Assembly (NCBI RefSeq): GCF_000417505.1
Contig: NZ_APHY01000002.1
Span: forward strand, 1-63,661
DNA length: 63,661 nucleotides
Origin: Megasphaera sp. NM10
GTDB lineage: Bacteria > Bacillota > Negativicutes > Veillonellales > Megasphaeraceae
Direction of reading: 5' to 3'
The notes under the pieces were generated by a model that did not search any database, had not been told where the DNA came from, and saw nothing but the letters and a program-made list of their open reading frames with translations. The stretch's first letter is position 1, and each line of letters opens with the position of its first letter. Below are positions 1 through 63,661 of the stretch, piece after piece. Made by a program: the position numbers and the translations under genes.

Positions 1-1023
1 GCTGGCAGTGCTCAGGGCCTTGAGGGTATCGACCAGGTCCTGCCGCTGTTCCCGGGAAATCTGGTTGACCGGACAGGCAGCGGCGATGCCGGCCTGGTCG
101 AGGACGATGGGGATGAGCCGCTGCGGCAGGAGGTCCTTCAGCCCATTGGCGGCTTCTTTGCGGATGTATTTCTCGAAATCCCGCCGCAGCCGGGCGTCGA
201 GCTTTTCCTTGGACAAAGCCGGTTTGAGGTCGATGCGCAGCTGCATGGGAAAAACGCAGGACTTCTTATGGGCCGCCTCGGTACTGAGCATGAGGATGAT
301 CGGCCCGGACACGCCGAAATGAGTGAAGAGCATCTCGCCGAAATGAGAGGCAGCTTTCTTGCCCCGCTTCCACAGCGACGCTTCGACATTGCGCAGGGAC
401 AGGCCCGACAGGGTGTGAGGCCAGGTTTCTTCCGTCGTAAAGGGAATGAGCGACGGTTTCAGCTCCGTCACGCTGTGTCCCAGGCTGCGGGCAAAGCCGT
501 AGCCGTCGCCTGTCGAACCGGTCACGGGATAGGACATGCCGCCCGTCGTGATGATACAGGCGTCGCCTTCGTAATTCCCCGACGCCGCACTGACGACCAT
601 GCGGCTGCCCCAGGCCTTGACGGCGTGGACGGCGTTGCTCAGATGGAGGTCGACGCCCTTCTGGCAGAGCTTGCGATAGAAGAGCTTGCGCACTTCGATG
701 GCACTGTCCGACTGGGGGAAGATGCGGCCGCCCCGTTCCTCCTTGGTAGCCAGGCCCCAGGTATGCAATTTATCCAGCAGATCCTGATTGGTAAATTGTT
801 CATACGCACTGTAGAGGAATTTGCCGTGGCCCGGCGTATGGGCGATGAAATCGGCCATGCTGCACGAATTGGTCAGATTGCAGCGGCCCTTGCCGGTAAT
901 GCCCATCTTCTTGCCGACGATATCATTTTTTTCAAATAAGTGTACCCTGGCCCCGGCTTCTGCCGCGGCCAGCGCAGCCATAATGCCGGCCGCACCGGCA
1001 CCGATGACGAGTATTTCCTTCAT
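1..1023 (-). CDS. FAD-dependent oxidoreductase, HI0933/YhiN-like family, partial (3' end off the window)
   Basis: The reading frame starts at 1023 behind an AGGAG ribosome site and stays open for 341 codons to the window edge. The N-terminus reads KEILVIGAGAAGIMAA, a dinucleotide-binding GxGxxG fold, with an acidic residue at about 31 (LFEK) that should contact the FAD ribose. It is followed by the family hallmark KKMGITGKGRCNLTNS near residue 40-55. HI0933-type flavoproteins are usually about 400-420 residues, so roughly 60-80 C-terminal residues are missing. It lies 12 bp after rluB and is probably last or near last in the scpA-scpB-rluB transcript. The family is clear; the substrate is not known from sequence. 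Confidence 0.85.
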   Translation of the reverse strand, partial: MKEILVIGAGAAGIMAALAAAEAGARVHLFEKNDIVGKKMGITGKGRCNLTNSCSMADFIAHTPGHGKFLYSAYEQFTNQDLLDKLHTWGLATKEERGGRIFPQSDSAIEVRKLFYRKLCQKGVDLHLSNAVHAVKAWGSRMVVSAASGNYEGDACIITTGGMSYPVTGSTGDGYGFARSLGHSVTELKPSLIPFTTEETWPHTLSGLSLRNVEASLWKRGKKAASHFGEMLFTHFGVSGPIILMLSTEAAHKKSCVFPMQLRIDLKPALSKEKLDARLRRDFEKYIRKEAANGLKDLLPQRLIPIVLDQAGIAAACPVNQISREQRQDLVDTLKALSTAS

Positions 1024-1035
1024 AAGCACTCCTGT

Positions 1036-1755
1036 TTATTTATATTTGTAGAGTTCCGCCACTTCTTCGCGGGTCAGCTTGCGATAGGCCCCGCGCTTGA
1101 CGCCGCTCAGGGTCAGGAAGGCGTACTGGACGCGGCGCAGGTTGTGGACCTGGTAGCCGAAGAACTCGAACATGCGGCGGACCTGGCGGTTGCGTCCTTC
1201 GTGGATGGTGATTTCCACACTGGTCAGGTTCGTCTTCGGGTCATAGCCAATATAGTAGACATCGGCCGGGGCCGTCATGCCGTCCTTCAGCTCGACGCCG
1301 TCTGCCAGGTGCTGCAGGACCGAATCGGCAATGCGCCCTTTGACCTTGACTTCATAAGTCTTGTCGACGAGGCGGCTGGGATGCATGAGGATGTTGGCCA
1401 GTTCACCGTCATTGGTCATGATCAGCAGGCCTTCCGTATTCTGGTCCAGGCGGCCGACGGCGTAGATGCGGTCCTTTTCCTTCCTGAAATAGTCCATGAC
1501 CGTCGCCCGGCCCTGGTCATCGCTCGACGTGGTGATGACGCCCTTGGGCTTGTTGAACAGATAATAATGCTTCGGCTGCGCTTCCAGGGTCTTGCCGTCG
1601 ACGGCAATGCGGTCCTTGTCGGGGTCGACTTTCGTCCCCAGTTCGCGGACGATGACGCCGTTGACGCGGACGCGCCCTTCTAATATCATCTTTTCCGAAG
1701 CGCGCCGCGAAGCGACACCGCAGTTACTCATCACTTTCTGTAACCGTTCTTCCAT
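1036..1755 (-). CDS. rluB: 23S rRNA pseudouridine synthase, RluB/RsuA family
   Basis: This is a 239-residue protein starting at MEERLQKVMSNCG; an upstream in-frame start nine bases earlier is possible. Residues 4-50 form an S4 RNA-binding domain (VASRRASEKMILEGRVRVNG). The catalytic segment YAVGRLDQNTEGLLIMTNDG carries the GRLD aspartate that attacks the target uridine, and the C-terminal GRNRQVRRMFE segment is typical of the RsuA/RluB/E/F branch. In Firmicutes the gene immediately downstream of scpB is normally rluB, which modifies 23S rRNA in the peptidyl-transferase region. The start overlaps the end of scpB by about 32 bp, implying translational coupling. RluB rather than RsuA is inferred from this context. 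Confidence 0.9.
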   Translation of the reverse strand: MEERLQKVMSNCGVASRRASEKMILEGRVRVNGVIVRELGTKVDPDKDRIAVDGKTLEAQPKHYYLFNKPKGVITTSSDDQGRATVMDYFRKEKDRIYAVGRLDQNTEGLLIMTNDGELANILMHPSRLVDKTYEVKVKGRIADSVLQHLADGVELKDGMTAPADVYYIGYDPKTNLTSVEITIHEGRNRQVRRMFEFFGYQVHNLRRVQYAFLTLSGVKRGAYRKLTREEVAELYKYK

Positions 1756-2314
1756 CAGTTGCATCCTCCGTAATATCTGCCGGCATGCGGCCGGCTAAAT
1801 CGGCCAGGGAATCCATGCCGATACATTCTAAAAAATAAGCAGACGTGCCGTATAAAATCGGCCGCCCTGGGCTGTCCTTGCGCCCCAGTTCGACGACGAG
1901 GCCCTGCTGGACCAGCGACGTCAGGACCCGTTCTGACGAGACACCGCGCAGCTTTTCGATTTCAGCCCGCGTAATGGGCTGTTTGAAGGCGACGATGGCC
2001 AATACTTCCAGTGCCATAGAGGACAACTCCGTCGTCCCCGTCCGGACCCATTGCAGGGCATCGTGGAGGTCCGGCCGCGTGACCAGCTGAAAGCCGCCGG
2101 CGACGCGGATGAGGACGATACCCCGCCGCTGGCTGCTGAGCAGGTGCTGCAGGCGGTCTGCCGTCGCTTCCGTTTCGGCCTGGGTCCAGCCCGTATGGGC
2201 GCAGATGGCCGTCACCGTCATGGGGTCGCCGCTCAGAAAGAGCAGAGCTTCCAGCAGAGCCGTAGGCTCGATGGTATCAGTTTGGCGTGTATCGTAAGGC
2301 AATGGTATTCCCAT
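1724..2314 (-). CDS. scpB: Segregation and condensation protein B
   Basis: ScpB is the winged-helix partner of the SMC-ScpA condensin complex that organises and segregates the chromosome. The protein shows the typical LLEALLFLSGDPMTV start of the first winged helix, followed by LEVLAIVAFKQPITRAEIEKLRGV and GRPILYGTSAYFLECIGM in the second. The chosen start (MGIPLPYDTRQ) has a GGAG site a few bases upstream; the open frame continues eleven codons further up, but no better site is seen there. The 197-residue length suits the family. It overlaps scpA by about 38 bp and rluB by about 32 bp, so the three are one tightly packed transcription unit. Confidence 0.93.
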   Translation of the reverse strand: MGIPLPYDTRQTDTIEPTALLEALLFLSGDPMTVTAICAHTGWTQAETEATADRLQHLLSSQRRGIVLIRVAGGFQLVTRPDLHDALQWVRTGTTELSSMALEVLAIVAFKQPITRAEIEKLRGVSSERVLTSLVQQGLVVELGRKDSPGRPILYGTSAYFLECIGMDSLADLAGRMPADITEDATDGRTVTESDE

Positions 2315-2996
2315 CCTCTCCTTCAGCAACAGTAGCGCACTGGCCAACTTTCAGCAGTTCCAGGACGGCCAGGAAGGTGACGACCAGTTCGACCCGGGAC
2401 CGGCAGGTCCGGAATATGGCGTCGACGGCCATCGTCCCCTGGGCACGGCGCAGGGCGTACGTGACGCGGCGCATGCACTCTTCGACGCTGTAGATTTCCT
2501 TCTGTATGCGAATTTCTACGGCTGTCGGCTCGGGAAGGGCCTGGCAGACCTTGTGGAACGCCTGGTAGAGGGCCTCTGTGTCGATGTGGCCGGCAAAGCG
2601 GGCCTCATAGGGCATGGCCGTCGGCAGGCGCCCCAGCATGAGGCTGCGGGCATCCCACAACTGTCCCATAGCCTGGGACAGGGCTTTCATCTTTTTATAT
2701 TCGACGAGCTGGCGGACCAGCGCTTCCTGCGGGTCTTCTTCCTCCTCTTCAGCCAGTTTCGGCTGCTTAGGCAGCAGCAGGCGCGATTTGATCTGCAACA
2801 GCGTCGCTGCCATGACGAAGAACTTGCTGGCATAATCGACATCGAATGTGTCGATGTCCGCTACGTAGGCGTTGAACTGGTCTGTAATCTCGACGATAGG
2901 TATGTTATAAATATCGACTTTGTTCTTTTCGATGAGATAGAGCAGCAGGTCCAGGGGACCTTCAAAATCCGATACTTTATACTTGTATTCTGTCAT
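2277..2996 (-). CDS. scpA: Segregation and condensation protein A (kleisin)
   Basis: ScpA is the kleisin that bridges the SMC heads and recruits ScpB. The 239-residue protein opens with YKVSDFEGPLDLLLYLIEKNK, which aligns with known ScpA N-termini and fixes the start at 2996. The middle is acidic (AEEEEEDPQEALVRQLVEYKKMK) and the C-terminus has the winged-helix segment expected to contact SMC. No Shine-Dalgarno sequence precedes the ATG. Instead a near-consensus promoter places its -10 box only five bases before the start, so the mRNA is probably leaderless. It is the first gene of the scpA-scpB-rluB unit. Confidence 0.94.
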   Translation of the reverse strand: MTEYKYKVSDFEGPLDLLLYLIEKNKVDIYNIPIVEITDQFNAYVADIDTFDVDYASKFFVMAATLLQIKSRLLLPKQPKLAEEEEEDPQEALVRQLVEYKKMKALSQAMGQLWDARSLMLGRLPTAMPYEARFAGHIDTEALYQAFHKVCQALPEPTAVEIRIQKEIYSVEECMRRVTYALRRAQGTMAVDAIFRTCRSRVELVVTFLAVLELLKVGQCATVAEGEDGNTIALRYTPN

Positions 2997-3001
2997 GATT
3001 C

Positions 3002-3030
3002 ATTATAACTCATTTTCCCATGAATGTGAA
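3002..3030 (-). promoter_or_regulatory. Sigma-A-type promoter for scpA
   Basis: Reading the minus strand, TTCACA (3025-3030) and TATAAT (3002-3007) are separated by 17 bp, a 5/6 and 6/6 match to consensus. The -10 box ends five bases before the scpA ATG, so transcription should begin at or within two bases of the start codon. Confidence 0.7.
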
Positions 3031-3046
3031 TTTCACTGGACTGCGA

Positions 3047-3074
3047 AAAGGAGCTGTCCTAAGACAGCTCCTTT
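3047..3074 (-). terminator. Intrinsic terminator of the tRNA cluster
   Basis: An 11-bp stem built on ggagctgtc/gacagctcc has a short loop and a U-rich tail on the minus strand (TTTTC). It ends the tRNA transcript just before the scpA promoter. The plus-strand side also has a T-rich tail, so it may work in both directions. Confidence 0.75.
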
Positions 3075-3131
3075 CTTTTGCAAGGGACTCGTCGGCCACG
3101 GCCAACGCCGCTCACACGCTCGTTGTTTTTT

Positions 3132-3220
3132 TGGTGCCGGGGACCGGAATCGAACCGGTACGGATATCTCTATCCGACGGATTTTAAGTCCGTTGCGTCT
3201 GCCAGTTCCGCCACCTCGGC
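3132..3220 (-). tRNA. tRNA-Leu (anticodon UAA)
   Basis: The minus strand folds as a class II tRNA with a long variable arm, 89 nt including an encoded CCA. The anticodon loop CTTAAAA gives anticodon TAA. It has a GGTTCGATTCC T-arm, and the acceptor stem pairs GCCGAGG with CCCCGGC apart from one A-C mismatch. It is the last tRNA of a five-gene cluster. Confidence 0.95.
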
Positions 3221-3239
3221 ATGACGAAAGATGAAAATA

Positions 3240-3313
3240 TGGAGGCGGCACCCAGAATCGAACTGGGGATGAAGGTTTTGCAGACCTCTGCCTTACCGCT
3301 TGGCTATGCCGCC
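3240..3313 (-). tRNA. tRNA-Cys (anticodon GCA)
   Basis: A 74-nt cloverleaf with encoded CCA. The acceptor stem GGCGGCA/TGCCGCC is perfect, the anticodon loop CTGCAAA gives GCA, and the T-arm contains GTTCGATTC. It is fourth in the transcribed order of the cluster. Confidence 0.95.
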
Positions 3314-3318
3314 ATATA

Positions 3319-3393
3319 TGGAGCGGAAAACGAGACTCGAACTCGCGACCCCCACCTTGGCAAGGTGATGCTCTACCACTGAGCTACTTCCGC
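3319..3393 (-). tRNA. tRNA-Gly (anticodon GCC)
   Basis: A 75-nt cloverleaf with encoded CCA. The acceptor stem is GCGGAAG/TTTCCGC, the anticodon loop TTGCCAA gives GCC, and the T-loop GTTCGAGTC is standard. It is third in the transcribed order. Confidence 0.95.
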
Positions 3394-3398
3394 ATTTG

Positions 3399-3474
3399 TG
3401 GTGCTCAGGGACGGAATTGAACCGCCGACACGGGGATTTTCAGTCCCCTGCTCTACCGACTGAGCTACCTGAGC
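3399..3474 (-). tRNA. tRNA-Phe (anticodon GAA)
   Basis: A 76-nt cloverleaf with encoded CCA. The acceptor stem is GCTCAGG/CCTGAGC with discriminator A, the anticodon loop CTGAAAA gives GAA, and the T-arm is GGCGG/CCGTC with one G-U pair. Confidence 0.95.
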
Positions 3475-3477
3475 AAT

Positions 3478-3554
3478 TGGCGACCCCGATCAGATTTGAA
3501 CTGACGATCTTCGCCGTGACAGGGCGACATGTTAAACCGCTACACCACGGGGCC
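3478..3554 (-). tRNA. tRNA-Asp (anticodon GUC)
   Basis: A 77-nt cloverleaf with encoded CCA. The acceptor stem is GGCCCCG/CGGGGTC and the anticodon loop CTGTCAC gives GTC. It is the first tRNA of the cluster, about 60 bp downstream of a clear promoter. Confidence 0.95.
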
Positions 3555-3612
3555 ACTTTCTTTCGTTCTTTCGAGGTTGTTTCGGTATTTCTTAGTGCCT
3601 CGAACAAAAACT

Positions 3613-3641
3613 ATTCTACTACAAGAAGGATGTTTTGGCAA
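3613..3641 (-). promoter_or_regulatory. Promoter of the tRNA cluster
   Basis: On the minus strand TTGCCA (3636-3641), a 17-bp spacer and TAGAAT (3613-3618) form a good sigma-A promoter. The DNA just upstream is very A/T-rich with several T and A runs (3642-3680), resembling an UP element, as expected for a strong stable-RNA promoter. Confidence 0.7.
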
Positions 3642-3689
3642 GTACTTTTTTTTTATTTTTTTCAAACTTTTTTTTGTAGGAATGAAAAA

Positions 3690-3724
3690 GACGCCCGTCA
3701 TGGCCGAAGCCATCACCGGGCGTC
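3690..3724 (-). terminator. Intrinsic terminator of rny
   Basis: A GC-rich stem gacgcccg/cgggcgtc with an inner gatggc/gccat extension and a TTCG tetraloop is followed by TTTTT on the minus strand. It lies about 20 bp after the rny stop codon. Confidence 0.9.
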
Positions 3725-3743
3725 CTGATGAATTCAAAAAAGG

Positions 3744-5279
3744 TTATTTTGCATAATCCACCATCCGCGTTTCGCGGATGATGACGACTTTGATCTGACC
3801 TGGGTATTCCAGTTCCGCTTCGATGCGTTTGACGATGTCGTGGACCAGCAGGACACAGTCCGATTCATCCAGCTTGTCCGGCTTGACCATGACGCGGATT
3901 TCGCGGCCGGCCTGGATGGCGAAGCAGTCTTCGACGCCATCGAAAGATTCGGCGATTTCTTCGAGTTTCGTCAGGCGTTTCAGATAGTTTTCCAGCGTTT
4001 CCCGGCGGGCACCCGGACGGGCAGCCGATACGGCATCTGCCGCCGACACCAGGACGGCTTCGACGCTGTGCGCTTCTTCATCGCCGTGATGGGCAGCGAT
4101 GCAGTTGACGACCAGCTTGGATTCGCCGTATTTCTTGGCGATTTCCGTACCGATCGAAACGTGAGTCCCTTCCAGTTCGTGGTCCAGGGCCTTGCCGATA
4201 TCGTGGATGAGCCCGGCCCGTTTGGCCAGGTTTTCATCGACGCCCAGTTCAGCGGCCATGATGCCGGCCAGCTGAGAGACTTCGATGGAATGGCGCAGGA
4301 CATTCTGGCCATAACTGGTACGATAACGCAGGCGGCCGAGGATTTTGATGAGTTCAGGATGCAGACCGTGAACGCCCGTTTCATACGTCGCCTGTTCGCC
4401 AGCTTCGCGGATCTTCTGATTGACTTCTTTGCGGGCCTTTTCGACCATTTCTTCAATGCGTGCCGGATGGATACGGCCATCGGCAATCAGTTTTTCCAGA
4501 GCAATGCGGGCGATTTCACGGCGTATGGGATCAAAGCACGACAAGATGACCGCTTCCGGCGTATCGTCGATGATGAGATCGACGCCGGTCAGCGTTTCAA
4601 TAGCCCGGATATTGCGTCCTTCACGGCCGATGATGCGGCCTTTCATTTCATCGTTCGGCAGGGAAACGACAGATACTGTCGTTTCGGCGACGTGGTCAGC
4701 AGCACAGCGCTGGATGGCCATGGAAATAATTTCCCGGGCCTTGCCTTCGGCTTCTTCCTTGGCCTGGTCTTCCAGGTTCTTGATCATCTGCGCCGTTTCG
4801 TGCTTCACTTCGGTCTGGACGTTGTTCAGGAGCAATTCCTTGGCATCTTCATATGTCAAGCCGGAAATCCGTTCCAGTTCAGCCATCTTCTGTTCATGAA
4901 GGGCTTCGATTTTTTCCTGCATCCGCGTCACTTCATCTTCCTTACGCTGCAGGGCATCTTCCTTCTTTTCCATGGAATCAGATTTCTTGTCCAAATGTTC
5001 TTCTTTCTGCAACAGGCGCCGTTCAAAACGCTGCAATTCATTGCGGCGTTCCTTGTGTTCCTGTTCCGCGTCGTTGCGCATCTTGTGGACTTCTTCCTTC
5101 CCTTCCAGGACGAGTTCCTTCTTACGGGCTTCTGCGTTCTGCTGGGCCGTGGCAATGATGCGCTGTGCTTCGACTTCGGCCTGGCCGATCTTGCCTTCGG
5201 CGATCTTCTTACGGTAAATATAGCCCGTGCCGCCGCCGATGAGACCGCAGGCGACTGCTGCAGCAATAATCGTTAGCAT
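3744..5279 (-). CDS. rny: Ribonuclease Y
   Basis: RNase Y is the membrane-anchored endoribonuclease that starts bulk mRNA decay in many Firmicutes. The 511-residue protein has an N-terminal membrane helix (residues 2-22), a long charged coiled coil to about 190, a KH RNA-binding domain ([15 protein letters not shown], about 214-228) and an HD phosphohydrolase domain with the catalytic pair in [12 protein letters not shown] (about 358-369) and a later [11 protein letters not shown] motif. The start has a GGGGAGG ribosome site. Transcription appears to begin at a promoter near 5422-5450 and to pass through a terminator-like hairpin before the gene, so attenuation is possible. Confidence 0.96.
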
Positions 5280-5302
5280 AGTAATGGATTCACCTCCCCT
5301 TT

Positions 5303-5415
5303 CACAAAAAAAAGCCGAACTCGCAGTCCGGCTTTTTTTATGAGTATGTAAAATTTACTTCATGTTCAAAAAACCTACAATTATGCAAAATATAGACCAG
5401 TGTATCAAACCGGCT
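5303..5415 (-). promoter_or_regulatory. rny 5' leader ending in an intrinsic terminator (candidate attenuator or small RNA)
   Basis: From the predicted start near 5415 the minus-strand transcript runs about 110 nt into a strong hairpin (gccg/cggc core flanked by A and T runs, 5303-5340), which lies only about 25 bp before the rny start. A stretch at the 5' end (AGAGCCG, 5411-5417) can pair with the 3' arm of this hairpin, a possible antiterminator. Seen directly: promoter, hairpin, U-tract and spacing. Regulation is inferred. Confidence 0.5.
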
Positions 5416-5421
5416 CTCTTA

Positions 5422-5450
5422 ATTGTAAATTTTTTTTATATCAATGTCAA
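5422..5450 (-). promoter_or_regulatory. Promoter upstream of rny
   Basis: On the minus strand TTGACA (5445-5450) and TACAAT (5422-5427) are 17 bp apart, a -35 consensus match and a 5/6 -10 match. It lies in the 196-bp gap between recX and rny, so rny can be expressed independently of the recA operon. Confidence 0.8.
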
Positions 5451-5475
5451 GATAGACTTAGTCAAGATTAACGTA

Positions 5476-5901
5476 TCAATGGACCGTAAAATCTTCCAGG
5501 ACGTCCCGTATGACTGAGGGCGAAAAGCCGCGGTACTGTAAAAAACGGGCCGCCTTGCGGGCTTCATCGGCACGATAAGAGAACTTGCGCTTCACCAGGT
5601 TCCCGGCCAGGGCGTATTCATCGGGCCGCTCGACGTCTTCCGGTACGGGCAGGCAGCGGCGGCGCAGGCGGTTGACGATATACAAGTGGCCGTACTGCCC
5701 TTTGCGGGCATAATAGCGGTACACGTCACGGGCCAGGCGCTGGTCGTCGAGGAAGTGTTCCCCTTCCAGAGCAGCCACGACGTCCTTGAGGACGTCGTCG
5801 TCAACACCGCGGCGGCGCAGCTTGGCCTTCAGCTCCCCTTCGCTGAGAAAGCGGACGTTGAGGAGCTGCAAGGCTTTTTCATAAGCTTCGCGATAATCCA
5901 T
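5476..5901 (-). CDS. recX: Regulatory protein RecX
   Basis: RecX binds RecA filaments and limits their activity. The 141-residue protein has the family's all-helical three-repeat layout: ALQLLNVRFLSEGELKAKLRRRG, then LEGEHFLDDQRLARDVYRYYARKGQYG (the FLDDxxxA signature) and a C-terminal LQYRGFSPSVIRDVLE repeat. The start codon follows the recA stop codon with no gap, so the two should be co-translated. No terminator is seen between recX and the rny promoter apart from the hairpin in the rny leader. Confidence 0.92.
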   Translation of the reverse strand: MDYREAYEKALQLLNVRFLSEGELKAKLRRRGVDDDVLKDVVAALEGEHFLDDQRLARDVYRYYARKGQYGHLYIVNRLRRRCLPVPEDVERPDEYALAGNLVKRKFSYRADEARKAARFLQYRGFSPSVIRDVLEDFTVH

Positions 5902-6978
5902 TTAGGCTTCGTCGCTGTTTTCAGCAGTTGTATCCGCCGCATCCAGGGACGCCGTATCTTCTTCTTCCATGGCTTCGTCGAATTTTTCCGGTTCTGCTGC
6001 CAGGGTATCGCGGATGATCTTTTCCACTTCGTCCGTGATTTCCGGATGTTCCTTCATGAAAATCTTGACGTTTTCCTTCCCCTGGCCCAGGCGTTCACCC
6101 TTATAGGAATACCAGGTGCCGCTCTTTTCGATGATATCCATAGATGTACCCAGGTCGAGGACCGTGCCTTCGCGGGAAATGCCCGTGCCGTACATGATGT
6201 CGAATTCGCAGTGCTTGAAAGGTGGAGCCACTTTATTCTTGACGACTTTGACCCGCGCCCGGTTGCCGATGACATCGCCGCCGGACTTGATGGCTTCGCC
6301 CTTGCGGATTTCCATGCGGATTGAAGCGTAGAATTTCAGGGCCCGGCCGCCAGTCGTCGTTTCCGGGTTGCCGAACATGACGCCGACTTTTTCGCGGAGC
6401 TGGTTGATGAAGATGACGATGGTTTTGGACTTGGAAATGATGCCCGTCAGTTTGCGCAGGGCCTGGCTCATGAGGCGGGCCTGGAGACCGACGTGGGAAT
6501 CGCCCATTTCCCCTTCGATTTCCGCTTTCGGGACCAGGGCGGCTACGGAGTCGACGACGATGATGTCGACGGCGCCGCTGCGGACGAGTTCTTCCGTGAT
6601 TTCCAAGGCCTGTTCGCCATTATCGGGCTGGGAAATGAGCAGTTCATTCGTGTCGACGCCGAGGTGGCGGGCATAGACCGGATCCAGGGCGTGTTCGGCA
6701 TCGATGAAAGCGGCAATGCCGCCGCTCTTCTGGGCCGAGGCGATGGCATGCAGGGCCAGGGTCGTCTTGCCTGACGATTCAGGACCGTAGATTTCGATGA
6801 CGCGGCCGCGGGGATAACCGCCGACGCCGACGGCCAGGTCGACGGCCAGGGAACCCGATGAGATGACTTCCAGGTTCATCTTGTCGGCGACGTCGCCGAG
6901 GCGCATGATGGCGCCTTTGCCGAAATCCTTTTCAATCTTGCGCATTGCATTTTCAAGTGCTGTCTGTTTTGCGTCCAA
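5902..6978 (-). CDS. recA: Recombinase RecA
   Basis: RecA forms ATP-dependent filaments on single-stranded DNA for homologous recombination and for SOS repressor cleavage. The 358-residue protein has Walker [10 protein letters not shown] at 65-73, the L1 segment [20 protein letters not shown], the L2 segment [14 protein letters not shown] and the usual acidic C-terminal tail. Translation starts at a TTG behind GGAGGAG. It sits between cinA and recX, the classic cinA-recA-recX order. I saw no clear LexA box in the 15-bp gap to cinA; recA is probably carried mainly by the operon transcript. Confidence 0.97.
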
Positions 6979-6993
6979 ATTGTCTCCTCCTAA

Positions 6994-8252
6994 CTATGCT
7001 TTCTTTGTATGTGTCACTATATAGTGGACTAAGTAATAGACGGCCCGCAGGGCAGCCCGCTGTTTGACTTCGACCCGGCCGCCGTGATAGACGTTGCGGT
7101 GGGTCACGGTCCCCCAGGGACCGCTGATACCCGTATAGACCAGGCCGACGGGCTGGTCCGGCGTGCCGCCGCCGGGGCCGGCAATGCCCGTCGTACTGAC
7201 GGCCAGGTCCGTCCCGTACAGGCGGCGGCTGCCTTCGGCCATTTCAGCAGCCGTCTGTGCGCTGACGGCCGTATAGCGTTCCAGCGTATCGTGAGAAACG
7301 CCGAGTATCTTTTCTTTCATTTCATTGCAGTACGTCCCGGCCGAGCCGCGGAAGTAATCGGAGGCGCCCGGCACATCGGTGATGAGTGAGCCCACCAGGC
7401 CGCCGGTACACGATTCGGCAGCGCTGACGGAATAGCCGCTGTCGCGAACGAGCTGACCCAGGACATGGGCCATGGTATCGTCGTCGAAGCTGACAATCTG
7501 GCCAGCCAGCCGGCGGCGGACTTCCCCTTCCAGGGGAGCCAGCAGGGACCGCGCCTGATCTTCCCGGTCAGCCCGGGCCGTCAGGCGGACTTCGACGAAG
7601 CCTGGCCGGGCATACATGGCCAGGGTCGGATTCGATTGCTCCTTGACCAGGTCCATGAGTTTCTCTTCGATGAAGGCTTCGCCCATGTCATAGATTTTGA
7701 TATAGCGCGAAGCGATGCAGCCCTGGCTGCCAAAAGTCTGGAGCAGCCACGGTTTCAGGCGGTTTTCATACATCCAGCGCATTTCCGTTGGCGGTCCCGG
7801 CAGGTGGACCAGGGTCTTGCCGCCTTGCTGCATGGCCACACCCGGTGCCGTACCGGCGCCGTTATCGAAGAGGACGGTGCCCTGTGGGACCATGGCCTGG
7901 CGCTTCTGGTTTTCCGTCATGGCCGTGCTGCCGTGATGGACGAGGACCCATTGGCGGACCGATTCGGCGATGGTTTCATTATAAACGAGAGGCATTCCCA
8001 TGAGGCGGGCGCCGATGATCTTGGTCATATCGCCCTGGGTCGGCCCGAGGCCGCCTGTGGTGATGACCATGTCGACGCGGGACAGGGCCGTCTTCAGGCT
8101 TCTTCCATGCGCCGCGGGTTGTCGCCGACCGTCGTATGATAGATGACAGAATAGCCGATTTCATTGAGTTTCCTCGACAAGTAAGCTGAGTTATAATTGG
8201 TAATTTCACCTAACAGTAATTCGGAACCTGTCGTAACCAGTTCCACGAACAT
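6994..8252 (-). CDS. cinA: CinA-like competence/damage-inducible protein, nicotinamide-nucleotide amidohydrolase (frameshifted)
   Basis: The true start is the ATG at 8252 behind GAGGTGAT, giving MFVELVTTGSELLLGEITN, the normal CinA N-terminus. The frame hits TGA at 8094-8096 after 52 codons, while the rest continues in another frame (VITTGGLGPTQGDMTK) to 6994. Adding one base in the GCC-TG stretch (8096-8099) restores a family-length protein of about 419 residues. The N-terminal domain is the MoCF-like fold (ADP-ribose pyrophosphatase activity in relatives); the C-terminal domain contains SAAESCTGGLVGSLITDVPG, the deamidase active-site region. The break is probably a base-calling error; a true pseudogene cannot be excluded. 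Confidence 0.85.
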
Positions 8253-8267
8253 AAGCGATCACCTCGG

Positions 8268-9602
8268 TTAATCCATCCGTTCCGCTACGAGGTCATAGGC
8301 AAAGCCCTGGGCGATGCGGACGGGAATCATATCGCCAGGCTGTACATCCTGGGCGTCTTCCAGATAGGTCAGGCCATCGACGTCGGGAGCCTGGATTTCA
8401 ATGCGCCCGACAGCCTGGCGGATACCCTTTTCTTCTTCTACTCTTTCGACGAGCATCGTATGGACAGAGCCTTCCAGTTCCTGATTGCGGATTTCCGATA
8501 CCTTGGCCTGGATGGCCATGAGCTGATGATACCGTTCTTCCTTGACTTCTTCCGGAATCTGGCCGTCCATGAGGGCTGCCGGCGTGCCGTCTTCGCGGGA
8601 ATAGGTGAAGACGCCGACATCGTCGAATTCCGTTTCCTTGACGAAATCACAGAGTTCCTGGAATTCTTCTTCCGTTTCGCCAGGGAAGCCGACGATGAAC
8701 GTCGAGCGCAGGGTCAGCTTGCGGCCGTGACTGCAGAGCTTCTTCATGAGGCTGCGCACATCGGCTTCGGAATCGCGGCGGTTCATGCGCTGCAAGACGG
8801 ACTGGGAAATGTGCTGGAGCGGCAAGTCGACGTAGGGACAGATTTTTTCTTCCTTGACGATGAGGTCCATCAATTCATCCGTAAAGTAGTGGGGATAGAG
8901 ATAGAACAGGCGGATCCAGCGGATGCCGTCGATCTTCACCAGCTGGCGCAGCAGTTCCGGCAACAGGGAATGACCGGCCAGGTCGACGCCATAGCTCGTC
9001 GTGTCCTGGGCGATGAGGTTGACTTCCTTGACGCCGTCGGCTGCCAGCTGCTGTACTTCGGCGACGACGGAATCGACGGGCCGGCTGTACAGCTTGCCCC
9101 GTACATGGGGAATGATGCAGAACGAGCAGCCGTTGTTGCAGCCTTCGCCGATTTTCACATAGGCACTGTACTTCGGCGTCGTCCGCAGGCGGCTCGTATT
9201 CTGGTTGTAGAGATGGCTGACATCGTCCATGAAGCAGGCTTTGCGCCCTTTCTTGACCGTATCGATGGCTTCCCAGATGCGGTCCCACGAACCGGTTCCC
9301 AAGAGGGCGTCGATTTCCGGCATTTCCTTCATCAAATCTTCTTTATACTGCTGGCTCAGGCAGCCCGTGACGATGAGTATCTTGCATTTCCCCTCCGTCT
9401 TGTAGCGGGCAGCCTGCAATATCGTATCAATGGATTCCTGCTTGGCTTTTTCAATGAACGTACACGTATTGACGATAATGATATCCGCCTGGGGCAGGTC
9501 CTCTGTGATCTCCATATGGCGGTCGCGGAGGATGCCCAGCATGACTTCCGTATCAATAAGGTTTTTGGAGCAGCCTAAGCTGACAAATCCGATTTTTTCC
9601 AT
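8268..9602 (-). CDS. rimO: Ribosomal protein S12 methylthiotransferase RimO
   Basis: RimO is a radical-SAM enzyme that adds a methylthio group to the conserved aspartate of ribosomal protein S12. The 444-residue protein starts with GFVSLGCSKNLIDTEVMLG, the UPF0004 domain holding the first cluster's cysteines. The radical-SAM motif CNNGCSFC (CxxxCxxC) follows in the middle, then a TRAM domain near the C-terminus (VERVEEEKGIRQAVGRIEIQAPDVDG). The GCSKNLID and EGCNN signatures fit RimO better than MiaB. It lies 16 bp before cinA in the ftsK-to-recX cluster. Confidence 0.95.
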   Translation of the reverse strand: MEKIGFVSLGCSKNLIDTEVMLGILRDRHMEITEDLPQADIIIVNTCTFIEKAKQESIDTILQAARYKTEGKCKILIVTGCLSQQYKEDLMKEMPEIDALLGTGSWDRIWEAIDTVKKGRKACFMDDVSHLYNQNTSRLRTTPKYSAYVKIGEGCNNGCSFCIIPHVRGKLYSRPVDSVVAEVQQLAADGVKEVNLIAQDTTSYGVDLAGHSLLPELLRQLVKIDGIRWIRLFYLYPHYFTDELMDLIVKEEKICPYVDLPLQHISQSVLQRMNRRDSEADVRSLMKKLCSHGRKLTLRSTFIVGFPGETEEEFQELCDFVKETEFDDVGVFTYSREDGTPAALMDGQIPEEVKEERYHQLMAIQAKVSEIRNQELEGSVHTMLVERVEEEKGIRQAVGRIEIQAPDVDGLTYLEDAQDVQPGDMIPVRIAQGFAYDLVAERMD

Positions 9603-9608
9603 GTATCT

Positions 9609-10653
9609 TTACTTTTCCTTTCCGAAGCGAATTGATTTGATCCACCAGGCCTGCAAATCGCGGCGGCCCTGATCAGAATACTGTTTTTTTACGGGGAATA
9701 AGACGAGCTCCCGGCCTTTGGCATCGACTTCCGGGTTGGCCGGCGGCAGGGCTTCGCTCAAAAAAATGTGTCTCTGCCGCAAGACGTCAATAGCATCGGG
9801 CGAATAGAGCCAGTCGATGAAGGCGTTGGTCAATTCTCCATCTTCACACCAGTTGGTGACAGCCGCACCGGTCAGCCAGTACGACGTGCCGTCTTGAGGA
9901 TAGAGGATGAAGATCGGCGCCCCGTCTTTGTAATACTGCCGGGCGACGGACGCGTCGGCGACGCCCATATCGGCTTCGCCGCTGGCTACGCGGCGGACAT
10001 TGACCGACATGGACTTAGAATAGGCCGCTACATGGCTCTGGAGCGAGCTCAGATAGCGTTCACTGTCTTCCATGCCTCTCATTTCCACAAAAGAACAGAG
10101 GAACTCGCCGGCCATATCCATGGATGCCAGGTCCGGGAAAGCCAGGACCATACCCGGGTCGGTCAACAGGTCGTCCCAGGACTGGATCTGCATGCCCCGC
10201 CGTTCGTAATAGGCCTGGCTGAGGACGAAGACCATAGGGTTATACCAGAGGCCATTCCAGAGCTGTTCCGGGTCCTTCATGGACGGCGGCACTTTATCCG
10301 TGACCGGTGAGGCGTAGGGCTGCAAGATGCCGTTTTTCTTCTGAGCACTGCAAGTCGTCTTCCGAGGCGATGAGGATATCGGGCTTGACGCCGCCGTCGT
10401 CCTTCAGGGACTGGCGGATCTCGCTGTCGCTCTTGGAATAGATCTGGACGCGCAGATGTTTCTGTTCGTAAAAGCGCTGGGCCAGGCCGTCGTTGACATC
10501 CTGAGGCAAGTCGGAAAAGACGACGAGATGGCGTTCGGCTTCATACGCCCGCTGTGCTTCTTCCTGCTGGCGCTGTACCAGGATGGGCCCGCACAGGCCC
10601 AGGAGCAGGATGACGAAGAGGCTGAGCACGATAAAGGGCACGAATTTCTTCAT
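9609..10653 (-). CDS. Membrane-anchored extracellular solute-binding-like protein (frameshifted, orphan)
   Basis: The start ATG at 10653 follows AGGTG and gives MKKFVPFIVLSLFVILLLG, a single N-terminal membrane helix or uncleaved signal without a good lipobox. Residues 45 onward (HLVVFSDLPQDVNDGLAQRFYEQK, then KPDILIASEDD) match the start of type-1/iron-class periplasmic binding proteins. The frame breaks near 10342-10350; the downstream part resumes as LQPYASPVTDKVPP and runs to 9609. A gain of one base or loss of two would explain it. No permease or ATPase gene is nearby, so ligand and transport role are unknown. It overlaps the end of ygiQ slightly. Confidence 0.7.
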
Positions 10654-10658
10654 TAGCT

Positions 10659-12548
10659 TCACCTGAATTTTCTAGTCTTAGCCGGTCCCCTCCCCTGCCT
10701 GCGGGGCGGAGCGGCATGCCGGCCGGCCTTATCGGGCCGTCTCCCTGCCTGATGGCGCCGCGGCGCGATGAGGCATTTGGGACCGTATCCGATGAGGTCC
10801 CGTCGGCCGGCCAGGCACAGGGCCTTATAGACAATATCATAATTGGCCGGGTTCTTATACTGCATCAGGGCCCGCTGCATCTGTTTCTCTTCCGGCCGGC
10901 GGGCGACGTAGACTTTTTCACCCGTCAAGGGATTGAGGCCTGTATAGTACATGGCCGTCGACAGGCTTCCAGGCGTCGGGATGAAGTCCTGTACCTGTTC
11001 CGGCTGCATATGCATATCCCGAAGGAATTCGGCCAGGGCGACGGCATCTTTCAGGGTACAGCCGGGATGGCTGGACATGAAATACGGGACGAGGTACTGT
11101 TTCTTCCCCAGTTCCCGGTTGGCTTCATCGAACCAGTCCTTGAACTTCAGGAAGGCATGGACGTCGGCCTTGCCCATGAGGTCCGTCACGTGCTTGACGA
11201 CGTGTTCCGGCGCCACTTTCAGCTGGCCGCTGACGTGGTACTGACAGAGTTCCTTGACGAAAGCCTTGTTGTGGTCGGCCAGGACGTAGTCATAGCGCAG
11301 GCCTGAGCGGACGAAGACCTTCTTGACGCCTTTGACGCTGCGTATTTCCCGCAGCAGCTTCAGATAATCGTCGTGGGACGTATTGAGGTTCGGACACGTT
11401 TCGCTGCCGATGCAGTGGCGGTTGCGGCAGGCCCCGTCGGTGAGCTGCTTGGCACAGGCGACGTGGCGGAAGTTCGCCGTCGGGCCGCCGACATCGTGGA
11501 TGTAGCCTTTGAAACCGGGCAGATGGGTCATGCGCTCCGTTTCCCTGACCAGTGATTCATGGCTGCGATGCTGGATGATGCGGCCCTGATGGCTGGCAAT
11601 GGCGCAGAAATGGCAGTGGCCGAAACAGCCGCGCTGGCTGGTCAGGCTGAACTGGACCTCATGCAGGGCCGGAACGCCGCCGGCTGCGTCGTAATCAGGA
11701 TGCCAGCGCCGCTGGAAGGGCAGTTCGTAGATAGCATCCATCTCGGCTGTCGTCAGCGGCAGGGCCGGCGGCGTCTGGACGACGAAGCGGTTCTCTGACG
11801 GCTGGATGATAGTCTTGCCGTAAAAGGGATCCTGTTCTTCGTACTGCATCTTGAAAGCCTTGGCAAAGGTCAATTTATCCTTCTTGACGTCTTCATAAGA
11901 CGGACAGACGACGGTCTTATCTGAAATGGGCGGCCGGCTGGTGACGTAGCAGATGCCGCGGATGTCGTACATTTCGGCGACGGTCTTGCCTTCGGCCAGA
12001 GCGTCGGCGATTTCGACGACGGAATGTTCCCCCATGCCGTAGCTGAGGATGTCGGCCTTGCTGTCCAGGAGGATGGAATGGCGCACTTTATTGGACCAGT
12101 AATCATAGTGGGCAAAGCGGCGCAGGCTGGCTTCGATGCCGCCGATGATGATGGGCACATCCTTATAGGCTTCCCGCATGCGGTTGGCATAGACGATGGT
12201 CGCCCGTTCCGGCCGGTGGCCGGCTTCGCCGCCTGGCGAATAGCTGTCGCGGCTGCGGAATTTCTTGGCTGCCGTCTTTTCATTGAGCATGGAATCGAGA
12301 TTGCCGGCTGTAATCAAAGCGGCCAGCCGCGGCCGTCCCAATTTCTTGAACGGTTCGGCACTATGCCAGTCGGGCTGGGAAATGATACCGACACGATAGC
12401 CCCGGCTTTCCAATACGCGGCCGATGAGGGCTGCGGCAAAACCGGGGTGATCGACATAGGCGTCGCCATTGATGTAGACAAAATCGAGCTGATCCCAGCC
12501 GCGGCGTTCCATGTCCTCCCGGCTGGTTACTAAGAATTTCTCGCGCAT
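10659..12548 (-). CDS. YgiQ-family radical SAM protein (UPF0313)
   Basis: This 629-residue protein has a B12-binding-like N-terminal half (DQLDFVYINGDAYVDHPGFAAALIGRVLESRGYRVG shortened here to its start) and a radical-SAM core with CFGHCHFC (CxxxCxxC) near residue 310. Later blocks such as VAPEHVVKHV and YFMSSHPGCTL are characteristic of YgiQ. The biochemical function of the family is not established. The C-terminal tail is short, basic and rich in Arg, Gly and Pro. It starts 12 bp after rodZ and reads into the solute-binding-like gene, so it is probably co-transcribed with the ftsK-rodZ-rimO-cinA-recA cluster. Confidence 0.85.
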   Translation of the reverse strand: MREKFLVTSREDMERRGWDQLDFVYINGDAYVDHPGFAAALIGRVLESRGYRVGIISQPDWHSAEPFKKLGRPRLAALITAGNLDSMLNEKTAAKKFRSRDSYSPGGEAGHRPERATIVYANRMREAYKDVPIIIGGIEASLRRFAHYDYWSNKVRHSILLDSKADILSYGMGEHSVVEIADALAEGKTVAEMYDIRGICYVTSRPPISDKTVVCPSYEDVKKDKLTFAKAFKMQYEEQDPFYGKTIIQPSENRFVVQTPPALPLTTAEMDAIYELPFQRRWHPDYDAAGGVPALHEVQFSLTSQRGCFGHCHFCAIASHQGRIIQHRSHESLVRETERMTHLPGFKGYIHDVGGPTANFRHVACAKQLTDGACRNRHCIGSETCPNLNTSHDDYLKLLREIRSVKGVKKVFVRSGLRYDYVLADHNKAFVKELCQYHVSGQLKVAPEHVVKHVTDLMGKADVHAFLKFKDWFDEANRELGKKQYLVPYFMSSHPGCTLKDAVALAEFLRDMHMQPEQVQDFIPTPGSLSTAMYYTGLNPLTGEKVYVARRPEEKQMQRALMQYKNPANYDIVYKALCLAGRRDLIGYGPKCLIAPRRHQAGRRPDKAGRHAAPPRRQGRGPAKTRKFR

Positions 12549-12560
12549 ATGGCTCCTTAT

Positions 12561-12964
12561 TTAAATTAAAATCCAAATGATGAGCAGCAGGAAAATGATG
12601 ATGCCGGCAATGATAGTGATTTCCGGCCATTTTCCCTGACGCTGCTTCTTCTTTTTATTGCTGTCCTTGCGGACTTTCTTCTTTTTGACGGGCATGATGG
12701 TCCGCACTTCCGGCTGCGGCGTCCGTTCTTCGACGTTTTCCTTGTATTCCCGGGCCAGGGCGATGCCGTCCAGTTCCAGGAAAATGCCGTAATTGCGAAG
12801 AAAGCCCTTGACGAAGACGGCGCCGGGAATGGCATCGTATTCGTCCTTTTCCAGGGCTTCCAGGTATTCCCGCTTTATATTGAGGGCATCGGACACGTCT
12901 TGTAGTGTCAGCCTTGTTGTTCTCTTGCCAGTCGCAGCACTTCTCCGATCGACGATTCGTTCAC
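12561..12964 (-). CDS. RodZ-like membrane-anchored helix-turn-helix protein (frameshifted)
   Basis: RodZ links MreB filaments to the envelope. A GTG start at 12964 behind GAGAGG encodes NESSIGEVLRLAREQQG and then stops; the next frame continues with LTLQDVSDALNIKREYLEALE, so one missing base in the GGC-CTG stretch (about 12911-12913) splits an otherwise normal RodZ HTH_25 domain. The remaining protein has a Lys-rich linker (residues 85-105) and a C-terminal membrane helix (ITIIAGIIIFLLLIIWILI). It lacks the large periplasmic domain of E. coli RodZ. It lies between ftsK and ygiQ; a weak -10-like TATAAT at 13003-13008 may give it its own promoter. Confidence 0.8.
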
Positions 12965-13036
12965 TGTTGTTCCTCTCCCCATTCTCTATAATCGTACCTT
13001 TTATTATATAACAGATACGGCCAGGGGTACAGGGGT

Positions 13037-15580
13037 TCAGCTCAAATACTTCTGCTGGACTTCGTCGGCCGTCATGAGGATTTCCCTGGGCTTGCTGCCG
13101 TTATTGGGGCCGACGATGTGCATGGCTTCCATCATGTCGATCATGCGGGCTGCCCGCGTATAGCCGACGCGGAAGCGGCGCTGGAGCATGGACGTCGAAG
13201 CCTGGCCCGTTTCCAGGACCATGTCGATGGCCTGGCGCATGAGGTCGTCTTCAAAGAAATCGACGCTGTCTTCGGGATTTTCCGACTGGGCCTTCTGGAC
13301 GGCTTCATCGTAATTGGGACCGCCCTGGGCCTTGATGAATTCGACCATTTCGTCGATTTCCGAATCGGAAATGAAAGCGCCCTGGACGCGGAGAGGCTTG
13401 GAAGCACCGAGAGGATAGAAGAGCATGTCGCCCTTGCCAATCAGTTTTTCTGCACCGGCCATGTCGAGGATAGTCCGTGAATCGACCTGGCTGGAAACGG
13501 CGAAGGCAATGCGGCTCGGGACATTGGCCTTGATGAGACCCGTCAGGACATCGACAGACGGCCGCTGTGTCGCCAGGACGAGGTGCATGCCGCAGGCACG
13601 GGCTTTCTGGCCCAGGCGGATGATGGACTTTTCCACGTCGTCTGAGGCCATCATCATGAGGTCGGCCAATTCGTCGATGATGATGACGATGAAAGGCATC
13701 GTGTCTTCCGGATGGAGTTCATTATAGCGGGAAATATCCCGCGTATGGGTGATGGCGAAGCGCTTATAGCGGTCGTCCATTTCCCGGACAGCCCAGCGCA
13801 GGACGCTGGCGGCCTTCTTCGGGTCCGTGACGACTGGCGTCAGCAAGTGCGGGATGCCGTTGTAATTGGATAATTCGACGACCTTCGGGTCGATGAGGAT
13901 GAGCTTGACGTCTTCCGGCCGCTGCTTGAAGAGGATGCTGGCAATGAAGGTGTTGATGCAGACACTCTTGCCGGACCCGGTCGAGCCGGCTACCAGGAGA
14001 TGAGGCATCTTGGTCAGGTCGGCGACGATGGGGTTGCCGGCAATGTCTTTGCCCAGGCAGACCGGGACGCCGCCGGCGGCCTTGCGGAACGTATCCGTGT
14101 CGATGACATCGCGCAGATTGACACCGGTCAGCTTTTTATTCGGCACTTCGATGCCGACGGCCGCTTTGCCGGGAATCGGCGCTTCGATGCGGATATCCGT
14201 GGCGGCCAGTTTCAAGGCGATATCATCGGCTAAGTGGACGATTTTGCTGACTTTGACGCCCGCTGCCGGTTCCAGCTCGTAACGGGTGATAGACGGCCCC
14301 TGGCTGGCATTGAGTATCTTGGCATCGATGTTGAAGCTCTGCAGCGTTTCCTGGAGGATGCGGGCATTTTCCCGGACTTCATCGCTCAGGCCGATGATAT
14401 GCTGCGGCCCCGGTTTGAGCATGCTCACCGGCGGCAGGCGGTACGTCTTTTCGCCAGCCGCTTTGGGAACGGCACTGCTCCCTTCTTCGCTGGTTTCGAC
14501 AGCGACGCTGCTCTTTTCGACTTCAATGGGCTTGACGTCGCCCATATCATGGCCAAGGACATCCGTTTCTCCGGCCAGTGAAGCCGCCGGCGCTGCCGGG
14601 CCGGGCTGTACGTCATGGGCCGTCGGCACTGTATCGCCGACGACGGTTTCATGTATCTGACTGTAAGGCCGGGCGTCTTCCGGCATTTCCTCCGGCGTTT
14701 CCGGAACTTCTTCATACGAATCGTCGCTGGCCCAATCGTAAGGCACGTCTTCTTCGATAGGGCTGGCATCGAAGCGGACTTCTTCGACGCCGTTGCCCAA
14801 GTCGCAGGCATCGGCAATGGTTGAGGCCGGGCGTTCCATATCAGCGGGATAATCATCGGGATTCCCACAAGCGGGACGCCCTAACGGGTCGTCCCCTACA
14901 ACCGCCTGCAAATCGAAGATGCGGCGGCGTTCATGCCACTGTTTCAGGGACTGGGATGCGTCCTGAAGGCCTTCGACGGCCTTACCCGACACTTTGGCCG
15001 CTTCCTGGCCGGCCTTGTCGGCTACGACAGCCACAGGCTTAGAAATAGACCAATTCTTCCAGACCAGGAAGGTGACGATGCAGGCACCGGTAATAGCCAT
15101 GACAGCTCCAAAAAATCCAAGAAACCGCCGCAGGACCAAGGCCATGACGGCCCCGACGATTCCCCCGCCGACAGATAAGCTGTGCGGCAGGAATTCCGTC
15201 CCTTCCGGGATGACCAGCAAATGGACCAGCCCCAGGAGGAGGATATAGATCCACGTCCCGACGGCCCACGATTTCGACACTGGGCAGGCCTTGCGGATGA
15301 CGATGTATTTCAGGCCCAGGACGATGAGGGACAGGCTGACGACGATCCGGCCCAGGCCGAAGATATACGATAAGATATCGTCGACGCTGTGGCCGATGCG
15401 GCCTGTATCGACGCCGATGAAGCCGGCCGTCGCAAAGACGCCTGCGAGGATACAACAAATACCTATGATTTCATATTTCAAAAGTGGCGACGTCCCTGCC
15501 TTCCTGGCAGTCTTCGCCTTCTGACGCGTGCCAGTCGTCCGCTTGGTGCGGCTGGTTTTACGGGTCTTTCCTTTTGTCAA
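13037..15580 (-). CDS. ftsK: DNA translocase FtsK/SpoIIIE
   Basis: FtsK pumps chromosomal DNA through the closing septum and helps resolve dimers. The 847-residue protein starts at TTG behind AAGGTG, with a very basic N-terminus, then four membrane helices (about residues 35-170). A long acidic and Pro-rich linker reaches about residue 400. The motor has Walker [10 protein letters not shown] near 533 and Walker B LILIDPK. The C-terminal gamma winged helix ([22 protein letters not shown]) reads KOPS-like sequences in relatives. It lies 24 bp from the rarA stop and about 70 bp before rodZ. Confidence 0.95.
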
Positions 15581-15604
15581 AACAGTTCACCTTCTACTAA
15601 TAGA

Positions 15605-16924
15605 TTACTTGCCGCCACGGCGCTTATGCCAGGCAGCTGCCATGCTCCCTTCCTGTCCATAGGGCCGTTCCCGGTAATAGGACGCTCCTTTCAAAGCATC
15701 GGGCAGATACTGCTGGGCCACCCAGCCCCCATCGAAATCGTGAGGGTACTGGTAGGTCAGGCCATGGCCCATAGCGGCGGCGCCGCTGTAATGGCTGTCG
15801 CGTAGATAATCGGGCACATCGCCACAGTCCTTATGGCGGACGTCGGCCAGAGCCGCATCGATAGCCATGTAGGCGCTGTTGCTCTTCGGCGCACAGGCCA
15901 CGTAGATGACGGCTTCGGACAGGATGATGCGCCCTTCCGGCCAGCCGACGAACTGGACGGCCTGGGCAGCGGCATTGGCGATGACCAGAGCCTGGGGATC
16001 GGCCAGTCCTACGTCTTCAGCCGCACAGATGACCAGGCGGCGGGCGATGAAGGACGGCTGTTCTCCGGCGTCGATCATACGGGCCATATAGTGCAGGGCC
16101 GCATCGGGGTCGGACCCACGCATACTCTTGATGAAAGCCGATACCGTATCGTAATGGGCATCGCCTTTCTTGTCATACGTATAGACCTTATGACCGGCTA
16201 CTTTTTCGATAGCGTCGTGTGTGATATGGCCGCCAGCCGGGACGACCATGCAGACCTGTTCCAGCAGGTTGAGGCCGACGCGGGCATCGCGGTCGGCCAG
16301 CCGCGCCAGGGTTCCCAGCATCTCATCGCTGGCCGTGATGCCCAGCGAGCCCAGGCCTTTTTCTTTATCCGTCAGAGCCCGCCGCAGGACGGCCATGACG
16401 GCCTGTTCCGGCAGGGGCTTCAGCTGGATGACGCGCAGGCGCGACAATAAGGGGCGGTTGACTTCAAAATAAGGATTTTCCGTCGTCGCCCCGATGAGGA
16501 TGACCGTCCCGTCTTCGACATACGGCAACAGGACGTCTTGCTGGCTTTTATTGAAGCGGTGGATTTCGTCGATGAAGAGGATCGTCCGCTTTTGATATAA
16601 ATGGATGGCATCCTGCGCCGCCGCGATGACTTTGCGCAGTTCCGCCGTCCCGGCCGTGACGGCGTTGAGGGTTACGAAACGGCTGTCCGTCTCATTGGCA
16701 ATGACATGGGCCAGCGTCGTCTTGCCGACGCCAGAGGGACCGTAAAACAAAAGGGACGGGATCGTGTCCTTCTCGATGAGGGTCCGCAGAAAACTGCCCG
16801 GGCCGATGAGGTCGTCCTGTCCATAGATGTCATCCAAAGATTCCGGCCGCATGCGGACGGCCAGCGGCGCATAGTCCCGGCCGCTCCGTTCATCAGCCAT
16901 AGAAAATAAATCGTCTCCGCTCAT
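15605..16924 (-). CDS. rarA: Replication-associated recombination protein A (RarA/MgsA AAA+ ATPase)
   Basis: RarA is a clamp-loader-like AAA+ ATPase acting at stalled replication forks. The 439-residue protein has Walker [10 protein letters not shown] at about 62-70, Walker [16 protein letters not shown], a sensor motif ATTENP, and the conserved C-terminal helical MgsA domain ([26 protein letters not shown]). Start [11 protein letters not shown] is preceded by GGAGAG. It is first of the ftsK-to-recX series and directly follows a 6S-like RNA; 6S RNA beside rarA is a recurrent Firmicute arrangement. Confidence 0.95.
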
Positions 16925-16997
16925 TTGTTTGCTCTCCAGACTAAATAGAACGCCGCCAAGTCTCCTCAGCGGCGGACGAAATAACTAAATTCTCGAA

Positions 16998-17186
16998 TAA
17001 GAAAAGAGCCCCACCATGCCGTTTATAAACCGAGTTTTGAGCCTGCCTAAGCAGGTGGGTGTTCTCCTATAAGGGTCGACAGTCCAGTGAAGGCATTGCC
17101 TAACGATATAGAGCCCGAACTCCCAATGTAAAAAGTGTTGGTTCAAAACATCGAGACCATTTACGTACACAGTAGGGTTTCTTCTT
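16998..17186 (-). ncRNA. ssrS: Candidate 6S RNA
   Basis: A strong promoter at 17193-17221 starts a transcript of about 190 nt that lacks a credible reading frame. Its ends pair as a closing stem (CCCTACTGTG with CATGGTGGGG, including G-U pairs). A second long-range helix joins GTTTTGAACC to GGCTCAAAAC, leaving an internal single-stranded region: the rod with central bubble typical of 6S RNA, which mimics open promoter DNA and binds sigma-A polymerase. The 3' side ends in CTCTTTTCTT. The size and position next to rarA support this call; no covariance model was run. Confidence 0.6.
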
Positions 17187-17192
17187 GTATCT

Positions 17193-17221
17193 AGTATAAT
17201 AAAATATAGAAGAAAAATCAA
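17193..17221 (-). promoter_or_regulatory. Promoter of the 6S-like RNA
   Basis: On the minus strand TTGATT (17216-17221) and TATACT (17193-17198) are separated by exactly 17 bp in A/T-rich DNA, immediately after the tkt terminator. Confidence 0.75.
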
Positions 17222-17234
17222 GCCTTGACAAATG

Positions 17235-17268
17235 AAAAAGGCGCTGTCGCATGAAGACAGCGCCTTTT
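17235..17268 (-). terminator. Intrinsic terminator of tkt
   Basis: The stem ggcgctgtc/gacagcgcc has a 7-nt loop and is flanked by A and T runs. It belongs to a family of look-alike terminators in this window (also at 3047, 22364 and 40805). It lies about 185 bp after the tkt stop, the gap being filled by a repeat block. Confidence 0.85.
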
Positions 17269-17452
17269 AAGTGGTTAGGGGCTAGGGGTTAGTGGCTAGT
17301 AGGGGCGCCACGTGGGGCGCCCGTTTCCGTATATGTGAGAATCCCGCAAAGACGCGGCGGGCCGCCCTTTGGGACGGCCCCTACGAACGGCTAACTGCGA
17401 CCTGCGGTCTGCGGGACGCCTTTGGACGTTCCCTACGAGCCACGAACCACGA
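17269..17452. repeat. Composite intergenic repeat block in the tkt 3' UTR
   Basis: Starting at 17270 are four tandem 7-bp units (AGTGGTT, AGGGGCT, AGGGGTT, AGTGGCT), then a 'cacgtg'-centred palindrome (17299-17323). Next comes a hairpin with a ccctttgggacgg core (17356-17390) followed by ctacgaacg. Further 7-bp units (GCTAACT, GCGACCT, GCGGTCT) lead to a second, weaker hairpin. The last units (ACGAGCC, ACGAACC, ACGATTA) run into the tkt stop codon. No gene is visible here. Confidence 0.75.
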
Positions 17453-19444
17453 TTATTTTACGACTTTCTTTACGGCGGCTACGACATTTTCTGTCGTGAA
17501 GCCAAATTTCTTGAACAAGACGCCGGCCGGAGCGGAGGCACCGAAGGATTTCATAGAAACCGTCGTCCCGTCGAGGCCGACGTATTTACCCCAGCCGAAG
17601 TCCGAAGCGGCTTCGACAGCGACGCGGGCGCGGACAGCTTTCGGGAGTACCTGTTCTTTATAGGCTTCGTCCTGCTGTTCAAAGAGTTCCATGCAAGGCA
17701 TGCTGACGACGCGGACGTCGACACCTTCTTTAGCCAGTTCGTCTTTAGCGCTGACAGCCAGTTCGACTTCCGAACCGCTGGCCATGATGATGGCATCGGG
17801 AACGGCCTTGTTGGCATCGGCGATGACGTAAGCGCCTTTCAGGGCTTCTTTGCTGCTGCCGGCGAGCTGCGGCAGGTTCTGGCGGGTCAGGACGAGGGCC
17901 GTCGGCGTCTTCTGGCTGGTCGCAGCCAGGTACCAGCCGGCAGCCGTTTCCGTAGCGTCAGCCGGACGGAAGACGTTGACGTTAGGAAGGGAGCGGAGCA
18001 TGGCCAGCTGTTCAATCGGTTCGTGAGTCGGGCCGTCTTCGCCGACACCGATGCTGTCGTGCGTGAGGACGTACGTCGTCGGCAGGCTCATGAGGGCAGC
18101 CAGGCGGATCATGGGTTTCATGTAATCGCTGAAGACGAAGAACGTGCCGGCATACGGACGGATACCGCCGTGAAGGGCCAGGCCATTGGTGATGGCGCCC
18201 ATAGCCAGTTCACGGACGCCGAAGTGGACGTTGCGGCCGCTGTAATCGGTCTTGCTGAAGAAGCCTTCGCCTTTCATTTCCGTCTTGTTCGACGGAGCCA
18301 GGTCGGCGCTGCCGCCAAAGAGCTGAGGCATGATGTCTTTCAGGCGGTTGATCATCGTGCCGGACAAGCTGCGCGTAGCCTGCGGTTTATCTTCATAAGC
18401 CCAGAAATCTTCGTCATTCAAGAGGGCCTGTGCATCGACATCGCTGTGGAAAGCATCCCATTTAGCTTTCATATCCGGGAATTTGGCAGCGTAGTCGGCA
18501 AAGAGTTTCTGCCAATCCGCTTCAGCTGCGCCGGCTTTCTGGCTCAATTCAGCATAATGAGCATAGACTTCGTCCGGGATGTAGAAGGTTTCCTGCGGTT
18601 TCGGCCAGCCCAGGTTTTCTTTCATGGCGACGATGTTTTCTTCACCCAGCGGCGAGCCATGAGCGGCAGCCGAGCCCTGTTTGGCCGGGCAGCCATAGCC
18701 GATCTGGGTCTTGATGGTAATGAACGACGGATGTTCCTTGTCGGCTTTGGCTTCTTCGATGGCTTTGCCGATGGCATCGAGGTCCGTGCCGTCTTCGACG
18801 GTAATCGTCTGGAAACCGAAGGCAGCCATGCGGGCCTGGACATTTTCCGTAAAGGCGATGTCCGTATTGCCTTCGATAGAGATGTTGTTGCTATCGTAGA
18901 GGACGATGAGTTTGGAAAGGCCGAGTGTCCCTGCCAGGGAGAAGGCTTCCGACGAGATGCCTTCCATCAGGCAGCCGTCGCCGCAGAGGGCGAAGGTGTA
19001 GTGGTCGACGACGGGATAACCCGGTTTATTGAAAATAGCTGCCAAGTGAGCTTCTGCCATGGCCATGCCGACAGCCATGCCCAGGCCGGCGCCGAGGGGG
19101 CCTGTCGTCGCTTCGACGCCCGTCGTGTGGCCGTATTCCGGATGACCCGGTGTCAAGGAGCCATCTTGACGGAACTGTTTAATGTCGTCCATGGTCAGGC
19201 CGTAGCCGTAGAAATGGAGCAGCGAATACAACAGCATCGAGCCGTGGCCAGCCGAGAGGATAAAGCGGTCGCGGTTCGCCCATTTCGGGTCCTTTGCGTT
19301 ATGGTTCATGTGATTTGCCCAGAGTTCGTATGCAATGGGGGCTGCGCCGAGGGGCAGGCCGGGATGGCCGGAGTTGGCCTTCTGGATGGCGTCAGCCGAC
19401 AATACACGAATGGCATTTACACAAGTCGTATCAATGGTGCTCAT
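17453..19444 (-). CDS. tkt: Transketolase
   Basis: Transketolase moves two-carbon ketol units between sugar phosphates in the non-oxidative pentose phosphate pathway using thiamine diphosphate. The 663-residue protein has the ThDP/Mg site [13 protein letters not shown] near 155, followed by [10 protein letters not shown], a pyrimidine-binding middle domain ([17 protein letters not shown]) and a C-terminal domain. The start follows AAGGAG. It is transcribed alone, divergent from the HAD phosphatase gene, and ends in a repeat block and terminator. A hairpin with T-run (about 19500-19540) lies in its upstream region and could affect transcription; this was not resolved. Confidence 0.96.
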
Positions 19445-19604
19445 TAGTCAAATCGCTCCTTTTTATGTGATCGAAAATAAATAGACATTCACTTTATTAT
19501 GTAAAAAAAGGACCCCTTCTGTCAATGGCAAAAGGGGATTTTGGGAGAAATTTATATATGCTATAATAAAGAAGTTTCTTAATTTTCCGAGAAAGGATAG
19601 ACTC

Positions 19605-20366
19605 ATGACGAAAAAATACTTTTTCTTTGATATCGACGGGACCCTGGGCCTGGGGATCTCCAGCATCATCCCGGCAGACACGCTGTACTGCCTGCGCCGC
19701 CTCGTCCAGAAAGGCCATTTCATCGCCATCGCATCGGGCCGCCTGCAGCACGATACACAGACCTTTGCCGACCGCTACGGCATACCGGCCGTCGTCGCCG
19801 ATGGCGGCAACAGCCTGTCCCTGGACGGGAAAATCCTGAAAATGACCGGCCTGCCCCTGGAGAACTGCAAAGCCCTGCTGCGCGACCTGACGGACCGCCA
19901 CTATCCCTGGGCCGTCGTCACGGACAATACCATCAACCGCTATACACCGTATGCTGATTTCCCCCACGACGACCCGCGCAATTACATGGAAACCGTCATC
20001 CGCCCGGTCCCCATCGAAAATCTGACGGCCGTCTATAAAATCATGTACGCCCGGCCCCAGCGCCTCGAAGACGAACCGCCGACATACGGCCTGCCCCACC
20101 TGGAATACATCGACCACACGTACCTCATCGAACCGACCGACAAGAGCCGCGGCATCCTGCGTATGCTGGACCTCGTCGGCGGCCGCCCGGAAGATGCTGT
20201 CGTCTTCGGCGACGGCATGAACGACATTTCCATGTTCCGCAAGCCCTTCTTCTCCATCGCCATGGGCAACGGCCGGGATGAGCTGAAAGCCCATGCCGAC
20301 TACGTCACGGGCGACAACGATAAGGGCGGCATCCTGGAAGCCTGCAAAAAATTCGGCTGGCTCTAA
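19605..20366 (+). CDS. Cof-type HAD hydrolase (sugar-phosphate or flavin phosphatase)
   Basis: The 253-residue protein has HAD motif I FDIDGT (nucleophile D9, acid/base D11), a type IIB cap, a basic residue region before motif IV, and motif IV VFGDGMNDISMF near 205-216. Cof-type enzymes hydrolyse small phosphorylated metabolites such as sugar phosphates and FMN; the substrate cannot be predicted. An extended -10 TGCTATAAT at 19559-19567 and an AAAGGA site precede the start. It is one of few plus-strand genes in the window and converges on telA, with only a 7-bp repeat array between the two stops. Confidence 0.88.
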   Translation: MTKKYFFFDIDGTLGLGISSIIPADTLYCLRRLVQKGHFIAIASGRLQHDTQTFADRYGIPAVVADGGNSLSLDGKILKMTGLPLENCKALLRDLTDRHYPWAVVTDNTINRYTPYADFPHDDPRNYMETVIRPVPIENLTAVYKIMYARPQRLEDEPPTYGLPHLEYIDHTYLIEPTDKSRGILRMLDLVGGRPEDAVVFGDGMNDISMFRKPFFSIAMGNGRDELKAHADYVTGDNDKGGILEACKKFGWL

Positions 20367-20422
20367 GGGATAGTCCGTAGTTTGTAGTCTGTAGTTTGTA
20401 GTCTGTAGTTTGCAGTTTCTAG
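20367..20422. repeat. Eight tandem 7-bp units filling a convergent intergenic gap
   Basis: Immediately after the HAD gene stop codon, the 56 bases divide exactly into eight heptamers: GGGATAG, TCCGTAG, TTTGTAG, TCTGTAG, TTTGTAG, TCTGTAG, TTTGCAG, TTTCTAG. The last overlaps the telA stop codon on the other strand. Seven of the eight end in TAG. No terminator hairpin is present. Confidence 0.85.
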
Positions 20423-21570
20423 TTGTGGCCGGCGCCTTTTAACAGGGCTTCCCGCAGGCGGTCTTCGATCTGGACCAGTTCGGCTTCGGCGGCCTGCCGC
20501 TTCTGCCGTCCTTCCTGCTGGATGCGCAGCGTATCTTCGATGGTGCTGATCAAATCTTCATTGACCTGCTTGACCGTTTCGATATCGACGATGGCCCGTT
20601 CATTTTCGACGGCCGTATCGTGGGAATTCTGCTTGAGCATGGCGGCGTTGCGCTTGAGCAGTTCATTGGTCGTATTAGACACAGCCTGCTGCATTTCCAG
20701 GGCTTCTTTCTGCCGCCCCAGCCCCAGGGCCAGGACCATCTGGTTCTTCCACAAGGGGATGGTGTTGTAAATGGCACTCTGGATGCGGTCGACGAGGATC
20801 TTGTCGTTGTTCTGGATGATGCGGATCTGCGGTGCCGTCTGGATGGCAATGGTCTTGCTGATTTTCAGGTCGTGGACCTTCTTTTCAAAGCGGCTGACGG
20901 AATTCTTGAAATCCTGGACGACCTGGACGGCCATGGGATTATCTGAAACCTGAGCCTGGGCTTCCAGTTTGGGAATCGTCGTCAAGTTCAGTTCCTGTAT
21001 CTTTTCTTCGCCAGCCTGGATGTAGAGCTGGAGCTGTTTGAAGTATTCCAGGTTCTTATCGTAGAGGCCGTCGAACATGGCAATGTCCTTCATGAGGGTC
21101 ATTTTCTGGCTGTCCAGGCCGGCCTGTATCTTGTCGATCTGGGCGGCCAGCGTCGTATAGGACTGGGTCAGGGCTTCTTTTTTCTTGAACAGCGAGCCGA
21201 CGACGGGCAGGCTGGCCAGGAAGCCCTGGTCCTCGTCGTTTTCGTCTTCAAAGGACTTGACCCGCTTGACCAGGTCGTTGAGCAGGTCACCGGCTGCGGC
21301 CGGGTCCGTACTCTTGACCGTCGACAAGACGCTGTCCGAAAAGGTGGCGATATTTTTCTGGGCGGCGCTGCCGTACTGGACGATGGCGTTGGAATTGACC
21401 AGGTCGATGGCATCCTTGATGGTGTCGACCTGCTGCCGTTCTTCCGGCGTCAGGCTTTCGACCTGGGCATTGAAATGAGCTACTTCGTGCTTTTCATCGA
21501 CGGCTGGCAGGGCTTTCTGGCTGTCGGCCTGCTTTTTCTCTAAAAGGTCATTCAAATTGATATCGGCCAT
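20419..21570 (-). CDS. TelA/KlaA-family toxic anion resistance protein
   Basis: This 383-residue, mostly helical cytoplasmic protein belongs to the TelA family, named from tellurite-resistance loci. The conserved core is visible as LFKKKEALTQSYTTLAAQIDKIQAGLDSQ, MLKDIAMFDGLYDKN-like text and IRIIQNNDKILVDRIQSAIYNTIPLWKNQM. The chromosomal function is unclear: relatives are linked to resistance to antimicrobials and envelope-active compounds rather than to tellurite itself. The gene follows an XpaC-family membrane protein by 9 bp; this pair is recurrent in Firmicutes and probably acts together. Confidence 0.85.
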   Translation of the reverse strand: MADINLNDLLEKKQADSQKALPAVDEKHEVAHFNAQVESLTPEERQQVDTIKDAIDLVNSNAIVQYGSAAQKNIATFSDSVLSTVKSTDPAAAGDLLNDLVKRVKSFEDENDEDQGFLASLPVVGSLFKKKEALTQSYTTLAAQIDKIQAGLDSQKMTLMKDIAMFDGLYDKNLEYFKQLQLYIQAGEEKIQELNLTTIPKLEAQAQVSDNPMAVQVVQDFKNSVSRFEKKVHDLKISKTIAIQTAPQIRIIQNNDKILVDRIQSAIYNTIPLWKNQMVLALGLGRQKEALEMQQAVSNTTNELLKRNAAMLKQNSHDTAVENERAIVDIETVKQVNEDLISTIEDTLRIQQEGRQKRQAAEAELVQIEDRLREALLKGAGHN

Positions 21571-21579
21571 AGTATCTAC

Positions 21580-22287
21580 CTACTTTCTTTTTGTATTCAA
21601 GAACTGGTCGGCTAAATCGATGATCGTCCCGACCAGGTCATCACTGCGCTTGGCCTGCGGTTCCACCTTGGGCGGTTCCGTCTGGATGCCGTCAGCGGCC
21701 ATGTTCTGCTTCATGACCTTCATTTCGGCGTCGAGGTCCATGAGCTGGGCATTGAGGACCTTGGAGAACTGGTCTTCATAGGCTTCGTCGAACTTATCCA
21801 GGAGCTGCTTGATCTCCCATTTCGACTGCTGCACTTCCTGCGCTTCAAGGCCCGTCTTTTCCAGCTCCTGGTACTTGCGGACCAGGAGCAGGGCCCGGTC
21901 CTGGTAATAATCGACGAAGCGCCGGGCCAGGCTCATCCGTTCCGGATGCTGCTGCAAGTAGGTCAGGAAATTCTTGGCAATGCCCTGCATCTTGCGCAGC
22001 TGTTTCCGCAGTTCGTCGTCATCGACGTGCTTCATTTCTTTTTCAATGGCGTTGAAATCATCGACGGCTTTGCTGAAGAGCTCGTCGTTCAGCTTGTCCA
22101 CTTCTTCGTTGCCGCTGGAAAATTCCAGTTCCGGCTTGAACTTCTTCTTATTGCGGCGGTGAATCCAGTAGAGGATGAAGACGCCGAAGACGAGACTGAA
22201 CGTCCCGGACAGATGACCCGTAGCGAACCAGTTATAACTGGGAACGGCAAAACAGATGATAGCGATGAGATATAAGAAAATATTCAC
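21580..22287 (-). CDS. XpaC-like (5-bromo-4-chloroindolyl phosphate hydrolysis family) membrane protein
   Basis: The 235-residue protein begins with two short membrane helices (residues 3-20 and 27-43) and continues as a charged helical cytoplasmic domain with AVDDFNAIEKEMKHVDDDELRKQLRKM. This is the XpaC-family layout; the historic name refers to an indirect phenotype, and no phosphatase motif is present. The GTG start follows TAGGAGG. It forms a two-gene operon with telA. The 80 bp upstream hold the terminator of the preceding acyltransferase gene; no clear promoter was identified. Confidence 0.8.
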   Translation of the reverse strand: MNIFLYLIAIICFAVPSYNWFATGHLSGTFSLVFGVFILYWIHRRNKKKFKPELEFSSGNEEVDKLNDELFSKAVDDFNAIEKEMKHVDDDELRKQLRKMQGIAKNFLTYLQQHPERMSLARRFVDYYQDRALLLVRKYQELEKTGLEAQEVQQSKWEIKQLLDKFDEAYEDQFSKVLNAQLMDLDAEMKVMKQNMAADGIQTEPPKVEPQAKRSDDLVGTIIDLADQFLNTKRK

Positions 22288-22363
22288 GATCGTCCCTCCT
22301 AAGTGAAGAATGTCTTTCCTTAATCATAGCATTTTTCGCCCCATTTGTCGTGGATTGTAAGGC

Positions 22364-22397
22364 AAAAAAGAGGCTGTCCCTGAAGACAGCCTCTTTT
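22364..22397 (-). terminator. Intrinsic terminator after the acyltransferase gene
   Basis: The stem agaggctgtc/gacagcctct with loop cctgaa is flanked by A6 and T5 runs. It is separated from the acyltransferase stop codon by a repeat block of about 125 bp. Confidence 0.85.
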
Positions 22398-22399
22398 TG

Positions 22400-22524
22400 A
22401 GTATTAAGTTTGCAGTTTGTAGTTTTTAGTGAATGGTTTTAAATTTAGAGCCATTTTCTACAAACTGCAAACTCCGAACTACAAACTACGAAGTAATAGT
22501 GACTACGCATGATGGCATAAGCCT
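22400..22524. repeat. AT-rich heptamer element with long inverted repeat
   Basis: Heptamers AGTTTGC, AGTTTGT, AGTTTTT (22407-22427) and their inverted counterparts ACAAACT, GCAAACT, CCGAACT, ACAAACT (22460-22487) form a hairpin with a perfect 16-bp stem (22407-22422 with 22458-22473). The central part carries aatggttttaaattta. A related element occurs near 47.06-47.19 kb and a more diverged one near 58.19-58.31 kb. No gene is visible here. Confidence 0.75.
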
Positions 22525-23439
22525 TCATACGCCAGCCCCCTTTTCAGCTTGTTTTATTTTATACCGTTTAGTCCATTTCCAGCGATTGTGCAGCCAGAAC
22601 CAGTCTTCTGGATACTTGCGGATATGGGCTTCCAGGCGGTCGTTGAGTTCCTGTGTCGTTTCGTACATGATGCGGTTCTTTTCCTCTTTCGAGAGCTTGT
22701 GGTCCGCTGTGTACGGCTTGATGGGCGGCAGGACTTCGACGACGTGGTGGTACGGCCGGTCTTCGTGGATGAAGGTCGACACGATGGGGTAATTGGCGAT
22801 GCCGGCCATCTTGGCCGGTCCGTCAGCCGTCAGGGTGTCCATGCCAAAGAGTTTGACCATGATGCCGGTATAGCCCGGGTCCTGGTCCATGAGCAGGCCG
22901 ATGTAGTGGCCGTCGCGGAGGAAGCGGACCATGTCGCGGATGCCCGTCTTGTAAGTGACGTGCTGCTTCATCATGGCCCGGTACTCGTTGATGAAGGTAT
23001 CGGCGCTCTTGCTGTTCTGTTCCTGAGCAACGGAGATGAGGGGATAGCCATTCATGGCCAGGACAGCTCCCAGGAGTTCCCAGTTGCCGGCATGGGATGC
23101 CATGAAGACGGCCCCTTCGCCGCTGGCTTTGAGTTCGTCCAGGTATTCCTTGCCGTGCCAGGTAATCTTTTCGTCGAGCATCTCCTTCGTATAGCGCGGA
23201 TACGACAGGACTTCGATGATCATGGGCCCGAACCGGACCGTACTGGCCTTGGCGATGGCCATGGCCTTTTCCGGATCATCGGTCAGACCGCAGTCCAAAA
23301 TCTGCTGCTGGGCCAGGACCTTGCGCTTCTTGGGAACGAAAGTCCAGAAAAAGGCACCTAAAAAGGTGCCTAGGGCCCGGCGACAGCCTTCTGGAATGTG
23401 GCAGATGATCCAGCTCAGACATTTCATAAAGGTGTACAT
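22525..23439 (-). CDS. Lysophospholipid acyltransferase family protein, LpxL/HtrB-like (lipid A acylation)
   Basis: The 304-residue protein fits the bacterial lipid A late-acyltransferase family: one N-terminal membrane segment, the catalytic HAGNWE (HxxxxE-type) motif at about 117, and FLRDGHYIGLLMDQDPG and EDRPYHHVVEVLPPI blocks further on. It should transfer a secondary acyl chain to Kdo-lipid A or a related precursor at the inner membrane. The start chosen (MYTFMKCLSWI) has GAGGA seven bases upstream. It follows lpxD directly and closes the outer-membrane cluster. Confidence 0.85.
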   Translation of the reverse strand: MYTFMKCLSWIICHIPEGCRRALGTFLGAFFWTFVPKKRKVLAQQQILDCGLTDDPEKAMAIAKASTVRFGPMIIEVLSYPRYTKEMLDEKITWHGKEYLDELKASGEGAVFMASHAGNWELLGAVLAMNGYPLISVAQEQNSKSADTFINEYRAMMKQHVTYKTGIRDMVRFLRDGHYIGLLMDQDPGYTGIMVKLFGMDTLTADGPAKMAGIANYPIVSTFIHEDRPYHHVVEVLPPIKPYTADHKLSKEEKNRIMYETTQELNDRLEAHIRKYPEDWFWLHNRWKWTKRYKIKQAEKGAGV

Positions 23440-23451
23440 AGGCAAATCCTC

Positions 23452-24483
23452 TTACTGTTGTTCTAATTTCTTTTCCAGTTCAGCGATTTTTTTCTGCAAG
23501 GCTTTGACGGTCTTGGCCATTTCCGGCAGGTGTTTCAGGTAGACCTGGGTACGGCTCCATTCCATGTGAGGCCGGATGGGGAACCCGGCATAGACCTGGT
23601 TGCCCTTGACATTGCCCGTAATGCCCGATTTGCCGGCAAAGACGGCATTGTCGCCAATGGTGATGTGGCCAGTGCAGCCGGTCTGACCGGCAAAGATGAC
23701 GTGATTGCCGGCTTTGGTGCTGCCAGCGATGCCCGTCTGGGCGATGAGGAAACAGTCTTCACCGATTTCGACGTTGTGGCCGAGATGGACGAGGTTGTCG
23801 ATTTTCGTCCCCCTGCCGACTTTCGTCGAACCCAGGGTTGCATTATCGAGACACGTGCAGGCGCCGATTTCGACATCGTCGCCGAGGGTGACGTTGCCGA
23901 TCTGCGGGATCCGCGTATGCTTGCCCTTTTCCGTAGCAAAGCCGAAGCCTTCGCCGCCGATGACGGCGTGAGCCCGGATGACGGCGTTCTTTCCGAGGAC
24001 GCAGTTTTCGTGGATGACGGCACCGGGATAAAGGACCGAACCTTCGCCGATCTTGACATTATCGCCTAAAAAGACGTAGGGATAAATCGTCGAGCCCTTG
24101 CCGATTTCGACGTTCTTGCCGATGACGGCATAAGGCATGATGGCTACGTCTTCGCCGATAGAGGCGCTGCCGTCGATGATGGCTGTCGGATGGATGCCCG
24201 GCGTGACCGACTGGCGGGGATGAAACAGCACGAGGAGCTGGGAAAAAGCCAGGCGGGGATTTTCTACGACGACGAGCGTATTATCTCCGGCAGGAACTTC
24301 TTTTTCGACAATGACGGCACCGGCATGGACCTGCGGCAAATATTCCGTATACGGATCGACGGCAAAGGTAATGTCCTGCAGACCGGCTTCGGCCAGGCCT
24401 TTCACGTCTTCAATGACGGCGTCACCCTTGCCGATGACCGTGCCGCCCAGCAATACTGCTAATTCCTGTACTGTTTTCTTCAC
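23452..24483 (-). CDS. lpxD: UDP-3-O-acylglucosamine N-acyltransferase
   Basis: LpxD adds the second hydroxyacyl chain in lipid A synthesis. The protein has the N-terminal uridine-binding domain, then a left-handed beta helix of hexapeptide repeats (for example IGEDVAIMPYAVIGKNVEIG), with the catalytic-region block LVHLGHNVEIGEDC and IAGSTKAGNHVIFAGQ, and a C-terminal helix (KALQKKIAELEKKLEQQ). The GTG at 24483 has an AGGGG site at normal spacing; an upstream TTG would be too close to it. Together with the adjacent acyltransferase it shows that this organism makes LPS. Confidence 0.94.
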   Translation of the reverse strand: MKKTVQELAVLLGGTVIGKGDAVIEDVKGLAEAGLQDITFAVDPYTEYLPQVHAGAVIVEKEVPAGDNTLVVVENPRLAFSQLLVLFHPRQSVTPGIHPTAIIDGSASIGEDVAIMPYAVIGKNVEIGKGSTIYPYVFLGDNVKIGEGSVLYPGAVIHENCVLGKNAVIRAHAVIGGEGFGFATEKGKHTRIPQIGNVTLGDDVEIGACTCLDNATLGSTKVGRGTKIDNLVHLGHNVEIGEDCFLIAQTGIAGSTKAGNHVIFAGQTGCTGHITIGDNAVFAGKSGITGNVKGNQVYAGFPIRPHMEWSRTQVYLKHLPEMAKTVKALQKKIAELEKKLEQQ

Positions 24484-24501
24484 GATATACAACCCCTTTT
24501 T

Positions 24502-24921
24502 TTACTGCAATTTGGCAATTAAATCGTCGGTTACGTCGATGCCGCCGGAAGGAACGGCTTCTTTGACGACGATGATGCCGACATTTTTATCCTTGGCGAT
24601 GTCGCCTAACTTGCTCTGGATGTCCGACATGAACTGACGCTGCATGCTGGCGCCGAAAATATTGAGTTCCTGCTGGGCCTGCTGCTGTTTCTTCTGGAAA
24701 TCTTCAGCCGACATGGACTGCTGTGCGTCCTGCAATTCCTTTTCGATGGATTTCTGTTTATCTTCGGTCTTCTGTTTATACTGCTGGACCAGGGGCGCTT
24801 CTTTCTGTACGCGCGACATGTCGACGACGCCTACATTATCTTTTCCGCCACAGCCGGCGAGCATACCCGTCAGGGCCAGCATTGCGGCGACGATTCCTAA
24901 GCGCTTCCAAACTTTTTTCAT
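24502..24921 (-). CDS. OmpH/Skp-like lipoprotein
   Basis: The 139-residue protein has a lipoprotein signal ending LTGMLAGC, so it is likely lipidated. VGVVDMSRVQKEAPLVQQY matches the OmpH/Skp start, followed by a long Gln- and Lys-rich coiled coil and a short C-terminal beta segment (VGIIVVKEAVPSGGIDVTDDLI) that ends the chaperone body in this family. Skp-type chaperones hold unfolded outer-membrane proteins in the periplasm. The start follows GGAGG. It is the third of three consecutive paralogues between the BamA region and lpxD. Confidence 0.85.
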   Translation of the reverse strand: MKKVWKRLGIVAAMLALTGMLAGCGGKDNVGVVDMSRVQKEAPLVQQYKQKTEDKQKSIEKELQDAQQSMSAEDFQKKQQQAQQELNIFGASMQRQFMSDIQSKLGDIAKDKNVGIIVVKEAVPSGGIDVTDDLIAKLQ

Positions 24922-24937
24922 TGCTAAAAGCCTCCTG

Positions 24938-25873
24938 TTATGCCAACTTGGCAATAATATCATCGGTAACATCCGTAGCCGTGCCGATGCCTTCGTAGTT
25001 GGCGAAGATCATCTCAAAGCCCTGTTCCTGGGCGACATCGGCGGCTTTATCGCGGATATCTGCCATAATGGCGTCTTTCACATCTTTCATTTCTTTTTCT
25101 TTTGCATCGAGTTTATCTTTCCATTCCTTGTTCCACACAGCCGGTTCCGGCCGGTCCTGCAAGACGCCCAGCTGCTGCTGGAAGACCTGCTGGTTGTCTG
25201 CCTTGCGTCCTTCCAGGTCTTTCTTGACCTGCTGGGCGTAGTCATCGAGCTCTTTCTTGGCCTGGGCCTTATCCGGTGCCATGAGGGCCGCGATTTCATC
25301 GGCTGTCCGGTTGGTCACCTGGACGTCAGCCTGGCTGCCTTTGAGCAAGGTTTGGAGCTGTTCCTCTGTCGCTGCCCGTTCTTCTTTAGACAGGGACAGG
25401 GTCTTCAGCTTCAACTGGAGATTGACGATTTTCAACGTGTCGGCCTGGGAAATGACAGGCGTCGTCTTCTTCTTTTCCTGGACGAGCGAATCATACCGCT
25501 GTTTCAGCCGGTTGTTGAGCTCGTTCTCCTTGAGGGCGACTTTGGCCTGCAGTTCCTGGTCGAGGGCTGCCGTACCTGCGGCGTCGGCAGCGGCAAAATT
25601 CTGGACCGACGTCCCTTCGGCAGCAGCTTTCTGGGAATAGTTCCACTGTTCAAACTGATATTGGGCAACCATAGCGTTGTATTCCAGTTCTAAATGGTGA
25701 TACTCGCTATAACGCGGGTGGCTCATGACGACGTGTTCCAGGTCTGCATAGGCATAGACCGGCGTCGCAGCTGTCGACGGGGCCGGCTGGCTGCGGTGGC
25801 TGAAGAACCACCAGCCGGCGAGGAGACAGACCATGAGGACCGCGGCACCGGCTGCCGCATATATCCGTTTCAT
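24938..25873 (-). CDS. OmpH/Skp-like membrane-anchored protein, enlarged paralogue
   Basis: This 311-residue paralogue has an uncleaved-looking N-terminal helix (MKRIYAAAGAAVLMVCLLAGWWFF) and an OmpH-like domain at the C-terminus (KDAIMADIRDKAADVAQEQGFEMIFANYEG ends as VTDDIIAKLA). Between them are about 150 residues of extra helical sequence, including LDQELQAKVALKENELNNRLKQ. It is about twice the length of a usual Skp. The C-terminal motif TDVTDDIIAKL is nearly the same as in its neighbours, so the three arose by duplication. The role of the insert is unknown. Confidence 0.75.
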   Translation of the reverse strand: MKRIYAAAGAAVLMVCLLAGWWFFSHRSQPAPSTAATPVYAYADLEHVVMSHPRYSEYHHLELEYNAMVAQYQFEQWNYSQKAAAEGTSVQNFAAADAAGTAALDQELQAKVALKENELNNRLKQRYDSLVQEKKKTTPVISQADTLKIVNLQLKLKTLSLSKEERAATEEQLQTLLKGSQADVQVTNRTADEIAALMAPDKAQAKKELDDYAQQVKKDLEGRKADNQQVFQQQLGVLQDRPEPAVWNKEWKDKLDAKEKEMKDVKDAIMADIRDKAADVAQEQGFEMIFANYEGIGTATDVTDDIIAKLA

Positions 25874-25882
25874 AAAGACTCC

Positions 25883-26431
25883 TTACTGGTTACTGCTGCT
25901 GGAGCTGTCCGAACTGCTGGAGCTGTTGGCGCTGCTGTCGGAGCTGCTGGAACCAGAGTTCTTGTTCAGTTCTTTAGCGACCTGGTCGGTAATATCCGTA
26001 CCGCCATAGAGGACGACGCTCTTGTCGACGACGAGGCTGAGGCCTTTGGTCTTGGCAACATCGCTGACAGCCGTGTCGACTTTATCTTTGATGCCTTTGA
26101 AGATTTCCTGGCGTTTCGTAGCCAGTTCGCCCTGCATCTTCTGGAAGAGCTGCTGTTTCTGCTGGTCGTCCATGCCGGCCGACTGCTGTTCAAACTGTTT
26201 CTGCATGTCTTCGCCAGCCTGCTGGAGCTGTTTCTGTGCCGCAACGGCGTCCTGATTATCAGGAGTGATGATCTTGCTCGTATCGACGACGCCGATGTTG
26301 CTCGACGGAGCCGCATTGACAGGGTTGCCCGTCTGCATGATAGCCAGGCCGGCGACACTGAAGACGAAGATAGCTGCGATAACAGCCGAAAAAATCTTGA
26401 TATTGCGTTTCTTACCTATTTCAGACATCAT
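25883..26431 (-). CDS. OmpH/Skp-like periplasmic chaperone
   Basis: The 182-residue protein has a membrane helix near residues 13-30 and then NIGVVDTSKIITPDNQDAVAAQKQLQQ, an OmpH-type start, a Gln-rich coiled coil, and LSLVVDKSVVLYGGTDITDQVAKEL. The last 25 residues are almost only Ser, Asn and Asp, a low-complexity tail. A GGAGAAG site precedes the start. It is the first of three OmpH paralogues transcribed after bamA and the putative outer-membrane protein. Confidence 0.85.
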   Translation of the reverse strand: MMSEIGKKRNIKIFSAVIAAIFVFSVAGLAIMQTGNPVNAAPSSNIGVVDTSKIITPDNQDAVAAQKQLQQAGEDMQKQFEQQSAGMDDQQKQQLFQKMQGELATKRQEIFKGIKDKVDTAVSDVAKTKGLSLVVDKSVVLYGGTDITDQVAKELNKNSGSSSSDSSANSSSSSDSSSSSNQ

Positions 26432-26452
26432 AATAAAACTTCTCCTTTTGTA

Positions 26453-27733
26453 TTACAAATAACCGATAATCCGGAGCCAAGCATCGTGGTCGGACACGAT
26501 ATATTCCAAACCGACATAATCATCGACGCGATAGTGCAGGCCGACTTCGGAATCGTCATGCGTCAGGTCCCGGTCGTAGCGCAAGGTCCACCGCCCGCCT
26601 AAGGGCTGGCGCAGCCACAGGTGCTGGCTGTCGTCGAGGCTCTCGAACTGGTATCCCGCCTGTGTTCTGCCGGCAAAGCGGTAAAAGTAGCCGGGAATGA
26701 AATTCCAGTCCAGCGAAGACGGCATGAACTTGACGGCGCCGTAGATTTCGTGATGACTGCCGATCTTGCGGCCCAGATGGGCCATGAGGACCGTATCTTC
26801 GTCGCTGCTGTGGTCACGGGCGGCGTCGATATAGGCTCCGCCGCGGATGTCATAAAAAGCCGTCTTCGACGTAAGGTCGATGGTCGTATCCTCACCGAGC
26901 GACAAGGACGGCGTCACGTGAAGGCCGTAGTTCTTGACGACCCACTGACGCTGGACGTCTTCCTGCAAGGCTGCGGCGATGTCCCGCTCATGGCGCTTAA
27001 CGAAGGCGACAGGCAGGCCGTCCAGTCCGGCGTAGTCCCGTTCCAGATGGTTGCGGGCGCTGAGGAAGATGACCTTGGGCACATCATCGCCCTTGATGGC
27101 GACGCGGACGTTGCGCACGACAGGCAGCTTGGGCAGCATATAGACCGTGACGTCTGTCTCGGGCCCGCCGTGGATGACGATGTGCGGATAGAATTCCGGC
27201 ACCCGGTCTTCCAGTTCATTCTCCAGGACCGACTTGACGGCGCCGTTAGCCCAATCCAGGGCATCGACGGGCAGTCCCGTGAGCAGGCTCTCAGCCATAT
27301 CCCCGGCGTGTTCCAGGTCCTTATCGACCAGGGCCTGGCCCATCGCCGGCAGAGCGCCGTAGTCGATAACAAAGTGGACTTTGCGGATCGTATCGCCCCA
27401 GGGGCGGATGCGCACATCCAGGTCCGTCCGGCTGCCGGGATGGATGGCAAGGGATTCCACCGTATAGCCTATGAGGACGCGGTTGATGATATCGTTGACG
27501 GTTCGCTCGTATTCTTCATGACGGCTGACGATTTCCCCGCTGTCGTGGTTGAGGAATATGTGGTTCCCTACAGTTTGGATGCTGGCAGCAATGCGTTTCT
27601 CGACTAATGGCGGAATCGCCTCCTCTACGGAGGCGACATGGACCGTCACTTGGTCTACCGATGCTGCTGTAGCACTACTAAGACTAGCACAGACGGCAAA
27701 GACAGTCAATAAATAAGTGCGGATCTTCATCAT
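26453..27733 (-). CDS. Putative outer-membrane protein encoded next to bamA, unknown function
   Basis: I do not recognise a named family. The 426-residue protein has a signal peptide (about 1-23, cleavage near ATAA-SVDQ). The first 280 residues look soluble and mixed alpha/beta; the remainder is an alternating pattern of short beta strands (TAFYDIRGGAYIDAAR, HHEIYGAVKFMPS, FYRFAGRTQAGYQFES, RWTLRYDRDL, VGLHYRVDDYVGLEYIVSD) consistent with a small C-terminal barrel. The last residues are GYL rather than a terminal Phe. Its place, 18 bp after bamA and 21 bp before ompH, suggests a role in outer-membrane assembly. Confidence 0.6.
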   Translation of the reverse strand: MMKIRTYLLTVFAVCASLSSATAASVDQVTVHVASVEEAIPPLVEKRIAASIQTVGNHIFLNHDSGEIVSRHEEYERTVNDIINRVLIGYTVESLAIHPGSRTDLDVRIRPWGDTIRKVHFVIDYGALPAMGQALVDKDLEHAGDMAESLLTGLPVDALDWANGAVKSVLENELEDRVPEFYPHIVIHGGPETDVTVYMLPKLPVVRNVRVAIKGDDVPKVIFLSARNHLERDYAGLDGLPVAFVKRHERDIAAALQEDVQRQWVVKNYGLHVTPSLSLGEDTTIDLTSKTAFYDIRGGAYIDAARDHSSDEDTVLMAHLGRKIGSHHEIYGAVKFMPSSLDWNFIPGYFYRFAGRTQAGYQFESLDDSQHLWLRQPLGGRWTLRYDRDLTHDDSEVGLHYRVDDYVGLEYIVSDHDAWLRIIGYL

Positions 27734-27751
27734 CCACGACCTTTCATCGTC

Positions 27752-29974
27752 TTAGAACTTACCGCCAAAGCTGAAGTGGAACTTGCCGCCATCCTGGCCT
27801 ACGCCGTAATCCAGGCGGATAGGCCCGATCGGCGTGGTGATGCGGAAGCCGATACCACCGGAATAATGGAGTTTATTGTTTTCATGGTACCAGGGGATGT
27901 TTTCTACGCCACCCCAGGCATTGCCCACGTCGGTAAAGACGACGCCCTGGATCTTCTTGGCAATAGGATAGCGGTATTCGACGGTCGCTTCGTACATCTT
28001 GTTGCCGCGGAATTCATCGTCTTCATAGCCGCGCAGGTTGTCGGCACCGCCGAGGGTGAACAGGTCGTTGTAGGGCATATCACCGGTGGCGATACCACCC
28101 ATGAGGCGGACGGCGATGACGTGGGCCCGGCCAACTTTATAGTACAGGCGGTTTTCGGCGATGAATTTGAAGTAGTCGAAGTCGCCGCCCATGCCGTGGC
28201 CAGCCCAGGTGCCCGTAAAGGACAGGCGCTTGCCTTTCGTCGGGTCGTAGACGTTGTCGCGGTTATCGAAGACGTGGGACCAGGTCAGGCTATTGGTGCG
28301 GCCGAAGTTCTTACCCAAGTAATCCATTCCCGCAAAATCATATCCTTTATTATCAGGGTCTTTTGCATCGTTTCTATAGTTAAACCCGCTATCGTGATCG
28401 GTGTATTTCGTCCGCTTTGTTTCCAAAGTGACGTAGTCGCTGACGTATTCGCTGCGGACACGGCCGTACGTGACGTTGAAGCCATTGGTCCGGCGGTCAT
28501 ATTCAGCGACGGAATTGCCCTTTTCATCATAATCGTCGTATTCCGATTCGCGGTCGAAGATGCTGAAGCCGATGGAGTCGCCGGCATCGTTGAGGTACGG
28601 ATGGGTATACGAGAAGATGTAGTTCTTGTTGCTATCCGTGTTGCCGCCGAATTCCCAGCTGATATTGGCCTTATCGCCTGTACCACGCAGGTTCGTTTCA
28701 GCCAGGCCGAGGATGCCGACCAGGCCGTCGGAGTCAGAGTAACCGGCACCGATGGTGACCGAACCGGTCTTCTGTTCGGTGACGTCGATTTCAACGATGA
28801 CGTCTTTGGGATTGCGCTGGCCCGGCAGGAGGCGGACGTTGACGTCTTCAAAATAGCCCGTGTTGTAAACACGTTGGATACTGCGGCTGGCAGCGTTCTT
28901 GTTGAAGATATCGCCCTTCTTCATGCGCAGTTCACGCATGATGACCTTATTCTTGGTCTTGGTATTGCCGCGGAGATTGATATTTTCGATGCGCGGTTCA
29001 GAAATGGCAATGTGCAAAACGCCTTCGTCGTCGAGGCGGACATCGGAGACGCGGCTCATCATATAACCGGCATTGGCAAAGGCCGTGTTGATATTGGCTA
29101 CGTCGTGGCTGACGACGGCGGTGTTGAGCGTCGTGCCCGGCGTCGTGGCGACGAGTTTCATCAAATCACCTGTACTGAGGGATTCGTTGCCGACGATGTC
29201 GATTTTCTTGACGACCGGATTCATCTGGACCGTATAGTTCAGGGAAACGCCTTCCGGTACAGTCGTAAAGGACGGCTTGACCGTCGAGAACAGGCCCGTC
29301 GCCCCGATGACGTTGAGGTCGTGACGGATGTAGTCCATGTTGACGGCATCGCCGACGCGCATGGCCAGCTGCGGTAGGAGTTTCTGTTCAATCTGGGCTT
29401 CCGGTACGGGGCCGACCGTAACGGAAGTGGCTACCTTGTCGACATAGGGTTTCAAGTCGGCATCGGTAACGGCTTCCCCATAAGGCAGGACCACGTCCTG
29501 GCCGGCCTGGATGACGGCCAGGGGATAGCCGGGGATGGACGTATCAAACTGCATGTCGCTGGTACCGCTCATGTAGCTGACTTTGTCGCCCGTAATCTGC
29601 GGCGTCGTATCGACAGGAGCCGGGTTGAGGATTTCATTTTCCTTGTGGACGGCTTCTGCTGTTTCCTGCTGAACTGCAGCCGGACTCTTACCAGCCGCAA
29701 TGGCGGCCAGTTCTTCTGCCGTTTCATAGCCCGTCAGGCCCGATTTAGCCGCTTTCATGGCATCGGCTGTCGTTTCATCATTGGGCGAGGTTACGACCGT
29801 ATTGACAGCTGTTTTCTGGTCATCCGCCGGAGCAGCTGCCGAGCCAGATGTAACCGTCTGGCTGCCCGACGACTCATAACCTGTTGCCGCTGTCGTATCA
29901 TCAGCCCAAACAGGGCACGTCATCATCGCACTGGTTACCATCAGGGCGAGAAGTTTTTTCTTCCGCATATTCAT
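27752..29974 (-). CDS. bamA: Outer membrane protein assembly factor BamA (Omp85)
   Basis: BamA inserts beta-barrel proteins into the outer membrane. The 740-residue protein has a signal peptide ending near PVWA, an acidic/Thr-rich linker to about 185, POTRA domains from about 200 to 430 (VVKKIDIVGNESLSTGDLMKLV and IENINLRGNTKTKNKVIMREL are two POTRA starts), and a 16-strand barrel with a region resembling the conserved loop 6 (YEDDEFRGNKMYEATVEYRYPI follows it). The final residue is Phe in FSFGGKF, the standard outer-membrane signature. The start follows GGAGG. Confidence 0.95.
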   Translation of the reverse strand: MNMRKKKLLALMVTSAMMTCPVWADDTTAATGYESSGSQTVTSGSAAAPADDQKTAVNTVVTSPNDETTADAMKAAKSGLTGYETAEELAAIAAGKSPAAVQQETAEAVHKENEILNPAPVDTTPQITGDKVSYMSGTSDMQFDTSIPGYPLAVIQAGQDVVLPYGEAVTDADLKPYVDKVATSVTVGPVPEAQIEQKLLPQLAMRVGDAVNMDYIRHDLNVIGATGLFSTVKPSFTTVPEGVSLNYTVQMNPVVKKIDIVGNESLSTGDLMKLVATTPGTTLNTAVVSHDVANINTAFANAGYMMSRVSDVRLDDEGVLHIAISEPRIENINLRGNTKTKNKVIMRELRMKKGDIFNKNAASRSIQRVYNTGYFEDVNVRLLPGQRNPKDVIVEIDVTEQKTGSVTIGAGYSDSDGLVGILGLAETNLRGTGDKANISWEFGGNTDSNKNYIFSYTHPYLNDAGDSIGFSIFDRESEYDDYDEKGNSVAEYDRRTNGFNVTYGRVRSEYVSDYVTLETKRTKYTDHDSGFNYRNDAKDPDNKGYDFAGMDYLGKNFGRTNSLTWSHVFDNRDNVYDPTKGKRLSFTGTWAGHGMGGDFDYFKFIAENRLYYKVGRAHVIAVRLMGGIATGDMPYNDLFTLGGADNLRGYEDDEFRGNKMYEATVEYRYPIAKKIQGVVFTDVGNAWGGVENIPWYHENNKLHYSGGIGFRITTPIGPIRLDYGVGQDGGKFHFSFGGKF

Positions 29975-29990
29975 AAAAATCCTCCATTAT

Positions 29991-30590
29991 CTATTTCGTA
30001 ATACCTGTACCGCGCAAGGTATGACGTGCTTCTTGTACAGTAGCTTGTATCTGGCGGTCCGACAAGACTGCCTTCCTTGCCACCCGTACCGGAGCCGCTG
30101 CTGGCGGTTCCGGTACGGCTGCAGCCGTCGCGGCTGGCTGCACAGGCGGTTCGTCTCCGGCAGGAGCTGCTGGCGGCGCAGATGCTGCCACCGGTGCTGG
30201 TCCTTCCTGGACAGGGGGCTGCACGCTGCCTGCCGGGACCGGCTCGGCCACAGGCGCAGCCGTATCCACCGGGTCCCGGTCCGCTTCATTCCCTGCCGCC
30301 GTCTCCTGGACGACGGCCTCGACGGCCGGTGGCCGTTCTTCCGGCCCGGTCAGGCGGAAGGCATACCAGCCGCCCAGCGCCAGGAAGAAGGACGTGACCA
30401 TGGCACCGGCCCGCAGCCAGTTCCTGCTGACTGGATGGTGTTTGCGCAAATTCTTCATTTCCGCTTCGGCCAGCATCAGATTGAGTTCGCCCTTGATATC
30501 GGACTCTTCATCAAACGAGGCTTCGGCCTTTTCCAGCCAGGACCGGACGGCCCGGACCCGGTGAACTGTATCGCGTTGGGAATGTTTCAT
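29991..30590 (-). CDS. Single-pass membrane protein between sigma factor and bamA (candidate anti-sigma factor)
   Basis: The family is not recognised. The 199 residues divide into a charged helical N-terminal part (1-60, RVRAVRSWLEKAEASFDEES and LNLMLAEAEMKNLRKHH), one membrane helix (about 62-82, AGAMVTSFFLALGGWYAF), and a Pro/Ala/Val-rich low-complexity outer part, with a short basic C-terminus (RKAVLSDRQIQATVQEARHTL). This topology and its position directly after a sigma-70 family gene are what a membrane-bound anti-sigma factor looks like, but no ZAS or RseA motif is visible. A TonB-like or envelope-tether role is an alternative. Start behind GGAGAAGG. Confidence 0.5.
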   Translation of the reverse strand: MKHSQRDTVHRVRAVRSWLEKAEASFDEESDIKGELNLMLAEAEMKNLRKHHPVSRNWLRAGAMVTSFFLALGGWYAFRLTGPEERPPAVEAVVQETAAGNEADRDPVDTAAPVAEPVPAGSVQPPVQEGPAPVAASAPPAAPAGDEPPVQPAATAAAVPEPPAAAPVRVARKAVLSDRQIQATVQEARHTLRGTGITK

Positions 30591-30758
30591 ACAGCCTTCT
30601 CCTTTCTGCCTAGACGAATACTCTTATAAAATCGGCAAAGGCCGTATGAATTTATACCGGCAAAAAGGCGCAAAAACATGCCATAATCTATATTTTACAG
30701 CATTTTTCGATTATTTTCACCTAAAAACGGGTCAATTTTAAGAAAATGTAAAAAAATT

Positions 30759-31393
30759 TTAGTGGCGGCTCTCATGGATGAACCGGCTGAGCATGCCGCG
30801 CACGCGGCGGATGCCCCGTTTCTGCAGGCGGTAGACGTAAGGCAGGCTGACGTCCAGGCTCTTGGCCAGGTGCTTCTGCTCCACGTCGTTCAGGTACACG
30901 CCTTCGACGACGGCCTGTTCCTTTTCGGGCAGCCTTTTCAAGACGTGGCCGACCTTTTCCAGCAACAGCTGGCGGCTCGTGGCTTCGACAGGGTCCTGGC
31001 GCTCATCGCAGAGCGTATCCTGCAACGTCACGCCCCGTTCATCCGGTTCGTCAAGGGATACGGCGCTGACGGCGCCTTCGCGCTTCAGATAGTCCAGGAT
31101 GGCCCCGCGGATGCGGTGGACGGCAAAGAGCGGGAAGGCCACGCCACGGCGGTAATCATAGCGTTCCACGGCTTCGATGAGGCCCAGTGTCCCTTCCTGC
31201 AGGGCGTCGACAGGATGTCGCGATGGATGTGCCAGCGCATGGCCTCTTTGAAGACCAAGGGCTGGTACTGCTCGATGAGGCGGCTGCGGGCCTCCAGATT
31301 CCCCTCGTCCTTATAGGCCTGCCACAGGGCCCGTTCTTCGTCGGGCTGGAGCAGGGTGATGTGCTGTAGTTCTTTCAGATAATCGTCTAACAT
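30759..31393 (-). CDS. Sigma-70 family RNA polymerase sigma factor within the outer-membrane cluster (frameshifted)
   Basis: The start [32 protein letters not shown] leads into region 2 ([20 protein letters not shown]). The frame is lost near 31206-31213; a single missing base restores [22 protein letters not shown] and [17 protein letters not shown], the rest of region 2. Region 4 ([40 protein letters not shown]) is a clear DNA-binding helix-turn-helix. Region 3 is short or absent. At about 211 residues it resembles alternative factors of the FliA/sporulation type. It lies between tamB and a membrane protein upstream of bamA, and may control envelope genes; that is inference. Confidence 0.8.
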
Positions 31394-31409
31394 GGCCTTT
31401 CACCACCTT

Positions 31410-31635
31410 TTCATTCAAATGGAATTCACACATATATAGGGACGGGCGCCCCACGTGGGCGCCCCTACAAAGGCAATGGCGTATCCACACATATACAGGG
31501 ATGGGCCTGTGTCCCATCTGTAGGGGCTTGCACGTGGCAAGCCCGCTTCAGGACATGTTTCCTTCCCGTTATTCCTGTATGTATGGCGTCCTGCCATCAA
31601 TCCCCGGATGCAACGGCATGACCCCATATACGGAA
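31410..31635. repeat. Intergenic repeat block with two 'cacgtg' palindromes after tamB
   Basis: Two palindromic modules (31443-31466 with arms of the gggcgcc type; 31520-31546 with arms of the gggcttgc type) lie in opposite orientation, each next to a short direct repeat (cacacatatayaggga). The block starts at the tamB stop codon and reaches the sigma-factor ribosome site. No terminator or gene was found, so the block may be transcribed between the two genes. Confidence 0.65.
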
Positions 31636-34600
31636 TCAAAACGAATACTTATAGACACCGCCGATGAAACTGTCGTCGTCGGACGTCCAGGCGTTGACGC
31701 TGAACTTGCTGCCCAGGTCATACATGAAGCCGAAGCGGTCGTCGCCGTGGTTGATGCCGAAGGCCGCCGTGACCATGAAGTCGTTGAACAGGTATTTCCC
31801 CATTTCAATGTTGTAATAGTTGCGGCCCACATCGGTATTCTTATCATTGAGGTTCAGCGAGCCGTTGGTGACGGTGAGCATATCCAGAGACAAGGCCTTT
31901 TCCAGGCTCTGTGTAAGGCCCAGGCTGTTCAGGGTCATGCGGATGCCCGATCCGAGGAGGCTGTCCATATCTTCCTCGCTGAGGGAGCTCTGGGGGCGGC
32001 CGCCGCTGTTGCGCAGGGTAATGAGCGATACGATCTGCTGCTTCGTCAGGGGCGGGTCGGAGCGGAGCATGAGGTCCATGTTGTCCGCCTGACCGCGCAG
32101 GGTCAGCATGACATTGTACTGGCCGACGCGGCTGAAGCCTTCAGCGTCGACATAGGGCAGGAAGGAATCATACCGTGAGAAATCGGCCTTAGCCTTGGTC
32201 ACGCGGAAATTGGTGTCCAAATAATGGACGGTCCCCCGCGTCGCTTCAAAGCGGCCCGACGGATGGGGATGATTGAGGTTGCCCTGGAAGGTGACCGATC
32301 CATTGACCATCAAGTCGTACAGAGCCAGATTGTACAGACGGACCTTGTTGCCCAGGGTCAGGGTGAAATCCAGGTCCAAATCGGGCCCTTCACTGCTGCT
32401 GGCCAGAGCCAGGGGAATGTCGACAGTCGTATTGTCGACCTGCATGAGGCCGCTCACTTTAGGCCGCCCGTCGCCAGGCGTGACGTTGACATAGCCCGTG
32501 ATGGGACCGTCGTAATAGGGGCAGTTCAGATAGAGGCCGGAAAAATCAGCCGCCAGGGAATACGAATCTAAGCTGCGGCCACTCCAGGCGGCTTTGCCGT
32601 CAAGGCTGATGCTGCCGGGATTCTTCTTCCCTTTCTTATCCATAGTACCGCTGCCGCTGAGGACGGCCGAACGGCCTTTGAAGGCCAGGTCAGCATTGAT
32701 GTTGGCCAGGGGATAAGCCGTGTCCTTGAACTTGATGGTGCCGTTCTTGACGGCAATATCGCCGTTGACCGTCGGTGCATCCAGGGTTCCGCCGATTTTG
32801 ACGGCCCCCTGGATGGGACCGTCGGCTTCGGTGACGTAAGGCGTCAGGAAAGTCAGGACATCGAGGCCGGCGTTATCGAGCTGCAGCGAAAGGTCCATGG
32901 ATTCGCCGGTCTTGCCGCCAGACAAGGCGCTGACGGGAATGGTACCGTGTGCGCTGACCTTATAGGGGTCGCGGCTGCCGCTGGCCTGCTGCAAAGTAAT
33001 CAGGCCGTTGCGGATGTTGAACAGGGCATAAGCGCCCGTAAAGGAAATGCCGTTGGCCGTGCCGCTTCCCAGCTGGGCCGATACGTCGGCCTGGAGGTCA
33101 TCGCCTGTACCGCTCAGGTCAGCGGCAAAGTCGATAGGCGCATCGACGACGAAGTCTTTATGTCCCAAAACGTCGGTCAGGGCCTTGGCCGGGAACTGCT
33201 TGGCAGCGACGGACAATTTCACCGGACCGTGCAGGGCATACGTCCCCTGGGCAGCCAGGACGCCGCTGCCGATGTTCAGGGCCATCTTGTTGATGGTGAC
33301 GACGCCATTTTCCATCTGGACGTCGATGTCAGCCGGTTCGACGGCCTGGCCGCCGAAAGAAGTGTCACTGATGGTCCCCTTCATGGAGACCGTCGGGTTG
33401 TCACCTGTGCCGCTGATGTCGACCTGGCCATTCAGCTTGCCGGCAATATCCTGTACTGGCAGGGCCGCGACCTTGAGCAGACCGGCAATGTCGCCGTTGA
33501 CGACCGTCGCCTGGCCCCGCAGGAGAGACGATTTCGTATTATACAATAAATTGCCGTCATACGTCCCGCCGAGCTGGGCGAAATGGAGGTCCGTCAGGCG
33601 CAGCATATTGTCATAATAGGCAAAATCGCCGTGGATATTGTTCAGGGCCATGTGGTTGATGACCAGATTGGCCGCCGTCAGTGAACCGGCTGCCGTCGGA
33701 TTGTCCAGGCTGCCGCCGATATGGGCCTGGACGTCGAAAGATCCGCTGCGCGGCGTCTTGTTCTGCGGTACCAGGTGGGAAATATCGACGTTCTTCCCGA
33801 TCAAATCGAGATTGAGCGTATCGCCGATGGAACCGGACAGGGCCAGGGATGCCGTGTAAGAAGAAATATCGCCATTCGAGAGATAGACTGTCCCATTATC
33901 CAGGCGGTAATCGGCGCTGACATTCTTATAGAGGTAGCCTGCATAGGATCCGCTGGTCAGGCGGAACGAGCCGGAAGCCGTCGGATTATCCAGGCTGCCG
34001 CTGAGGGTAATCGTATTATCGGCCCAGCCAGTGAGCGGCAGGTCTGCCTTGCCGATAGCCGGCAGGAGCTGTTCGATGCGCATATGCGCCGTCGTCAGCG
34101 ATGCCTGTATCGTCCGGGCATCCAGGTCCGCCTGGCCGTGCAGGGTGTGGGTCCCATCACCGCGGCGCCAGTAGAGGGCCGGGATTTCGATGCGGCTGCC
34201 CTGTCCCCGGGCCGTCCCGTCGATGCTGTCGAAGGGGACGCCCTTGATCTGGCCGCTGCGGGCATTAAAGGCCACATCCCACTGCTGCCCGTCGATGTGG
34301 CCGGACAAATCGGCCGTCCCATCCATGGGAAGGGACACGAAAGGCGAAGCGGCGTCGAGGGGCAGGTCATGGCCGGTAAAGGACAGGTGCGGCGTCTGGC
34401 TGTCCACTTCATAAGAACCGCTGACGTCGATACTTCCTCCTGCCAGGTCAGCATGACCGCTGCGCAAGGTCATGACGCGGCCGTCATAGGCCACATCGCC
34501 GGCTGCCGAGTCGACAGTCAGGCCATTATAAGACAGGTCCCCTGCCGTCACGTGGCCTGTCGCCATAATCGAGTTATCCTTACTGTTGCCGGCTGCGTGG

Positions 34601-35922
34601 AGCGACGCCGACAGACTCCCCATGACGGCCACAGGCACGCCGGGCACGGCCGAGAGGTCCAGTCCGTCTACGTCGGCATCGGCTTCATAGGCACCGCTCT
34701 GGATGTCATAGACGCCCTTCCCGCTCAGGGAAGCGCCATAGGCCTGGGCCGTCAGTGAATCGATATCGAGCCGGTTCTGACTGTAAATCAAATCTGCCTG
34801 GGCTTTATCGACGGTATAGCCGTTATAAGTCATATCGTGCAGAGACGCTGTACCGCGGGCATTCACGTCCTGTGCCGTCCCCCAGACCGTCCCTTTGAAA
34901 CCGGCTGTCCCGCTGATAGCAACGGGCAGATAATCGGCAAAGGCCGTCACGTCGGCTCCCTGAACGTCGACGTTCAGGTTGAATACCGGCGTGTCGCCGT
35001 TGGTTACAATAGTCCCGCCGACGCGGAAGTCCTGGCCGTTGACACGGCCTTCGACGTCCGATAAGGTAATATCTTTGCTCGTCAGGGCCGCATGGCCTTT
35101 CAGGCCGTCTACCTCGAGGCCCTGGACGGTGACGTGGCCGTCAGATACGTCGGCCTGGCCGGACAGGAAAAAGCCGTTGTGGCTGTCCGCGACGCGTACT
35201 TTGACGTTTTCGACGGTCCCGCTGCGGATGACGACATCGGCCGACGACGGGATGAATGACGACGCATAAGTCCCGTTGACGGCGTCGGCGCTGACGGTGA
35301 AATCATACTGGCGGTTCGAGGCATACCTTCCGTGAGCCGTCACCTTTTGCCCATCGACGGTCATGGACGCATCGATGGCCAGCGACGGATAGTCGGCAAA
35401 GGCCACGCTGCCGTTGACATTTTCTCCGGTGACGACCGTGCTGTCCGGTAATTGGGCGTCGATAGTCCCGTTGTGAACATTGATGGCCCCGCGGAAACCG
35501 GCATCGGTCGTACCCTGATTCTTCTTGATGAGCGACGCCACATTCCACGTGCCATCGTCTTCATTCTGCCAAAGATGCAGGACGGGGTCGTCGACATCGG
35601 CCGTATCCAGGGCCTGCAGGATTTCGCCCTGCCTTAGAGCCGTCATGATCTTGCCGGGATTGACATAGACCCGGACGGCATCGCCTTCGATGACGACCCG
35701 CCCTTGTGCATCTTTAATGACTGGCTTGGCCATGACCAGCTGGCCGTTCAGGGATATATCCAGTGAAGAAAACGACAAGGTCCCGTTCAATTTACTGTTT
35801 GCAGTTGTCGTAATCGCCTGGCCAGCCATCTGGGTCAGAGCCGGTTTTTCCATCCACAGGGCAATCCCTGCTGACAGGAAAAAGGCCGTGACGCCACAGG
35901 CAGCCATCCATTTTTTCTTCAT
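31636..35922 (-). CDS. tamB: Translocation and assembly module protein TamB (DUF490)
   Basis: TamB-like proteins are very long beta-taco proteins spanning the periplasm and moving phospholipid toward, or helping assembly of, the outer membrane. This copy of about 1428 residues starts with one membrane helix (CGVTAFFLSAGIALWM), continues as repetitive beta-strand segments rich in SGSL/GTAS/NPTASG motifs, and ends with the conserved C-terminal block (SDPPLTKQQIVSLITLRNSGG, and a final Phe in GVYKYSF). MKKKW at 35922 was taken as start because GGAG lies eight bases upstream; an earlier in-frame ATG lacks a site. It follows tolC and its terminator. Confidence 0.92.
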   Translation of the reverse strand: MKKKWMAACGVTAFFLSAGIALWMEKPALTQMAGQAITTTANSKLNGTLSFSSLDISLNGQLVMAKPVIKDAQGRVVIEGDAVRVYVNPGKIMTALRQGEILQALDTADVDDPVLHLWQNEDDGTWNVASLIKKNQGTTDAGFRGAINVHNGTIDAQLPDSTVVTGENVNGSVAFADYPSLAIDASMTVDGQKVTAHGRYASNRQYDFTVSADAVNGTYASSFIPSSADVVIRSGTVENVKVRVADSHNGFFLSGQADVSDGHVTVQGLEVDGLKGHAALTSKDITLSDVEGRVNGQDFRVGGTIVTNGDTPVFNLNVDVQGADVTAFADYLPVAISGTAGFKGTVWGTAQDVNARGTASLHDMTYNGYTVDKAQADLIYSQNRLDIDSLTAQAYGASLSGKGVYDIQSGAYEADADVDGLDLSAVPGVPVAVMGSLSASLHAAGNSKDNSIMATGHVTAGDLSYNGLTVDSAAGDVAYDGRVMTLRSGHADLAGGSIDVSGSYEVDSQTPHLSFTGHDLPLDAASPFVSLPMDGTADLSGHIDGQQWDVAFNARSGQIKGVPFDSIDGTARGQGSRIEIPALYWRRGDGTHTLHGQADLDARTIQASLTTAHMRIEQLLPAIGKADLPLTGWADNTITLSGSLDNPTASGSFRLTSGSYAGYLYKNVSADYRLDNGTVYLSNGDISSYTASLALSGSIGDTLNLDLIGKNVDISHLVPQNKTPRSGSFDVQAHIGGSLDNPTAAGSLTAANLVINHMALNNIHGDFAYYDNMLRLTDLHFAQLGGTYDGNLLYNTKSSLLRGQATVVNGDIAGLLKVAALPVQDIAGKLNGQVDISGTGDNPTVSMKGTISDTSFGGQAVEPADIDVQMENGVVTINKMALNIGSGVLAAQGTYALHGPVKLSVAAKQFPAKALTDVLGHKDFVVDAPIDFAADLSGTGDDLQADVSAQLGSGTANGISFTGAYALFNIRNGLITLQQASGSRDPYKVSAHGTIPVSALSGGKTGESMDLSLQLDNAGLDVLTFLTPYVTEADGPIQGAVKIGGTLDAPTVNGDIAVKNGTIKFKDTAYPLANINADLAFKGRSAVLSGSGTMDKKGKKNPGSISLDGKAAWSGRSLDSYSLAADFSGLYLNCPYYDGPITGYVNVTPGDGRPKVSGLMQVDNTTVDIPLALASSSEGPDLDLDFTLTLGNKVRLYNLALYDLMVNGSVTFQGNLNHPHPSGRFEATRGTVHYLDTNFRVTKAKADFSRYDSFLPYVDAEGFSRVGQYNVMLTLRGQADNMDLMLRSDPPLTKQQIVSLITLRNSGGRPQSSLSEEDMDSLLGSGIRMTLNSLGLTQSLEKALSLDMLTVTNGSLNLNDKNTDVGRNYYNIEMGKYLFNDFMVTAAFGINHGDDRFGFMYDLGSKFSVNAWTSDDDSFIGGVYKYSF

Positions 35923-35939
35923 AATCGAGCTCCGCATAC

Positions 35940-35977
35940 AAAAAAAGAGAGAATTGCACGTTACAATTCTCTCTTTA
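35940..35977 (-). terminator. Intrinsic terminator after tolC
   Basis: A 13-bp stem (aaagagagaattg/caattctctcttt) with loop cacgtta is followed by T-rich sequence on both sides. It lies between tolC and tamB only about 20 bp before tamB, so either tamB depends on read-through or its promoter lies inside this region. Confidence 0.8.
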
Positions 35978-36076
35978 TTTTACCTATGGAGTTGAGGAAA
36001 ATCAAGAAATAGATGACAAATAGGATATTTCCCTTGTAAATTGTTAAAAACCTGTCATCATCTCTTTAAGCCCTGT

Positions 36077-37839
36077 TTATCCCCGATATGTCGTCGCCGT
36101 CAAAGACGGATGGATGACACCCGATTCGACATCGACGCCCATGACCTGTTCCAGTTTGGCAATGCCGACGTTGTAGTCGTACAGGGCCTGGATATGGTTG
36201 ACCTGGGCTTCGTTGAGGCTCAGCTGGGCATCGAGGACGTCCAGGTTGATGCCGACGCCGGCCTGGTAACGGATATTCTGGATACGATAATTTTCACGGG
36301 CCTGGTCGACGACAGTCTGCGTTTCTTCGACCTTCTGGGCGGCACTGCGGATGTTGAGGTAGGCCTGCTTGACTTCCAGCTGGACGGCTTCGCGGGTCTT
36401 CTGTTCCGTTTCACGGGCGACGAGGAGGTCCTGTTTGGCCTGGTTGACTTTAGCCTTCGTCGCGCCGCCGTCATATAAGCTGTAGGTGACGCCAGCAGCT
36501 ACTTTCCAACTTCTCTTATTAGCATCAATGCCTGGGAAGGTGTTGTCAGCCCAATCATTACCGCCTGTAATGGCGACAGTCGGCCTATTGCCGGCATTGG
36601 CGATGTCGATGTTGCGTTCCGCTTCCTGGACGGCAATGGCTGCCTGGAGGACTTCCGGCCGATATTTCATGGCATAGTCCGTCGCTTCCTGGAGGGAAAT
36701 GTTGTACGTATCGAAGGGCAGCTGATGGTCGGCCAAGTTGAGCTTCGTTTCCAAAGGCAGGCCGAGGATGTTGTTCAAGTTCGATTCAGCAATGGCAACG
36801 TTGTTGTCTGCCGTAATGGCCGTCGTCTTGGCGTTGGCCAGGGAGACATCAGACGAGAGGACGTCGACCTTGGCCTTGGTGCCGACGTTGTACTGAGCCT
36901 GGACGTTATCCAAGTGGCCCTGGAGGTTGTCGACGGCTTCATGGTAGACGCCTTGCAGTTCCTGATAAGCCAGGAGGCCATAATAGCCCTGGATAGCCGA
37001 ATATTTCGTCGCCTGTTCGACGCGCAGGATTTCTTCTTGGGCATTGGTCTTGCCTAATTTAGCGACATCGATCTGGCCTTCAACGAGCCCGCCGGTATAC
37101 AGCGGAATGTTGACGGAAATGCCATTAGAAAAAGCATTGCTGATACTATTGGCACTTCTAGCGCCACCACTTCCATAAGCACTGGGATCCATATGCAGAC
37201 GTTGCATAATATCTCTCAGTGCCCGAGCCGTACCATTTGTCCCTGCACTAGCAGAACTTGCATATGTAGCAACATCCGTAGCCCGGCTGCGCTGAGCACC
37301 AAAGGTATAGTCGATAGTCGGCTTCTTACCGGCCTGGGCTTGATTAATGGCGTATTCAGCCTCTTCAGGGCGTACTGGGAATTCTTGATATCCCGGTTGT
37401 AATCGAGGGCCATCTGAACGGTCTTGGGCAGGTTCAAATCGACCGTGCCATTGGTCGGTACGCGGCCGATGACGATGACCGGATCGATTTCCTGGTTCTT
37501 CGCCCGCTTATCCGCTGCTTTTTCAGCACTCTTGGCGGCATCGTCAGCGATTTTCTGAGCCAGTTCTTCGCGCAGTTCCGGCGTAATGTCTACGGGCCGG
37601 ACGGCGGCGGCAGCCTTCTTGGCTTTGGCTTCGGCCTTGGCGGCTTTCTTCTGCTGAGCTTTTTCAGCCTTGATTTCCTGCTGTTCCGCCTTGGCGCGGG
37701 ACTGGATCGCATCGGCCTGCGCTAAGTCGACAGGACGGACAGAAGCCGTCGTATCCGCTGCCGAAGCGGCGGCGACTGCGCTTATGGTCGTAATCATCAT
37801 GGCGATGACCAATTTCTTGTACAGTTTGTTGTTCATCAT
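36077..37839 (-). CDS. tolC: TolC-family outer-membrane efflux protein (frameshifted)
   Basis: TolC-type trimers form the outer-membrane duct of efflux and secretion systems. The first frame covers a signal peptide, an unusual Lys/Ala-rich stretch (residues 40-80, KAEKAQQKKAAKAEAKAKK) and the first helical segment (LPKTVQMALDYNRDIKNSQYAL). It breaks near 37361-37366; one missing base restores EAEYAINQAQAGKKPTIDYTF and the rest continues to 36077 with two typical outer-membrane-efflux repeats (AQYNVGTKAKVDVLSSDVSLANAKT and IRYQAGVGINLDVLDAQLSLNEAQ). The repaired length is about 587 residues. It follows mlaD by 28 bp, so lipid transport and TolC are co-transcribed. Confidence 0.87.
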
Positions 37840-37867
37840 GGGTACCCCCGTTTATTTCTATAATCTG

Positions 37868-39103
37868 CTAAAAAGCGTAACTAATACCATAATAATTGCC
37901 ACCGTCACTGCGACTCATGGGCCGCGTGAACTGGCTGAAGAGATAGAGATCCGGCGTCAGGCGGTACTGGGCTTTCAAACGGAAGCGCCAGTCATCGGGA
38001 TCATAGCCTTCCAGGGACAAGCGGAAAGGCCCGTCCCGGAAGAAGTCCAAGCCGGCACCGAGGTCGCCGTTGATCAGTCCGGCCCGCGTGTCGAACAGGC
38101 GGCCGCGGCGGCCGTACTGCAAGTTGAGGTTCGTACCGTTGCCGATGTTCTCTGCCCCGACGAGGCCGAACGTATCGCCACGGTACACCTTAAAATTTAC
38201 AGTGCCGCTGGTCTCATTCTTCGTCGTATTATATAAGAGTCCGGCTTCGCCCTGGACTTTGATGTCCGATGCGCCGCCGAGTATCTTATTCACTTTTGTT
38301 GTAATCTGGGCCGTATTATTCAGCGTCGTCTGAATATTGGCCTGGGTCTGCGGATCCGTCGTCATCTTTTCCATCGACTGGGCAATGATCTCGAAGCGGT
38401 CGGTGATCTGCTTCATGTTGGCCGCCGTGGCCCGGACGTTAGCTGAAGCCGCGCCATCGCCGTCGAGGTTCTGCATGGACGCGTTCATCTGAGCTGTCAT
38501 GGCTGCCATATTAGCCGTAATCTGCTGGATATTGCCGGCATTGGCATCCATCATCTGGCTCGTCTTGCCGGTAATATCGTCGATATGCTGGATGGAACCG
38601 CGCATAGCGGCCTGCGTCTTTTCATCGCCGATGATGGCATTGATATTCTTGACCATATCGTCAGCACTGCCCATGAGCTTGCCGGCACTATCCATCATGT
38701 CATCCATGTTCTTGCTCTGTGTGCCATCGATGTAATCTCCATCAGCGAGAAGATGATTCTTGTCATTCCCCGGTGTAATGGCCACGATTTTTTCGCCGAG
38801 CAGGCCGTCCGTCGTAATCGTCACTTTGGAATCGCGGGGGATTTCCGTCCCTTTTTCCAGTTTCACGGCCACATCGACGCCATCGCGGGACGGTTTTACA
38901 CTTTCAACCTTACCGACGTGGACGCCGACATAGCGGACGGAATTCCCTTTTTGCAGGCCATTGGCATCCTTGAATTCCGTATGGACGACAAAGCCGGGCT
39001 TACCAAAGATTTCGGCATGAGCCAGGGTCAGGACGACAAAGGTAAATAAGAGAACGCCGACGATGGTGACCAGACCGACTTTCGCTTCTGCACTCCACTT
39101 CAT
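37868..39103 (-). CDS. mlaD: MlaD-like MCE-domain lipid transport protein with predicted C-terminal barrel
   Basis: The 411-residue protein has an N-terminal membrane helix (9-29), an MCE domain (about 36-115, FKDANGLQKGNSVRYVGVHVG and LLGEKIVAITPG), a helical segment of about 150 residues (many Met, Asn, Gln), and a C-terminal region of alternating strands (TSGTVNFKVYRGDTFGLVG, LNLQYGRRGRL, FRLSLEGYDPDDW, FRLKAQYRLTPDLYLFSQF) ending in Phe. E. coli MlaD is about 180 residues; the longer form with a terminal barrel matches the trans-envelope MlaD described in Veillonella. It should bridge inner and outer membranes for phospholipid trafficking. The start overlaps the mlaF stop by four bases. 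Confidence 0.88.
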   Translation of the reverse strand: MKWSAEAKVGLVTIVGVLLFTFVVLTLAHAEIFGKPGFVVHTEFKDANGLQKGNSVRYVGVHVGKVESVKPSRDGVDVAVKLEKGTEIPRDSKVTITTDGLLGEKIVAITPGNDKNHLLADGDYIDGTQSKNMDDMMDSAGKLMGSADDMVKNINAIIGDEKTQAAMRGSIQHIDDITGKTSQMMDANAGNIQQITANMAAMTAQMNASMQNLDGDGAASANVRATAANMKQITDRFEIIAQSMEKMTTDPQTQANIQTTLNNTAQITTKVNKILGGASDIKVQGEAGLLYNTTKNETSGTVNFKVYRGDTFGLVGAENIGNGTNLNLQYGRRGRLFDTRAGLINGDLGAGLDFFRDGPFRLSLEGYDPDDWRFRLKAQYRLTPDLYLFSQFTRPMSRSDGGNYYGISYAF

Positions 39104-39852
39104 AGGCTATCCCCTCTTTCTTCTGGAAGACGCCCGCCGTGGATAAAGCGCTGCACTTCCTCATCATCTGTATGGGCAAAGGTCTTCTTATCGGCAATGA
39201 GCCGGAAGCGCCCGTCTTGTAAATAAGCCAGGCGGTCAGCGACATAGAAGGCCGAGTCCATATCGTGGGTGACGATGACCGACGTCGCATGGATCTGCTT
39301 CTGCATACTGACGACCAGGCGGTTGATATCCATACAGCGCAGCGGGTCCAGGCCGGCTGTCGGTTCATCGTAGAGGATGACCTGCGGGTCCAGGGCAATG
39401 GCCCTGGCCAGGCTGACGCGCTTCTTCATGCCGCCTGATAAATCGTTGGGCATCATGTCCTCGATGCCTTCCAGGCCGACAAGGTGGAGTTTCTCCTCAA
39501 CGATGCGCTGGATCGTCGCTTCATCGTCTTTCGTATGCTGGCGCAGGCCAAAGGCGACGTTTTCGCCGACAGTCATGGAATCGAAGAGGGCCGAATACTG
39601 GAAGACCATGCCCATATGACGGCGCACAGCCGTCAGCTGTTCCTCATCAAAGGTAGTAATGTCTTCATCGTGAAAGAAGACCTGCCCTTTCGTCGGCTTC
39701 TGCAGGCCGATGATCAGGCGCAGGATGGTACTCTTGCCTGAACCGCTGGCACCGAGGATGGCCAGGGTTTCACCCTGATGGATATCTAAATTGATGTTGT
39801 CTAGTATGACCCGGTCGCCATAGGCGACGGTCACATTGCGAAGACGGATCAT
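39100..39852 (-). CDS. mlaF: Mla lipid-transport ABC ATPase MlaF
   Basis: This ATPase powers the MlaEFD lipid transporter. The 250-residue protein has Walker A GASGSGKST near 40, a Q-loop region, signature LSGGMKKRV, Walker B VILYDEPTAGLDP and switch His in VTHDMDSA. The ATG at 39852 follows GAGGAG and is preferred to an upstream TTG that overlaps the mlaE stop. The order mlaE-mlaF-mlaD is conserved. Confidence 0.93.
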   Translation of the reverse strand: MIRLRNVTVAYGDRVILDNINLDIHQGETLAILGASGSGKSTILRLIIGLQKPTKGQVFFHDEDITTFDEEQLTAVRRHMGMVFQYSALFDSMTVGENVAFGLRQHTKDDEATIQRIVEEKLHLVGLEGIEDMMPNDLSGGMKKRVSLARAIALDPQVILYDEPTAGLDPLRCMDINRLVVSMQKQIHATSVIVTHDMDSAFYVADRLAYLQDGRFRLIADKKTFAHTDDEEVQRFIHGGRLPEERGDSL

Positions 39853-39860
39853 AGCACTCC

Positions 39861-40625
39861 TCAATACAATAGAACCGATAAGATATAATTGCAGATAAAG
39901 ATGAAAATAATCGACGTGACGACGGACTTCGTCGTAGCCTGGCCGACGCCTTCGGCCCCGCTCTGGGCATGCATGCCTTCATTGCAGGCGACGAGGGCGA
40001 TGATACCGCCGAAGAACATGGCCTTGATGAGGCCGTAGACGACGTCGCTGACTTCCGTAAAGAGTTCGATGGAATTCACATAGGTGAAATGCGTGAGCCC
40101 GGCGCCCAATGTGGCCACGCCGTAGCCGCCGGCCGTACCGATGACATAGCCGTAAAAGGCCAGGATAGGCACCATGACGACGCAGGCTGCAAAGCGCGGT
40201 ACGACGAGATAGGCAATGGGATTGACGGCCATACAGCGCAGGGCATCGATCTGTTCCGTGACCTTCATGGTCCCGATTTCAGCCGTCATGGCTGCACCGA
40301 CGCGGCCTGCCATGACGACGCCAGTTAAAATAGGGCCTAATTCACGGCCCATGGCGACGGACATGACGCCGCCCAGCGTCGACTGGGCGCCATAGCGCAA
40401 GAGAATATCGACGATCTGCAAGGTCATGACCATGCCGGCAAAGAGCAGGGTCAGGCTGACGATAGGCAGGGAATTAACGCCGAGATGAGCCATCTGGGCA
40501 AGGGTCAGGCGGCGTTGTATCTTTGGCAGCTGACGCAGGGTCTGGCCAAAGAGGATGGCAATGACGCCGACTTGTTCAAAGACACGGAGCGTAAAGCTGC
40601 CGATGCCTTCCAAAATTTCCTGCAT
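39861..40625 (-). CDS. mlaE: Mla lipid-transport permease MlaE
   Basis: The 254-residue integral membrane protein has five to six hydrophobic segments and the family blocks MGRELGPILTGVVMAGRVGAAMTAEIGTMK (in two pieces here) and EQIDALRCMAVNPIAYLVVPR. This matches the MlaE/YrbE permease family, which forms the inner-membrane core around which MlaF and MlaD assemble. It is first in the mlaE-mlaF-mlaD-tolC operon, with a good promoter 37 bp upstream of its start. Confidence 0.93.
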   Translation of the reverse strand: MQEILEGIGSFTLRVFEQVGVIAILFGQTLRQLPKIQRRLTLAQMAHLGVNSLPIVSLTLLFAGMVMTLQIVDILLRYGAQSTLGGVMSVAMGRELGPILTGVVMAGRVGAAMTAEIGTMKVTEQIDALRCMAVNPIAYLVVPRFAACVVMVPILAFYGYVIGTAGGYGVATLGAGLTHFTYVNSIELFTEVSDVVYGLIKAMFFGGIIALVACNEGMHAQSGAEGVGQATTKSVVTSIIFIFICNYILSVLLY

Positions 40626-40661
40626 GAAAGACCGTCCTTTCTTTAAGTATCATACTACTTT

Positions 40662-40690
40662 ACTATACCATCATTAAAAATGGATGTAAA
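40662..40690 (-). promoter_or_regulatory. Promoter of the mlaE-mlaF-mlaD-tolC operon
   Basis: On the minus strand TTTACA (40685-40690) and TATAGT (40662-40667) are 17 bp apart. The remaining 110 bp up to the terminator at 40805 are A/T-rich with no further feature seen. Confidence 0.7.
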
Positions 40691-40804
40691 ACACCTGTAT
40701 TCAATTGTGCCTAAATTGTGAGAAAGAAAATAAGGAAAACTAAAATTGCAATTTGAGTTTTCTACAGCTAAAATAATAGCATTTTATGCGAAAAATGGCA
40801 AGGG

Positions 40805-40838
40805 AAAAGGCGCTGTCATATGAAGACAGCGCCTGTTT
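40805..40838 (-). terminator. Intrinsic terminator after the S55 peptidase gene
   Basis: The stem ggcgctgtc/gacagcgcc with loop atatgaa is nearly the same as the tkt terminator, with a TTTT tail on the minus strand. A repeat block separates it from the gene's stop codon. Confidence 0.8.
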
Positions 40839-40938
40839 AGTGGCTCGTGGCTCGTGGTTAGTGGCTAGTGGCTAGCTGCTGACTGCGACATGCGGCCTAC
40901 GGCCTGCGGGACGCCCTTTGGGCGTCCCCTACGAACGG
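40839..40938. repeat. Heptamer array plus hairpin module abutting the S55 peptidase stop codon
   Basis: From 40839 the sequence divides into ten consecutive 7-bp units: AGTGGCT, CGTGGCT, CGTGGTT, AGTGGCT, AGTGGCT, AGCTGCT, GACTGCG, ACATGCG, GCCTACG, GCCTGCG. Then follows a hairpin gggacgccc-ttt-gggcgtccc (40908-40928) and ctacgaacgg, touching the stop codon at 40939. The hairpin is repeated almost exactly at 47230-47250. Confidence 0.85.
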
Positions 40939-42957
40939 CTAGTGGAACATATCCAGATCGACGGTGCGGATCGGTTCAGCCGATTTCTTATCCTGGCCTT
41001 TATCGGGTTTCTTGTCGCTTCCCTTGTCATCTTTCTTGGTTGTATCCTTGTTGTCATCGCTGCTCTTATCGGCTTTGACCAATTCATCATCCTGCGAGGA
41101 CCCGTCGGTTTCTTCACCGATGACGGCTTTCGCTTCGTTGATGTTGTGGTTCTTGGCCAAATAAGCGTCGCGTTTTTCCGGCGTGACGACTTTGATGGTG
41201 ATCTGACCGTCGCCTTTGACGATATACGGTGTCGGAATGGAAGATTTGGCGTCGTTCGGATTTTCATCGCCGATGTTGTGCTTGTCCGGTTTGATGACAT
41301 CCTTGGCGCTGGTCCCCGGTTCTTTGCCGCGGATCTTTTCCTTCTTCACTTTCGTGCCGCTTTCGTTGATCATGCTGACGCCCTGGCTGAGGATTTCGAT
41401 GACCAAGTCATTGTTGGCATCTTCTTTTTCGATTTCCTTCTTCAGTTCATTGAAATCCTTATAATGGCGCAGGCGCTGGACGATTTCGTCAGTCAGGTTG
41501 TAGCGCTGTTTTTCGATGAGGTACGGCAGAGGAATGACGCCGCCGCCGCGCACTTCCAGGACCATATCGCCGAGAGGCTGGTTCTTGGGGACGGTGAAGC
41601 TCATGGTCTTCACTTCATCGACACCGCGGTACGGGTGGAGCTTGACCTTGAAATAGACCGTATCGCCCGGGCTGACAACGACAGGCGCTGCCGACGCATC
41701 GACGATGGTCGCCGACTTGCAGGCCTGCGTGATATCGACGGACATGTTGATGTCCAGGATAGGATAGTCGATGAACTCATTGTGTTTCAAGATATCCAGT
41801 ACATTGTAGAGCTCGTCGATACTCTTTTCATTGATGTTATCTTCGGAATAATACATATTGTGCCGGGTAATATCTTTATCACGGCCATTGGAAGAGCGGA
41901 TGGTATACGACAAGGTCGCCGTGCCGCCGCCCGTGCGGTCGATGGTCTTATTGACCGTATTGTACACCGTCGTAGCCGCCAGGACCGGAGTCAGTTCATT
42001 GTCTTCGATGATCTTGACGCGCTTGGTCATGGCCGTGTCGGTGTCCGTATCCCTGGCCTTGATGACGACGGGAATGCCCGGTGCCAGATAGCCATACTGG
42101 CCGCCGATGCCGGCGCCGCGGTCCTGAGTGATTTTGCCCACTTCGGCACCGATAGAGCCCAGCTTAAAGGAACTGGACAGGTTATTGACGACTGTAAAGA
42201 TATAGGCATTGTGCATGAAATAATTGATGCTGCCCTTTTTCAGGAAGGGATGGCCAAAGGCGACGATGTGGTCGTTGTCGACGTAAGTGACCGTCCCGAT
42301 GGCACCCATCTTCATATCGCCGTTGACGAAGGCTGCGGCGACGCTGCTGCCCGGTTCCAGGGGCAGGGCCGTGCTGTCGCTGCTGGCCGAAGCCGTATCG
42401 ACAGGCATGAAGTTATAGCCCGGCAGTTTGCTCTGCATCCACGCTGTCGACACGCTGTCGAAGCCCGACGTCATGAGCGGCGTCGCAATGGGGATGAGCG
42501 ATGATTCGCGGGCGTTGAAAGGCCGGATTTCTTCTCTCGTCGGCACATTCCAGAGCTTGATCATATCGTTGATAGGCGTAATCATGCCGACGCGGGAATT
42601 GGTAAAGGACCAGCCGTAAGCGACGGCACCGAGCAGTTTGCCATTGATATAGACCGGGCTGCCGCTCATGCCCTGAGCGATGCCACCCGTTTCTTCAATG
42701 AGGGGCCCGGAAAACTTGGCCAGGACCAAGTCCCCTGACGGGCCGCTGTTCTTCATGACCCCTAAGATTTCGACGGGGAAGGTATCAATAGTCGTACCGT
42801 GGACGACGGTCTTGGCATAGCCCGTCATCCCCGGCTGGACTTCACTGACATTCATGAACTCCTGTGCCTGTGCCGAAAGAGCCAGGATACAGGAAAGGGC
42901 CGCGGTCAGACAGACCCGGCCCAACGTACGCCGCAAGGCGGAGACTTTCTTCATCAT
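40939..42957 (-). CDS. SpoIVB-type peptidase S55 domain protein, exported
   Basis: The protein of about 672 residues has a signal peptide (SCILALSAQA) and an N-terminal S55 domain: VSEVQPGMTGYAKTVVHGT, then GIAQGMSGSPVYINGKLLGA with the nucleophile Ser of GMSGSP, as in the sporulation protease SpoIVB. About 400 further residues include beta-rich exported sequence and a C-terminal Lys/Asp-rich tail. No sporulation genes are in the window, so a role in envelope processing is more likely here than spore formation. The most likely start is one of two adjacent ATGs (42957 or 42954); the frame is open four codons further up. It overlaps or abuts the lipoyl-like gene. Confidence 0.8.
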   Translation of the reverse strand: MMKKVSALRRTLGRVCLTAALSCILALSAQAQEFMNVSEVQPGMTGYAKTVVHGTTIDTFPVEILGVMKNSGPSGDLVLAKFSGPLIEETGGIAQGMSGSPVYINGKLLGAVAYGWSFTNSRVGMITPINDMIKLWNVPTREEIRPFNARESSLIPIATPLMTSGFDSVSTAWMQSKLPGYNFMPVDTASASSDSTALPLEPGSSVAAAFVNGDMKMGAIGTVTYVDNDHIVAFGHPFLKKGSINYFMHNAYIFTVVNNLSSSFKLGSIGAEVGKITQDRGAGIGGQYGYLAPGIPVVIKARDTDTDTAMTKRVKIIEDNELTPVLAATTVYNTVNKTIDRTGGGTATLSYTIRSSNGRDKDITRHNMYYSEDNINEKSIDELYNVLDILKHNEFIDYPILDINMSVDITQACKSATIVDASAAPVVVSPGDTVYFKVKLHPYRGVDEVKTMSFTVPKNQPLGDMVLEVRGGGVIPLPYLIEKQRYNLTDEIVQRLRHYKDFNELKKEIEKEDANNDLVIEILSQGVSMINESGTKVKKEKIRGKEPGTSAKDVIKPDKHNIGDENPNDAKSSIPTPYIVKGDGQITIKVVTPEKRDAYLAKNHNINEAKAVIGEETDGSSQDDELVKADKSSDDNKDTTKKDDKGSDKKPDKGQDKKSAEPIRTVDLDMFH

Positions 42958-42965
42958 GGTATATC

Positions 42966-43256
42966 TCATTTCGTTTCCACCACGACGACAACGGCGCCTT
43001 GCTGCACTTGTGATCCCGGCTGAACGAGGACGGTCTTGACGACGCCATCCTTGTCAGAACGGGCAGCCGGCATCGGACCGGCCAGGGAATTCACCGTAAG
43101 CAGGACATCTCCCTCTTTGACGGCTGCACCGACAGGGGCTACGCTGACGACGCTGCCGCTCAATACCGTCGTGTACGATACGTCAGCAGCTGCGGCCGGC
43201 ATAGCCATCAGACCTGCTAACCCAGCTAATACGGCGAGTCTGCGAAACTTTTTCAT
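42966..43256 (-). CDS. Exported biotin/lipoyl-like domain protein without a modifiable lysine
   Basis: The 96-residue protein has a signal peptide (residues 1-24, MAMPAAAADV) followed by a single domain whose hydrophobic spacing matches the biotinyl/lipoyl fold: LSGSVVSVAPVGAAVKEGDVLLTV, then DGVVKTVLVQPGSQVQQGAVVVVVE. The loop where the modified Lys of a MKM motif should lie reads NSLAGPMPAARSDKDG, with no Lys at that point, so it is probably not biotinylated or lipoylated. Similar unmodified domains occur in HlyD-type adaptors. Its role is unknown; it is encoded immediately before the S55 peptidase. Confidence 0.7.
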   Translation of the reverse strand: MKKFRRLAVLAGLAGLMAMPAAAADVSYTTVLSGSVVSVAPVGAAVKEGDVLLTVNSLAGPMPAARSDKDGVVKTVLVQPGSQVQQGAVVVVVETK

Positions 43257-43297
43257 GACGGCTCCCTCCTTCTCAGCTCCGCCTGCTGCGGAGCACT

Positions 43298-44392
43298 CTA
43301 TAAATCATCAAAACTATCTTTTAAGCGGTCCATTTCCCGCAAAGCCTTACCGGCTCCGTTGGCGACGCACAACAAAGGTTCATCGCAGAGATAGGCGGCC
43401 ATGCCTGTCGTCTGGGAAATGAGGCGGTCGAAACTATCCAGGAGCAGGCCGCCGCCGGTAAGGACAATGCCATGGTCGGCAATGTCCGCAGCCAGTTCGG
43501 GCGGTGTCTTTTCCAGGATGGAAACGATCGTCTTGAGGACGGTCTGAATCGGTTCGTCCAGGGCCTGGCGGATTTCCTGCGAGTCGATATCGACCGACGT
43601 CGGCAGGCCCGTTTCCGTGCTGCGGCCGCGGACATCGGCTGTCATGCGCCGGCCGTCGCCCATGGCCGTGCCGATGAGTATCTTCAGCTCTTCTGCTGTG
43701 TGCTGACCGATGGCGACGTGCTTGATCTTTTCCAAATAGCGGATAATCGCTTCGTCAAAAGTGTTGCTGCCAATGCGCAGGGATTCGCTGATGACGACGC
43801 CGCTCAGGCTGAGGACGGCGACGTCCGTCGTCCCGCCACCCATGTCGACGACCATGGAACCATTAGACGTGGCAATGTCCAGACCGGCGCCGATAGCGGC
43901 AGCCAGCGGTTCTTCCATGACCGTCGTCTTGCGGGCACCGGCCTGCATGGCCGCTTCGATGACGGCCCGCCGTTCGACGTTGGTGACGCTCGACGGGACG
44001 CAGATGACGACGCGGGGTTTAAAGATCAGGGCCTTGCCGATGGCCTTGCGGATGAAGTAGCGCAGCATGTATTCCGTCGCGTCGTAGTCGGCGATGACGC
44101 CGTTGCGCAGCGGATGGTAGGCGTGGATGTTACGCGGCGTCCGCCCCAGCATGGCCTGGGCTTCGCGGCCGATGGCGACGACTTTATTTTCCATCGTATC
44201 GACGGCGATGACGGCCGGTTCATTGACGACAATGCCCCGGTTCTTGACGAACACGATGATATTGGCCGTTCCCAGGTCGATAGCGATATCGCTGCCGAAC
44301 CAGTTGGCCAGAAAGAACGAATGAGACTGTTTCGGCTGTACTCTTTTCTTAGTTTTCTTCTTCCTCAATATTGACGCGAACAATGTCTGCAC
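43298..44392 (-). CDS. mreB: Rod-shape-determining actin homologue MreB/Mbl
   Basis: MreB/Mbl filaments guide lateral wall synthesis. The 364-residue protein has the actin-fold phosphate loops [13 protein letters not shown] near 36 and [15 protein letters not shown] near 165, and the adenosine motif [14 protein letters not shown] near 305. The start is uncertain: the frame begins at a GTG 44 bp inside murA and adds about 30 basic residues (RKKKTKKRV) before the usual N-terminus, and no ATG lies between. Translation probably couples to murA. The neighbour murA supports a cell-wall role. Confidence 0.9.
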
Positions 44393-45623
44393 CTAGCCTT
44401 TGTAATTTTAATACGAGATTATCATAACCGCGGTCGATGTGGTATAAATAGCCGACTTCCGTTTCCCCTTCGGCGACGAGGCCAGCCAGGACTAAGGCAG
44501 CACCGGCCCGCAGGTCCGTCGCATTGACAGAGGCCCCTTTGAGCTTGGGGACGCCTTCGACGATGGCGCTGCGGCCTTCGATGCGGATCTTGGCACCCAT
44601 GCGCTTGAATTCGTCGACGTGCATGAAGCGGTTTTCAAAGACCGTTTCGGTGACGACACTCGTCCCCTGGCAGATAGTCGTCAGGGCCATGAACTGGGCC
44701 TGCATGTCTGTCGGGAAACCGGGATAAGGCAGGGTCTTGATATCGGCCGGGCGAAGCGGTTCATGGCCGATGACGCGGATGCCGTCGATTTCTTCCTGGA
44801 CTTCGGCGCCGACTTCTTTCAATTTGGAAATGAGGGGCTTCAAGTGTTCCGAAATGGCATTCTCTACGAAGACATTGCCCTGGGTCATGGCCGCGCCGAC
44901 CATGAAAGTACCCGCTTCGATGCGGTCGGGGATGACGGCGTGATTGGCGCCATGCAGTTCCTTGACGCCTTCGATGCGGATGACGTTGGTGCCGGCACCG
45001 CGGATGTTGGCGCCCATACTGTTGAGGTACGTTGCCAAATCGACGATTTCCGGTTCTTCTGCGGCATTTTCCAGGACCGTCTTACCGTCGGCCATGGATG
45101 CAGCCATGAGGATATTTTCCGTAGCGCCGACGCTGGGGAAATCGAGATAGATCTGAGCCCCTTTGAGGCCATTCGGTGCCGTCGCTTCGATGTCTCCGTT
45201 TTCCAGGTTGATGACGGCTCCCATGGCTTCAAAAGCCTTGAGGTGCAGGTCGATAGGACGGGCACCGATGGAGCAGCCGCCGGGCAGGGAAATCTGGGCC
45301 CTCCCCTTGCGGGCCAGTAAAGGTCCCATAACCAAAAAAGATGCACGCATACGGCGCACTAAATCATACGGAGCCGTTGTCGATGTCAGCTCATGGGCAT
45401 CGATGACCAGTGTATCTCTTTCAGGATGTTCTATATGAACGCCGAGGGACGCGATGACGTCACAGACGGTATGTACGTCGGCTAATTTCGGGATTTCTGT
45501 CAAAGTACTCTGCGTCGTTCCCAGCATAGATGCGACAATGATAGGCAGCACGGCATTTTTAGCCCCGCTGACGCGAACCGTACCCTGTAAGGGCTTTCCA
45601 CCATGAATAACAAGTTTCTCCAA
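44349..45623 (-). CDS. murA: UDP-N-acetylglucosamine 1-carboxyvinyltransferase
   Basis: MurA catalyses the first committed step of peptidoglycan synthesis, transferring enolpyruvate from PEP to UDP-GlcNAc. The 424-residue protein shows [21 protein letters not shown] at the N-terminus (the K and N of the SGAKNA motif bind substrate), the catalytic loop [11 protein letters not shown] with Cys near 117 (the fosfomycin target in the family), and a [17 protein letters not shown] block. The last 15 codons overlap the mreB frame. Upstream are a small hairpin and a possible -10 box, then the terminator of glpX. Confidence 0.95.
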
Positions 45624-45742
45624 TTCTGGTGCCTCCTAATACTATTCGAGTAGTTTATTCTAAATGGCCAAAAGGCAATGGCGCCTAAGGTGCCATTATG
45701 AGCATATAATTACTATCAAGTCATTGTACCATAAAAGGGAAG

Positions 45743-45782
45743 AAAAAAAAAAGGGCTTGTCGCCGTGCGATAAGCCCTTTTT
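45743..45782 (-). terminator. Intrinsic terminator after glpX
   Basis: The stem aagggctt/aagccctt with loop gtcgccgtgcgat is flanked by a long A run and a T5 run. It is about 185 bp after the glpX stop, separated by a repeat block. Confidence 0.8.
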
Positions 45783-45783
45783 A

Positions 45784-45967
45784 CGTTCTCCCAATCCGGA
45801 AAATCACTCATATTCCGGAGCGGGCTTGCCACGTGCAAGCCCCTACAGACGAAATCACTCGGAAATTTTTCTTCAACCTACAAGCGGGACGCTAACTGCT
45901 GACCGCTAGCTGCTGACCGCTAGCTGCTGACGGCTGACAGCAACCTGCGGCCTGCGAACTACGGCTT
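45784..45967. repeat. Palindrome plus exact heptamer array abutting the glpX stop codon
   Basis: A 'ccacgtg' palindrome with gcttg/caagc arms lies at 45820-45847, flanked by a repeated attccgga/ccggaa motif and the direct repeat aaatcact. From 45891 to 45967 are exactly eleven 7-bp units: GCTAACT, GCTGACC, GCTAGCT, GCTGACC, GCTAGCT, GCTGACG, GCTGACA, GCAACCT, GCGGCCT, GCGAACT, ACGGCTT. The next base is the first of the glpX stop codon on the minus strand. Confidence 0.85.
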
Positions 45968-46933
45968 TTACAAATGAATACTCCATTTGGCCTTCTTGTC
46001 GAAGCGGTGGAACGTGTCGATGAAGCGGATCGTGCCGCTCTTGTAGCGCATGACGACGGACATGGTGCGGGCGCCGCCGCCAAAGTACTGGACGCCTCGC
46101 ATCATGGGCGTATCGGTAATGGCCGTCGCCGAGAAGATGCAGTCGTCGCCTTTGACCAGGTCGTCGAGGGTCATGACGCGGTTGATGTCATCAATGCCCA
46201 TTTCCCAGCAGCGCTTCCGTTCTTCGTCGGTATAGGGAATGAGGCGGGCCTGCATATCGCCGCCCAGGCATTTCAGGGCCGCTGCAGCCAGGACGCCTTC
46301 CGGAGCGCCGCCGATGCCCATGAGGACGTGGACGCCGGACCCTTCGATACCGGCGTCGACAGCCGGCGAGACGTCACCGTCCGTGATGAGCTTGATGCGG
46401 GCGCCGGCACTGCGGCATTCGTCGATGATTTCCTGATGGCGCGGCCGGTCGAGGATGACGACGGTCAGATCGTCGATGCCTCGTTCCAGGCCTTCGGCGA
46501 TGCGGCGCAGGTTTTCCTGAACGGGCTGGGTCAGGTCGATGCGGCCTTTGGCCCGCGGTCCGACACAGAGCTTTTCCATGTACATGTCCGGAGCGTGGAG
46601 CAAGTTCCCCTTGCGGGCGATGGCCATGACGGCAATGGACCCATCCTGGCCTTTCGCCGTCAGGTTCGTCCCTTCCAGCGGGTCGACGGCGATATCGACT
46701 TCCGTGCCGCCGGCGCCGACTTTTTCACCGATATAGAGCATCGGCGCTTCGTCCATTTCGCCTTCGCCGATGACGACAGTCCCATCAATAGGAACCGTCG
46801 ATAAAATCGAATGCATCCCATCGACAGCCAACTGGTCAGCGCCCATCTTGTCGCCCTTCCCCATGAGGCGGCCAGCCTTGACGGCAGCCGTTTCGGTAAC
46901 GCGGACAAATTCCAAGGTCAATACGCGATCCAT
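45968..46933 (-). CDS. glpX: Fructose-1,6-bisphosphatase, class II
   Basis: This gluconeogenic enzyme hydrolyses fructose 1,6-bisphosphate. The 321-residue protein has the class II metal motifs: GRLMGKGDKMGADQLAVDGM, TVVIGEGEMDEAPMLYIGE (the acidic metal ligands) and DIAVDPLEGTNLTAKGQDGS (DPxEGT). The C-terminal VLMGIGGAPEGVLAAAALK block is also typical. It has its own promoter overlapping the U-tract of the serS terminator and ends in a repeat block. Confidence 0.94.
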   Translation of the reverse strand: MDRVLTLEFVRVTETAAVKAGRLMGKGDKMGADQLAVDGMHSILSTVPIDGTVVIGEGEMDEAPMLYIGEKVGAGGTEVDIAVDPLEGTNLTAKGQDGSIAVMAIARKGNLLHAPDMYMEKLCVGPRAKGRIDLTQPVQENLRRIAEGLERGIDDLTVVILDRPRHQEIIDECRSAGARIKLITDGDVSPAVDAGIEGSGVHVLMGIGGAPEGVLAAAALKCLGGDMQARLIPYTDEERKRCWEMGIDDINRVMTLDDLVKGDDCIFSATAITDTPMMRGVQYFGGGARTMSVVMRYKSGTIRFIDTFHRFDKKAKWSIHL

Positions 46934-46967
46934 AGTGAACCTCCTATCTAAAAATAATTGAAATACA

Positions 46968-46996
46968 TATATAGTATTACTTCTAGACAGAGTAAA
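46968..46996 (-). promoter_or_regulatory. Promoter of glpX
   Basis: On the minus strand TTTACT (46991-46996) and TATATA (46968-46973) are 17 bp apart. The -35 box overlaps the T-run of the terminator just upstream, so serS termination and glpX initiation share DNA. Confidence 0.55.
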
Positions 46997-47026
46997 AAAA
47001 CTCCTGCCTCGGGGCAGGAGTTTTTT
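46994..47026 (-). terminator. Intrinsic terminator after serS
   Basis: A compact stem actcctgcc/ggcaggagt with a short loop is flanked by A7 and T6 runs. A repeat block of about 220 bp lies between it and the serS stop codon. Confidence 0.9.
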
Positions 47027-47035
47027 CGTTCATCG

Positions 47036-47254
47036 TTTATCGCAGGCGAACGCCTTTTTCGAGTTTGAAGTTTGCAGTTTTTAGTTTGCAGCAAATGGTA
47101 AAAAATTTAAAGCCAGCTCTACAAACTCTGTACTACAAACTATAAAGTAAAAGGGACCGTGTATGATGGCAAAATTTTTCGTGCGACAGCCCCCTACGAA
47201 CGCGACCGGCGGCCTGCGAATGCGAACTGCGGGACGCCCTTTGGGCGTCCCCTA
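47036..47254. repeat. Composite repeat block in the serS 3' UTR
   Basis: It contains a small ggcg/cgcc hairpin with T-run (47046-47058), an AT-rich element related to that at 22.4 kb (aagtttgcagtttttagt, aaatggtaaaaaatttaaa, tctacaaact) and the tail gatggcaaaatttttcgtgcg, shared with 58.28 kb. Then come 7-bp-like units (GCGACCG, GCGGCCT, GCGAATG, GCGAACT) and the hairpin gggacgccc-ttt-gggcgtccc (47230-47250). Its final ctac touches the serS stop codon. Confidence 0.75.
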
Positions 47255-48589
<1,335 letters not shown>

Positions 48590-48609
<20 letters not shown>

Positions 48610-49234
48610 TACCGCTGAACAAATACCCCATATGATTCGTAGAATTGAGCAGGACCAGGCGCCATACGCCGTCCTGACATTCCAAGACGTTGATACACGT
48701 ATTATCCTGTTTAATCTGCCAGAAATGGCTCATATCCAGGCCCAGGACATCGCAGATGATGGCCTTGTTGACGGCGTCATGAGCGGCGACGAGGACCGTC
48801 TTGCCGTCGTACTTCCGGACGTAATCATCAAAGGCAGCGCGGGCGCGGACGCGGACATCTTCCAGGGATTCGCCGCCCTGGCCGGGCATGGTCACCGTAT
48901 GAGGCTGTGTATGCCAGCGGTGGAATTCTTCAGGATACTTGGCTTCGATTTCATCGGCCAGCTTCCCTTCCCAATCGCCGTGGTTGATTTCCAGGAGCCT
49001 GTCGTCCTTGAGGACCGGCAGGTCGTGGAGGTCCGCACAGAAAGAGCAGGTCATGTACGACCGTTCGAGGGGGCTGGAAATGGCTACGTCGATGGGCGTA
49101 TCCTTCAGGCCTTCGGCGACCATATGGCCCTGGCGGAGGCCCCGTTCACTCAGGTGCGTGTCTTCCTGGCCCTGGTAACGGCCTTCAATATTCCATTGTG
49201 TTTCGCCGTGGCGAATGAGTATGATGCGTACCAT
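48590..49234 (-). CDS. Histidine phosphatase superfamily protein, likely phosphoserine phosphatase
   Basis: The 214-residue protein starts with VRIILIRHGETQWN (phosphate-accepting H9 with R8 and E11 of the RHGE box) and has the distal VLVAAHDAVNKAI block with the second catalytic His. Such proteins act as phosphoglycerate mutases, cobalamin or sugar phosphatases, or phosphoserine phosphatases. It is the third gene of a serC-serA unit under T-box control, and no SerB-type phosphatase is encoded nearby. Completing serine synthesis is therefore the best guess (inference). The start follows GGGGGAAA. Confidence 0.75.
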
Positions 49235-49246
49235 AGTTTCCCCCTG

Positions 49247-50839
49247 TTAGTGAATATCGCAGTGAATGAGCTTCATATCGAGGATGCCGTTGATCGAGCG
49301 GAGCTTGACCATGATGTCGTTGGGGATGTCATCCTGGACGGCAATGGCCATGATGTTGTTGCCCGATTTGGTCATGCGGCCGACCTGCATGCCCATGATG
49401 TTGATATGAGCCTGGCCGAGGATAGTCGAAATCTGACCGATCATGTTCGGCTGGTCGACGTGCGGTACCAGGAGCAGGTAGCCTTTGGGCGTGAAGTCGA
49501 CGCGGTATTCATCGATCTGGACGATTTTGGCTTCCGTCCCGTTGAACAAGACACCGACGATGGCGTGTTCGCCCTTATTGGTGCGGACCCGGACAGTGAC
49601 GGAGTTGACGAAATAGCCATTAGACTGGCTGTTTATTTCTTTGATGGCAATGTGGCGCGTCTTGGCGACTTCGGCGGCATTGACGTAGTTGACCGATTCC
49701 TGGAGGATCGGATTGAGGGCTCCTTTGAGGACGGCCGTCGTCAGCAGGCGCGTTTCCGTATCGGCCAGTTCGCCCGTGTATTCGACTTCGATTTCCTTCA
49801 TCGGCGCATCGGCCAGGTAAACGGCCAGGTTGCCCATGCGTTCCATGAGGTCGAAATAAGGATGGATGACATTGTAGACATTGGGCGGTACAGGAGCCAT
49901 GTTGACGGCTGTAGCGACGGGTTCGCCTTTCAGGGCTTCCATGACGCCTTCGGCGACGTCGACGGAAACGCCGATCTGAGCTTCGACAGTCGAAGCGCCG
50001 AGGTGCGGCGTAATGACGACGTTATCCATGCCCAGGAAGGGGTTGATGTCCTTGGTCAGCGGTTCCGTCGGGAAGACGTCGATAGCGGCGCCGGCGACGT
50101 GGCCGCTCTTGAGGGCTTCAGCCAGTGCATAGATATCGAGGACCGCCCCGCGGGATACGTTGATGACCCGGACGCCGTCTTTCATCTTGGCGATTTCTTC
50201 CTTGCCGATGAGGCCCCGCGTTTCTTTGGTCAGCGGCGTATGCATGGTGATGTAGTCCGACCGCTTGAAGAGCGTATCCAAGTCGACTTGTTCGACGCCG
50301 AGCTGTTTGAACCGTTCTTCCGGGATGTACGGGTCATAGCCGATGGTCTTCATTTCCATAGCCTGCATGCGTTTGGCAATGCGCGAACCGATGCGGCCGA
50401 CGCCGATGATGCCGATGGTCTTGTTCTGGAGCTGGATACCCGTAAAGGTCTTGCGGTCCCAGTTGCCGGCCATGAGCGAATTGTGGGCCTGCGGGATGTG
50501 GCGGGTAATGGCCATGATCATGGCGCAGGTATGTTCCGTAGCGGCCAGGGTGTTGGACGTCGGCGTATTGACGACGACGATGCCCCGTACCGTCGCACTC
50601 TTCAAGTCGATGCTGTCGACGCCGACACCGGCACGGCCGATGACCTTCAATTTCGTAGCCGCTTCGATGACCTTTTCCGTGACGTGGGTCATGGAACGGG
50701 TAATGAGGCCGTCGTATTCGCCGATGCAGTCGATGAGGCCCTGTTCATCGAGGTTCTTCTTCACATCTACTTCATATCCATTTTCGCGTAAGAGATCTAC
50801 GCCTTTCATCGATACGTCATCGCTGACTAAAATCTTCAT
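49247..50839 (-). CDS. serA: D-3-phosphoglycerate dehydrogenase
   Basis: SerA oxidises 3-phosphoglycerate to 3-phosphohydroxypyruvate, the first serine step. The 530-residue long form has the substrate domain (MKILVSDDVSMKGVDLL), NAD-binding GVGRIGSRIAKR near 148, catalytic His in TPHLGAST near 280, an intervening ASB domain and a C-terminal ACT domain (YLLLVPHVDQPNMIGQISTILG) that may bind serine for feedback control. It sits 24 bp after serC and 12 bp before the phosphatase gene. Confidence 0.96.
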   Translation of the reverse strand: MKILVSDDVSMKGVDLLRENGYEVDVKKNLDEQGLIDCIGEYDGLITRSMTHVTEKVIEAATKLKVIGRAGVGVDSIDLKSATVRGIVVVNTPTSNTLAATEHTCAMIMAITRHIPQAHNSLMAGNWDRKTFTGIQLQNKTIGIIGVGRIGSRIAKRMQAMEMKTIGYDPYIPEERFKQLGVEQVDLDTLFKRSDYITMHTPLTKETRGLIGKEEIAKMKDGVRVINVSRGAVLDIYALAEALKSGHVAGAAIDVFPTEPLTKDINPFLGMDNVVITPHLGASTVEAQIGVSVDVAEGVMEALKGEPVATAVNMAPVPPNVYNVIHPYFDLMERMGNLAVYLADAPMKEIEVEYTGELADTETRLLTTAVLKGALNPILQESVNYVNAAEVAKTRHIAIKEINSQSNGYFVNSVTVRVRTNKGEHAIVGVLFNGTEAKIVQIDEYRVDFTPKGYLLLVPHVDQPNMIGQISTILGQAHINIMGMQVGRMTKSGNNIMAIAVQDDIPNDIMVKLRSINGILDMKLIHCDIH

Positions 50840-50863
50840 TTTCTTCTCCCCCTATGTAATACA

Positions 50864-51937
50864 TTAATGTTTTTTCTGGAACGCTTTCATGAAATCGGCC
50901 AGAGCCTGGCAGCCTTCTTCGGTAACGGCATTGTAAATCGATGCCCGGCAGCCGCCGATGGAACGGTGCCCCTTGACACCGATGAGGTCGTGATCAGCCG
51001 CTTCAGCGACGAACTGGGCTTCCAGTTCCTTCGTCGGCAGGTTGAAGGTGACATTCATGAGGCTGCGCGAATCTACGCGGGCATGGCCGCGGTAGAAGCC
51101 GTTGCTGTCGTCGATGACACCGTAGACGATAGCCGCTTTCTTCTTATTTCGTTCATGCATGGCAGCCAGTCCGCCGTTATCGTCGAGCCAGTGGGCCACT
51201 TTATTGACGAAATAAATGTTGAAGACCGGCGGCGTATTGTACGTCGAATCGCGGTCGACATAGGTCTTGTACTGCAGCATGAGCGGCAAATCACGGCAGA
51301 CCTTCTTCAGCAAGTCGTCCTTGATGATGGCCACGACGACGCCGGCCGGGCCGACATTCTTCTGGACACCGGCATAGATGAAATCGAAATTCTTCACATC
51401 GACCGGACGGCTGAGGAAATCGCTGGACATATCACAGAACAAGGGAACGTCGAAAGACGGGAAATCATGCCATTCCGTCCCATGGATGGTATTGTTCGAT
51501 GTCATGTAAATATAGTCCGTGTCGGGCTTGACGACGAAACGGTCTGCCTTGGGGATGTACGTAAAGCCATCAGCTTTGCTCGAAGCGACTTCATACGTTT
51601 CCCCGTAGAAGGAAGCGGCTTCCATGGCCTTATTGGACCATACCCCAGTATTCAGATAACCGCCGCGCTTCTTGAGGAAATTTGCTGCATGCATGACGAA
51701 CTGCATACTGCCGCCGCCCTGGATGAAGACGATATGATAATCATCTGGAACAGCCAGGAGCTTCTTCAGCGTCGCTACCGTGTCATCCTGCATTTCCTGA
51801 TAGGCAGCACTGCGATGACTGATTTCGACGATGCTCATCCCCGTGTGATTGAAATCGAGGAATTCATCCTGAACTTCCTTGAGGACTTCCAAAGGCATTG
51901 CCGATGGACCTGCATTGAAATTGTACACTCTCTTCAT
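50864..51937 (-). CDS. serC: Phosphoserine aminotransferase
   Basis: SerC converts 3-phosphohydroxypyruvate to phosphoserine with PLP. The protein of 357 residues begins YNFNAGPSAMPLEVLKE, the standard SerC start, with the cofactor lysine in FIYAGVQKNVGPAG near 196 and HRSIGGCRASIYNAVT near the C-terminus. The ATG at 51937 follows AGAGGTGG; the open frame continues into the T-box leader, but there is no ribosome site upstream. It is first of the T-box-controlled serine operon. Confidence 0.95.
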   Translation of the reverse strand: MKRVYNFNAGPSAMPLEVLKEVQDEFLDFNHTGMSIVEISHRSAAYQEMQDDTVATLKKLLAVPDDYHIVFIQGGGSMQFVMHAANFLKKRGGYLNTGVWSNKAMEAASFYGETYEVASSKADGFTYIPKADRFVVKPDTDYIYMTSNNTIHGTEWHDFPSFDVPLFCDMSSDFLSRPVDVKNFDFIYAGVQKNVGPAGVVVAIIKDDLLKKVCRDLPLMLQYKTYVDRDSTYNTPPVFNIYFVNKVAHWLDDNGGLAAMHERNKKKAAIVYGVIDDSNGFYRGHARVDSRSLMNVTFNLPTKELEAQFVAEAADHDLIGVKGHRSIGGCRASIYNAVTEEGCQALADFMKAFQKKH

Positions 51938-51984
51938 ATTTCCACCTCTTACTGCGCGAAGACCGCAGGGAAAGTCTTCTGCCA

Positions 51985-52212
51985 TACCAATAAAAAAACT
52001 CCCGTCCCATCAAAGGGACGAGAGTCGATATTCCCGCGTTGCCACCCAACTTGCCTTTCGGCCAACTTGTACCGCTATATCGGGCGTACCCGTCAAATTC
52101 ATCATTTGCAGCTCCAGAGCGGAACGCCTTACAGCCCTGCTGCCTCGCACCACCCGGCAGTTCTCTGAAAGGACCCATAATTTGCTTCTCCTTCATCGCC
52201 TTCTGTAAAATT
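51985..52212 (-). promoter_or_regulatory. T-box leader of the serC-serA operon
   Basis: The minus strand contains the T-box core GGGTGGCAACGCGGG (52033-52047), which pairs with the end of uncharged tRNA. Upstream is a stem I region including AGAGAACTGCCGGG and GCGAGGCAGC; downstream is a strong terminator (51993-52026: ctcccgtccc/gggacgagag, T7) that competes with the antiterminator. An AGC triplet (52111-52113) on the 3' side of stem I would specify serine, as expected for serC-serA; this assignment is tentative. Low charged tRNA-Ser should turn the operon on. Confidence 0.9.
51993..52026 (-). terminator. T-box conditional terminator
   Basis: The stem ctctcgtccc/gggacgggag is followed by T7 on the minus strand, overlapping the end of the T-box region. 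Together with the T-box core it forms the two alternative folds of this riboswitch class. Confidence 0.85.
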
Positions 52213-52218
52213 ACGTTT

Positions 52219-52247
52219 ATTATAAACACAAACGCCCTGCCTGTCAA
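52219..52247 (-). promoter_or_regulatory. Promoter of the serC-serA operon
   Basis: On the minus strand a perfect TTGACA (52242-52247), 17-bp spacer and perfect TATAAT (52219-52224). Transcription should start near 52212 and read through the T-box. Confidence 0.85.
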
Positions 52248-52259
52248 GACAAATTTTAA

Positions 52260-52716
52260 CAGGATCATCCCCCAACAGCCGTAGGTGCGTGCTCGTAGCC
52301 GATAAATCAGCCCATCATCCTGCCATGGGCTATCACTATCAGTCTCCAGCGGGTCGCCCACGTGGCGACCCCTACAGTCCGGATTGCCCATTTCCTAAAA
52401 GCCAGCGTCAGCCAGTGGCACGACTCATTGGCTTTTCCCAATTTTCCACGAGACAGCCCAGAGTCTGATGCCGTCTCTGGGGGGCAGTTGGATTGCCAGG
52501 CCAGCGTCAGCCAGTGGCACGACTCATTGGCTTTTCCAAATCTCCCACAGCCCAGAGTCTGATGCCGTCTCTGGGGGCAGTTGGATTGCGTCAGATTGCC
52601 CCGTTTCTCAAGGAAGACGCCCGCAAGGCGTAGCAGAGCTACGTCGAGGAGCGGCTGACGAAGAGAAACGGGGCAAGATGATGCAAGACGGCTGTCACCA
52701 GAGGCGAAATCAGACG
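52260..52716. repeat. Large non-coding repeat block after nrdJ
   Basis: No credible gene was found in these 457 bp. It holds a 'cccacgtgg' palindrome with gtcg/cgac arms (52349-52377), two tandem copies of a 99-bp unit (52401-52499 and 52500-52589), each with a cagag/ctctg hairpin, and a long inverted repeat with arms ttgccccgtttctc/gagaaacggggcaa (52597-52676). Short related motifs (ggattgcc) recur between modules. No intrinsic terminator for nrdJ with a T-run was seen. Confidence 0.75.
52401..52589. repeat. 99-bp tandem duplication
   Basis: The segment beginning gccagcgtcagccagtggca at 52401 is repeated at 52500 with about 90% identity, including gtctgatgccgtctctgggg. The copies differ by small indels in the middle (attttccacgaga versus aatctccca), so the duplication is not brand new. 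Confidence 0.85.
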
Positions 52717-54999
52717 CTAATTACATTTACTCCAGCCGCAGTTTTTGCAGGTGTTGCAGCCGCCTTCAAAGACTAAGGGTTCGCCGCACTGGGGGCAGAG
52801 CATGCTTTCGGCTGTGACCTTCTTTTCAGCTTTCGGCCGGACCGGCGTCTTTTTGACTGGCGTATGGCCGCTGGCGACGGATGCCGTCTGATGCAGTTCT
52901 TCCTGGACTTCATCGAACATTTCCAGCAGGGCGTTGCCGACCGTCATGGGGCAGCACGAACCGCGGCTGGTATCGCCGCGCGTCGCCCGGCGCACCGAAT
53001 AGGACGGGCAGTTGCCTGTCGAATTGAGCTGGTCGACGATGGTATAGATATCGATGCCGGCGCGGGCACTGATGGAAATCATGCGCGACAAGCCGATCAT
53101 AAAGTTGTTGCAGCCGCCTGTCGAGCCCTTGCTGAGGTATGTTTCCAGGAGAGCCCCTGTCTGGGGATCGAAGAAAGCCATGCAGTGCAGGCTGCCGCAA
53201 CCCGTGATGAGTTTACGTTTCTTGCCGATGACGTTGTCGTCGATGCTGACGATTTCACCGCGTTCCAGGCCTTCACCAGCCGTAGGTACACGTTTTTCTT
53301 CTTCATGGGTCGTCAGGATACCGGCCCGCTTGCAGCCGTCGCGGAACAGGGTCAGGCCCTTACAGCCCTTTTCATAGGCCAAGAGGTAGAGGTCTTCCGT
53401 ATCTTCGACGGTAAAGCTGTTGGGCACGTTGACTGTCGAACTGATGGACGCATCGATGTGCTGCTGCCAGGCTGCCTGCATTTCGACGCGTTCATGATAA
53501 TCCAGGGTCAGGGCCGTGACGAAGTATTCCGGAAGCTGGCCGTCGTCTTTGATGTGGTACTTCTTCATATAGCGTTCGACAATAGGCGTATAGACCTTAT
53601 AATAGACGTCCGTCCCGTGGAGGGATTCCGTCTTGCGTTCATAGAAGTTCGCATAAATCGGTTCGATGCCGCCGGAAATGCCGAGCATCGTCGACAAAGT
53701 CCCCGTCGGGGCGATGGTCAGGAGCTGGGAATTGCGCAGGCCGTATTCCTTGACCAGTTTGGCCGTCGCTTCCGTCGTGTTGGCTTTGAAATAAGGCGTA
53801 CTCATGATTTCATCGATATGGCATTTTTCGAAGGCACCGCGCTGATGAGCCAGTTCTGCCGACGCAGCGATAGCCGTATCGGCCATGGCAAAGCCGATAT
53901 CATGACAGAAGGCGACGGCGTCTGTGCTGCCATAAGTCAGGCCCATCTGGATGAGCATGTCGCCGAGGCCCATGATGCCCAGGCCGATCTGGCGCCAGGC
54001 TTTGACGCTTTCCCGCTGTTCTTCCAAGGGATGCAGGGGCAGGCCTTCTTCGAGGACATCGTTCAGGGCCCGGACGGCAATGCGGACGCAGCGCTTGAAT
54101 TCATCGAAATCAAAGGTAGCGTTCGGCGTAAAGGGATCGTTGACGAAGTTGGACAGGTTCATGCTGCCCAAGAGACAGGAGCCACCGGCCGGCAACGGTT
54201 CTTCGGCGCAGGGATTGACGCCGGCAAAGGAAAATTCCGGCGTGTGGGCCAGGAGGTTCCACGATTTGATGCGGTCCCAGAACAGGGCGCCCGGTTCGGC
54301 ATAGTCCCAGTTCGTTTCTGCGACCAGGCGGAAGACGTCGGCTGCATTGACCAGGCTTTCAATGACCTGCCCCGTTTCCTGTCGCTTGAAATGGAGGCGG
54401 AACTGTTTGTGTTCCTTGACGGCTTCCATGAATTGATTGCTCAGGCGGATGGAAATATTGGCCTTAGTCACCTTATTGAGGTCCGTCTTGAGCTTGATGA
54501 AATCCAGGACATCAGGATGGGCACAGTCGATGGAAATCATCAAGGCCCCGCGGCGGCCGTTCTGGCCGATCAGTTCCGTGACCAGGGAATAGAGGGTCAT
54601 AAAGGAAATAGAACCGCTCGTTTCTTTGGCCGCGTTGTTGATGCGCGCCCCTTTCGGACTCAAGCGGGAAATATCGATGCCGCAGCCACCGCCGTAGCTG
54701 TAGGTCCGGGCCAATTTCCCGGCCCGGTCGAAGATGCTTTCGATGCTGTCTTCCGGCGGCGTCATGACGTAACAGTTGGACAAGGTAATCTTCTTGCCTT
54801 CATATTCCAGTCCCCGGTTGGCCAGGATGCGGCCGCCAAAGAGAAATTTCTTGGTTTTGATCAAATCGGCGACTTCTTCATCGCCGCCACTGATGCGGCC
54901 GACCCAATGGTCAAAGGTTTCGCCGTTATCGCAATATTTATTCTTCCAAATATCCAGGCCGAGCTGATTCTCTGCACCGAGCCATTCTTGTTCGTTCAT
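52717..54999 (-). CDS. nrdJ: Adenosylcobalamin-dependent ribonucleoside-diphosphate reductase (class II)
   Basis: Class II reductases make deoxyribonucleotides with B12 and without oxygen, suiting an anaerobe. The 760-residue protein has the substrate-site block GVNPCAEEPLPAGGSC near 258-273 (catalytic Cys and Glu of NPCAE), FDRAGKLARTYSYGGGCGID near the N-terminus, and TIAPTGTLSTMLGISGGIEP late in the barrel. The C-terminus ends in a four-Cys pair (CPQCGEPLVFEGGCNTCKNCGW) that probably passes electrons or binds zinc. A perfect 38-bp palindrome lies right after its transcription start. No cobalamin riboswitch was found. Confidence 0.95.
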   Translation of the reverse strand: MNEQEWLGAENQLGLDIWKNKYCDNGETFDHWVGRISGGDEEVADLIKTKKFLFGGRILANRGLEYEGKKITLSNCYVMTPPEDSIESIFDRAGKLARTYSYGGGCGIDISRLSPKGARINNAAKETSGSISFMTLYSLVTELIGQNGRRGALMISIDCAHPDVLDFIKLKTDLNKVTKANISIRLSNQFMEAVKEHKQFRLHFKRQETGQVIESLVNAADVFRLVAETNWDYAEPGALFWDRIKSWNLLAHTPEFSFAGVNPCAEEPLPAGGSCLLGSMNLSNFVNDPFTPNATFDFDEFKRCVRIAVRALNDVLEEGLPLHPLEEQRESVKAWRQIGLGIMGLGDMLIQMGLTYGSTDAVAFCHDIGFAMADTAIAASAELAHQRGAFEKCHIDEIMSTPYFKANTTEATAKLVKEYGLRNSQLLTIAPTGTLSTMLGISGGIEPIYANFYERKTESLHGTDVYYKVYTPIVERYMKKYHIKDDGQLPEYFVTALTLDYHERVEMQAAWQQHIDASISSTVNVPNSFTVEDTEDLYLLAYEKGCKGLTLFRDGCKRAGILTTHEEEKRVPTAGEGLERGEIVSIDDNVIGKKRKLITGCGSLHCMAFFDPQTGALLETYLSKGSTGGCNNFMIGLSRMISISARAGIDIYTIVDQLNSTGNCPSYSVRRATRGDTSRGSCCPMTVGNALLEMFDEVQEELHQTASVASGHTPVKKTPVRPKAEKKVTAESMLCPQCGEPLVFEGGCNTCKNCGWSKCN

Positions 55000-55031
55000 A
55001 ATCTTCCTCCTCCACTGCGCATAGCAAACGC

Positions 55032-55069
55032 ATGACCGCCGTCTACTACATGTAGTAGACGGCGGTCAT
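55032..55069 (-). promoter_or_regulatory. 38-bp perfect palindrome at the start of the nrdJ transcript
   Basis: Bases 55032-55069 are a perfect inverted repeat with no loop (half-site atgaccgccgtctactaca). It begins about five bases after the predicted transcription start and ends about 35 bp before the nrdJ start codon. It lacks a T-run in either direction, so it is not a standard terminator. It could be a repressor operator or a 5' mRNA hairpin. It does not resemble the NrdR box I know. Confidence 0.7.
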
Positions 55070-55080
55070 TTACTATACTA

Positions 55081-55109
55081 ATAATAGCAGGATGGCGGGA
55101 AATAGTCAA
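55081..55109 (-). promoter_or_regulatory. Promoter of nrdJ
   Basis: On the minus strand TTGACT (55104-55109) and TATTAT (55081-55086) with exactly 17 bp between. Predicted start near 55074. Confidence 0.8.
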
Positions 55110-55138
55110 GTATCGGAAATGCATAGTCCGACGCCTTC

Positions 55139-56095
55139 CTAGTCATTGAGGACATCCTTTTCTATGAAACGGCTGACGACGCGCAGGTAATCGCTGCGGT
55201 CTGTTTCAATGCCGACAGCATGAGGAGAGTCAGCAAAAATATAGAGTTCTTTTTTCGGGCTCGTACAATTATCATAGAGGCTCTTTGCCGTCTTGACCGG
55301 CACCAGGGCATCGTCGCTGCCGTGAAGGAAGAGGACAGGCATCTTCATCCGCTTCACAGCCTGCGCCGGTTCCAGGGAAGACACGGTCTTGTGGGTATGG
55401 TAGAACATGGCAGCCTGGAAGAAGGGGTCCAGGAGGTCATAACTCCAGATAGCCCGCTTATCTCCTGAAGCCTGCCACAATTTCTCCCGTCCCAGGGAGA
55501 TGATATTGCCATAAGAGCTATCGGCGACGACAAAGGACAGGTCCTTGCCGTATTCACTGCCTGCATACAGCAGGGCCATGGCCGCTCCGAGGGAGACGCC
55601 GTGCAGGCCGATGCTCATCTGTTCATCGCGGTTGCGCAGCCACTGGCACCACATGGCCAGGTCATCAATTTCCCGGATGCCCCATTCCGTATGGGCCCCT
55701 TCGCTTTCGCCGTGGCCCCGCAGGTCGATGAGCAGGATATTATAGCCCAGGCGGCGATAGACTTCCATATAAGGCAGGCACATGGACCGATTCTGGTAGA
55801 GGCCGTGGATGAGGATGACCGTCTTATGGGAATCATGACGGTTCTCGATATACGTCCCGCGCAGGATCGTCCCGTCCTGACCATTGACCCGGACCGGTTC
55901 CCAGCCCCGTTCCTTTTCCCACTGGCGGACGGTGGACACGTCTCGGCTGTGGTTCTCGATGCCCAGGAGCTGGTCCCAGGGAGCATCATAAAATTCTTCA
56001 TAAGCCATGTTTCCGATATAAGCCCCGATACCGCCCAAGATGACGGCCAGGCAGACCAGGAACAGGAGCAGGCGTTTCAAGAAGCGCTTCATCAT
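55139..56095 (-). CDS. Alpha/beta hydrolase with N-terminal membrane anchor
   Basis: The 318-residue protein begins with a hydrophobic anchor (LKRLLLFLVCLAVILGGIGA) and then a serine hydrolase fold: VILIHGLYQNRSM (oxyanion HG), LIDLRGHGESEG, nucleophile elbow GLHGVSLGAA (GxSxG), LFLHGSDDALVP (acid Asp) and a late His in ADSPHAVGI. It resembles the FrsA/YqkD group of esterase-like proteins. The substrate is unknown. It is the last gene after dhaK-dhaL-dhaM, six bp from dhaM, but functional linkage to dihydroxyacetone metabolism is unproven. Confidence 0.82.
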   Translation of the reverse strand: MMKRFLKRLLLFLVCLAVILGGIGAYIGNMAYEEFYDAPWDQLLGIENHSRDVSTVRQWEKERGWEPVRVNGQDGTILRGTYIENRHDSHKTVILIHGLYQNRSMCLPYMEVYRRLGYNILLIDLRGHGESEGAHTEWGIREIDDLAMWCQWLRNRDEQMSIGLHGVSLGAAMALLYAGSEYGKDLSFVVADSSYGNIISLGREKLWQASGDKRAIWSYDLLDPFFQAAMFYHTHKTVSSLEPAQAVKRMKMPVLFLHGSDDALVPVKTAKSLYDNCTSPKKELYIFADSPHAVGIETDRSDYLRVVSRFIEKDVLND

Positions 56096-56101
56096 GATAC
56101 C

Positions 56102-56479
56102 TTACAGCTTCCTGTCCCGGCTGGCTTCTACTTTATCCTGCATGGCAGCCAGAGGCGTACCGCCAACTGCTTCAATGGCGGCGATGACTGCCCCTTCGAC
56201 GAAGGGGCAGTCCAGGAGCTGTATCTGCCGGTCGTCCAGGCTTTCAGCGACCATTTCTGCCGTCATGACGGCACTGCCCATATCCATGATGCAGGCGACG
56301 CCATCGCCTTGATCTACGGCTTCGACAGCCGCCGTGATTTTCTCGAAACTCGTTCCCAGGCTGCCGTCTTCGAGTCCGCCGGCAGCGGCAATAGGCGCAT
56401 CAGGCGCCATCATGCGGGCCAGTTCAACGGCCCCTTCAGCGGCCTTCTGGCTGTGGGAAATCAATACGATTCCTACCAT
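56102..56479 (-). CDS. dhaM: Dihydroxyacetone kinase phosphotransfer subunit DhaM (EIIA-like)
   Basis: DhaM passes phosphate from the PTS protein HPr to the ADP bound to DhaL. The protein of about 125 residues is a single EIIA-mannose-like domain with MVGIVLISHSQKAAEG (phosphorylated His9 of the SHS motif), GLEDGSLGTSFEKI and VACIMDMGSAVMTAEM. It lacks the HPr and EI-like domains of the E. coli protein, the usual short form in Firmicutes. The ATG at 56479 has AAGGA upstream; a GTG four codons earlier is too close to its site. Confidence 0.9.
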   Translation of the reverse strand: MVGIVLISHSQKAAEGAVELARMMAPDAPIAAAGGLEDGSLGTSFEKITAAVEAVDQGDGVACIMDMGSAVMTAEMVAESLDDRQIQLLDCPFVEGAVIAAIEAVGGTPLAAMQDKVEASRDRKL

Positions 56480-56500
56480 CTTTTCCTTCACTCCTAAAGA

Positions 56501-57130
56501 TCAGGCCATTTCAGCCAGGACCTGCAGCAAATAGAGCGACGACGTAGCGCCCGGATCCTGATGGCCCAGGCTGCGTTCGCCTAAATAGCTGGCACGCCCT
56601 TTGGTAGCGATAATGGTCTTCGTGTATTCTACGCCTTTTTCCGCAGCTTGAGCTGCATCCTGCAAGGCTTCTTTCAATGATTTGCCGGCCGTTACGTCAT
56701 CCTGCAGGACTTTCAGTGCCGGGCACAAGGCATCGAGCATGGTCTTTTCGCCTTCTGTCGCCTTGCCGCGCATCTTGATGCCGTCGACAGCGGCTTCCAT
56801 GGCTTTGACGAAAGCAGGTCCGTCGATTTCCGTCAGGCCCTTGCAGGCCATGCCGGCTTTCATAAAGGCCGTCCCGTAGAGCGGGCCCGATGCGCCGCCA
56901 ACTGTCGACACGAGCTGCATGCCGACGCCTTTGAGCAGGGCACCGATGTCACCGCCTGCCAGGGAAGGCAGCTTCTTTTCGACGGCTTCAAAGCCGCGGG
57001 CCAGGTTGATGCCGTGGTCGCCGTCACCGATTTCGTTGTCGAGCTCGGTCAAATATTCTTTTTCTGCTTCGATTTTCTTAGCCATCCCTTCGACGATGGC
57101 TGCCATCTGTTTCGTATCCAATGAACTCAT
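56501..57130 (-). CDS. dhaL: Dihydroxyacetone kinase ADP-binding subunit DhaL
   Basis: DhaL holds a permanent ADP that is rephosphorylated by DhaM and used by DhaK. The 209-residue helical-barrel protein has the metal/nucleotide motif LDNEIGDGDHGIN (Asp residues 31, 36 and 38) and a later GGASGPLYGTAFMKAG lid region. The C-terminal SYLGERSLGHQDPGATSS is also conserved. It lies six bp after dhaK and ten bp before dhaM's open frame. Confidence 0.93.
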   Translation of the reverse strand: MSSLDTKQMAAIVEGMAKKIEAEKEYLTELDNEIGDGDHGINLARGFEAVEKKLPSLAGGDIGALLKGVGMQLVSTVGGASGPLYGTAFMKAGMACKGLTEIDGPAFVKAMEAAVDGIKMRGKATEGEKTMLDALCPALKVLQDDVTAGKSLKEALQDAAQAAEKGVEYTKTIIATKGRASYLGERSLGHQDPGATSSLYLLQVLAEMA

Positions 57131-57136
57131 CCTCTC

Positions 57137-58126
57137 TTATTTTTTCCAGGCCAGCGTATCGGCCGGTGCATCGTAGAGAGCCTTCATTTCGTCATCCAGG
57201 CGCAGGAGAGTGATGGAGAAACCAGCCATTTCGATGGATGTCATATAATTGCCGACCATCGTGTCGTAGACGCTGATGCCCTGTTCCTTGAGATAATCCT
57301 GTACGAAGTTGTTGACGATGTACAGTTCCATGAGCGGCGTCCCGCCCATACCGTTGATGAGGACGACGACTTCATGACCTTTATAATCGAGATCCGCCAG
57401 AATCTGGTCGACGAGCATCTTGGCGATTTCATTGGCCGGACGCATTTTTTCCCGATGCGTCCCCGGTTCGCCATGGATGCCGATACCGATTTCCATTTCA
57501 TCATCGGCCAGTTCAAAGCCCGGTTTTCCCGCAGCCGGAACAGTGCACGGTTCGATGGCCATGCCCATGGAGCGGACGTTGGCGATGACCTTTTCGGCGA
57601 CGGCCTTGACTTCCGGCAGTTCAGCGCCCTGTTTAGCTTTGGCACCGGCGATCTTATGGACGAAAATCGTACCGGCTACGCCGCGGCGGCCCGTCGTATA
57701 CAGGCTGTCCCGGACGGCGACGTCATCATTGACGACGACATAGTCGGCCTTGATATCTTCATCGGCTGCCATTTCGATGGCCATTTCAAAGTTCATGACA
57801 TCACCTGTATAGTTCTTGACGACGCAGAGGACGCCTTTATCCGTCGCTACGGCTTTGATGCCTTCCAGGACCTGGTCCGGTGTCGGCGACGTGAAGACCG
57901 TCCCGGCCACGGCGCAGTCGAGCATGCCCGTGCCGACGTAGCCGGCATGAGCCGGTTCATGGCCGCTGCCGCCGCCGCTGACCAGGGCGACTTTGTCTTC
58001 TTTTTTGTCGGCCCGGACGACGATGGTCCCATAATCGAGTTTGCGCAGCTTCTTCGGTGCCGATTTGACCAGGCCCTGAATCATTTCCTCTTCAACGTTG
58101 TTGACATCATTGACAATTTTTTTCAT
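57137..58126 (-). CDS. dhaK: Dihydroxyacetone kinase substrate-binding subunit DhaK
   Basis: DhaK binds dihydroxyacetone covalently through a histidine and phosphorylates it to DHAP, feeding glycolysis from glycerol or triose. The 329-residue protein has LVSGGGSGHEPAHAGYVG near 50, NYTGDVMNFEMA, and the substrate histidine in IGIGIHGEPGT near 219. It is first of the dhaK-dhaL-dhaM set, directly downstream of the pyrR terminator. No clear promoter was found in the 28-bp gap, so it may lie within the terminator region or repeat block. Confidence 0.95.
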   Translation of the reverse strand: MKKIVNDVNNVEEEMIQGLVKSAPKKLRKLDYGTIVVRADKKEDKVALVSGGGSGHEPAHAGYVGTGMLDCAVAGTVFTSPTPDQVLEGIKAVATDKGVLCVVKNYTGDVMNFEMAIEMAADEDIKADYVVVNDDVAVRDSLYTTGRRGVAGTIFVHKIAGAKAKQGAELPEVKAVAEKVIANVRSMGMAIEPCTVPAAGKPGFELADDEMEIGIGIHGEPGTHREKMRPANEIAKMLVDQILADLDYKGHEVVVLINGMGGTPLMELYIVNNFVQDYLKEQGISVYDTMVGNYMTSIEMAGFSITLLRLDDEMKALYDAPADTLAWKK

Positions 58127-58154
58127 GATAACCCCTTCTTTCTAGGATATAGTT

Positions 58155-58188
58155 AAAAGAGCTTGTCGCACGTACGACAAGCTCTTTT
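58155..58188 (-). terminator. Intrinsic terminator after pyrR
   Basis: The stem agagcttgtcg/cgacaagctct with loop cacgta is flanked by A4 and T4. It closes the lspA-rluD-pyrR transcript about 145 bp past the pyrR stop. Confidence 0.85.
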
Positions 58189-58310
58189 AAGTGGTTAGTG
58201 GCTAGCAGTCAGTTGTTAGCGGATGGTTAAAAATTTACATCAATCTTCAAACATTAACGCCAGGATAACCAGATAAGATGGTCGAAAACTTCGTGCGATG
58301 TTCACTTAAG
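58189..58310. repeat. Heptamer array and AT-rich element in the pyrR 3' UTR
   Basis: Units AGTGGTT, AGTGGCT, AGCAGTC, AGTTGTT, AGCGGAT (58190-58224) are followed by atggttaaaaatttaca, the core also found near 22.43 and 47.10 kb. The tail gatggtcgaaaacttcgtgcga (58278-58299) matches that near 47.17 kb. No gene is present. Confidence 0.75.
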
Positions 58311-58333
58311 TATAGCAAGAAATAAGGGGAAAA

Positions 58334-58882
<549 letters not shown>

Positions 58883-59800
58883 TCAGTCTTTCTTTTCCGC
58901 CCGTTCCAGGCAGGCCAGGAAATCAGCCGGCGCTGGCGCTTCAAAATGCATGGCCTTCCCCGTAATCGGATGGACCAGATCGAGACTATGCGAGTGAAGG
59001 GCCTGACCGTCGATAGGGAAATCGTCCTTCTTATACCCATATAAAGGGTCGTTGACGACCGGGTGGTGGATATAAGCCATGTGGACGCGGATCTGATGAG
59101 TCCGGCCCGTTTCCAGCTTACATTCGACCCAGGTGTAATCGCCATAGCGCTTCAATACTTTGAAATGGGTCACAGCTTCGCGGCCACCCTTAAAGGTGAC
59201 GGCCATCTTGACCCGGTCTTTGGGATGGCGGCCGATAGGGGCATCGACGACGCCCCGTTCTTCCGAAATATTGCCGTGGACCAGGGCCCAGTACGTCCGG
59301 TGCGCCGAATGTTCTTTAATCTGTTCGGCCAGCCCCTTATGAGCTTCATCGGTCTTGGCGGCAACCATGACGCCTGACGTATCCTTGTCCAGGCGATGGA
59401 CGATACCCGGGCGGATGACGCCGTTGATGCCCGACAACTCGCCCTGGCAGTGATAGAGCAGAGCATTGACCAGGGTCCCGTCGGGATTGCCTGCAGCCGG
59501 GTGGACGACCATGCCGCGGGCCTTATTGACGACGATGATGTCCTTATCTTCATAGACGATATCCAAGGGGATGTCCTGCGGGACCACCTTATATTCTTCC
59601 TGGAGTTCGATGACAGCCTGTACCTGATCGCCTTCGTTGAGGCGGCGGTTAGCCTTGGCTTCCTTACCGTTGACAGTGACTTCCTTGCGCTGAATGAGCT
59701 GCTGGGCATAACTGCGCGAAATATCCAGGGCCGTCGTCAAATAGACGTCCAGCCGCTTTCCCTGTTCCTGTTCTGTGACTATTAATTTCTTTTCTTCCAT
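58883..59800 (-). CDS. Pseudouridine synthase, RluA/RluD family
   Basis: The 305-residue protein has an S4 domain at 12-65 (GKRLDVYLTTALDISRSYAQQLI) and a catalytic domain with HRLDKDTSGVMVAAKT, in which the HRLD aspartate near 137 is the nucleophile, and VECKLETGRTHQIRVHM. This is the Firmicute YlyB/RluD-like layout linked to lspA; the target uridines are not predictable from sequence alone. MEEKKLIVTEQ at 59800 was chosen because GAGGATGA precedes it; the open frame upstream of it runs into lspA. Confidence 0.93.
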   Translation of the reverse strand: MEEKKLIVTEQEQGKRLDVYLTTALDISRSYAQQLIQRKEVTVNGKEAKANRRLNEGDQVQAVIELQEEYKVVPQDIPLDIVYEDKDIIVVNKARGMVVHPAAGNPDGTLVNALLYHCQGELSGINGVIRPGIVHRLDKDTSGVMVAAKTDEAHKGLAEQIKEHSAHRTYWALVHGNISEERGVVDAPIGRHPKDRVKMAVTFKGGREAVTHFKVLKRYGDYTWVECKLETGRTHQIRVHMAYIHHPVVNDPLYGYKKDDFPIDGQALHSHSLDLVHPITGKAMHFEAPAPADFLACLERAEKKD

Positions 59801-59810
59801 GTCTTCATCC

Positions 59811-60248
59811 TCATTTATCCGAAATATGGGTCCAACTATACCATAACAAAAGTGCGACGCCGACGACGATACCGATATCGGCAACGTTGAATACGGGCCA
59901 GATGCGAAAATCGAAGAAATCTGTTACTGCCCCGCGGAGCGTCCGATCCAGGGCATTGCCCAAGGCACCGCCCAAAAGCAGCCCCGCCCCGCCATAGACC
60001 CAGGGCGTCGCCGGCAATTTCTTGCGGAATAGACCATACAGCAGGAATAAGGCCAAGGCCATGACTAAAAAGAGCCACTGCTGATTTTCTAAAATCCCAA
60101 AAGCAGCACCGCGATTCAAAATATAAGTAATATGAAAAAATCCCGGAATGACCGGAATGGATTCATGAAGGACCATGGCCTGATGGATAGCGTATTTCGT
60201 AAGCTGATCGACAACGGTCACGGCCAGGGCAATGCCTAATACATACAA
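59811..60248 (-). CDS. lspA: Lipoprotein signal peptidase (signal peptidase II)
   Basis: LspA removes signal peptides from diacylated prolipoproteins in the inner membrane. The 145-residue protein has four hydrophobic helices and the two catalytic aspartates in GNALDRTLRGAVTDF and WPVFNVADIGI, plus the conserved ILNRGAAFGIL segment. It heads the lspA-rluD-pyrR operon, with a strong promoter 38 bp upstream and GGAGGAG before the start. Its presence fits the OmpH-like lipoprotein encoded in the window. Confidence 0.95.
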   Translation of the reverse strand: MYVLGIALAVTVVDQLTKYAIHQAMVLHESIPVIPGFFHITYILNRGAAFGILENQQWLFLVMALALFLLYGLFRKKLPATPWVYGGAGLLLGGALGNALDRTLRGAVTDFFDFRIWPVFNVADIGIVVGVALLLWYSWTHISDK

Positions 60249-60285
60249 AGCAAACTCCTCCTATTATGCATCTTACAGTGCTTTT

Positions 60286-60314
60286 ATCCTATCACAGAAA
60301 CAGGGAAAATTCAA
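60286..60314 (-). promoter_or_regulatory. Promoter of the lspA operon
   Basis: On the minus strand TTGAAT (60309-60314), 17 bp, TAGGAT (60286-60291). The -35 box abuts the T-run of the ferredoxin terminator. Confidence 0.7.
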
Positions 60315-60315
60315 T

Positions 60316-60363
60316 AAAAAAAGGCCGCCGCATGATGGCCAAAGCCTTCTGCGACAGCCTTTT
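60316..60363 (-). terminator. Intrinsic terminator after the ferredoxin gene
   Basis: A 10-bp stem with G-U pairs (ggctgtcgca with tgcggcggcc), a loop of about 17 nt and an outer AAAA/TTTT extension ends in T7 on the minus strand, ten bases after the ferredoxin stop. Confidence 0.7.
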
Positions 60364-60373
60364 GCCGAAGCAA

Positions 60374-60538
60374 TTATTCAGCTGCAATAGCGCCTGTAGG
60401 ACAAGCGGATTCGCAAGCACCGCAGTCGATGCAGGAATCAGTTACAACGTATTTCGTTTCGCCTTCTTCGATGGCACCGGTCGGGCAAGTGCTAGCGCAA
60501 GCGCCGCATTTTACGCATTCGTCGGAAATAACATGCAT
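60374..60538 (-). CDS. 2[4Fe-4S] ferredoxin
   Basis: This 54-residue protein is too short for routine gene finding but clear. It has two CxxCxxCxxxCP cluster motifs: CVKCGACASTCPTGAI (residues 8-23) and CIDCGACESACPTGAI (37-52), separated by EEGETKYVVTD. This is the clostridial low-potential electron carrier used by pyruvate:ferredoxin oxidoreductase and hydrogenase in anaerobes. The ATG at 60538 follows GGAGGTGA. It is monocistronic with its own promoter and terminator, as expected for an abundant protein. Confidence 0.95.
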   Translation of the reverse strand: MHVISDECVKCGACASTCPTGAIEEGETKYVVTDSCIDCGACESACPTGAIAAE

Positions 60539-60592
60539 GGTTTTCACCTCCAAACATCAAGCCTTCGGGGGAATCTCCCCTTCGTCTTCCTC

Positions 60593-60621
60593 ATTATTAC
60601 ACGAATAGACAGACTTGTCAA
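60593..60621 (-). promoter_or_regulatory. Promoter of the ferredoxin gene
   Basis: On the minus strand consensus TTGACA (60616-60621), 17 bp, AATAAT (60593-60598). The leader of about 50 nt holds a small gggga/tcccc hairpin before the ribosome site. Confidence 0.75.
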
Positions 60622-60722
60622 TGAATACCGAATGGGTAAAGATATAGGTATTTCCTAGGTTTTTGCGATTGTCCAAAAAAATTTTCTCAAAATTTCGCCA
60701 AAATCATTTTCCGTAGAAATAG

Positions 60723-60758
60723 AAAAAAGCCGGCGAGGGGAGCCGGCTTTCTCTTTTT
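60723..60758. terminator. Bidirectional intrinsic terminator
   Basis: The stem aaagccggc/gccggcttt with loop gagggga has T-rich tails on both strands (TTTTTT on minus, ttctcttttt on plus). It lies in the gap between the ferredoxin and response regulator promoters. Confidence 0.75.
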
Positions 60759-60872
60759 GCAAGATATCATCGGGGGAAGACAATATCTCAGCAGTTGAAG
60801 AAAATAAGATAGGGGTGTTCGAGGGGTATATGAACAACTTACTTCTCCAACGTCTCGTAGATGATCTGTTCT
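60723..60872 (-). ncRNA. Candidate small RNA ending in an intrinsic terminator
   Basis: A TATAAT box (60879-60884, minus strand) with a poor -35 lies about 150 bp before a strong terminator, with no credible reading frame between. The transcript would contain two C-rich stretches (ACCCCTCG and ACACCCCTA) that could pair with ribosome sites. Nothing identifies a known family. The rest of 60541-61053 holds the ferredoxin promoter and the upstream region of the response regulator gene. Confidence 0.35.
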
Positions 60873-60996
60873 ACATATATTATAATAACAGGTTCTGGCG
60901 AAAAGTAAATCCCTAAAGATTAAAAATAGATTAAATTTTCGTGATATTTTTGTAACAATGTCCGAATGAGTAGTACAAAAAAGGGAATTTATACGT

Positions 60997-61002
60997 TATA
61001 AT
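60997..61002 (+). promoter_or_regulatory. Possible -10 box of the two-component system
   Basis: A TATAAT at 60997-61002 lies about 50 bp before the response regulator start on the plus strand. The -35 region is poor (tacaaa), so activation by a regulator, perhaps the product itself, is possible. Confidence 0.4.
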
Positions 61003-61053
61003 AGTATGTATATGGCTTAGAGTGTGCAAATTCTTTTTTGGGGAGGTTGTTAT

Positions 61054-61734
61054 ATGACCGAAAAGACACATATCTTAATCGTCGAAGACGAAAAACAAAT
61101 CGCCCGCTTCCTGCAAATGGAGTTGGAACATGAAGGCTATGAATGTGGCATCGAATACAACGGCGCCGCTGCCCTGGACCGCATCGGCCAGGAACACTTC
61201 GACCTCATCCTGCTGGACATCATGCTGCCTGACGTCGACGGCCTGACCATCTGTAAGCGGACGCGGGAGCTATCGAACGTCCCGATCATGATGCTCTCAG
61301 CCAAAGACGATATCGAAACGAAAGTCGTCAGCCTGGACATCGGCGCCAACGACTATCTGACCAAACCCTTCAACAGCAAAGAACTCTTTGCCCGCATCCG
61401 TGTCCTCCTGCGAGAACGCCATCAGCTGGCCGACCGGGGAAATTTTCTCCAGCTGAATGACATCACTTTATTCCTCGACCGTCACGAAGTCATGAAGGGA
61501 ACGAAAAAATTAAAATTGACGAAGAAAGAATTCGAGCTCCTCGCCTATTTAGTCCGGAACAAGAACATCGTCCTCTCGCGGTCGCGCATCGTCGAAGAGG
61601 TATGGGGCTACGATTACATCGGCGACACGAATATCGTCGACGTCTATATCCGTTACCTGCGCAGCAAACTGGGCCCGAACGGGCGCAACTACATCCGTAC
61701 AGTCCGTGGAGTCGGTTATGTGGCAGAAGATTAA
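61054..61734 (+). CDS. OmpR/PhoB-family response regulator
   Basis: The 226-residue protein has a receiver domain (residues 5-118) with acidic pocket EDE near 11-13, phospho-acceptor D55 in LILLDIMLPDVDG, and K in DYLTKPFNSKEL; then a winged-helix DNA-binding domain (LTKKEFELLAYLVRNKNIVLSR and DVYIRYLRSKLG). The ATG at 61054 follows GGGGAGG; the open frame upstream lacks a site. The gene overlaps the kinase start by 17 bp. Target genes are unknown. Confidence 0.93.
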   Translation: MTEKTHILIVEDEKQIARFLQMELEHEGYECGIEYNGAAALDRIGQEHFDLILLDIMLPDVDGLTICKRTRELSNVPIMMLSAKDDIETKVVSLDIGANDYLTKPFNSKELFARIRVLLRERHQLADRGNFLQLNDITLFLDRHEVMKGTKKLKLTKKEFELLAYLVRNKNIVLSRSRIVEEVWGYDYIGDTNIVDVYIRYLRSKLGPNGRNYIRTVRGVGYVAED

Positions 61735-63151
61735 TCATTGGCTGACACAGCACCTGCTCATCGCTCCCCTGCCCATTTTCGCTAAAATGGTCCTGCTCTA
61801 TTCGTCTATCGTCTTTTTCATCCTCCTGACCGTATCGGTCGTAACCATTACCAGCGTCCACTACATCATGAACGACTCCCTGCGCGATGAATTGAAGTCC
61901 CGCGCTGCGGCGGCCATCCAATACCTGGACGACTACGGAAAGGTCGATACGACGATATTTGTCCGGGCCAACGTACCACCGTCGATGAACTTACAAATTT
62001 ATGACGGCGCAGGCCATCTCATCGTCGACAACGGCCCGACTCATGCCGTCCGCAAACTGAGCGACCGCTACATCGACGACGCCATAAGCAATCCGCAGAA
62101 AAAGCCGCTGCCCACCAGCGTCCAAGGCAACGAATCGTCTGAATTCTCCTATTATCAGCTCTGGACGGACAAACAGGGAAAGAACTACTACCTGCGCTTT
62201 TCTCAGCGCCCCGATAAAGAAACGGGCTTCGTGTCGCTCTTATCGAAACAGCTCCTGGCTTCGGTCCTCATCAGCCTGATCTTGACCATCTTCACGGGTA
62301 TGTACCTCATGAAGCGCTCCCTGGCCCCCTTGCAGGTCATCAATGACACGGTCAAGACCATTGAAGTCAACCGCCTGGACAACCGTATCGCCCTGTCTGA
62401 CAACAAGAACGAACTCCACGACCTGGCCGTCAGCATCAACCAGGCTCTGGACCGCATCGAATACGGTTATAAACAACAGCAGCAGTTCATCAGCGACGCG
62501 TCCCACGAATTGCGAACGCCGATTACCGTCATTGCCGGCTACGCCGACCTCTTATGCCGCTGGGGCAAAGACGACCCAGCCGTCCTCAACGAAAGCCTGA
62601 CGGCCATCAAATCAGAAACGGACTATATGAAGCAGCTCATCGAACGCCTGCTCTTCTTTGCCCGTTCCAATAATGGAACGCTGTTGAAACACTTTATGAA
62701 AATCAATACGGCCGACCTCCTGCAGGAAGTATACAGCGAAGTCAGCCTCATCGACAAAGAACACCAGATCATCCTGCGTCAAAACGACGAAGCCCTGATT
62801 ACGGCCGAACCGGGCAGCGTCAAACAGATGCTGCGCATCTTCGTCGACAATGCCCTGAAATATACGCCTGCCGGCGGACAGGTCACCCTGACCTGCCAGG
62901 CCGACGAAAAGACCGTCCGCTATGTCATCAGCGATACAGGCATCGGCATCCCCAAAGAAGACCTGGAACGCGTTTTTGAACGCTTCTACCGCGTCGATTC
63001 GTCCCGCACCAAAGACACAGGCGGATCCGGCCTGGGCCTATCCATCGCCAAATACATCACCAAGGCCAATAATGCTGAACTGGAATTAGACAGCACCCTC
63101 CATAAAGGAACGACAGTCACCGCCATCTTCCAACGCACGCAGGAAGAGTGA
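61718..63151 (+). CDS. Sensor histidine kinase, HAMP-containing
   Basis: The 477-residue kinase has a membrane helix near 25-45, an extracytoplasmic sensor of about 125 residues (no recognised ligand fold), a second helix near 185-205, a HAMP linker, HisKA with FISDASHELRTPITVIAGYADLL (phospho-His near 262), and an ATPase domain with N-box VDNALKYTPAG, G1 DTGIGIP and G2 GGSGLGLSI. Layout resembles ArlS/CssS-like kinases of Firmicutes. It starts at ATG with GGAG seven bases upstream, overlapping the regulator gene, and its stop is followed by a repeat block. Confidence 0.93.
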   Translation: MWQKINHWLTQHLLIAPLPIFAKMVLLYSSIVFFILLTVSVVTITSVHYIMNDSLRDELKSRAAAAIQYLDDYGKVDTTIFVRANVPPSMNLQIYDGAGHLIVDNGPTHAVRKLSDRYIDDAISNPQKKPLPTSVQGNESSEFSYYQLWTDKQGKNYYLRFSQRPDKETGFVSLLSKQLLASVLISLILTIFTGMYLMKRSLAPLQVINDTVKTIEVNRLDNRIALSDNKNELHDLAVSINQALDRIEYGYKQQQQFISDASHELRTPITVIAGYADLLCRWGKDDPAVLNESLTAIKSETDYMKQLIERLLFFARSNNGTLLKHFMKINTADLLQEVYSEVSLIDKEHQIILRQNDEALITAEPGSVKQMLRIFVDNALKYTPAGGQVTLTCQADEKTVRYVISDTGIGIPKEDLERVFERFYRVDSSRTKDTGGSGLGLSIAKYITKANNAELELDSTLHKGTTVTAIFQRTQEE

Positions 63152-63360
63152 TGGATTAGCCGTTAGCGGTCGGTCCACCGGACCGCTTTCGTAGGGGCCT
63201 GCACGTGGCAAGCCCGCTGTGACTATGTGAGCATAACGTATACTAATATATGTGCGTGTTTTCATGCATCACCTGTCATGTATGATGGATATGCCATTAT
63301 TCCGAACGGGCGCCCCACGTGGGCGCCCTTGCTAGCTGCTAACTGCTGACGGCTAACAAC
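63152..63360. repeat. Composite repeat block between the kinase gene and a shared terminator
   Basis: It contains 7-bp-like units (GATTAGC, CGTTAGC), a gcggtc/gaccgc hairpin (63167-63190), a 'gcacgtggc' palindrome (63191-63217), a second palindrome of the gggcgcc type (63306-63330), and a final array GCTAGCT, GCTAACT, GCTGACG, GCTAACA (63331-63358). The layout matches other blocks although the adjacent gene is on the plus strand. No gene is visible. Confidence 0.75.
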
Positions 63361-63394
63361 AAAAAAAGCACTAGCCTAAGCTAGTGCTTTTTTT
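63361..63394. terminator. Bidirectional terminator between the kinase gene and the rRNA operon
   Basis: A symmetric stem aaaaaaagcactagc/gctagtgcttttttt with loop ctaa gives T7 tails in both directions. It can end both the kinase transcript (plus) and the rRNA transcript (minus). Confidence 0.92.
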
Positions 63395-63398
63395 CTTA

Positions 63399-63514
63399 AT
63401 CAGCGGCTTCCTATCCTCCCAGGGGGCCTCCCCCCAAGTACTTTCGGCGTTTGCGGGCTTAACTGCTGTGTTCGGCATGGGAACAGGTGGATCCCCGCAG
63501 CTATCGCCACTGAA
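63399..63514 (-). rRNA. rrf: 5S ribosomal RNA
   Basis: The minus strand carries the 5S core: ACCTGTTCCCATGCCGAACA, AGCAGTTAAGCCCGC, AAAGTACTTGGGGGG and GGGAGGATAGGAAGCC. The ends pair (CAGTGGC with GCCGCTG). The length of about 116 nt is standard. It is the last gene of an rRNA operon entering from the right edge; exact ends are estimated to within two or three bases. Confidence 0.93.
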
Positions 63515-63661
63515 TTATGTTATTCAGGCGTCGGACAAGTCCGACGTAAGCGATTCACACAGTTTTGCGTGTCGTCTCTGACTCCTTCAAAACTGGTTCT
63601 CTGCTTATCGTATCCTGACAACTGCATAAAAATGTTTCATACATCCAACGAACTATCAAGA
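63515..63661 (-). other. 23S-5S intergenic spacer of the rRNA operon
   Basis: The 147 bp to the window edge contain no 23S 3' end. A perfect stem cgtcggac/gtccgacg (63529-63546) lies 15 bp upstream of 5S and may be a processing signal for RNase III or a similar enzyme. Confidence 0.7.

Follow-up and report, generated by a model that had tools for sequence, protein, structure and literature searches.

Why should a perfect palindrome of 38 bp lie at the very beginning of the predicted transcript of a ribonucleotide reductase gene in Megasphaera? In the window, i.e., the whole stretch of 63,661 bases that was analysed, positions 55032-55069 consist of two 19-nt arms that are 100% complementary with 0 nt between them, which agrees with the exact 38-bp palindrome described by an earlier, sequence-only reading of this DNA. 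No loopless palindrome in the window is longer, only one other has arms of at least 10 bp (10-bp arms), and 2.8e-7 loopless palindromes with 19-bp arms are expected in the window from its base composition. A second copy at up to 3 mismatches is absent from the window. The earlier reading treated palindrome and promoter together, as a range of 55032-55109; the individual features are as follows:

52717-54999, minus strand: nrdJ, adenosylcobalamin-dependent (class II) ribonucleotide reductase, 760 aa (TIGR02504, 477.7 bits, cut-off 399.95)
55004-55013, minus strand: Shine-Dalgarno-like GGAGGAGGAA, unpaired in the predicted RNA fold
55032-55069, minus strand: palindrome (inverted-repeat search); in RNA form a predicted 17-bp stem with a 4-nt loop (RNA fold), covering roughly +5 to +42 of the predicted transcript of nrdJ
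55081-55086, minus strand: -10 element TATTAT, with TG ahead of it (promoter call)
55104-55109, minus strand: -35 element TTGACT, with a spacer of 17 (promoter call)

The ATG of nrdJ is at 54999-54997 and the sigma-70-like promoter pair, TTGACT-17-TATTAT, occupies 55109-55081 on the minus strand. Two promoter-like sites were called, the second being weaker and on the plus strand, against a mean of 0.6 in shuffled sequences. Transcription of nrdJ is predicted to start near 55074, about 7 nt past the -10 element, hence the palindrome begins near +5 or +6, which fits the earlier claim that it lies a few bases past the predicted start.

The centre of the palindrome points to the repressor NrdR. 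A symmetric 16-bp box model, seeded with the NrdR consensus of the literature, was trained on 101 sites in 70 nrdJ leaders, all from outside the Megasphaera family and, judging by record titles, mostly from Lachnospiraceae-type Clostridia. The model converged on CCACAATATATTGTGG, with the highest information at C4, A6, A8, T9, T11 and G13. Its C4 and G13 are nine apart, matching the G-C pairs at this distance that are reported to be important in NrdR boxes in the accessible part of PMC9110341. When applied to the window, the model ranks the core of the palindrome first:

55043-55058, minus strand: strong NrdR-like box CTACTACATGTAGTAG, the palindrome core (13.8 bits, first in the window; ACNANATNNNGT in 13 of 13 leaders)

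This site is also the best in its leader. It is a 16-bp palindromic box in which the conserved C occupies box position 4 and the conserved G, nine further on, position 13, with an A/T-rich centre, ACATGT, the commoner centre being ATATAT. However, the runner-up in the window, at 3309, scores 12.7 bits and comes close behind, which counts against an assignment to NrdR, and the core scores lower than its counterpart in the relative G006 (13.8 vs 17.9 bits). The sequence-only reading considered the palindrome to be unlike an NrdR box, which these scores contradict. Its proposal of an operator for a dimeric or tetrameric repressor was right in kind, although the repressor that is best supported, NrdR, was the one that it had set aside.

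Conservation separates the core from the rest of the palindrome. The nrdJ gene was sought in 60 genomes, own included, of which 16 others belong to the same family (14 of the same genus and 2 of another genus). A close nrdJ was found in 12 of these 16, with 84-95% identity over the 190-residue query; in G003, G004, G010 and G014, two of which are less than 90% complete, no nrdJ match was obtained at E 0.001. The alignment of the 13 family leaders (12 and our own) contains two conserved features, the promoter and the box ACNANATNNNGT, present in 13 of 13 with a centre that varies among relatives (ATATAT, GATATG, others). The held-out model selects the aligned box as the best site in all but one of the 12 other family leaders, at 13.2 to 18.4 bits; the exception is G005 (leader L008), where a downstream box scores 8.4 bits vs 7.8 for the aligned one. 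The wider set of nrdJ leaders came from 80 of 109 relatives; L079, with 64 bases upstream, was left out, and the Acidaminococcus leader L065, used with 134, reaches at most 1.9 bits for any box. The GC-rich arms, CCGCC(A/G)T...A(T/C)GGCGG, are found only in G000 (own genome), G006, G012, G013 and G009, i.e., in our own genome and its four nearest by nrdJ (93-95% identity, the next genome being at 89%), nrdJ identity being the measure by which close relatives are defined here. The earlier reading had made its case depend on conservation of the palindrome upstream of nrdJ in close relatives: the core is so conserved in 13 of 13 family leaders, whereas the long arms are restricted to 5 of 13.

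The genome encodes the corresponding protein, an NrdR of 154 aa beside an ftsZ-like gene (TIGR00244, 205.1 bits vs a cut-off of 124.65), and NrdR is present in 16 of the 16 genomes searched, own included. At the contact positions of the S. coelicolor repressor, whose DNA-contact residue roles are taken from the accessible text of PMC9110341, it has D15, R17, R26-29 and R37, with K in place of R12. Furthermore, the box found upstream of one ribonucleotide reductase gene, nrdJ, recurs at a second, nrdD, where the leader box CTACTATATATAGTAT reaches 17.1 bits and is stronger than the nrdJ core. The 2.61-Mb genome has three exact ACWAYATRTWGT sites, one each at nrdJ and nrdD and one upstream of a glycerate kinase-like gene, while about 1.3 are expected by chance according to a hand estimate; the third site has no ribonucleotide reductase gene near it and is perhaps due to chance. 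Only exact sites were used because, once 1 or 2 mismatches are allowed, box patterns do not exceed the reversed control in the genome (2 vs 7 and 47 vs 80). No strong box was found around nrdR itself in the stretch scanned there, the best match being 5.2 bits. Taken together with the conservation of the box, these data indicate that the palindrome core is very probably an NrdR operator controlling nrdJ, of which it would form the strong box.

The nrdD leader has a layout of its own. In the genome under study (L139:1499-1600, contig C56 of G000), it contains three NrdR-like matches, each separated from the next by 42-46 bp or about four helical turns, and the triple match is present in 5 of the 5 Megasphaera-genus genomes checked (L139, L157, L158, L159 and L160). 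The strongest match of these leaders scores 13.1-17.1 bits and the weaker ones 0.5 to 10.6, the strongest being the first in 4 of 5.

According to the accessible part of PMC12051234, published NrdR sites are pairs of boxes with spacers of 15-16 bp (14-17 or 24-27 being functional), and high-affinity binding requires two boxes. In our own genome, two candidates for a partner were found:

55012-55027, minus strand: degenerate second box TTGCTATGCGCAGTGG, candidate partner 31 bp downstream, overlapping the Shine-Dalgarno by 2 bases (position recurs in relatives; score -12.0)
55075-55090, minus strand: weak upstream match CTGCTATTATTAGTAT, alternative candidate 32 bp upstream, over the -10 element (score -1.9; conservation confounded by the -10)

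The weakness of both, downstream and upstream, counts against NrdR. Among relatives, the downstream position is the one that recurs. In 14 leaders (12 of the family and two of Acidaminococcaceae, L054 being dropped as a duplicate of L053), a partner 31-32 bp downstream has a positive score in 9, with a z of 6.8 against 110 two-distance windows; when the training leaders L060 and L063 and leader L008, whose core was assigned manually to the aligned box, are removed, 6 of 11 remain. An upstream partner at -32 is positive in 0 of the 14. At the downstream place, G006 scores -3.7, L053 (Megasphaera massiliensis) and L054 6.9, and L055 -6.8 at best.

A pair search that allowed distances of 17-44 was applied to 68 other leaders, which are training sequences, the distance itself being untrained. 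A pair above 3 bits was found in 52 leaders, separated by 30-32 bp in 51 of them, and was absent in 16. Among leaders from outside the family, 51 have both pair and promoter; in these, the boxes flank the -10 element, with near-constant centres at medians of -14 and +17 from its end (10-90 percentiles, -16 to -14 and 16 to 18). The strong box of the 13 Megasphaera-family leaders, by the same measure, is found between +18 and +30, any partner seen lying beyond it. It is at +18 in L061 and L062, which matches the place of the second box in other leaders, and there the partner is on the downstream side. Our reading of these positions is that the operator may have been shifted downstream into the leader in the Megasphaera family.

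What, then, are the arms? Contiguous pairing outside the box extends over 11 flank pairs in L003 and in L004, 7 in L053 and 9 in L055. In the other ten of the 14 leaders, 0-5 flank pairs are present and add up to 16, compared with 6.1 expected when the flanks are shuffled (P 0.0075); among non-family boxes above 8 bits, of which there are 108, the mean is 0.7. The hairpins of the four distinct arm-bearing sequences are predicted to fold at -31.3, -29.9, -23.8 and -26.0 kcal/mol; the values elsewhere are -11.9 for L056, -8.8 for L058 and -1.9 to -5.6 for the other eight. In our own genome, the predicted fold of the full leader leaves the Shine-Dalgarno open. The stable 5' RNA hairpin proposed by the earlier reading is thus predicted, but it is strong in only 5 of 13 family genomes, and therefore appears as an addition to the operator. 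In terms of the predicted folds, the outer GC-rich arms are a lineage-specific layer, separate from the box, which would form this 5' hairpin.

Between G000 and G006, both perfect over 38 bp, 4 of 4 substitutions form two mirror pairs, of which one lies within the box and the other beyond it (chance of such a placement 0.0023). Such changes are compatible with compensatory change in RNA, with symmetric protein contact for the inner pair, or with template switching. A covariation score on the five arm-bearing sequences, four of them distinct, was reached by 50 of 500 shuffles. Over the box and the five flank positions next to it in the 14 leaders, there are 14 G-U vs 7 A-C mismatches, counts that are too small, and from sequences too closely related, to favour either reading.

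The arms could be the by-product of template-switch mutation, which perfects quasi-palindromes, and have no function beyond that of the NrdR box. We consider this explanation, which applies to the arms only and is compatible with an NrdR core, unlikely on balance, yet a possibility to be taken seriously. It would account for two genomes that are both perfect and differ solely at mirror positions, for a graded symmetry (7 to 11 flank pairs), and for the absence of arm-bearing copies elsewhere in the genome. However, CCGCC and GGCGG are invariant in all five arm-bearing genomes, which suggests some upkeep, the species being close.

A primarily RNA-level role, in which a 5' hairpin would protect or tune the nrdJ mRNA and the likeness to the box would be incidental, seems very improbable. 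The predicted stem is very stable in the five arm-bearing genomes (4 distinct sequences) and leaves the Shine-Dalgarno free in our own, the substitutions between G000 and G006 are mirror-paired, and L011, L056 and L058 have shorter complementary flanks of different sequence, with 4-5 pairs. However, the core is also conserved where the leader has little or no hairpin (L057, L059 from M. cerevisiae, L061 and L062 from M. paucivorans; -1.9 to -4.3 kcal/mol), which argues that it is kept for something other than a hairpin, and it is recognised by a box model trained on other taxa.

Another dimeric repressor, or an unknown regulator of nrdJ, could also use a palindrome of this kind. The motif of CopY/BlaI-type repressors is TACAnnTGTA, and TACATGTA lies within the core in our own genome. 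Against this, the centre differs in relatives, the fit is to the NrdR model and there is a companion box at nrdD, so that the proposal has hardly any probability left.

Several candidates were rejected outright. A dispersed repeat or mobile element end does not fit a pattern of arms and core that occurs, at up to 3 mismatches, in one place per genome in 5 of the 17 genomes searched, own included; half-arm matches in the genome, at the same tolerance, show a modest excess over the reversed control (97 and 112 vs 70 and 78). An assembly fold-back artefact was rejected because the structure recurs in 5 genomes, among them G006, which is a single contig. A leader peptide was rejected because the short ATG frame that crosses the palindrome in G000 and G006 lacks its ATG in L053 to L055. 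An intrinsic terminator was rejected since neither arm is followed by a T-run on either strand, as the earlier reading had seen, and no terminator-like call falls on the palindrome; the only such site called in 54900-55300 sits elsewhere, at 55182-55198.

Other hairpins of the window were recorded in passing. The inverted repeat that comes second by arm length (58153-58190, 16-bp arms and a 6-nt loop) is A/T-flanked, lies beside a dhaK-like gene (57137-58126) and looks like a two-way terminator. The hairpin core GCTGTC-N(1-6)-AAGACAGC is found at 3053, 17243, 22373 and 40812, mostly flanked by A- and T-runs and terminator-like, and has 42 + 47 matches genome-wide (three sites counted on both strands) vs 1 + 1 in the reversed control.

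The mechanism published for other NrdRs, which we infer to apply in Megasphaera, would run as follows. When dATP is plentiful, NrdR carrying dATP and ATP would assemble as a tetramer on two boxes about three helical turns apart; the bound tetramer would kink the DNA and turn nrdJ off, and a drop in dATP would lead to its release. In the Megasphaera family, the strong box would lie in the transcribed leader with its usual partner 31-32 bp further downstream, hence repression would affect promoter escape or early elongation besides initiation. In our own genome and its closest relatives, the box would have gained complementary GC-rich arms, giving a 17-bp hairpin at the 5' end of the mRNA, which perhaps stabilises the nrdJ message.

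The most likely interpretation overall is an NrdR operator with a predicted, lineage-specific 5' mRNA hairpin that may have a role of its own. A more ambitious proposal is that a single palindrome has two roles: in DNA it would be the operator of NrdR, and in the nrdJ mRNA of the arm-bearing Megasphaera species a 17-bp 5' hairpin. The site would have moved from promoter to leader, and paired changes would have lengthened its symmetry and preserved it intact, which would tie dATP-sensing repression to message stability or early elongation. This is put forward tentatively and, as a whole, is doubtful.

An unexplained long palindrome can in this way be assigned to a known repressor, and the assignment predicts NrdR control of both nrdJ and nrdD in Megasphaera. 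An operator placed in the leader, as opposed to around the -10 element, offers a natural test of whether NrdR can block elongation in addition to initiation; the arms, being lineage-specific, make it possible to test in what way an RNA role could be acquired by an operator. Titles and abstract openings in the literature on NrdR and Megasphaera contained nothing on the topic, and the arrangement is undescribed in those of the matches listed on box placement and spacers, roadblock and hairpin-operator combinations.

Three known systems invite comparison. With cobalamin riboswitches, the locus shares a B12-dependent enzyme, NrdJ; however, the Rfam cobalamin family has no match in 54900-55300 at E up to 1, as the sequence-only reading had anticipated, and the 8 Rfam matches obtained are all microRNA-type hairpins far below gathering (24.6 bits for the best vs a gathering score of 90), so this and other Rfam RNAs were rejected. 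The E. coli ompA leader is an example of a 5' stem-loop that stabilises mRNA. Similar to such stabilisers, the leader in our own genome has a stable predicted hairpin a few bases from its predicted 5' end, with the Shine-Dalgarno free; in contrast to them, it is built around a DNA operator and is known from a predicted fold. The closest likeness is to the NrdR operators of S. coelicolor nrdRJ and nrdAB, E. coli nrdHIEF and L. monocytogenes nrdDG, as presented in the accessible parts of PMC9110341 and PMC12051234. These share with our locus a 16-bp palindromic box whose C and G are nine apart, located upstream of a ribonucleotide reductase gene in a genome that encodes NrdR, and a partner spacing of about three turns, which is seen here in the relatives. 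They differ in that the boxes described in those parts are upstream of or over the start, whereas the strong box here would be about 23 bp into the predicted transcript, with a recurring partner that lies downstream and is degenerate in our own genome, and in that the perfect symmetry here runs to 38 bp.
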